DNA from: a virus
IMG/VR virus record: IMGVR_UViG_3300027859_000075
Location: 1 to 24,099 of that record
Direction: 5' to 3' (one strand)
Length of the DNA: 24,099 nt
Shown here piece after piece: positions 1 through 24,099 of this stretch. The notes under the pieces are model-generated. The model was not told the origin of the DNA, made no database searches, and saw only the letters and a program-made list of their open reading frames with translations. Positions within the stretch are counted from its first letter, which is position 1. Each line of letters begins with the position of its first letter. Both the position numbers and the translations under genes were made by a program.

Positions 1-174
1 CTAAGTACAAAAACTAATAACTAGAGAATAATCTGGAGACTAAGCTATAAATTTCTAGAAACTTATATACAGTCCTTAATAAAAATATCGGAAAATCAGA
101 GAAAATTTGGACGAATTTGTAGTAAATTGTGGAAATATGGATTGTGTAATGCAACTTTGATTGGTTTTTATTGG

Positions 175-340
175 TAACAGTTAATTAACTTAAGTTGCAT
201 CGTTGTCTTCCTTGCTACTAACGACAACTTCGAAGGTAAGCTCTTTCGCTTGCGCTACAGAGCTCTTCTTCACACGAAGTGTCATTAAGCAAGGTCATCA
301 AGAGAGATGATGAATTGTAGATTGTTGTGATTAACTGTTA
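175..340 (-). ncRNA. candidate structured RNA, own promoter
   Basis: This stretch has higher GC than its AT-rich flanks and follows directly after a leftward promoter (355-383). Its ends are a perfect 11-bp inverted repeat: 330-340 pairs with 175-185 (TAACAGTTAAT in the RNA 5' end). Inside, read leftward, are local hairpins: CATCA/TGATG, ACAC-TTC-GTGT, AGCTCT/AGAGCT with an inner CGC/GCG, and GTTGTC/GACAAC. The 15-nt loop of the last contains AGCAAGG, which is complementary to an upstream CCTTGCT, so a pseudoknot is possible. A 32-codon frame (285-190) also fits, so coding is not excluded. No known RNA family is recognised and no poly-U terminator is visible at its 3' end. Confidence 0.4.
190..285 (-). 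CDS. possible 31-residue small protein
   Basis: An ATG at 285 opens a 31-codon frame ending in TAA at 190-192. The peptide starts MTLRVKKSS, has a strand-like centre (ELTFEVVV) and an acidic tail (KEDNDAT). An in-frame stop lies four codons upstream, so this is the only ATG start. No Shine-Dalgarno sequence precedes it, unlike most neighbours, and the same bases form strong hairpins. Either the RNA structure or the peptide may be the functional product. Confidence 0.25.
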   Translation of the reverse strand: MTLRVKKSSVAQAKELTFEVVVSSKEDNDAT

Positions 341-354
341 TTTTTAATATAATT

Positions 355-383
355 ATTATACCATGACTTTATCAAAAACGCAA
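355..383 (-). promoter_or_regulatory. sigma70-like promoter, leftward
   Basis: On the minus strand a TATAAT box (355-360) lies 17 bp from TTGCGT (378-383), preceded by TTC and an A/T-rich tract that could act as an UP element. The -35 matches the consensus only in TTG. Transcription would start near 348, just before the closing stem of the candidate RNA. The repeat CCATGAC/GTCATGG (361-367 and 400-406) flanks the -35 and could be an operator pair. Confidence 0.55.
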
Positions 384-478
384 GAAATTTTTTTCTCAGG
401 TCATGGAACGCTGATTTCGAATACCTTAGTTAAATGATAAAATATTTTATTTTTGTTGATGTGAGTTGTTTAGTGAAA

Positions 479-712
479 TTAAGGAATAAGTCTATCCTTC
501 CTCTTTGCCTCTAAAGCTAGTGATTTTATCCTGCTTAATTCCTTTTGATTGCGTCTTCGCGCAGCGTTCTTCAACCTCTGCCTCTTGGCACTCGGCTTTT
601 CGTAACTCTGACGCTTACGAACTTCGAGAACTATTCCAGCGTTATCACATTTTCTTTTGAATATGCGTAAAGCTTTTTGAGTTGGCATATTTTTGCAATC
701 AATTGATGGCAT
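479..712 (-). CDS. rpsU: ribosomal protein bS21
   Basis: This 77-residue protein is a phage-borne homologue of small-subunit protein bS21, which binds 16S rRNA near the anti-Shine-Dalgarno end and affects initiation. The family signature is clear: ALRIFKRKCDNAG at residues 14-26, then EVRKRQSYEKPSAKRQR and a basic helical tail. Length matches cellular bS21 (about 70 residues). The start has a good AGGAGA site six bases upstream. It overlaps the end of the upstream SANT-like gene by 14 bp, so both are probably translated from one transcript started near 881. bS21 is known from SAR11 and other marine phages and may replace host bS21 to bias ribosomes towards phage mRNA; that role is inference here. 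Confidence 0.93.
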   Translation of the reverse strand: MPSIDCKNMPTQKALRIFKRKCDNAGIVLEVRKRQSYEKPSAKRQRLKNAARRRNQKELSRIKSLALEAKRKDRLIP

Positions 713-881
713 TGTCTCTCCTAGTGTGAAAAGTCCACCCTCTTTTTCTTAAGTAGTGGACTTGTGATTGAATTGACTGTAATGAACGCCCAGGAAATAA
801 TAGCAACAACTGTTTTGTTTCAACAGCGTTGTAGTATTTTTTGAGTCTGTGCTTCTCAGGCGTAGTCCATTGTTTAGTCAT
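699..881 (-). CDS. small SANT/Myb-like DNA-binding protein
   Basis: This is a 60-residue basic protein. Residues 5-50 look like one three-helix SANT/Myb unit: WTTPEKHRLKKYY, then LLLLFPGRSLQSIQSQVHYLRKRGW, with spaced tryptophans and the arginine-rich third helix expected to touch DNA. It is the first gene of a leftward unit with bS21. The ATG lies only five bases after the -10 box at 887-892, so the message is probably leaderless. It may be a small regulator; the target is unknown. Similar repeats occur in the proteins at 8765-9238 and 13121-13837. Confidence 0.65.
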   Translation of the reverse strand: MTKQWTTPEKHRLKKYYNAVETKQLLLLFPGRSLQSIQSQVHYLRKRGWTFHTRRDNAIN

Positions 882-886
882 AATCT

Positions 887-915
887 ATTATATATTGTTT
901 TGAGTTCAAAGTCAA
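887..915 (-). promoter_or_regulatory. sigma70 promoter for SANT-bS21 unit
   Basis: On the minus strand, TTGACT (910-915) and TATAAT (887-892) are separated by exactly 17 bp. The -35 is preceded by ATTTC, a partial form of the upstream extension shared by other promoters here. Only five bases lie between the -10 box and the ATG at 881, so transcription should start at or next to the start codon. Confidence 0.85.
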
Positions 916-920
916 GAAAT

Positions 921-945
921 AAAAAGGGGAGACCTAAGCCTCCCC
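921..945 (-). terminator. rho-independent terminator, leftward
   Basis: Read leftward, a perfect six-pair GGGGAG/CTCCCC stem (926-931 with 940-945) and an 8-nt loop are followed by five T (921-925). It closes the YRG-protein unit, 18 bp after its stop codon, and insulates it from the promoter at 887-915. Confidence 0.88.
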
Positions 946-963
946 TCATAAATTAGTTAAGAA

Positions 964-1125
964 TTAACCTTCCCATCTAACTCCACGATAAATACCGTCG
1001 AAGCGTGCTATGGATTTTGATTTCTTAACTGGGTCGTGCTTGACTCCACGATAAACGCCACCAGTTAAAACTCTTTTTTCAACTGCTACATTTTCGGGAG
1101 TTATTTTTATGCCTCTGTAAAACAT
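964..1125 (-). CDS. YRG-motif (DUF4278-like) small protein
   Basis: This 53-residue protein contains three YRG units: MFYRGIKI at residues 1-8, GVYRGVKHD at 23-31 and GIYRGVRWEG at 44-53, joined by basic linkers. YRG repeats are the mark of DUF4278, a family of very small proteins common in cyanobacteria and marine phages. The cyanobacterial PII-interacting regulator PirA belongs to this family as I recall it. The start has a strong GGAGGA site. Upstream lies a glutamine riboswitch (1185-1295) and downstream a terminator (921-945), so this is a one-gene regulated unit. A role in nitrogen signalling is an inference from that switch. The exact DUF assignment rests on the repeated YRG motif alone. 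Confidence 0.75.
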   Translation of the reverse strand: MFYRGIKITPENVAVEKRVLTGGVYRGVKHDPVKKSKSIARFDGIYRGVRWEG

Positions 1126-1184
1126 ATTTCCTCCAGTTTACATTCGATTTCGTACTCACGGATAAATCCGCTAACCCTTCTCAT
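1107..1184 (-). CDS. possible 25-residue peptide after riboswitch
   Basis: An ATG at 1184 directly follows the conserved 3' strand of the aptamer. The GAAGGAACGC of that strand would double as its ribosome binding site (AAGGA, four bases before the ATG). The peptide begins MRRVSGFIREYE and ends 19 bp inside the YRG gene, so it could couple translation to that gene. The frame is short and also contains a CGGA/TCCG hairpin, so it may be expression-platform sequence and not a gene. Confidence 0.3.
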   Translation of the reverse strand: MRRVSGFIREYEIECKLEEICFTEA

Positions 1185-1295
1185 GCGTTCCTTCGGATAA
1201 AGTTCGGTCTCGTTCGCTATTGCTACTTGCTAACCCTTCTTAAAGAAGGAGGTTTTCCCTTTACCTACTTCCGTCTTACATGGTAAGATGAACGA
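1185..1295 (-). promoter_or_regulatory. glutamine riboswitch (glnA/Downstream-peptide class)
   Basis: Read leftward, the RNA has the conserved blocks of the glnA / Downstream-peptide aptamers: TCGTTCATC at its 5' end (about 1295), ACGGAAGTAGG, and CCGAAGGAACGC at its 3' end (1196-1185). CGTTC pairs with GAACG to close P1, CTTAC-cat-GTAAG forms P2, and GGTAAAG pairs with CTTTATCC for P3. P3 carries a long insert with a CCTTC/GAAGG hairpin. These RNAs are established glutamine sensors, found in cyanobacteria and marine phage metagenomes upstream of short genes. It lies between a leftward promoter (1321-1349) and the YRG gene. The ligand assignment is by sequence blocks only. Confidence 0.82.
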
Positions 1296-1320
1296 ATTGA
1301 TATTTCTATCAATTTAATAT

Positions 1321-1349
1321 ATTATAACAAAAACAGACCTTGAAGTCAA
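1321..1349 (-). promoter_or_regulatory. sigma70 promoter for riboswitch unit
   Basis: On the minus strand, TTGACT (1344-1349) and TATAAT (1321-1326) have a 17-bp spacer. The full upstream extension AAAAATAGTTC precedes the -35. The expected start near 1314 leaves about 20 nt before the aptamer. It stands back to back with the rightward promoter at 1381-1409, and these divergent starts split leftward from rightward genes. Confidence 0.88.
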
Positions 1350-1380
1350 GAACTATTTTTACCAAGTGTTGATACATGTC

Positions 1381-1409
1381 TTGACCTTGCACTTATATTT
1401 TGCTATAAT
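1381..1409 (+). promoter_or_regulatory. sigma70 promoter, rightward
   Basis: TTGACC (1381-1386) and TATAAT (1404-1409) have a 17-bp spacer. The ATG of the next gene starts at 1416, six bases after the -10 box, so the message is predicted to be leaderless. The upstream extension of the other promoters is only partly kept (TGTC before TTGACC). Confidence 0.85.
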
Positions 1410-1415
1410 ATATTT

Positions 1416-1553
1416 ATGAATGAAATAGATTATGCGTACATAGCATGGCTAGGGATTGCCGTTTGGGGCGCTTATAAAATAGGCAAACGAGAAGGGATTT
1501 CAGCTACGCTAGATTACATGAAACAGAATAAACATATTGACTTTGAGGACTAA
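1416..1553 (+). CDS. small single-span membrane protein
   Basis: This 45-residue protein begins MNEIDYAYIAWLGIAVWGAY, which supplies one short hydrophobic span (about residues 6-20). A positively charged patch (KIGKREG) and a polar tail ending HIDFED follow. I do not recognise a function. Small proteins of this shape are frequent in marine phages. The start codon lies where transcription should begin, so it is probably translated from a leaderless mRNA. It is the first rightward gene and has its own promoter. Confidence 0.75.
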   Translation: MNEIDYAYIAWLGIAVWGAYKIGKREGISATLDYMKQNKHIDFED

Positions 1554-1567
1554 CTTAAAAATAGTTC

Positions 1568-1596
1568 TTGACTTTTAGGTATGTTTTTGATATAAT
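1568..1596 (+). promoter_or_regulatory. sigma70 promoter for hsp20
   Basis: TTGACT (1568-1573) and TATAAT (1591-1596) have a 17-bp spacer, with the full AAAAATAGTTC extension upstream. The transcript should start near 1603, giving a leader of about 95 nt before the hsp20 ATG, the longest leader among the rightward promoters here. Confidence 0.88.
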
Positions 1597-1602
1597 ATAA
1601 GT

Positions 1603-1660
1603 ATCGGGAGTATTATAGTAATACCTCGATATTTGGTGTATCTACCGACTAGGAGATACA
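1603..1660 (+). promoter_or_regulatory. two-hairpin leader of hsp20 mRNA
   Basis: The predicted transcript begins in a 12-bp hairpin with one bulged A: ATCGGGAGTATTA (1603-1615) pairs with TAATACCTCGAT (1619-1630) across a 3-nt loop. A second hairpin pairs TGTATCT (1637-1643) with AGATACA (1654-1660). Neither includes the GGAGG binding site (about 1690-1694). The CCTC in the first hairpin is complementary to GAGG there, so an alternative fold is possible. It could be a 5' stabiliser or a heat-responsive leader; no function is proven. Confidence 0.5.
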
Positions 1661-1698
1661 AAGTGTTTAACAAATCGTGAACATTTGGAGGAATAATT

Positions 1699-2103
1699 AT
1701 GACGATTGATTTTAGCAAAATTTGGCTAGGTATGGAAAACGACTGGTATATGAAGAACTCAGATACCTCATACCCTAGATATAACATAGTCGAAAATACA
1801 GTAGCAGGCAGTTTTCGTTTAGAGATTGCTGTGCCAGGCTGGCAACAAGAAGAACTAGAGTTAATTCAGGATAAAACTGAATTACTCGTAAGAGGGAAAA
1901 AAGAACAAAAACTATCCCAAGAAGAGCAGTTTGTTCATCAGGGATTAAGTCTCAAGTCTTTTGAACGAAAGTTCATTATTAATGCCGACATTATAGTAGA
2001 CAATGTCGAATTAGCAAATGGCTTATTGACAATCGCCTTGTCTAGAACTCCAGATTCCACACGAAAGATTTTGGAGATAAATAGTGGAAACAATAGCAAC
2101 TAA
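1699..2103 (+). CDS. small heat-shock protein, Hsp20/alpha-crystallin
   Basis: This 134-residue protein is an ATP-independent holdase chaperone of the Hsp20 family. The alpha-crystallin domain runs from about residue 35 to 125: RLEIAVPGW at its start, strands with LLVRGKK, FERKFIINADI, then VELANGLLTIAL, the phage version of the A-x-x-x-n-G-v-L signature. A short C-terminal RKILEIN may serve as the I-x-I-type anchor. A GGAGG site sits just before the ATG. Hsp20 genes are common in cyanophages and other marine phages, where they may help virion protein folding. It has its own promoter and a structured leader. The last 20 bp overlap a small membrane-protein gene. Confidence 0.93.
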   Translation: MTIDFSKIWLGMENDWYMKNSDTSYPRYNIVENTVAGSFRLEIAVPGWQQEELELIQDKTELLVRGKKEQKLSQEEQFVHQGLSLKSFERKFIINADIIVDNVELANGLLTIALSRTPDSTRKILEINSGNNSN

Positions 2104-2224
2104 GCTAAGACAGGGTGTAAGAAAATTGTATGATTTTGAAAAACAAGAAGTGGAAAATAAAATGCCATTTACATTAATGATGTGTATATTAGCATTTCTA
2201 CTTTGGGGAACAACTTCAATTTAA
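2084..2224 (+). CDS. small single-span membrane protein, GTG start
   Basis: This 46-residue frame starts at GTG 2084, seven bases after a GGAG site that lies within the end of hsp20, and overlaps that gene by 20 bp. The N-terminal half is charged and helical (VRKLYDFEKQEVENK). The C-terminal half is one hydrophobic segment (residues about 28-42, with CILAFLLW), so it should be a tail-anchored membrane peptide. Its function is unknown. The stop at 2222-2224 lies six bases before the IscA gene. Confidence 0.6.
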   Translation: METIATKLRQGVRKLYDFEKQEVENKMPFTLMMCILAFLLWGTTSI

Positions 2225-2230
2225 TACACT

Positions 2231-2554
2231 ATGGAAATTAGTAAAAAAGCAGTTGAAAAACTACAAGAGCGAACTGCCACAGCAAATGCCTGTGGCGTTC
2301 GTCTCTTTTTAACTCAATTTGGTTGTAGTGGATATAAGTATGATTTAAAGTTGGAGTATAAAAAACCAACTTTAGATGATATTGTATATCAAAAAATACT
2401 GTATGTTCATTCAAAGAACGAACCTTTTTTATCACAAACCAAAATGGGTTGGGTAGAAGATAAGTTTGGAGAAGAATTTACATTTACAAACCCTCTTGAA
2501 ACAGCTAGATGTGGTTGTGGAGAGAGTTTTTACATAGGATTAAATAATGATTAA
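2231..2554 (+). CDS. A-type Fe-S carrier (IscA/HesB family)
   Basis: This 107-residue protein belongs to the HesB/IscA family, which holds and delivers iron-sulfur clusters. All three ligand cysteines are present: Cys32 in GCSGY and Cys94 and Cys96 in the C-terminal CGCGESF. Length is normal for the family. It sits next to a glutaredoxin gene (8-bp overlap), and a complete IscU scaffold is encoded at 7887. HesB-like genes are known in cyanophages and pelagiphages. In this context it could support maturation of Fe-S enzymes during infection; the target apoprotein is not visible. Whether it is closer to IscA, ErpA or SufA cannot be decided by eye. Confidence 0.92.
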   Translation: MEISKKAVEKLQERTATANACGVRLFLTQFGCSGYKYDLKLEYKKPTLDDIVYQKILYVHSKNEPFLSQTKMGWVEDKFGEEFTFTNPLETARCGCGESFYIGLNND

Positions 2555-2801
2555 AATTTATGGTAAAGAGGATTGTCCCTTTTGCGATAAAGCTAAACAG
2601 TTGTGTAGTAGTAAAGATATAGACTTTAGTTATTATCAACTTGGAGTAGATTATAGCATAAGTGAACTCATGCAGTTGGCTCCAACTGCTAGAACAATGC
2701 CTCAGATATTTAAACAATATAATGAAGATGATACAGTTAAACCTGACTCATCTCTTTTACACATAGGTGGCTATGCAGAACTTCAAGAATTTATTAAATG
2801 A
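2547..2801 (+). CDS. glutaredoxin
   Basis: An 84-residue thiol-disulfide oxidoreductase with the dithiol active site CPFC (Cys10, Cys13). It also has the cis-proline loop TMPQIF (Pro52) and the glutathione-binding GGYAEL near residue 74. It is a short dithiol class, not the monothiol CGFS type that carries clusters, so reducing ribonucleotide reductase or other phage enzymes is the likelier job. No ribonucleotide reductase is in the window. The gene overlaps the Fe-S carrier gene by 8 bp and the following gene starts at its stop. Glutaredoxins are known in T4-like and marine phages. Confidence 0.93.
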   Translation: MIKIYGKEDCPFCDKAKQLCSSKDIDFSYYQLGVDYSISELMQLAPTARTMPQIFKQYNEDDTVKPDSSLLHIGGYAELQEFIK

Positions 2802-2802
2802 T

Positions 2803-2994
2803 ATGAAAAAGCATACGCTAGACGGAGTACCATACTATCCTAGAGATGAACTACCTTCAGCAGTAGATGATGCCGCTGATGTCATGTCTAAGTATAAAAA
2901 AGCAGAAAGTGAGCATGAAGCCAGAATGAAGAAGTATCGTAAGATATGGAAAGAAAAAGGTTGTATGCATTGGAGAAAAGATGAAGATAAGTAA
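2803..2994 (+). CDS. conserved small charged protein, unknown role
   Basis: This 63-residue protein follows the glutaredoxin stop by one base. It begins MKKHTLDGVPYYPRDELPSA, followed by a helix of alternating Lys and Glu (about residues 25-55) and a C-terminal CMHWRKDEDK. No Shine-Dalgarno site is obvious, so translation is probably coupled to glutaredoxin. An in-frame GTG further upstream would extend it into the glutaredoxin gene and is less likely. No domain is recognised. Confidence 0.65.
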   Translation: MKKHTLDGVPYYPRDELPSAVDDAADVMSKYKKAESEHEARMKKYRKIWKEKGCMHWRKDEDK

Positions 2995-3424
2995 AGAAGG
3001 CATAGCCTTAATTAAAAAGTTTGAAGGAATAGAGTTAGAAGCCTATCAAGACTCAGTTGGAGTATGGACTATTGGATATGGACATACAAAGGGAGTTAAA
3101 GAAGGAGATAACATATCCTTAAAGAAAGCAGAACAAATGCTTGAAGAAGAACTTGTAGAATATGAAGGCTATATCAACAACATGGTAGAGTTAGGATTAG
3201 AACAAAACCAATTTGATGCATTAGTTGCATGGGTATATAATCTTGGACCAACTAATCTTCGTCAGTCTACTTTATTAAAAGTCTTAAATCAAGGACTATT
3301 TAATGAAGTTCCTTATGAAATAAAAAGATGGAACAAAGCAGGCGGAGAAGTATTAAATGGACTTGTTCGCAGAAGAGAAGCAGAAGCCTTATTATTTGAA
3401 GGAAAAGCTTGGGAAAATGTATAA
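2981..3424 (+). CDS. endolysin, GH24 lysozyme
   Basis: This 147-residue protein is a T4-type muramidase that cleaves the MurNAc-GlcNAc bond of peptidoglycan. The catalytic set is spaced as in T4 lysozyme: Glu15 (KKFEG), Asp24 (YQDSVG) and Thr30 (WTIGYGH). The C-terminal lobe has QFDALVAWVYNLG and RRREAEALLFE, typical of family GH24. There is no signal peptide or signal-anchor segment, so it needs a holin; a candidate is at 6001. The start overlaps the previous gene by 14 bp. Spanin-like genes at 4699 and 5021 complete the lysis functions, though unrelated small genes separate them. Confidence 0.95.
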   Translation: MKISKEGIALIKKFEGIELEAYQDSVGVWTIGYGHTKGVKEGDNISLKKAEQMLEEELVEYEGYINNMVELGLEQNQFDALVAWVYNLGPTNLRQSTLLKVLNQGLFNEVPYEIKRWNKAGGEVLNGLVRRREAEALLFEGKAWENV

Positions 3425-3596
3425 GTTAAAACTCGACTCAGAATTACTTATGAAAGCAGCCGCTCATGCTAGTCAAAGAGGTATGACTTTAGAAGAATAT
3501 CTCGAAGAATTTACACAAATGCTTGGACAAAAAATCAGACAAGAAAATGCTGATAAAGAAGCAGACTTAATTTTAACAAAACAAAGGATAAAATGA
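3417..3596 (+). CDS. small helical protein, unknown role
   Basis: A 59-residue protein overlapping the lysozyme end by 8 bp. Residues 8-35 (ELLMKAAAHASQRGMTLEEY) suggest two short helices, and the C-terminus is a charged helix. The middle resembles a ribbon-helix-helix or antitoxin-like helical pair, but the evidence is weak. There is no catalytic motif. The chosen ATG at 3417 suits the coupled layout better than in-frame starts further upstream in the lysozyme gene. Confidence 0.6.
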   Translation: MYKLKLDSELLMKAAAHASQRGMTLEEYLEEFTQMLGQKIRQENADKEADLILTKQRIK

Positions 3597-3691
3597 AACA
3601 TAAAAATAATTTAAGAGATGTGCTTATTATTTTAGGAGTAGCATATCTGTTAATTACAGCTTATGAATTTTATCAATTTATGATGATATAA
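3593..3691 (+). CDS. 32-residue membrane peptide
   Basis: A frame of 32 codons with a 4-bp overlap (ATGA) with the gene before. After a basic start (MKHKNNLRD) comes one hydrophobic span (VLIILGVAYLLITAY, residues about 10-24). Its TAA shares its last base with the next ATG. The tight chaining of this and the next three frames supports real translation; the function is unknown. Confidence 0.55.
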   Translation: MKHKNNLRDVLIILGVAYLLITAYEFYQFMMI

Positions 3692-3855
3692 TGTATGATA
3701 TGAATTTAATTATTTTATTAGATACAGCAATACAGATTTTTATAGCAATAGCAGTTATTAGTTTAATTACTGCTTTTGTAGTATATGGACTTAGTGGTCG
3801 TTATACTTTCTTTAAATTTAATAAGAAAAAGGGAGATAGAGATGGCGGCTGGTAA
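3691..3855 (+). CDS. 54-residue membrane peptide
   Basis: It begins on the last base of the preceding stop. Residues 4-34 are hydrophobic (ILLDTAIQIFIAIAVISLIT), giving one span. A basic cytoplasmic-type tail ends in KKKGDRDGGW. The following gene starts in the stop (TAATG). No family is recognised. The layout matches small phage membrane proteins of the host-takeover or lysis-control kind, but no role can be assigned. Confidence 0.6.
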   Translation: MYDMNLIILLDTAIQIFIAIAVISLITAFVVYGLSGRYTFFKFNKKKGDRDGGW

Positions 3856-3995
3856 TGTTCTTTGTTTGGTTAAATGTAATTGTAATAATTGGACTTATAG
3901 TATTTAAACTCTATATGAACTATAGAATAGAAAAAAATATGAAAAGATACTTGAGGTATCTAAAACACAAACGAAAACAGAGAGAAAGTACATGA
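3855..3995 (+). CDS. 46-residue membrane peptide
   Basis: The start is fused with the preceding stop (TAATG). One N-terminal hydrophobic span (FFVWLNVIVIIGLIVFKLY) is followed by a strongly basic tail (KRYLRYLKHKRKQR). This should place the tail in the cytoplasm, near membrane lipid or nucleic acid. Function unknown. Confidence 0.6.
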   Translation: MFFVWLNVIVIIGLIVFKLYMNYRIEKNMKRYLRYLKHKRKQREST

Positions 3996-4144
3996 AAACA
4001 ATTTTAGTTATATTTATTTTAGCAGTAGGCAAGATAGCACTGAAAGCTATAGCCCCTTATGCAAATAAAGCTTTAGATGATAAAATTAAAGAGTATTTCA
4101 AGCCGATTAAAGATTATATAGATTACTGCAGGACTTGGTTATAA
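3992..4144 (+). CDS. 50-residue protein with hydrophobic N-terminus
   Basis: It starts with a 4-bp ATGA overlap. Residues 1-21 (MKTILVIFILAVGKIALKAI) could be a signal or anchor segment. The rest is an amphipathic helix ending YIDYCRTWL. The following DUF3310 gene starts directly after its stop. Function unknown. Confidence 0.55.
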   Translation: MKTILVIFILAVGKIALKAIAPYANKALDDKIKEYFKPIKDYIDYCRTWL

Positions 4145-4387
4145 ATGAGTGATAGTATTAATCCTGACCATTATAAGTCAGGTAGTATAGAATGTATTGA
4201 AGCAATAAAAGCTTCATTAAATGAGCAACAGTTTAAAGGATATTTAAAAGCAAGTATAATAAAGTATCTATGGAGATATGAAAAGAAGAACGGCTTAGAA
4301 GATTTAGAAAAAGCTAATTGGTTTTTACAACGATTAATAAAAGAGGAAGATAATGGAAACATTAATATGGATTTTTACCGTTCCTGA
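4145..4387 (+). CDS. DUF3310 protein
   Basis: This 80-residue protein matches the DUF3310 pattern: NPDHYKSGSIECIEAIKA at residues 6-23, then FKGYLKASIIKYLWRYEKKNGLEDLEKANWFLQRLI. The domain is widespread in phages, including part of T7 gp1.7, a nucleotide kinase involved in dTMP and dGMP phosphorylation. Here the domain stands alone at its usual size, so a nucleotide-metabolism role is plausible but unproven. The start follows directly on the previous stop. The end overlaps a membrane peptide gene by 35 bp. Confidence 0.88.
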   Translation: MSDSINPDHYKSGSIECIEAIKASLNEQQFKGYLKASIIKYLWRYEKKNGLEDLEKANWFLQRLIKEEDNGNINMDFYRS

Positions 4388-4472
4388 AAAACTCTTTTTC
4401 TTCATTTTTAATACTGCAATATGGATAGGTATTGGTTATTTTATTGCAGATGAAATTAGGAAAAGACTATGA
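4353..4472 (+). CDS. 39-residue membrane peptide
   Basis: An AGAGGA site lies before the ATG at 4353, inside the end of the DUF3310 gene. The peptide is almost wholly hydrophobic (METLIWIFTVPEKLFFFIFN, then TAIWIGIGYF) and ends in a charged ADEIRKRL. It probably spans the membrane once. It overlaps the next gene by 4 bp. Function unknown. Confidence 0.55.
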   Translation: METLIWIFTVPEKLFFFIFNTAIWIGIGYFIADEIRKRL

Positions 4473-4702
4473 TGGATAAGAATTTATTAATAAATTTTAG
4501 TCCTATATTTTTATTTACAATAGTAAGTTTTACAATGTTAGGACTAAGCTGTAGTAAAGAAAATATAGTTGTTTCATATGATGAAGCAAGTGAAAAATTT
4601 ATACAAAAATTTGAAAAAGAAGCTTCAGCAGGAAGTATAATGCTGAACAAAGGAGATAACTGTCAAGTTGTTGATGGTGTCTTTGTAGTGTGTGGACAAT
4701 GA
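4469..4702 (+). CDS. small secreted or membrane protein
   Basis: A 77-residue protein. A hydrophobic N-terminus (about residues 8-26) ends in MLGLSCSKEN, which resembles a lipoprotein signal but has Gly at the -3 position, so lipidation is doubtful. The remainder has a helix (EASEKFIQKFEKEAS) and two further cysteines near the C-terminus (CQVV, VVCGQ) that could form a periplasmic disulfide. It lies directly before the spanin pair (4-bp overlap) and may belong to the lysis set. No family recognised. Confidence 0.6.
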   Translation: MMDKNLLINFSPIFLFTIVSFTMLGLSCSKENIVVSYDEASEKFIQKFEKEASAGSIMLNKGDNCQVVDGVFVVCGQ

Positions 4703-5100
4703 GTAAAGTATTTATAGGAATTATAGTAGTATTAAGTATAGCTTGTGCTTGGCTTTGGAATGAAAATCAAAGACTAAGAGAAAATAATGCACAACTAAAT
4801 GTAGCAGTACAAACACAAGAAGAAGCCATATCTACTTTACAGAAAGATTTTTCCTTACAAGGACAAGAACTCACAGAATTAACTAAAAAGAGTCAGGCAG
4901 CACAAAAAGAAATGAATCGCTATCTTGATATTTTTAGACGACACAATCTAACAAAGCTGGCAGCTGCAAAGCCTGGCTTAATAGAAACAAGAGCTAATAA
5001 AGCTACAAAAGAGGTATTTGATGCAATCGAAGAAATTAGTAGGAATATTGATTGTCTTGACAATAGTGCTAACGAATTGTGCAACGACAAGACAGATTAG
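4699..5100 (+). CDS. inner-membrane spanin-like protein (Rz-like)
   Basis: This 133-residue protein has one N-terminal membrane anchor (residues 4-20). A long heptad-rich coiled coil follows (about 22-75), then a segment RRHNLTKLAAAKPGLIETRANKA that I know from Rz-like proteins of marine phages. This is the i-spanin design: anchored in the inner membrane, periplasmic coiled coil, joining an outer-membrane lipoprotein to fuse the membranes at lysis. The start overlaps the previous stop (ATGA); an in-frame GTG nine bases upstream is less likely. The next gene begins 80 bp inside its end in another frame, the typical Rz/Rz1 arrangement. Confidence 0.78.
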   Translation: MSKVFIGIIVVLSIACAWLWNENQRLRENNAQLNVAVQTQEEAISTLQKDFSLQGQELTELTKKSQAAQKEMNRYLDIFRRHNLTKLAAAKPGLIETRANKATKEVFDAIEEISRNIDCLDNSANELCNDKTD

Positions 5101-5374
5101 TGTTAGTGCAAAGCCAATAGATAGAGAGATAATACAACCTGCATTACCAAGAGAAATAGATTTAAAAGAGCCCAAGTGGTATGTAGTATCAGAAAAGAAC
5201 ATTGATGAGTTCTTAGAAAGAATTAAAAAAGATGAAGGGCAAATAGTATTTTTTGCCATGTCAGTTCCAGACTATGAACTGATGGCTTATAATACTCAAG
5301 AATTGAAAAGATTTATAACAGAACTACAACAAGTAATAGTATATTATAAGGAGGTCACTACAGTTGCTGATTAG
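5021..5374 (+). CDS. outer-membrane spanin-like lipoprotein
   Basis: This 117-residue protein starts in another frame within the i-spanin gene (80-bp overlap). The ATG at 5021 has GAGG seven bases upstream. The N-terminus (MQSKKLVGILIVLTIVLTNC) is a signal peptide with a lipobox-like LTNC, so Cys20 could be lipidated. The mature part ends in a helix (ELKRFITELQQVIVYYKE). Overlap with an Rz-like gene and a lipoprotein signal point to an o-spanin. It is longer than lambda Rz1, so it may do more than tether. Confidence 0.68.
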   Translation: MQSKKLVGILIVLTIVLTNCATTRQISVSAKPIDREIIQPALPREIDLKEPKWYVVSEKNIDEFLERIKKDEGQIVFFAMSVPDYELMAYNTQELKRFITELQQVIVYYKEVTTVAD

Positions 5375-5495
5375 TTGGTATAAGAATTTATTTAAAAAAG
5401 AAGAAAAGAAAAAAGACGAACCTTGTCATTACGAAGAATTTGTAAAAGAACAAGAAAAAGTTTTAAAGAGGAACGATAATGGCACAAGTGCATGA
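5364..5495 (+). CDS. 43-residue charged protein, TTG start
   Basis: A strong AAGGAGG site (5349-5355) stands nine bases before TTG 5364, which opens a frame of 43 codons in the end of the spanin gene. The peptide starts MLISWYKNLFKKEEKKKDE and continues as a highly charged helix. There is no other ATG for that binding site. It overlaps the following gene by 17 bp. Function unknown. Confidence 0.55.
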   Translation: MLISWYKNLFKKEEKKKDEPCHYEEFVKEQEKVLKRNDNGTSA

Positions 5496-5814
5496 AATGA
5501 TTTATATGAAGATGACTAATGGAGAGTACATCTATGGTAGTAATTTAGATATAGGTAAGTATAGTATAAAACACAACTGTGAATGTGAGCGTGAGTTTGA
5601 CCATGTTCCTCCTTGTAAGTTAGAAGGACAAGGCGGATATTCAGACGGCTCAAAAGCATTTAAGTATGTGGGTACAGACCACGACCCTATGACATACTCA
5701 CACCCTATTAGTAAAGAAGAATTACACCTTGACGCATATGGCAAAAAGGTTTTTAAACAAACAAACGGCTGGGATTATGATACAGGCGAATTTCACTACA
5801 GTGAAAAATGGTAA
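5479..5814 (+). CDS. conserved phage protein, unknown role
   Basis: A 111-residue protein with an AGAGGA site upstream. The N-terminal part looks like strands (MIYMKMTNGEYIYGSNLD). The centre has CECEREFDHVPPCKLEG with three cysteines and a histidine that might bind a metal. The tail is rich in aromatic residues and glycine (TNGWDYDTGEFHYSEKW). No signal peptide and no known domain are seen. It lies between the spanin and holin genes. Confidence 0.7.
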   Translation: MAQVHEMIYMKMTNGEYIYGSNLDIGKYSIKHNCECEREFDHVPPCKLEGQGGYSDGSKAFKYVGTDHDPMTYSHPISKEELHLDAYGKKVFKQTNGWDYDTGEFHYSEKW

Positions 5815-6008
5815 AGTTTATTAAAGAGTGGTGGGCTATGTATAAAGCAAGTAAGTGGTTTGATAAAAACCCTGCTGCTCAAGCTAGATTTGAAGATTTA
5901 GAAGATTGGATTGAAGAATTAGAGGATAGAGTGATAGCATTAGAAACTCAAGAAGAAGTTTCAAAAGAGTCCGTTAGAAAATGGGCTGAGGAGAATGGTG
6001 ATGGCTGA
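5808..6008 (+). CDS. small coiled-coil protein
   Basis: A 66-residue protein overlapping its neighbours by 7 to 8 bp on both sides. It has a tryptophan-rich amphipathic start (KFIKEWWAMYKASKWF) and then an acidic heptad region (FEDLEDWIEELEDRVIALE) likely to be a coiled coil. The location just before a holin candidate suggests membrane association. No family recognised. Confidence 0.65.
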   Translation: MVKFIKEWWAMYKASKWFDKNPAAQARFEDLEDWIEELEDRVIALETQEEVSKESVRKWAEENGDG

Positions 6009-6306
6009 TGTGGAGAAAAAGACCATACAGATAGAGCTAGAAGTAGACACAAAAACAGTTGATAGTAGTAAAAATCCTTATCAAAAATGGATATATTTAT
6101 CCCAAGCAGTTGATAGTTGGAGAATATTTCCTAGAGCATTTTTAGGAATTTATATGTTTTTATTATACTATTCTACAATGTGGTTTATGGACTTAGAGGC
6201 TCCAACATTAGAGCAATCAGGTTTAATAAGTATCATTGTAGGTGCGGGAGCAGCATGGTTTGGACTATATGCTGGCACTTCAAAAAATAAGATTAACTCA
6301 AAATAG
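6001..6306 (+). CDS. holin-like protein, two membrane spans
   Basis: This 101-residue protein has a polar N-terminus, one span at about residues 41-58 (FLGIYMFLLYYSTMW) and a second at about 68-90 (ISIIVGAGAAWFGLYAG), then a short basic tail. Size and topology fit a class II holin, and the GAGAAWFGLY segment recalls holin candidates of marine phages. ATG 6001 is preferred to ATG 5995 because GGAG lies seven bases before it and too close to the other. Its stop codon lies inside the AAAATAGTTC extension of the next promoter. Confidence 0.7.
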   Translation: MADVEKKTIQIELEVDTKTVDSSKNPYQKWIYLSQAVDSWRIFPRAFLGIYMFLLYYSTMWFMDLEAPTLEQSGLISIIVGAGAAWFGLYAGTSKNKINSK

Positions 6307-6309
6307 TTC

Positions 6310-6338
6310 TTGACTTCTAGTTTCATTTTTAGTATAAT
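6310..6338 (+). promoter_or_regulatory. sigma70 promoter
   Basis: TTGACT (6310-6315) and TATAAT (6333-6338) have a 17-bp spacer. The AAAATAGTTC extension overlaps the stop of the holin gene. The ATG at 6347 lies eight bases after the -10 box, so the next mRNA has almost no leader. Confidence 0.88.
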
Positions 6339-6346
6339 ATATCATT

Positions 6347-6922
6347 ATGAATATTTTTATATTAGATGAAAACATTGAAAAGTGTGCGCAGTATCACTGC
6401 GATAAACATATTATCAAAATGATATTAGAGTCTGCACAATTATTGTGCACAGCACATTGGATAAATAAGTATGCAGGGTTCATACCAAGAAAACTCGAAA
6501 GTAAAGAATGGGAAAAAGTTAGAGAGCAAAAGACAAATGACCCTCGTGATTTCCCTTATCTTCCTACTATGCATAACCACCCTTGTAGCATCTGGGTACG
6601 CAGTAGTCTCGACAACTATGAATGGTTATATAGACTCACAGATGAACTCAACAAGGAGTATGGATATAGATATGGAGGTAAGTCTCACAAGTCAATGCAT
6701 GAGGTCGTATCTAACCTCCCCTTACTCGATATACCTCGGCGTGGACTTACGCCCTTTGCACTTGCTATGCCAGACTCATGCAAAGGAGATAATACAGTTC
6801 AGGCGTACAGAAAGTTCTACCATGAAGATAAAGGTACCTTCGCAACTTGGAAAGTCAGAGGACAACCAGAGTGGTGGAAAGAAGAACTAGCTTGGACTGA
6901 AAAAAGGATTACTGCACAATGA
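6347..6922 (+). CDS. conserved marine-phage protein, unknown role
   Basis: A 191-residue protein of a type I know as a conserved hypothetical of cyanophages and related phages. The N-terminus is characteristic: MNIFILDENIEKCAQYHCDKHIIK, then MILESAQLLCTAHW. A central HNHPCSIWVRSSLDNYEWLY and a C-terminal PEWW follow. The conserved Asp, Cys, His and Asn-His-Pro residues suggest an enzyme pocket or metal site, but I cannot name the reaction. The start has no leader to speak of, and a 4-bp overlap joins it to the next gene. Confidence 0.8.
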   Translation: MNIFILDENIEKCAQYHCDKHIIKMILESAQLLCTAHWINKYAGFIPRKLESKEWEKVREQKTNDPRDFPYLPTMHNHPCSIWVRSSLDNYEWLYRLTDELNKEYGYRYGGKSHKSMHEVVSNLPLLDIPRRGLTPFALAMPDSCKGDNTVQAYRKFYHEDKGTFATWKVRGQPEWWKEELAWTEKRITAQ

Positions 6923-7611
6923 GGGTAGTAAAAAAGAAAGCTCATGAGAACCTTACTGATGAAAATATCAGTAAGGTTATTGGCTTATTAAGACAAGATA
7001 GTCCTATCACAAAGAAAGAAGCTTGTGAACTTCTGAATATTAGGTATAACACGACCAGACTTCAGAATATAATAGATGACTTTGAACAAACTCTTGCTAG
7101 AAAAGAGAGATTTAAAGCAGAAAAGAGAGGCAAAGCTGCTTCTCAAGAAGAAATAAGTCAAGTCGTAAGGGGCTACATAGATGGACAAAATGTATCTAGC
7201 ATTGCAGAGGGAATGTATCGTTCTCCTGCATTTGTAAAAAATATCATAAATAGATTGGGAGTTCCACAAAAACAACCTTCTAACTATGATAAAAAGAGAG
7301 ATACACTTTTGCCCGAAGAATGTGTAGCAGAACAATTCCAAGTGGGCGAAAAAGTTTGGCTTCCAAGAGAAAACAACTTCGGTATAATTAAATACGAACT
7401 TACAGTTGAATATCAAAGAAGTAAGCCTGGCTTAAAAGAATGTGATTACTTACAAAAGTATGGCGCTAAAGGATACAAAGTTGATGTTTTAACGCCTTGC
7501 GATTTAAGTGATACACTAATGCCGTGGCTTGATGGAAGAAAAGCAGGATATAATAGTTTTGCTCTCGCTTATGATATAGGGAGTATTAAACACTTGGAAA
7601 AATACTTGTGA
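6919..7611 (+). CDS. phage protein with helix-turn-helix N-terminus
   Basis: A 230-residue protein. The first 70 residues look like a winged or tri-helical unit (PITKKEACELLNIRYNTTRL). A second unit near residues 78-115 (SQEEISQVVRGYIDGQNVSS, then YRSPAFVKNIINRLGVPQ) reads as a resolvase-like helix-turn-helix. The C-terminal half (from QFQVGEKVWLPRE) begins like an SH3-type barrel and ends in a mixed domain. DNA binding is likely; regulatory or DNA-packing roles are both open. It overlaps the previous gene by 4 bp. Confidence 0.7.
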   Translation: MRVVKKKAHENLTDENISKVIGLLRQDSPITKKEACELLNIRYNTTRLQNIIDDFEQTLARKERFKAEKRGKAASQEEISQVVRGYIDGQNVSSIAEGMYRSPAFVKNIINRLGVPQKQPSNYDKKRDTLLPEECVAEQFQVGEKVWLPRENNFGIIKYELTVEYQRSKPGLKECDYLQKYGAKGYKVDVLTPCDLSDTLMPWLDGRKAGYNSFALAYDIGSIKHLEKYL

Positions 7612-7623
7612 TAGGAAATAAAT

Positions 7624-7887
7624 ATGGAATTAACCACCACAATAGCAGTATTCTATTTTGCAGGAGTTCTAACAGCTATGTATAGTTTATACATACCTTC
7701 ATGGAACTTTGTTAGAGCAGCACAACCAAATAATATAATGGTAAGGCTTTATATAAGAGCCGCCCTTGTAGTATTTATTATGTTCTCTCTAGTTATGCCT
7801 TTTTTAATTGTAGTTATGCTAATACCTAGTTTAACTGACTCATTTATAAAAGGTTTTGCAAAAGGAATGATGGGAATGAATATATAA
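7624..7887 (+). CDS. two-span membrane protein
   Basis: An 87-residue protein with AGGA eight bases before its ATG. Two hydrophobic spans are clear: residues about 4-25 and about 44-70 (AALVVFIMFSLVMPFLIVVM). They are separated by a basic loop (VRAAQPNN). The topology resembles holins, but the gene lies away from the lysis group and directly before iscU (1-bp overlap). Its role is unknown. Confidence 0.65.
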   Translation: MELTTTIAVFYFAGVLTAMYSLYIPSWNFVRAAQPNNIMVRLYIRAALVVFIMFSLVMPFLIVVMLIPSLTDSFIKGFAKGMMGMNI

Positions 7888-8303
7888 TGGCATATAGTAA
7901 AGAAGTAGTAGATAGATTTGAGAAAGTCCTTAAAAATCCAAAGGACTTTGCAGTTGGTAAATTTGACCCACAGGCACCCAATGTAGCAACAGCTATGGTG
8001 GGAGCCCCTGCGTGCGGCGATGTCATGAAACTACAACTTCGCCTCAATGATGAAGGAATAATAAATGGAGTCAAATTTAAGACTTATGGTTGTGGCTCTG
8101 CCATTGCTTCTTCATCTTTGTTTGTAGATATGCTACAAGGCAAAACAATAGAAGAAGCGAAACAAATAACAAATAAAGAAATCGCCGAAGCACTAAGCCT
8201 TCCTGCAATTAAATTGCATTGTTCAATTTTAGCAGAAGAAGGGATAAAAAAGGCTATCGAAGATTGGGAAGGAAAAGTTGCAAAAAGAAAGCATAATCAG
8301 TAA
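7887..8303 (+). CDS. iscU: Fe-S cluster scaffold protein IscU
   Basis: This 138-residue protein is an IscU/NifU N-terminal scaffold on which Fe-S clusters are built from sulfur supplied by a cysteine desulfurase. All active residues are there: Cys43 and Asp45 in GAPACGD, Cys69 in KTYGCGS, and His111 and Cys112 in KLHCSILAEE. The chaperone-recognition motif LPPVK reads LPAIK (105-109), so docking with host HscA may differ. Length fits bacterial IscU (about 128). No IscS or HscA gene is in the window, so host sulfur supply would be required. With the A-type carrier at 2231 the phage carries both scaffold and carrier. It shares one base with the preceding membrane-protein gene. Confidence 0.95.
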   Translation: MAYSKEVVDRFEKVLKNPKDFAVGKFDPQAPNVATAMVGAPACGDVMKLQLRLNDEGIINGVKFKTYGCGSAIASSSLFVDMLQGKTIEEAKQITNKEIAEALSLPAIKLHCSILAEEGIKKAIEDWEGKVAKRKHNQ

Positions 8304-8304
8304 A

Positions 8305-8505
8305 ATGCCCAAAAGAGAATTTACAACTACTCACAGAATTGAGTGGCAAGACCATGTAGCTAATATTGTTAGAGCAATAGACCTGCATCAAAGAAAGTTA
8401 GTAAATTCTGAAGATAGCTCACATCAATTGAAGCAAATTGTACTTTTACAACAATGGCTTCATAATCAAAAAAGTTTTATTATAGGAAAAGAAGATGAAA
8501 AGTGA
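8305..8505 (+). CDS. small helical protein, unknown role
   Basis: A 66-residue protein beginning MPKREFTTTHRIEWQDHVA one base after the IscU stop. The remainder is helical and rich in Gln, His and Leu (HQLKQIVLLQQWLHNQK). In-frame starts further upstream lie within iscU and are less likely. No family recognised. It overlaps the next gene by 11 bp. Confidence 0.6.
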   Translation: MPKREFTTTHRIEWQDHVANIVRAIDLHQRKLVNSEDSSHQLKQIVLLQQWLHNQKSFIIGKEDEK

Positions 8506-8698
8506 ACTATTAAAACTATTAAAACTACATTTACAAGGAGAAGTAGCAAAGCACAAAGCAAACCTAACTGTTTATTTTGATAATCCTGCAGGGATTGGAG
8601 AACACCCAGACATCATAGAAGCAATGCGAGGAGAACTTTCTAAGTTGTCCGCTGCTGAGGAAGATTTGCAGACTTTAGATAAGCATTTTTCTGAGTAA
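8495..8698 (+). CDS. conserved small marine-phage protein
   Basis: A 67-residue protein with a helical N-terminus (MKSELLKLLKLHLQGEVAKH), the loop FDNPAGIGEHPDI and a second helix (EAMRGELSKLSAAEEDL). I know this layout from unnamed proteins of cyanophages and pelagiphages. The GIGEH loop is the most recognisable part. It is probably an alpha-helical hairpin that binds another protein. The function is not known. Confidence 0.72.
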   Translation: MKSELLKLLKLHLQGEVAKHKANLTVYFDNPAGIGEHPDIIEAMRGELSKLSAAEEDLQTLDKHFSE

Positions 8699-8712
8699 GT
8701 GAAAAATAGTTC

Positions 8713-8741
8713 TTGACTTCACCTCTAATTTTTAGTATAAT
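8713..8741 (+). promoter_or_regulatory. sigma70 promoter
   Basis: TTGACT (8713-8718) and TATAAT (8736-8741) have a 17-bp spacer, with AAAAATAGTTC upstream. About 16 nt of leader precede the ATG at 8765. The unit ends at the terminator at 9253-9282, so the next gene is transcribed alone and probably strongly. Confidence 0.9.
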
Positions 8742-8764
8742 ATAATAATTAGAAAAAGTAAGTT

Positions 8765-9238
8765 ATGAGTGATAGATTTTACAGTCAAATGATTCAAGCA
8801 ACTGGTTGGGCACCTGGCTTTAGAAACACATCAACTCGTAACGAATACGAATTAAAATTTGGAAAAACACGGAGAAAACGAATGGCATGGGACGATGCAA
8901 AGAAAGCGCAAGCAGTTGAAATGTATCAGGAGGCAGAGCCTACACCTGATACTTCTGTGGAGATAGTTAAAGATATAGCTGAAGAGCTAGGCGAATCTCC
9001 AAACGGGGTAAGAATGATACTCACAAAAGCTGGAGTATATGTAAGAAAGAACCCTGTTTCTACATCAAGTAAATCAAATGGAAATGGTGGCGGAAGAGTG
9101 AGTGTAGCTGATGCACAAGCTAAATTAACTTCTGTTCTAGTAGATGCTGGACAAAATGTTGATGAAGCAATTATCGCTAAACTTACTGGAAAAGCAGCCG
9201 TTTACTTTGCCAATATAGTAGAGAACATACACAGTTAG
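8765..9238 (+). CDS. helix-turn-helix DNA-binding phage protein
   Basis: A 157-residue protein. After a polar N-terminus, residues 39-92 form a helix-turn-helix (MAWDDAKKAQAVEMYQEAE, then IVKDIAEELGESPNGVRMIL). A Ser/Gly-rich linker (residues about 97-113) and a C-terminal helical domain (VSVADAQAKLTSVLVDAGQN) follow. Proteins of this design are common in marine phages and may organise DNA or regulate transcription. The gene stands alone between its own promoter and a hairpin terminator, as does its relative at 13121 on its 3' side. Strong monocistronic expression fits a nucleoid-type protein, but that is inference. Confidence 0.75.
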   Translation: MSDRFYSQMIQATGWAPGFRNTSTRNEYELKFGKTRRKRMAWDDAKKAQAVEMYQEAEPTPDTSVEIVKDIAEELGESPNGVRMILTKAGVYVRKNPVSTSSKSNGNGGGRVSVADAQAKLTSVLVDAGQNVDEAIIAKLTGKAAVYFANIVENIHS

Positions 9239-9252
9239 CATTGCTGTTGCTG

Positions 9253-9282
9253 GCAAGGGGTTGTAATTAGCCCCTTGCTTTT
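9253..9282 (+). terminator. rho-independent terminator
   Basis: GCAAGGGG (9253-9260) and CCCCTTGC (9271-9278) form a perfect eight-pair stem with a 10-nt loop and are followed by TTTT. It lies 14 bp after the stop of the helix-turn-helix gene. No promoter is obvious between it and the gene at 9353, which may depend on readthrough. Confidence 0.9.
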
Positions 9283-9352
9283 ACTGTACCTGTTGTTACC
9301 ACCTCGACAACTAACGATTCAAAAGATTTTGTTGGATTAGTTCGGAGGAAAA

Positions 9353-9616
9353 ATGACAAAAGACGACTTCAAGAAGAAGGTTGATGAAGCAGGGGATGCG
9401 GTAATAACTTATAAAAGTTTAAGGTCAAGAAAACAAAAATACAATATATGTACTAGAGATTTCTCTACGAAGTATATACAAGAAAAGAAAACTCGTGCAA
9501 AGGAAGATGCTTCCACAGTACTTTTGTTTTGTTGGGATACCGACTCTTATAGATTACTTAAATTTAAAAGTGTAATTAGTATACTTCCGTTAAACAAGAT
9601 ACTAAAAAATGATTGA
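9353..9616 (+). CDS. conserved small marine-phage protein
   Basis: An 87-residue basic protein with a GGAGG site five bases from its ATG. It starts with a helix (KDDFKKKVDEAGDAVI) and turns into strands (TYKSLRSRKQKYNICTRDF, then STVLLFCWDTDSYRLLKF). The CWDTDSYRLL segment is one I have seen in unnamed cyanophage proteins. It is probably a small beta-rich fold. The short leader contains an AACTAA/TTAGTT hairpin right before the binding site. It overlaps the PC4-like gene by 8 bp. Confidence 0.7.
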   Translation: MTKDDFKKKVDEAGDAVITYKSLRSRKQKYNICTRDFSTKYIQEKKTRAKEDASTVLLFCWDTDSYRLLKFKSVISILPLNKILKND

Positions 9617-9905
9617 TTTAACGGCACCAAGTATCTATGAAAAAGTAATTCAGGAAACTGACACAGAACAAGTGCGTCTTGTAATAAATACCTTCCGAGA
9701 CACAGAATACATATCAATAAGAAAATACTATCTAGACTTTGAAGAAGTCTGGAAACCTAGTAAAGATGGCATTACCATGCCGATAGATTTCAATAATACT
9801 AGGAACTTACTTGCTGGAATGCTTGAAATAGTTTCTCTTGCCGAGAGCAAAGAAGTTATCGAGCAAGAATTTAAAGAAGTCCTAGACCAAATTTACCTCA
9901 CCTAA
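9609..9905 (+). CDS. PC4-like ssDNA-binding protein (candidate)
   Basis: A 98-residue protein. Residues about 22-65 resemble the PC4/p15 domain: VRLVINTFRDTEYISIRKYY, then WKPSKDGITMPIDFNNT, with the strand, acid-aromatic turn and K-x-G-I-(T/S) of that family. A helix follows (RNLLAGMLEIVSLAES). PC4 proteins bind single-stranded DNA and affect transcription or replication; T5-like and T4-like phages have analogues. The match was made by eye and other small beta folds are possible. Its stop touches the AAAAATAG extension of the next promoter. Confidence 0.6.
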   Translation: MIDLTAPSIYEKVIQETDTEQVRLVINTFRDTEYISIRKYYLDFEEVWKPSKDGITMPIDFNNTRNLLAGMLEIVSLAESKEVIEQEFKEVLDQIYLT

Positions 9906-9914
9906 AAATAGTTC

Positions 9915-9943
9915 TTGACATTTAGTTTAAAACTTAGTATAAT
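9915..9943 (+). promoter_or_regulatory. sigma70 promoter of tRNA-ligase unit
   Basis: TTGACA (9915-9920) and TATAAT (9938-9943) have a 17-bp spacer and the full AAAAATAGTTC extension. The -35 is a perfect consensus. Transcription should start near 9950, at an ATG. The better start at 9968 has AAAGG just upstream. Confidence 0.92.
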
Positions 9944-9967
9944 ATATTTATGATTATTAAAGGTAGT

Positions 9968-10267
9968 ATGAATTATGACCAATTCGGTCGCAAACTCAAA
10001 CGAAAAGGAAAGCTCCGTTCGTCTAGTCAGGTCAGGACGACTGCCTGTCGAGCAGTTAGCAAGGGTTCAAATCCCTTACGGAGCGCCAAGAAACCTTGCT
10101 CTACGAAAGAGGAGTTTCTTGAAAGACTTAAATCCGTTTCGAGTAATTCTACAACAAAAACAGATTGGAAACTTGAAGAAAGTAGAAAACATACTGTGGC
10201 TCCAGCATATAACAAAGGAGCCTATCAAGTTATACCTAAAAATGAAGTAAAGGACATAGGAAGATGA
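9968..10267 (+). CDS. small basic phage protein containing a tRNA gene
   Basis: A 99-residue open frame. It starts MNYDQFGRKLKRKGK and ends with the protein-like ESRKHTVAPAYNKGAYQVIP, then KNEVKDIGR, which I believe occurs in small conserved phage proteins. Residues 15-41 are the forward translation of a complete tRNA-Asp gene on the same strand. Both ends look coding and the frame stays open through the tRNA, so the tRNA may have been inserted in frame. Processing of the tRNA would cut the message. ATG 9968 has AAAGG before it; ATG 9950 sits at the predicted transcript start and would add six residues. The stop overlaps the ligase start (ATGA). Confidence 0.55.
   Translation: MNYDQFGRKLKRKGKLRSSSQVRTTACRAVSKGSNPLRSAKKPCSTKEEFLERLKSVSSNSTTKTDWKLEESRKHTVAPAYNKGAYQVIPKNEVKDIGR
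10012..10088 (+). tRNA. tRNA-Asp (GTC), CCA encoded
   Basis: All four arms close. Acceptor GCTCCGT (10012-10018) pairs with ACGGAGC (10078-10084). The D stem is GTCT/GGAC with one G-T pair. The anticodon stem is ACTGC/GCAGT, with the loop CTGTCGA giving anticodon GTC at 10047-10049. The T stem is AAGGG/CCCTT with loop TTCAAAT. The discriminator is G, as required for Asp, and CCA follows directly. The variable loop is four bases. Position 37 is G, where bacterial tRNA-Asp usually has A. It lies inside an open frame on the same strand. Confidence 0.95.
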
Positions 10268-11232
10268 GTTATAATCCTACATCAGAATTAGAAGCATTTA
10301 TTAATAGAGCTAGAATAGCTTATTATAATGGTATGCCTCTAATACCTGATGAATTATATGATGTATTGGAAAAGCGTTCAGGTTTAATAGAAGATATTGG
10401 ACATGAACTTGAGCCAAGAGATTCTAGGTTTAACCATTTATACCCTATGTATTCTTTACAAAAAGTCTATGAAGGAGATAAGCCTCCCAATTATGGAAGA
10501 AACCCTGTAGTAGTTTCTCCTAAATTAGATGGTGCTGCAGTAGCTTTAACATACTTAAATGGAAAGCTAAATCAAGCATTAACTAGAGGAGATGGTAAAG
10601 CAGGACTAGATTGTACTCCACAAATGAGAGAATTATTACAATTCGATTTACCCGAAGAAGCCACCGCAATACCTATTCAAATAACAGGAGAGTTAGTGGC
10701 TCCTAAAACAATTCCTAATGCAAGAAATTATGCAGCAGGAGCATTAAATTTAAAATCTTTATTTCAGTTCAAAGAAAGACAAGTATTCTTTATAGCATAT
10801 GGAATACAGCCTTACTTAGAGGAGTCTTATACTGATAATTTAATAAAACTTAATGAGTGGGGATTTGAAACCTGCATAGATAGTCCTTATTTAGAGTTTC
10901 CTCATGATGGCGAGGTATTCAGAGTAGATAGTAATAATTACTTTGAAGAACTTGGTTATACATCAAAACACCCAAGAGGAGCTTTTGCTCTAAAAGAAAA
11001 GCCTGATGGCATAGTAACAAAACTATTAGATGTACTATGGCAAGTAGGAAAAAGTGGTGCAATATCGCCAGTGGCTGTACTAGAGCCAATAAATATTGAT
11101 GGCGCTATAGTATCAAGAGCAACTTTACATAATAGTGCAGTAATTGAAGGTCTTGGACTAGAGATAGGCTGTACAGTAGAGGTCATAAGGGCAGGGGGAA
11201 TTATCCCCCAAGTAATATCACGAGTGGATTAA
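10264..11232 (+). CDS. NAD-dependent DNA ligase, N-terminal half (LigA-type)
   Basis: A 322-residue protein with the first three domains of bacterial LigA. Domain Ia comes first (AYYNGMPLIPDELYDVL), which binds the nicotinamide part of NAD. The adenylation domain follows, with Lys87 in SPKLDG as the AMP acceptor, then LTRGDGKAG, ITGELVAP and FFIAYGIQ. The OB fold is last (WQVGKSGAISPVA to AGGIIPQV). The frame stops where the zinc finger should begin. In the motif IV position the sequence reads DGEVFRVDS, with Arg for the usual Lys. The zinc finger, helix-hairpin-helix and BRCT parts lie in a second gene at 12355. Together the two (581 residues) are shorter than E. coli LigA (671). Split ligases are known in T5. 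Confidence 0.93.
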   Translation: MSYNPTSELEAFINRARIAYYNGMPLIPDELYDVLEKRSGLIEDIGHELEPRDSRFNHLYPMYSLQKVYEGDKPPNYGRNPVVVSPKLDGAAVALTYLNGKLNQALTRGDGKAGLDCTPQMRELLQFDLPEEATAIPIQITGELVAPKTIPNARNYAAGALNLKSLFQFKERQVFFIAYGIQPYLEESYTDNLIKLNEWGFETCIDSPYLEFPHDGEVFRVDSNNYFEELGYTSKHPRGAFALKEKPDGIVTKLLDVLWQVGKSGAISPVAVLEPINIDGAIVSRATLHNSAVIEGLGLEIGCTVEVIRAGGIIPQVISRVD

Positions 11233-11234
11233 TT

Positions 11235-11405
11235 ATGAAATTTAACTACAAAGTAAAGGTTGAGTTTAAAGACAAACCTGTATCAGCAGAATATACTTTT
11301 GAAAGACTAAGCGATGCTTTGGACTTTCAATATAGAGTATCAAATATGAATGAATGTAATTTTAGTTTAATAGCAGAAGAAGAAAGTGAGCAAAGACAGA
11401 TTTGA
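11235..11405 (+). CDS. small protein, unknown role
   Basis: A 56-residue protein starting two bases after the ligase half. It has alternating strands (MKFNYKVKVEFKDKPVSAEY), then a helix (RLSDALDFQYRVSN) and an acidic tail. The plan is strand-strand-helix. No SD is evident, so translation may be coupled to the ligase. It overlaps the SET gene by 20 bp. No family recognised. Confidence 0.6.
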   Translation: MKFNYKVKVEFKDKPVSAEYTFERLSDALDFQYRVSNMNECNFSLIAEEESEQRQI

Positions 11406-11694
11406 AAACGCCTATCGTCCTCTTCCAGATATTGTACACTTAGACTACTCGCCCATTGAGGGCATGGGAGTATTTGCTAAGTTTGATTTAGATGGGAAGA
11501 TATGTATAGGTATAACACACGTAGCGCCTATTAAAAAAGATTTAGGTAGACAAAGAACTCCGCTCGGAGGTTTTGTTAATCATAGTGATAATCCCAACTG
11601 TTTTATAGTAGTAGAAACCGAATTTTCAAGAATGTATACAGTACGACCTATAATGCAAGGAGAAGAATTAACAGTTTATTATACAGGATATTAA
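11386..11694 (+). CDS. SET-domain protein
   Basis: A 102-residue protein with a compact SET fold, starting at GTG. The three SET marks are in order: SPIEGMGVFAK (residues about 22-32) for the first strand pair, GGFVNHSDNPNC (about 61-72) for the Asn-His S-adenosylmethionine pocket, and GEELTVYYTGY (about 92-102) with the catalytic tyrosine region. SET proteins methylate lysines, classically of histones; bacterial and phage members act on ribosomal or other proteins. There is no pre-SET or post-SET zinc region, and the C-terminus ends right after the tyrosine motif, so it is minimal. The target is unknown. Confidence 0.85.
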   Translation: MSKDRFENAYRPLPDIVHLDYSPIEGMGVFAKFDLDGKICIGITHVAPIKKDLGRQRTPLGGFVNHSDNPNCFIVVETEFSRMYTVRPIMQGEELTVYYTGY

Positions 11695-11931
11695 ATGAGA
11701 AAATTAAAATTTATTTACGTTTGTATGTTTATTTATTTATTTGGATTCGCTATAGTAGCGTGTTCATCAATACAAGGAAGTTGGGGAGCAAAACAGAGTA
11801 CAAATCTTTGTTTTTTCAATGTAAAAGGAAACCCTATCTGTCAAGAACCAATTAGAGGCACTATGCTTTGTGGTACTACAGAAGCGGGGCAGAAAGTTTG
11901 TGTTGATATGAAACCTGCTTCAACTTACTAA
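11695..11931 (+). CDS. small lipoprotein
   Basis: A 78-residue protein. A basic start and hydrophobic core (IYVCMFIYLFGFA) lead to the lipobox IVAC, so Cys23 should be lipidated. The mature part is short and has four more cysteines (LCFF, PICQE, MLCG, KVCVD) that may form two disulfides in the periplasm. It begins directly after the SET stop and its stop overlaps the next start. Phage lipoproteins may block superinfection or help in lysis; neither can be shown here. Confidence 0.75.
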   Translation: MRKLKFIYVCMFIYLFGFAIVACSSIQGSWGAKQSTNLCFFNVKGNPICQEPIRGTMLCGTTEAGQKVCVDMKPASTY

Positions 11932-12299
11932 TGGCTGGAGGAATATATAACGCTACTTACTTCAAAAACTATCCCGAAGAATGTGATAGAGAAGGAGTGT
12001 TGTATGGAGTTATTCTAGTAAATAAAGAAACATTTGAAAGAGAATGTATTAAAGTTGGTATTGCTAGTGGAAAAGACTGGCGTCATGTCGTAAAGAGAAG
12101 TAGAGGCTTTAGAGGATATGATTTAAGAATACAACGAACTTACCACTCTACCCTATTCCATGTGTGGCAAATTGAGCAATTGCTACATGAAAAATTTAAA
12201 CACGATAGTTATCAGCCCAAAGTCAAATTTGGCGGACATACAGAGTGTTTTAAAATTTCTTCGCTCATTCTTCGGGACTTCCCGAAAAATAGTTCTTGA
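11931..12299 (+). CDS. GIY-YIG-like nuclease (T5orf172-type candidate)
   Basis: A 122-residue protein with the pattern of the GIY-YIG superfamily in its T5orf172/MUG113 form: LYGVILVNKE (residues about 24-33) for the first strand, IKVGIAS for the second, basic residues after it (KDWRHVVKRSRG), the helix with WQIEQLLHEKF and the closing GGHTECFKI. Such domains cut DNA and are often homing endonucleases. It lies between the two halves of the DNA ligase, which fits an old homing insertion. There is no separate DNA-binding domain. The stop TGA is part of the TTGACA box of the next promoter. Confidence 0.7.
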   Translation: MAGGIYNATYFKNYPEECDREGVLYGVILVNKETFERECIKVGIASGKDWRHVVKRSRGFRGYDLRIQRTYHSTLFHVWQIEQLLHEKFKHDSYQPKVKFGGHTECFKISSLILRDFPKNSS

Positions 12300-12324
12300 C
12301 AAATCATGTCCGATTTGTTATAAT
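12296..12324 (+). promoter_or_regulatory. sigma70 promoter with operator-like dyad
   Basis: TTGACA (12296-12301) and TATAAT (12319-12324) have a 17-bp spacer, with AAAAATAGTTC upstream in the end of the nuclease gene. Inside the spacer a perfect 7-bp inverted repeat, ACAAATC (12299-12305) and GATTTGT (12312-12318), overlaps the -35 box. None of the other promoters has it. It looks like a repressor operator for the second ligase half. Confidence 0.88.
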
Positions 12325-12354
12325 AATAGAATATAAAAATTGGAGAAGAAAGAA

Positions 12355-13134
12355 TTGAGAGAAATAGTTCCACCCACACATTGTCCTGCCTGTAGCGCAG
12401 AACTTGTATGGCAGAAGGATATACTATACTGCATGAATAAAAACGAATGTCCTGCTCAATCTACTAAAAAAGTTGAGCATTTTGCAAAAACTTTAAAGAT
12501 TAAAGGACTCGGACCAGCAGCTATAGAAAGACTCGACCTATTCTCAATCTCTGATATTTATAGTCTAACCGAACAAGATTTGATAGAAGGGTTGGATTCA
12601 GAGAAACTAGGTACGAAGTTACACGCAGAAATTGAAAAGAGTAAGACTGCCGACCTAATCACTCTGTTACCAGCTTTTTCGATACCGCTGATAGGTCAAA
12701 GCGCTTCAAACAAGTTTAGAAATAAAATTTCGACTATTAGCGAGATAACCCTAGAAAAATGTAACGAAGTTGGTCTGGGGCCTAAAGCGGCATCGAACCT
12801 TGTTAGTTGGTTAGAAAACACTTTTCATTCCGAAAAGTTTTACGAGTTGCCGTTTTCATTTACTTGTGAGATAACCTTTACTGAAGAAAAAAGTAAAGGT
12901 ACAGTATGTATCACAGGGAAATTGAAGTCTTATAAGACTAAAGCGATTGCACAGCAAATTTTAATGCAAAACGGATTTGATGTAAAGGACAATCTCACAA
13001 AAGATGTTAATTACTTGCTAAACGAAAGTGGAATCGAAAGTGCAAAAACACAGAAGGCTCATTCAATGGGCATAACAGTATATAACAATATAAAACAATT
13101 ATTAAACACGGAGAATAATCATGGCACTACCTAA
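12355..13134 (+). CDS. NAD-dependent DNA ligase, C-terminal half
   Basis: A 259-residue protein carrying the domains missing from the first half. The Zn finger is at the N-terminus, with a CPAC pair and a second pair in CMNKNECPAQ. Helix-hairpin-helix repeats follow (KGLGPAAIERLD, VGLGPKAASNLVSWL). A BRCT domain closes it (GTVCITGKLKSYKTKAIAQQ to about residue 250). These parts clamp nicked DNA, so the protein should work in complex with the adenylation half. The start is TTG 12355, six bases after GGAGAAG; another TTG at 12340 overlaps that site. It has its own promoter with a dyad, so the halves may be regulated separately. The end overlaps the next gene by 14 bp. Confidence 0.9.
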   Translation: MREIVPPTHCPACSAELVWQKDILYCMNKNECPAQSTKKVEHFAKTLKIKGLGPAAIERLDLFSISDIYSLTEQDLIEGLDSEKLGTKLHAEIEKSKTADLITLLPAFSIPLIGQSASNKFRNKISTISEITLEKCNEVGLGPKAASNLVSWLENTFHSEKFYELPFSFTCEITFTEEKSKGTVCITGKLKSYKTKAIAQQILMQNGFDVKDNLTKDVNYLLNESGIESAKTQKAHSMGITVYNNIKQLLNTENNHGTT

Positions 13135-13837
13135 GTGGACAGATGAAAGAACTGCACAGTTGGAAGACTTTGTAGGTTCTGAAAGCCCCGTTACTCAAGC
13201 TACAGTTGCTGAAGCAGCTGAGCAATTAGAAACTTCTACAAGAAGTGTTTCTTCTAAATTGAGAAAAATGGGATATGATGTTGAATTAGCTTCAGCATCT
13301 GCGAGTAAATCTTTTAGCCAAGAGCAAGAAGATACTCTAAGAAACTTTGTAACTGACAATTCTGGAAGTTACACTTATGCAGAAATTGCTTCTAACTTTG
13401 AAAGCGGAGCATTTTCAGCAAAATCAATTCAAGGTAAGATTCTATCTATGGAACTTACTGGTCATGTAAAACCTGCTCCTAAGCAAGAAACAGTAAGAAC
13501 TTATACTCCTGAAGAGGAAGATACGTTTGTTTCTATGGTTAAAGATGGTTCCTTTGTTGAAGAAATTGCAGACGCTTTAGGCAAATCTGTAAATTCTATC
13601 AGAGGAAAAGCTTTATCTTTACTTAGAAGTGGAGACATTGACGGAATACCAAAGCAAAAAGAAACTAAAGGTTCTAGCAAGGCTGATGTCTTAGCTGACC
13701 TTGATATTGCAGGTATGACTGTTGAAGAAATAGCTGACGAAATTGGCAAGACTGTAAGAGGCGTTAAAACAATGTTGACCAGAAGAGGTCTTCAATGTGC
13801 TAATTACAATGGAGCTGCTAAAAAAGAAATCGGTTAA
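13121..13837 (+). CDS. tandem SANT-like/HTH repeat protein
   Basis: A 238-residue protein made of about four related three-helix units. The starts are KWTDERTAQLEDFV (residue about 5), SFSQEQEDTLRNFV (about 63), TYTPEEEDTFVSMV (about 126) and a last unit at about 188-228 with MTVEEIADEIGKTVRGVKTM. Each has an E-I-A type second helix and a basic third helix (SVSSKLRKMGY, SIQGKILSM, SIRGKALSL). Several DNA contacts per chain suggest a DNA-coating or bridging protein. GGAG precedes the ATG. It ends in a strong terminator. The single-unit relatives are at 699-881 and, more distantly, 8765-9238. Confidence 0.78.
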   Translation: MALPKWTDERTAQLEDFVGSESPVTQATVAEAAEQLETSTRSVSSKLRKMGYDVELASASASKSFSQEQEDTLRNFVTDNSGSYTYAEIASNFESGAFSAKSIQGKILSMELTGHVKPAPKQETVRTYTPEEEDTFVSMVKDGSFVEEIADALGKSVNSIRGKALSLLRSGDIDGIPKQKETKGSSKADVLADLDIAGMTVEEIADEIGKTVRGVKTMLTRRGLQCANYNGAAKKEIG

Positions 13838-13849
13838 TTAGCAATGTTT

Positions 13850-13881
13850 AAGTAAGGGAGTTCGCTCCCTTACTTATTCTT
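13850..13881 (+). terminator. rho-independent terminator
   Basis: AAGTAAGGGAG (13850-13860) pairs with CTCCCTTACTT (13865-13875) over a TTCG tetraloop, an eleven-pair perfect stem, then ATTCTT. It closes the repeat-protein gene. The helicase gene starts 12 bp later with no visible promoter, so the hairpin may act as a leaky terminator or as a processing site. Confidence 0.85.
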
Positions 13882-13892
13882 GGGAGAGATAA

Positions 13893-15245
13893 GTGAATAT
13901 TGCTAGTGCTTTACTAAAACAAATTATTGTTGAAGACGACTTTGACACTTGGTCAGGGCTGAAAGATATTTATCTTCCCAGCGAGTATCAAGGGATTTAT
14001 CGTGCCCTAAGCAAACATATTGACACATATCAAGAACTTCCTAGTCTGGAAGAATTTAAAGCAGGATTAAGAGATAGAAGTCTACAAGAAAAAGTAGTCG
14101 CAATGGAAACTGTTGAAGTAGATGTTTCTGCTGACCTGTTATTAGATTATCTCAAGAATGAATTTACCCAAAGTGAAATACTAAATGAATTAGATGAATT
14201 TGTTGATAGTACAGTAGCTATTGCAACAGCAGAAGAAAATATAGAAGGACTACAAGAAATAGTTCTAAAGGTAAGTGATAAAGTAGATGTCAAGCCGCCT
14301 GAAGAAAGTATGCAGGCTATCAATCTTTTTGAAGATGATGTTGAACTCTCTAGGTATTTACCTTTAGGATTAAATAGTGAATATGATTCACAAATACAAT
14401 TCTCTCCCAAAGACTTGGTGCTTGTGGGAGGCAGACGGGGTGCTGGGAAATCTGTTACTTGTTGTAATTTAGCAAGTACAGTTTATGACTCAGGTCGCTC
14501 TGCCATTTATTTTACTATAGAGATGGATAGTAGACAAATTCTTCAAAGAGTTTGTTCTATCTCAACTGGTGTACCTCTCAAGAGATTACGCAGTAAGAAT
14601 CTTTCTAGTGAAGAATGGAATCTAGTTGGAGGTTGGTGGGCAGGTCGTTTTCAAGAAAGTGACCAAGCCCTCTATGAATTTGAACGAGATAGAGATTTTG
14701 AAAAATTTCATACTTCTCTCTCAAAACTCAAACTAGATGAAGAAAGGCAGATAGATGTGGTTTATGACCCAGCACTTAGTTTATCGAGAATGCAGTCTGA
14801 ACTTGATAAAAAAGTAAAGACTCTCGATGTTGGAATAATCATAGTTGATTATCTCAACCAAGTCCGCCGCCATAATGTGCCAAGTCGCTCAGGGCAGTAT
14901 GATTGGACAGAGCAAATAGAAGTTAGTAAACGATTAAAAATATTTGCTCAAGACTATGAAACATTAGTCTTTGCCCCATACCAAACTGACGCAAGTGGAG
15001 AAGCAAGATTTGCAAAAGGAATATTAGATGCAGCCGATGCAGCTTACTCATTAGAAACATGGGAACAAGAAGATAGATGTATGACATTTAACTGTGTTAA
15101 AATGAGAAGTAATGTAATGTCAAGCTTTTCATCAGAAGTTGATTGGGAAAGTTTGAAGATTGGTCCGCAATCACAATTAAGTCCTAAAGAAAGAGAAGCA
15201 GTAGAAAAGTCAATGAAAACTGGAGAGGAAGTAGACGACTTATGA
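13893..15245 (+). CDS. replicative DNA helicase, DnaB-like
   Basis: A 450-residue RecA-fold hexameric helicase. Walker A is GGRRGAGKS (179-187, Lys186). The catalytic Glu is in FTIEMD (Glu210), Walker B is IIIVDYL (Asp319) and the H3 glutamine is in APYQTD (Gln364). The N-terminal 130 residues (FDTWSGLKDIYLPSEYQGIY) form a helical collar that would meet primase. The motor domain resembles DnaB and T7 gp4, but no primase is fused; a separate primase is at 16002. The start is GTG with GGGAGAG in front. It begins just after a terminator and opens the replication block. It overlaps the next gene by 4 bp. Confidence 0.95.
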   Translation: MNIASALLKQIIVEDDFDTWSGLKDIYLPSEYQGIYRALSKHIDTYQELPSLEEFKAGLRDRSLQEKVVAMETVEVDVSADLLLDYLKNEFTQSEILNELDEFVDSTVAIATAEENIEGLQEIVLKVSDKVDVKPPEESMQAINLFEDDVELSRYLPLGLNSEYDSQIQFSPKDLVLVGGRRGAGKSVTCCNLASTVYDSGRSAIYFTIEMDSRQILQRVCSISTGVPLKRLRSKNLSSEEWNLVGGWWAGRFQESDQALYEFERDRDFEKFHTSLSKLKLDEERQIDVVYDPALSLSRMQSELDKKVKTLDVGIIIVDYLNQVRRHNVPSRSGQYDWTEQIEVSKRLKIFAQDYETLVFAPYQTDASGEARFAKGILDAADAAYSLETWEQEDRCMTFNCVKMRSNVMSSFSSEVDWESLKIGPQSQLSPKEREAVEKSMKTGEEVDDL

Positions 15246-15400
15246 TATGGTATACAGAAAAACAATTAGAAACAGCTTGGAAAACATATTTCAAAGTATG
15301 TAATGAAAATATGATTACACCTCTAACAATAGATGATTTTAGACCTATCTATGAACAAATATGTGCACAAGCTATGGGAGTAGAAGATGAAATTCAATGA
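15242..15400 (+). CDS. small phage protein, unknown role
   Basis: A 52-residue protein with a 4-bp overlap with the helicase end. It begins MIWYTEKQLETAWKTYFKVC and continues DDFRPIYEQICAQA. It looks all-helical with two cysteines. It is of the kind seen between replication genes in marine phages. Function unknown. Confidence 0.62.
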   Translation: MIWYTEKQLETAWKTYFKVCNENMITPLTIDDFRPIYEQICAQAMGVEDEIQ

Positions 15401-15506
15401 ACTTAAAAAAGAAAAAGAGCAGGGAAATATTGATGAATGTAGATGGTGTCAAGAACAAGACCCAGAAACAGACAGAAAGATTCATTACAAATGCTGGATT
15501 AGATAA
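15387..15506 (+). CDS. 39-residue zinc-binding-type peptide
   Basis: A 39-residue frame overlapping the previous gene by 14 bp. The motif ECRWCQEQDPETDRKIHYKC has a CxxC pair, a His and a later Cys, a plausible single zinc knuckle. A purine-rich stretch (AGTAGAAG) before the ATG gives only a weak binding site. It shares one base with the next start. Function unknown. Confidence 0.55.
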   Translation: MKFNELKKEKEQGNIDECRWCQEQDPETDRKIHYKCWIR

Positions 15507-16012
15507 TGGCATACGATAGAATTGACCCTAGAGAAGCTCGTACTATATGGTTTCCTAAATTTACTGTCGAAAATATGACAGCTAGTGAATTATTAAGTAA
15601 AGAAATCAACCAGTTAGAGCTTACAAATAGAGTTCCTGTCAATACACCACTTCTTGCAAGTGTAGAAAGAGAAGGGTTTAAAAACCCTTTTCTTTGCATG
15701 AATAATTATTGGTGTATAGCAGGCTCACAAAGATTAAGAGTAGCCCATGCAATACGAGAAGAAAATTCTTCTTGGGATGCAGTAGTTACAGTATATAAAC
15801 TACTTGAACACCCTTGGGAACCTCTACACTTATGGCATCAAGAACAACTTGTTGCTGTTTATTTTCAAATGCTAGAATTAGTATTTAAAAGTTTATATTA
15901 CCCTTATGATACTGATGATGGTGGTAATGATATGATTTGGTACGAAGAATTAGGAGATAGATTAGAAGGTTGGAATGTAAAACCTTTTTCTACAGAAGAA
16001 GATGACAGTTGA
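15506..16012 (+). CDS. ParB-like nuclease-fold protein (candidate)
   Basis: A 168-residue protein. Residues about 47-95 follow the ParB/Srx N-terminal pattern: VNTPLLASVEREGFKNPFLC, then YWCIAGSQRLRVAHAIR, where the GSQRLRVA recalls the G-x-R-R-x-x-A motif. The rest (HLWHQEQLVAVYFQM and an acidic end) is not recognised. ParB-fold proteins in phages include nucleases, CTP-binding factors and regulators. The position between helicase and primase suggests a role in replication. Similarity is modest. Confidence 0.6.
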   Translation: MAYDRIDPREARTIWFPKFTVENMTASELLSKEINQLELTNRVPVNTPLLASVEREGFKNPFLCMNNYWCIAGSQRLRVAHAIREENSSWDAVVTVYKLLEHPWEPLHLWHQEQLVAVYFQMLELVFKSLYYPYDTDDGGNDMIWYEELGDRLEGWNVKPFSTEEDDS

Positions 16013-16841
16013 AGAATTATTAATAGAACAGAAGATTCCCTACAAACAGTCCCCAAGAGACTTTGTAGTTCGTTGTCTTAATCCTGAACACGATGATAAT
16101 AACCCTAGTATGAGAATAGATAGGGTAACTGGAATATTTAACTGTTTTTCTTGTGGTTTTAAAGGAAGTGTCTTTAAATTTTTTGATGCTCCTTCAAACC
16201 CTCTCGATATTAAACGAGAAAAGTTTAGGAGAAAACTACAAGAAAAGCGGTCTGACTCTATTGGCTTACAATTTCCTACTGACAGTATGATGTATATTGG
16301 AAGTCATAGAAATATATCGGAAGAAACTTTTAAACACTTCGAGTGTTTCTTATCAGGACACTCACACTTTGAGGGTAGATATTGTTTTCCGATTAGGGAT
16401 ATTAGAGGAAAGATTGTTGCATTTAACAACCGTGCACAATCTCCAACTCAAATACCAAAGTATTTGTTTGAGCCACCTGGCGCAGTACTTCCTTTATATC
16501 CATCAAGAGTTAGTCCAATTAAGGGAAGAGTTATCCTAGTAGAAGGCATATATGATGCTATAAATCTATATGACAAAGGACTACGAAATGCTGTATGCTG
16601 TTTTGGTACAAGAAATATCAATGAAGAAAAACTTACATTATTAAAAATGCAAGGTGTAACTCAAGTAGACATATTTTTTGACCCAGACGATGCAGGACTC
16701 GATGCTCAGAATAGAGTAATAGAACTATGTGAAAAAGTAGGATTACTATATTATGGGATAAAAATAAGAAAAGAATTAGGCGATGCGGGAGCATTGACAC
16801 ATGAAAACATAAAAAAACTAAAAGAGAGGTTATATGGCTGA
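16002..16841 (+). CDS. DNA primase, CHC2 zinc finger and TOPRIM
   Basis: A 279-residue primase that lays RNA primers for the polymerase. The zinc ribbon uses Cys25, His30, Cys48 and Cys51 (NCFSCGF). The middle has GRYCFPIRDIRGKIVAFNNR, typical of bacterial-type primases. The TOPRIM motifs are ILVEGIYD (Glu181) and FFDPDDAG (Asp227, Asp229). No C-terminal helicase-binding domain is evident, so contact with the helicase at 13893 would be by other surfaces. It overlaps neighbours by 8 to 11 bp. It is shorter than DnaG (about 580) but suits phage primases. Confidence 0.93.
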   Translation: MTVEELLIEQKIPYKQSPRDFVVRCLNPEHDDNNPSMRIDRVTGIFNCFSCGFKGSVFKFFDAPSNPLDIKREKFRRKLQEKRSDSIGLQFPTDSMMYIGSHRNISEETFKHFECFLSGHSHFEGRYCFPIRDIRGKIVAFNNRAQSPTQIPKYLFEPPGAVLPLYPSRVSPIKGRVILVEGIYDAINLYDKGLRNAVCCFGTRNINEEKLTLLKMQGVTQVDIFFDPDDAGLDAQNRVIELCEKVGLLYYGIKIRKELGDAGALTHENIKKLKERLYG

Positions 16842-19119
16842 AGTAATACAAGGTCAGGCGATAGCGATAGTTGAAACAAAACCAAGTAGAAATGACTATG
16901 TGGATTTGTTTGATAACTCGTTTGAATTTGACCAGTTTCAACTCTGTTCTAATCCTTCTGTAAAAAGAGTATTAAAACGAGATGTTGATATTGAATTTAA
17001 CCCAGATGATTATGACTGGGTAATTTTAGTTGGTTCCGAGCCACTAAAATTTTATACTAAAGAAGGCTCCATAACAGAATATAGTGGTAGAATAGTAGAT
17101 GATAAGTTTCTACCAGTTATTAACCCTGCGATGTTAGCTTTCAAACCAGAGGCAAAAAAGACTTGGGAAGAGTCAAGAGATAACATATTTAAGTATATGA
17201 ATAATGAACTCAAACAAGAAAAATTAGAGAACATCTATGGCATAACAGAGAGTGCAGATTTATATGTATTCTTAACTAGAGCCATAGAACATGAGAATGA
17301 CTTTGTTGCTCTGGACTCGGAAACAAGTGCATTATATCCACGAGATGGGCATATGCTAGGTATTAGTTTATCGTATGAGCCAGAGCATGGCGCATATATA
17401 GATTGTAATTGTATAGATGAAAAAGCCGAAGAATTATTACAACAACTTTTTGATAAGAAAAGAGTAGTATTTCATAATGCTAAGTTTGATATTGCATTTT
17501 TTGAATATCATTTTGGATTTAAGTTTCCAAGATTTGAAGATACTATGCTTATGCATTATATGTTAGATGAGCAACCTGGCACACATGGATTAAAACAACT
17601 AACGTTAAAACATACACCCTATGGGGATTATGAAAAACCTATGTATCAATGGATTGAAGAATATAGAAAGAGAACAGGTATTCTAAAAGATAGTTTCTCT
17701 TGGGATATGATTCCGTTTGACATAATGAAAGACTATGCTGCAATGGATGCGGTATGTACTTTTTTGTTGTTTCAAAAGTTTGAAGCAGCATTAGTAAAGA
17801 ATGAAAAAATGCACAGCGTGTACAGAGATATTCTAATAGAAGGTTGTAGATTTTTAATTGATGCACAAGATTATGGTGTTCCATTTGACAAAGATAGATT
17901 AATGAAGTCTACAGCACTTATGCAACAAGAAATTGATGAAGCAGTTGAAAAACTATATAGATATCCAGCTGTAAAGATGTTTGAAGACGCACAAGGAAAA
18001 GACTTCAATCCAAATAGTACAGTACAACTTCGTGGTTTACTATTTGACTTTTTACAACTAACACCAACTGGTAAAAAGACTGGTACAGGTGCGAATAGTA
18101 CTGATGCAGAAGTATTAGGAAAACTCGCAGAAGTACATGAAATACCACGATTAGTTTTGGATATAAGACAAAAAGTAAAAATTAAATCTACATATTTAGA
18201 TAAAATATATCCTCAACTAGATAGAGATAGTAGATTAAGAACTAATTTTAATTTACATGGAACAACTTCAGGTAGATTATCTTCTAGTGGAAAAATGAAT
18301 ATGCAACAAATTCCTAGAGATAATCCAATAGTAAAAGGTTGTATCAAAGCAAAAGAGGGTAATAAGATTGTTGCAATGGATTTAACTACTGCAGAGGTAT
18401 ATTGTGCGGCTGTATTGGCTAAAGATGAAGCACTAATGAAAGTATTTAAAGATGGAGGAAACTTCCATAGTCAAATTGCTAAGTTAGTATTCAATTTGCC
18501 TGGTGCAGTAGAAGAAGTTACAGAACACTACTCTACAGAGAGACAAATGGCTAAAGCAGTAACTTTTGGTATAATGTATGGTGCTGGTCCGAAAAAGATT
18601 AGTGAACAAGTATCAAAAGACTCAGGCAAATATTTTAGCACAACTCAAGCAAAAGAAGTTATTGAAGATTATTTTAGACAGTTTCACGGACTAAAAACTT
18701 GGTTAGACAGGTCTAAACAATTCATTCAAGATAATGGATTTATATATTCTTATTTTGGAAGAAAAAGAAGATTACCTAATGTCTTTAGTGAAGATAAAGG
18801 TATAGCAGCACATGAAGTTCGTAGTGGTATTAACTTTTTAGTACAATCTATCGCATCTGATGTAAATTTACTCGGAGCCATAGATACACATAAAGAAGTT
18901 AAAGAACGAGGTATGAGAGCTCAAATATTTGCTCTTGTACATGACTCTATTTTAGCTGAAGTAGATGAAGAAGAAGTAGAAGATTACTGCGAAGTTGTTA
19001 GAAGAAATGTGCAAAAAGATAGAGGAATATCCATCTCAGGCACACCTATTGGTTGTGATTTTGATATTGGAGATGATTATTCCTTTGGTAAATTTGATAG
19101 TAAGTATGGAGAATTATAA
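16834..19119 (+). CDS. DNA polymerase, family A
   Basis: A 761-residue replicative polymerase. A 3'-5' proofreading exonuclease uses Asp161 and Glu163 (ALDSETSAL), Asp219 (FHNAKFD) and Asp305 (DYAAMDA). The polymerase part has RLRTNFNLHGTTSGRLSS, motif A with Asp516 and Glu521 (MDLTTAEVY where DYSQIEL is usual), and the O helix RQMAKAVTFGIMYG. The residue matching E. coli 762 there is Phe578. Motif C is VHDSI (Asp704), with Ser where pol I has Glu. There is no 5' nuclease domain. The first 140 residues are an unassigned region. Phe at the 762 position has been linked to lytic phages. It overlaps the primase gene by 8 bp. Confidence 0.96.
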   Translation: MAEVIQGQAIAIVETKPSRNDYVDLFDNSFEFDQFQLCSNPSVKRVLKRDVDIEFNPDDYDWVILVGSEPLKFYTKEGSITEYSGRIVDDKFLPVINPAMLAFKPEAKKTWEESRDNIFKYMNNELKQEKLENIYGITESADLYVFLTRAIEHENDFVALDSETSALYPRDGHMLGISLSYEPEHGAYIDCNCIDEKAEELLQQLFDKKRVVFHNAKFDIAFFEYHFGFKFPRFEDTMLMHYMLDEQPGTHGLKQLTLKHTPYGDYEKPMYQWIEEYRKRTGILKDSFSWDMIPFDIMKDYAAMDAVCTFLLFQKFEAALVKNEKMHSVYRDILIEGCRFLIDAQDYGVPFDKDRLMKSTALMQQEIDEAVEKLYRYPAVKMFEDAQGKDFNPNSTVQLRGLLFDFLQLTPTGKKTGTGANSTDAEVLGKLAEVHEIPRLVLDIRQKVKIKSTYLDKIYPQLDRDSRLRTNFNLHGTTSGRLSSSGKMNMQQIPRDNPIVKGCIKAKEGNKIVAMDLTTAEVYCAAVLAKDEALMKVFKDGGNFHSQIAKLVFNLPGAVEEVTEHYSTERQMAKAVTFGIMYGAGPKKISEQVSKDSGKYFSTTQAKEVIEDYFRQFHGLKTWLDRSKQFIQDNGFIYSYFGRKRRLPNVFSEDKGIAAHEVRSGINFLVQSIASDVNLLGAIDTHKEVKERGMRAQIFALVHDSILAEVDEEEVEDYCEVVRRNVQKDRGISISGTPIGCDFDIGDDYSFGKFDSKYGEL

Positions 19120-19319
19120 TGGAAGAAATGAGTTACACAGGTTATTTATTAACATTCTGTATAATGAGTTTTACACTAATATTATGTTCTGTACTTTCCC
19201 TCCAAGATAAAAGAATAAAAACGGCTAAGCTTAGTGAAATAATGAGGGATAAAAATAAGCAAAGTAAAGTTTTTGATATGCAGTCTACTGCAAAGTATGT
19301 ACAAGGAGATAATACATGA
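19119..19319 (+). CDS. small membrane protein before cytochrome c
   Basis: A 66-residue protein sharing one base with the polymerase stop. One hydrophobic span (residues about 7-27, YLLTFCIMSFTLILC) is followed by a basic cytoplasmic-type tail. It overlaps the cytochrome gene by 4 bp, so the two could act in one membrane unit, but no domain is recognised. Confidence 0.62.
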   Translation: MEEMSYTGYLLTFCIMSFTLILCSVLSLQDKRIKTAKLSEIMRDKNKQSKVFDMQSTAKYVQGDNT

Positions 19320-19750
19320 AAGATGCGTTAATAACTGCAACTGTAGGAGTATTAGGAATATCAGGTATTTTTTATGCTACAATTAGTAATGCAGAAGTAA
19401 AAGGCTATACAGATGTTCATGGTTGTTGGGGAGAATGTTATGAAGAATATACTGCAGAGTATGGAACATTCTCAGAACAACTAGAAGCAAAAAGAATTGC
19501 AATGCAAGGAGAAAGTCCTGCAGACAAAGGTGCAAAGACATATGTTAATTGTAATATGTGTCATGGCATGAAAGGAGAAGGAGGCATAGGGCCAAAACTA
19601 GTAGGAAGCACTTCTATAGTGAAGATGCTAACTCAGTATAAAAATGGAGAAACAAGAGGAGCTCAGTCTGCACTTATGTGGGGACAAGCAGCAAATTTAT
19701 CAACAGAGGATATGCAAAATTTACAGGCATATATAGATACTTTTAAATGA
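19316..19750 (+). CDS. class I cytochrome c
   Basis: A 144-residue exported haem protein. A signal peptide (about residues 1-26, ending SNA) leads to the periplasm. Residues about 70-144 form a cytochrome c domain: CNMCHG (Cys79, Cys82, His83) binds the haem, GIGPKLVGS follows, and Met121 in SALMWGQA is the likely second axial ligand, with the terminal helix NLSTEDMQNLQAYI. The segment between signal and domain is extra and has two cysteines (GCWGEC, 37 and 41). Haem attachment would need the host cytochrome c maturation system. It lies between two membrane-protein genes in the replication block. Cytochrome c is an uncommon phage gene; its electron partners are not in the window. Confidence 0.9.
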   Translation: MKDALITATVGVLGISGIFYATISNAEVKGYTDVHGCWGECYEEYTAEYGTFSEQLEAKRIAMQGESPADKGAKTYVNCNMCHGMKGEGGIGPKLVGSTSIVKMLTQYKNGETRGAQSALMWGQAANLSTEDMQNLQAYIDTFK

Positions 19751-20037
19751 AACAAGATAACCTCCCCCTAGAGCAAATGACAGAAAGTCAAATAGAAAGG
19801 ATAAATGACCCAAATACTCCTCGTCATGTTAAAGAGTATCTATTAAAAATAAGATACCCTGAGTATACAGACGAGGAGAAGAAAAAAGGTATGAATAATA
19901 AAGATTTAGATTTTATGGCAGAAAGCCCTATGTTATGGGCAGTAATATTACCAGCAATTTTTGTTATTGGATTTGGTCTTTTACCCTTTATTACAATGTT
20001 TATCTTTTTTGATAAACCAGAGTTCTTAAAACCCTAA
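19747..20037 (+). CDS. single-span membrane protein after cytochrome c
   Basis: A 96-residue protein, 4-bp overlap with the cytochrome gene. A soluble, charged N-terminus of about 60 residues (QIERINDPNTPRHVKEYLLK, PEYTDEEKKKG) precedes one long hydrophobic stretch at about 63-90 (WAVILPAIFVIGFGLLPFIT) and a short tail. It could anchor or dock the cytochrome. There are no Cys or haem motifs. No family recognised. Confidence 0.65.
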   Translation: MKQDNLPLEQMTESQIERINDPNTPRHVKEYLLKIRYPEYTDEEKKKGMNNKDLDFMAESPMLWAVILPAIFVIGFGLLPFITMFIFFDKPEFLKP

Positions 20038-20523
20038 ATGAACTTAAAAGATTTAACTTTTCCTGTTTATGTGTTGTCAGGAGAAGCTGAAAAACAAGAC
20101 AATATATTATGGTGCACTCAGAGTGATGGAACTATGGGTGTGGTTGATGATTATAACATGAAAGGAGAAACTATTGGCATACGAAGAATACAGTCACCAT
20201 TTAAGAGTCTGTATCCTCTTAAGTATATGCTTAGGGATTTTCGCAGCCTCGTCAAGCACAGAGGTAAATTTTATGTTGATACCAAAGGCAAGTATTTTGT
20301 CTACAACAAAACAACAAAAGCAAATATAATTTATAAACGAATAGAAAAAATACAGAAAAAAGATGTATGTACTCTTGTTTGGGTAAAGGATATTCCTTCA
20401 CCCTTTGAAGAAGTAAGACCAGTTACTGCAAAGTATGCTGGAGTCTTATATCTACAAAATCAACCTGCATTTATCTATGAGTTTGCAAATGAAATGAAAA
20501 AGAAAACTTGGCGGAAAATATGA
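20038..20523 (+). CDS. conserved phage protein, unknown role
   Basis: A 161-residue basic protein directly after the previous stop. It is rich in strands: FPVYVLSGEAEKQDNILWC, then TMGVVDDYNMKGETIGIRRI, KYFVYNKTTKANIIYKRIEK. No catalytic motif, signal or span is seen. It sits immediately before the SF2 helicase (4-bp overlap), so a DNA-metabolism link is possible. I do not recognise the family. Confidence 0.68.
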   Translation: MNLKDLTFPVYVLSGEAEKQDNILWCTQSDGTMGVVDDYNMKGETIGIRRIQSPFKSLYPLKYMLRDFRSLVKHRGKFYVDTKGKYFVYNKTTKANIIYKRIEKIQKKDVCTLVWVKDIPSPFEEVRPVTAKYAGVLYLQNQPAFIYEFANEMKKKTWRKI

Positions 20524-21800
20524 AAGCAGTATTAAGTAACAGAATCTACATGAATGTAGACTCAGCTTTGCAATCAAAGATTGACGAAGAACTTACTTAT
20601 ACTATACCTCCAAGAAATCCATCAGACCCGCCTTTCGTTATAAAGAATATGGGAGTAATTCGTAAAGGGTTAGTCTCATTACCTATCGGAAGGACGGATT
20701 TAATCCCAAATGATTACGAAATAGTTGATAAGAGAACTTGCATAGAGATTCCACAATTCGACTTTGCGTATGAGTTACGACCTTCCCAACAAGCCGTCTA
20801 TGACGACTTAAATGACAGTAGTATTATTAATGCTTGGGTCAGTTGGGGAAAGACTGTAACAGCTTTAGCTATTGCAAATAAGCTTAAACAGAAAACACTC
20901 ATAGTAACACACACTCTACAACTTCGTAGTCAATGGGAAAAAGAAGTACAAAAATCACTCGGGGTTACGGCGGGTGTGCTAGGTAGTGGAAGATTTGAAA
21001 TAGAGTCTCCAATCGTAGTAGGGAATATACAAACTTTGTACAGAAGAATACCCGAGATTCAAAAGAGTTTCGGGACACTCATTCTGGACGAAATGCATCA
21101 CGTTTCATCACCGACATTTACACGAATTATTGATGCGAGTCACGCAAGATATAAGATAGGATTAACAGGAACGATGGAAAGAAAAGATGGCAAGCATGTT
21201 ATATTCCGAGACTATTTCTCTGACACGGTGTTTAAACCACCAAAGGAGAACTATCTTGTGCCACGAGTTGACGTGGTACCGTCAGGTATAAGGTTTCCTG
21301 ATGGGGCGCAAACCCCATGGGCAAATCGAATCAACGCTATTGCGTACAACTTTGAGTACCAAAATCAAGTTGCGCTTCTTGCAGCAAACTATGCGGCAAA
21401 AGGACACAAGGTATTAGTTGTAAGCGACCGAGTTGATTTTTTACAAAATTGCACGAAACTTGTAGGGAGTAATGCAATCTGCGTAACAGGAAAAGTTCCA
21501 CATGAAGAACGCCCTGCTATGCTAAAACAAGTATTCGGAGAAAAAGATGTATTATTTGGGACACAGTCTATATTTAGTGAAGGAATTAGTTTAGACTGTC
21601 TAAGTTGTCTTATTCTGGCAACACCCGTGAACAATGAACCACTATTAACACAGTTGATAGGTCGTATAATCCGAATATACGAAGGAAAACAGCAACCAAT
21701 CATCGTTGATATTCACTTAGTCGGTCGTACAGCAAGACGGCAGGCTGGAGCGAGAATGGGTTACTACATAAAACAAGGTTATGATGTTAAAGCTATATAA
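20520..21800 (+). CDS. SF2 DNA helicase, UvsW-like
   Basis: A 426-residue superfamily 2 helicase. Motif I is WVSWGKT (106-112), a variant of GxGKT with Trp-Gly. Motif Ia is VTHTLQL, motif II is DEMHH (190-194) and motif III is LTGT (215-218). The second domain has VLVVSDR, SEGISL and the arginine-finger motif QLIGRIIR. The layout matches UvsW of T4 and related phage ATP-dependent helicases that unwind branched DNA and process stalled forks. The first 80 residues are an N-terminal domain of unknown fold. ATG 20520 is preferred; an in-frame TTG upstream is possible. The next promoter begins 17 bp after the stop. Confidence 0.92.
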   Translation: MKAVLSNRIYMNVDSALQSKIDEELTYTIPPRNPSDPPFVIKNMGVIRKGLVSLPIGRTDLIPNDYEIVDKRTCIEIPQFDFAYELRPSQQAVYDDLNDSSIINAWVSWGKTVTALAIANKLKQKTLIVTHTLQLRSQWEKEVQKSLGVTAGVLGSGRFEIESPIVVGNIQTLYRRIPEIQKSFGTLILDEMHHVSSPTFTRIIDASHARYKIGLTGTMERKDGKHVIFRDYFSDTVFKPPKENYLVPRVDVVPSGIRFPDGAQTPWANRINAIAYNFEYQNQVALLAANYAAKGHKVLVVSDRVDFLQNCTKLVGSNAICVTGKVPHEERPAMLKQVFGEKDVLFGTQSIFSEGISLDCLSCLILATPVNNEPLLTQLIGRIIRIYEGKQQPIIVDIHLVGRTARRQAGARMGYYIKQGYDVKAI

Positions 21801-21817
21801 CATTGGAAAAATAATTC

Positions 21818-21846
21818 TTGACAAGCGGTATATTTTTTGATATAAT
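21818..21846 (+). promoter_or_regulatory. sigma70 promoter
   Basis: TTGACA (21818-21823) and TATAAT (21841-21846) have a 17-bp spacer. The extension is AAAAATAATTC, one base away from the others. Start near 21853 gives about 40 nt of leader before GTG 21893. It should drive the unknown protein, ssDNA-binding protein, peroxiredoxin and SbcD genes. Confidence 0.88.
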
Positions 21847-21892
21847 GATACTCTATAATTGGAAAAAAATTAAGAAAGAGGCAAATAGTAGT

Positions 21893-22255
21893 GTGTCAGA
21901 CATACTAACTATCCTTCATATTTTGACTTATCGACTGCCCCCAGTCAATAGGAAAGACAGAATATACAAGTTTTGGCAGAAAAGTTTCTATGGAAACAGT
22001 TTTCTCGTCAATCCTGAACCCTTATTTATCCAACGAAGATTGTATTCAGACAAAGAGATTGCGCAGTATGCAGGTATCGCTTCCCTGCGCAGTCTGTTCG
22101 CATACAATACAACAAAAGATACCACATTGGACTTGCTGCACTATAATGGTAAGCAAGATATTATAAACAACAATAGATTACTTTGGATTGAAAATGATAG
22201 AATACATTTTAAGTTTGAAGAAATCACAAGCCTAAAGGAATTAGAATGGCACTAA
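21893..22255 (+). CDS. phage protein, unknown role
   Basis: A 120-residue protein from GTG 21893, which has a purine-rich AGAAAGAGG upstream. Starts nearer the 5' end (TTG 21818, ATG 21845) overlap the promoter boxes and cannot be on the transcript. It opens with a helix (SDILTILHILTYRLPPV) and has PLFIQRRLYSDKEIAQYAGI and LRSLFAYNTTKDTTLDLLHY, which might be a helix-turn-helix. The end overlaps the ssDNA-binding protein gene by 10 bp. No family recognised. Confidence 0.62.
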   Translation: MSDILTILHILTYRLPPVNRKDRIYKFWQKSFYGNSFLVNPEPLFIQRRLYSDKEIAQYAGIASLRSLFAYNTTKDTTLDLLHYNGKQDIINNNRLLWIENDRIHFKFEEITSLKELEWH

Positions 22256-22866
22256 AATTTAATGAATCAAAAGGTGAAGCTGTCAAAAATAAAATTGACA
22301 GTTATCAATATGTCGAAGGCGACAATAAAGTAAGAATGGTAGGCGATATCTGTGCAAGATACGTTTACTGGTTAAAAGGTGAGAACGGTAAGAACTTACC
22401 TTTCGAATGTCTATCATTTGATAGAGAGAAGGAACTATTTAATAACCTAGAAAAAGACTGGGTTAGAGAATACCACCCTGAATTAAAGTGTGGTTGGTCT
22501 TATGCAATTCAATGCATACATGATGGCAAAGTAAAAGTCTTAAATCTCAAGAAGAAACTAATGGAGCAAATTAAAGTTGCTGCAGAAGATTTAGGTGACC
22601 CTACAGATTTAGAAACTGGTTGGGACGTCCACTTCAAAAGAGTAAAGACTGGACCTATGGCATATAATGTAGAGTACCAACTACAAGCACTTAAGTGCAA
22701 AAATAGAGCACTCGATGACAACGAAATGGAATTGGTTGCAGAATTAAAATCAATGGACGAAGTATTACCTAGACCTACTCCTGATGCTCAGAAAGAGCTT
22801 CTTGATAGAATTAGGGCAGGCTCCAGTAACAGCGACGAAACTGCTGCTGAGGAGTTTGATGTCTAA
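22246..22866 (+). CDS. single-stranded DNA-binding protein, gp32-like
   Basis: A 206-residue protein. The start of the OB-type core is EGDNKVRMVGDICARYVYWL (about residues 24-43), which I know from phage ssDNA-binding proteins of marine groups. An aromatic-rich centre follows (WSYAIQCIHDGKVKVLNLKK). The C-terminal 30 residues end in SDETAAEEFDV, the acidic tail with which SSB and gp32 contact other replication proteins. Size is below T4 gp32 (301). No zinc site is evident. Position beside helicase, polymerase and nuclease genes supports the call. The exact family needs a profile search. Confidence 0.78.
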   Translation: MALKFNESKGEAVKNKIDSYQYVEGDNKVRMVGDICARYVYWLKGENGKNLPFECLSFDREKELFNNLEKDWVREYHPELKCGWSYAIQCIHDGKVKVLNLKKKLMEQIKVAAEDLGDPTDLETGWDVHFKRVKTGPMAYNVEYQLQALKCKNRALDDNEMELVAELKSMDEVLPRPTPDAQKELLDRIRAGSSNSDETAAEEFDV

Positions 22867-23387
22867 TGATAGGAGTTGGAGAAGAATTTCCTCATACCAC
22901 ACTTAACGGTGTAGTAGGCATTAATCCTAATAAAGTCATAAAACAAGTCTATACTGATGATGAACAAGGAGATTGGAAAGTAATTTTCTTTTACCCAAAA
23001 GATTTTACATTTATCTGTCCTACAGAAATCGTAGCATTTGAAAAAGTTGCAGAACAAGAGGACTGTAGTGTATATGGCATTAGTCCAGATAACGAATACT
23101 GTCATCTTGAATGGTTAGAAAATAACCCAATATTAGAAGATGTTTCTTTTCCATTACTTGCAGACTCAGGAAATATGTTAGCAGAAGATTTAGAAATAGT
23201 AAGCGAAGAATTTGTACCTTATAGAGCTACTTACATAGTAGACCCAGAAGGTATTATTCAGCATGTTTCAGTCAATGCACTTGACACAGGAAGAAATGTC
23301 GATGAAATCATTAGAACTTTACACGCACTACGAGCAGGTGGATTAACTGGTTGCTCATGGGCTGCAGGAGACGAGTTCGTAGCATGA
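22866..23387 (+). CDS. 2-Cys peroxiredoxin (AhpC/Prx type)
   Basis: A 173-residue thiol peroxidase that reduces hydrogen and organic peroxides. The active site PKDFTFICPTE supplies Pro44, Thr48 and peroxidatic Cys51; Arg120 (PYRATYIV) completes the pocket. The resolving Cys163 lies in the C-terminal LTGCSWAAGDEFV. The full set predicts an active enzyme. Length and motifs match bacterial AhpC/Prx1 proteins. Reduction would come from host thioredoxin or AhpF-like partners; a phage glutaredoxin is encoded at 2547. The start shares one base with the stop of the ssDNA-binding protein gene. It was probably acquired from a bacterium. Confidence 0.93.
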   Translation: MIGVGEEFPHTTLNGVVGINPNKVIKQVYTDDEQGDWKVIFFYPKDFTFICPTEIVAFEKVAEQEDCSVYGISPDNEYCHLEWLENNPILEDVSFPLLADSGNMLAEDLEIVSEEFVPYRATYIVDPEGIIQHVSVNALDTGRNVDEIIRTLHALRAGGLTGCSWAAGDEFVA

Positions 23388-24099
23388 TTTTATTTACCGC
23401 TGATTGGCACATAAAACTTGGACAAAAGAATGTTCCAGTACCATGGGCTTGTACTCGATACAAGTTATTCTTTCAGCAGGTAGAAGAAGCTATAGAACAG
23501 CACGATTGTAAATTACATATCATTGGAGGGGACTTGTTTGACCGAGTTCCCTCAATGGACGAGCTGACTCTATACTTTGATTTTGTAAAGCAATGTAGTA
23601 TTCCTACAATTATTTTTGATGGTAACCATGAGGCTACTAAAAAGAATACTACATTCTTTAGTAATCTGAAAAGAGTTACAAATGAAATAAACCCAGAAGT
23701 AATAGTAATCGATGAATACTATGAACACCCAGAAGGCTGGGCAATATTACCTTATGCTGACTTACATAAAAAGGGAAGTATAGAAGGAGTAAAAACAGAC
23801 TACTTATTTACTCATGTAAGAGGAGAAATACCCCCTCATGTTGTACCTGAAGTAGACTTAGAAAGATTTAGTAAGTTTAAAACTGTATTTGCAGGAGACT
23901 TACATGCACACAGCAATACACAAAGAAATATAGTATATCCTGGAAGCCCTATGACTACAAGTTTTCATAGAAATGAAGTACAAACAGGATATATAGTAAT
24001 AGATACAGATTGGAGTTGGACTTGGCATGCATTTGATTTGCCACAGCTATTAAGAAAAACAGTATCAAGTCCTGATGAAATGGTACAAACAGACTTTCA
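23384..24099 (+). CDS. SbcD/Mre11-like nuclease, 5' part
   Basis: The first 238 residues of a metallophosphoesterase; the gene runs off the window end. The metal ligands are in order: ADWH near residue 6-9, GGDLFD (about 48-53), DGNHE (about 79-83), FTHV (about 143-146) and GDLHAHS (about 170-176). This matches the SbcD/Mre11 subunit (T4 gp47), which with an SbcC/Rad50 partner trims DNA ends and hairpins in recombination and host DNA breakdown. The partner may follow beyond the window. The start overlaps the peroxiredoxin stop (ATGA). Confidence 0.93.
   Translation, partial: MILFTADWHIKLGQKNVPVPWACTRYKLFFQQVEEAIEQHDCKLHIIGGDLFDRVPSMDELTLYFDFVKQCSIPTIIFDGNHEATKKNTTFFSNLKRVTNEINPEVIVIDEYYEHPEGWAILPYADLHKKGSIEGVKTDYLFTHVRGEIPPHVVPEVDLERFSKFKTVFAGDLHAHSNTQRNIVYPGSPMTTSFHRNEVQTGYIVIDTDWSWTWHAFDLPQLLRKTVSSPDEMVQTDF

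Follow-up and report, generated by a model that had tools for sequence, protein, structure and literature searches.

Gene context of the locus

The locus lies in what we call the window, the entire stretch of 24,099 nucleotides analyzed here (virus record IMGVR_UViG_3300027859_000075, positions 1 to 24,099). A gene encoding the phage ribosomal protein bS21, together with a gene for a 60-amino-acid protein upstream of it, reads on the minus strand toward a promoter, a series of inverted repeats and a conserved AT-rich element (Table 1). Beyond this region is the NYTEEQV gene (L018:3936-4274 and relatives), the product of which matches the Pfam IF-2 N-terminal domain with 27.5 bits against a cut-off of 25.3 bits.

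From their sequences, the phages appear to be related to T5 in their replication genes and not to be members of that family, because the window has no DNA in common with any isolate (megablast of the window against isolates gave no match) and the bS21 search found distant matches only. When the region itself was compared with the DNA of isolated phages, the matches were likewise no better than chance. The window's PolA is 45% identical to that of T5-like Proteus phages, and its NAD-dependent DNA ligase is split (10264-11232 and 12340-13134); the NAD-dependent ligase of T5 is also split in two ORFs. An ORF located between the ligase halves of the window (11386-11694, plus strand) encodes a small protein with a SET domain (Pfam SET, 33 bits).

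A glutamine riboswitch (RF01739, 46.5 bits; 1182-1296) precedes a gene for a 53-amino-acid YRG-repeat peptide with a weak match to DUF4278. This minus-strand module (964-1296) is present in L002 and missing from the same place in L003, so that even close relatives differ in having it. Because the window contains this riboswitch, and glutamine riboswitches are used in phages of OM43 and SAR11 (PMC9004378), a streamlined marine bacterium is a plausible host. The window also encodes NifU/IscU-like (7887-8303) and IscA-like (2231-2554) proteins, an AhpC/TSA peroxiredoxin (22866-23387) and a c-type cytochrome (Cytochrome_CBB3, 29 bits; 19316-19750, plus strand).

Table 1. Features of the predicted RNA and its surroundings, in window coordinates
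Feature	Position	Strand	Observation
60-aa protein gene, upstream of bS21	699..881	(-)	conserved with bS21 in L002, L003, L018, L019, L029; no Pfam match
Phage ribosomal protein bS21 gene	479..712	(-)	Pfam Ribosomal_S21, E 6.9e-17; upstream of RNA
-35 element TTGCGT	378..383	(-)	TTGC/TTGT in most of 59 homologs; CTAGC/CTTTC in a few
-10 element TATAAT	355..360	(-)	TATAAT or TAAAAT in 59/59 homologs
Inverted repeat, perfect 11 bp, TAACAGTTAAT / ATTAACTGTTA	175-185 / 330-340		located by sequence
7-bp complement AGCAAGG / CCTTGCT	288-294 / 210-216		located by sequence
P1 5' arm TAACAGTTAAT	330..340	(-)	covariation
Unpaired 5' box CACAACAATCTACAA; family form ACAAtCa	315..329	(-)	box in 55/59 homologs
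Small hairpin P7, TCATCA/TGATGA	295..313	(-)	window's own subgroup only; absent from L014/L015
P2a 5' arm CCTTGCT	288..294	(-)	C-G to U-A and U-A to C-G in L014/L015
P2b 5' arm TAATGAC	281..287	(-)	two-sided changes at three pairs
P3 hairpin ACAC-UUC-GUGU	272..282	(-)	invariant inside window's group
P5 AGCTCT/AGAGCT, capped by GC-GNAA-GC apical hairpin (248-255)	239..264	(-)	cap in 58/59 homologs
P2b 3' arm GTCGTTA	219..225	(-)	covariation
P2a 3' arm AGCAAGG	210..216	(-)	covariation
P6 5' arm ATGCAACTT	192..200	(-)	two-sided changes at three pairs
P1 3' arm ATTAACTGTTA, within P6 loop	175..185	(-)	covariation
A-rich pseudoknot loop CCAATAAAAACCAATC, CCAAC-like motif	159..174	(-)	AAAnYCAAm-related motif in 36/59 homologs
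P6 3' arm AAGTTGCAT	149..157	(-)	covariation
Conserved 3' element CCACAATTTACTACAAATTCGTCCAAATTTTC	101..132	(-)	kept in window's group; AATTACTAnAAA/TTAACTACAATT recognizable in other groups

Strand, promoter and extent of the predicted RNA

The original prediction of a new phage RNA, structured and with a promoter to itself, had described an 11-bp inverted repeat, a 7-bp complement and local hairpins, all of which are found in their places. It had regarded the 7-bp match as possibly due to chance and the 11-bp stem as unlikely to be so, and this was a fair judgement: roughly estimated, 209 nt of the same composition would by chance contain about 2 perfect pairs of 7 bp and about 0.01 of 11 bp. 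The minus strand of 173-345 folds at -54.7 kcal/mol (z = -6.05, equaled by none of 200 dinucleotide shuffles) and the plus strand at -58.3 (z = -5.5, dinucleotide shuffles), and the window alone gives no preference between the strands. The prediction gave no strand; comparison with homologs shows that the structured RNA is encoded on the minus strand, because the conserved promoter reads on that strand and its -35/-10 arrangement is kept.

In the window the promoter is TTGCGT-17-TATAAT (383-355), with the 17-nt spacing between -35 and -10 elements maintained in homologs. A plain consensus scan gives instead an overlapping minus-strand pair, TTGATA-18-TATATT, as well as plus-strand pairs, and the call of this promoter therefore rests on its conservation, which extends to 59 loci and bears out the claim that the RNA has a promoter of its own. 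An A-tract and an upstream ACCCCTnnGAAAAA-like block are common among the 59 aligned copies, and the -35 element is of the TTG type in nearly all. The first promoter pattern that we used matched 48 of 56 loci; the remaining eight have an altered -35 element, and those displayed in the alignment have CTAGC with TATAAT intact. The -35/-10 block of L210 is approximately 82% identical over 50 nt to promoters in the early region of T5-like phages of Salmonella and E. coli (Epseptimavirus), in which, by contrast, the promoter precedes a protein gene and no such RNA lies behind it. The promoter data fit transcription by the host RNA polymerase, and the resemblance to T5-type early promoters suggests that the RNA would be made early.

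Transcription is predicted from the -10 spacing to start near 348. The 3' boundary at 175 that had been proposed is too short, as it missed helix P6 (200-192 with 157-149), which lies partly outside it and extends the structured part to at least 149. We therefore predict a minus-strand noncoding RNA of approximately 200 nt, possibly up to approximately 280 nt. The plain consensus scan of the region found no terminator. An AT-rich ACTACAAATTCG-like element (101-132) sits approximately 20 to 50 nt past the fold in the window's group, and may be the 3' end region of the RNA or part of a convergent transcript.

Compensatory changes among close homologs

A 25-base probe from the apical hairpin identified two viral contigs, and retrieval based on bS21 provided more. 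The resulting eleven close sequences are readily alignable, with 77 to 100% identity over the RNA. The genomes of the window, L002, L003, L010 and others are clearly related, their neighborhoods being 83 to 97% identical. In all eleven, the minus-strand promoter (TATAAT, 360-355) is upstream of the RNA and the bS21 gene is further upstream.

Compensatory changes occur in P1, P2, the apical stem and P6. In the set of nine distinct rows, two-sided changes are seen at 12 of the 50 pairs, amounting to 26 cells, compared with a mean of 7.2 in column shuffles that keep relatedness in place, and none of 500 shuffles equaled this value; when the registers were slid by one to three columns, at most three two-sided pairs were obtained. 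This covariation gives strong but not final support to the predicted fold. The P6 arms illustrate it, with AUGCAACUU/AAGUUGCAU in the window, AUACGACUU/AAGUCGUAU in L002 and AUAUGACUU/AAGUCAUAU in L015. The P1 helix of L015 (GAUGAUUGAC/GUCAAUCAUC) is in a register four columns off that of the window, and L005 has lost one base from the 5' arm of P1, with pairing restored by a change in the 3' arm (UAACAGUUAU/AUAACUGUUA). The contact between AGCAAGG and CCTTGCT, read previously as loop to strand, is instead the nested stem P2a at the base of the long hairpin, and the true pseudoknot is P1 with P6.

Toward the apex, the region of P3 has an alternative, a long-helix pairing with CUUCGAAGU (227-235). 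Read by eye, the P3 stem is substituted in other groups, for example by GAGAU/AUCUC in L222 and by GAUG/CAUC in L212. A putative helix P4 (GAAG/CTTC) is invariant in the close group, and comparison with other groups suggests that it may be an alternative to hairpin P3. The apical cap is GC-GCAA-GC in the window's group, with stem variants such as ACGUAAGU, CCGAAGG and ACGAAGU among the homologs. The L190 copy lacks the usual GC-GNAA-GC cap and has a longer stem there (CACATTTC/GAAATGTG).

A family of approximately 60 loci

By using the NYTEEQV gene beyond the RNA, we fetched 80 further viral loci. A covariance model built from the eleven close sequences (R1) matched approximately 50 of the 80, always on the expected strand and in the expected place between bS21 and the convergent gene, with scores from 69 bits down to noise. 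A second model (R2) was built from matches with E < 0.005. Among loci outside its training set, R2 scores near copies at 142 to 146 bits (E down to 8e-24), subgroup C2 at approximately 80 to 88 bits (E 1e-11 to 3e-13) and part of group B at 29 to 40 bits, several group B loci having E values of 1e-4 to 0.01. The far relative L029, in which genes are inserted between bS21 and the RNA, scores 31.9 bits. Several group B members score only 19 to 25 bits, and the weakest, at approximately 20 to 25 bits or less, were accepted on synteny and promoter and not on score. Together, covariance models and synteny point to an RNA family of approximately 60 loci in uncultured phages. The RNA is positioned downstream of the phage bS21 gene, and at all 56 testable loci, those with both flanking genes present, a convergent gene faces it and no same-strand gene follows.

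Five viral matches to AAGAGCTNACCTTCGAAG (L034, L035, L037, L038 and L040) and L031, a match from another pattern, were dropped, the rest of the RNA being absent. Matches to GAGCTNACCTTCGAAG in bacterial genomes came from a search that was too loose and are apparently due to chance, the loci containing no further motif match.

The predicted end-to-end pseudoknot

The loop of P6 contains the 3' arm of P1, and by this arrangement, as the comparison indicates, a pseudoknot joins the two RNA ends. We scored the pairing of the 3' hairpin loop with the 5' end in 29 representatives against 40 dinucleotide shuffles of each. None of the 40 shuffles reached the score in 11 of the 29 (the window, L005, L002, L015, L222, L229, L231, L212, L214, L023 and L029), and two did for L185; the test was not significant in the other 17, chiefly group B, subgroup C2, L209 and L226. 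The pseudoknot thus recurs in the diverged members L222, L229 and L029, and L237 and L190 share its topology, although their helices are shorter. The ends may be built differently in group B. Helix sequence varies from subgroup to subgroup, as does part of the layout, and helices outside the window's group were assigned partly by eye; in subgroup C1, where two insert lengths are mixed and the automatic consensus fold is consequently poor, they were read by eye.

Comparison with known RNA families

Rfam 15 contains no family matching the window, L015, L226, L212, L210, L019 or L222 at or near gathering score or at permissive thresholds, if genuine tRNAs and chance matches are set aside. We found neither a tRNA-like domain nor a tag frame, ARAGORN and the Rfam tmRNA models both gave no match, and the Rfam 6S covariance models gave none up to E = 10. 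We therefore reject tmRNA, tRNA and the Rfam families as identities for this RNA. Searches limited to openly accessible papers other than preprints found no report of it, and the family is apparently undescribed.

The 6S RNA has some likeness to the predicted structure in its closing stem, large inner loop, long apical hairpin and length of approximately 200 nt; it differs in that a pseudoknot ties the ends of the RNA of the window. The two-piece (permuted) tmRNA of the Melnitz/Mosig type is also a structured RNA of phages that infect streamlined marine bacteria, and a phage with that tmRNA carries a glutamine riboswitch (PMC9004378), as does the window. The tRNA-like domain and tag frame of that tmRNA were not detected in the window RNA.

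Discussion

The absence of a match to known RNA families, the gene order common to all 56 testable loci and the compensatory changes in several helices all favor the new structured phage RNA that was originally proposed. Comparison of the homologs shows the strand, promoter, helices and pseudoknot, together with conservation across diverged phages, and that the RNA exists has good support. With its own promoter, compact sealed scaffold, unpaired boxes and GNAA-type cap, the molecule looks like a stable trans-acting RNA, and we assign a probability of roughly 0.8 to an independent structured noncoding RNA that acts in trans.

According to our model, the host RNA polymerase would start the RNA from a T5-type early promoter, the transcript would fold into a long branched hairpin (P2/P3/P5) with a GNAA-type tetraloop cap, and its 5' end would pair with the loop of the 3' hairpin P6 to seal the ends by a pseudoknot. 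The RNA would presumably be abundant and would work in trans early in infection, as a rigid scaffold on which conserved unpaired boxes are offered to a protein of the host or the phage, either as a decoy or as a scaffold for takeover. Helix sequence changes while structure is retained, as would be expected of an RNA that binds protein more than of one that pairs with a fixed target, and on this ground we tentatively suggest that the RNA may bind protein, a proposal that we hold with less than even confidence. The RNA, for which several helices and a pseudoknot have support, is carried by many uncultured marine phages and provides a defined and testable candidate for takeover of streamlined hosts, encoded beside a viral ribosomal protein. 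What is new is an RNA family; we claim no new biochemical activity.

The neighboring genes make a role in the takeover of translation worth testing. The RNA would act together with bS21 and the IF2_N-like protein, binding ribosomes or initiation factors to favor phage mRNAs. The bS21 gene adjoins the RNA and the IF2_N-like match is found past one small gene; furthermore, ribosomes with a pelagiphage bS21 have only approximately 5% activity in vitro, and the authors of that study propose that further viral or host factors are involved (PMC6375957). Nevertheless, the match to IF2_N is a short one, our analysis brought out no sequence link from the RNA to rRNA, and in L029 the bS21 gene lies approximately 2 kb from the RNA with other genes between them. 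We consider this role unlikely, and it is improbable that the RNA is itself a phage-made translation-initiation factor that, with the two proteins, turns host ribosomes to phage mRNAs.

An antisense RNA, pairing with the mRNA of the convergent gene or with another mRNA, would account for the conserved small gene convergent with the RNA and for the conserved unpaired boxes. It is a doubtful explanation, as conservation is mostly in the structure, and in L003 the fold stops approximately 200 nt before the convergent reading frame.

That the RNA is a cis-acting element, whether a riboswitch or leader belonging to a gene downstream or else the 3' UTR of the bS21 operon, might be thought from its position close behind bS21 and from the glutamine riboswitch nearby on the same strand. 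However, each of the 56 testable loci has a convergent gene next, and because no same-strand gene follows, a leader or riboswitch is rejected by gene order. A dedicated promoter separates bS21 from the RNA in all 59 copies, and we regard any cis-acting role as very improbable.

Still less credible is a DNA element such as a replication origin, nick site or packaging site, in which the hairpins would form in single-stranded DNA, perhaps primed by the transcript. The site between two gene blocks of opposite direction and the strongly AT-rich conserved element after the fold would suit it, whereas conservation of the promoter in 59 copies argues for a transcript. An origin is unsupported by GC skew: in L019 (88 kb), which has the RNA at 28 kb, the skew switches near 18 kb and 80 kb.

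The 31-codon frame on the minus strand (285-190), named beforehand as the main rival, can be dismissed almost entirely, for although it is intact in the window, L010 and L005, and L005 alters four apical-loop residues without a break, these are 3 of the 9 distinct group A sequences, with a stop in L012, a 1-nt deletion in L009 and L011, no ATG in L002, L014 and L015 and a frameshift in L014 and L015, and the compensatory changes track pairs and not codons. The prediction was to be refuted by a peptide conserved without the stems; we find the stems conserved and the peptide not.

The tRNA regions of T4 and T5 encode small stable phage RNAs of unknown function. The RNA described here resembles them, as judged by description, in being near tRNA genes in L212 and L185. 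In L212, four tRNA genes (Glu, Ala, Asp and Thr; L212:4679-5014) lie on the opposite strand between the convergent gene and the RNA, and in L185 four tRNA genes lie beyond bS21, on its other side.
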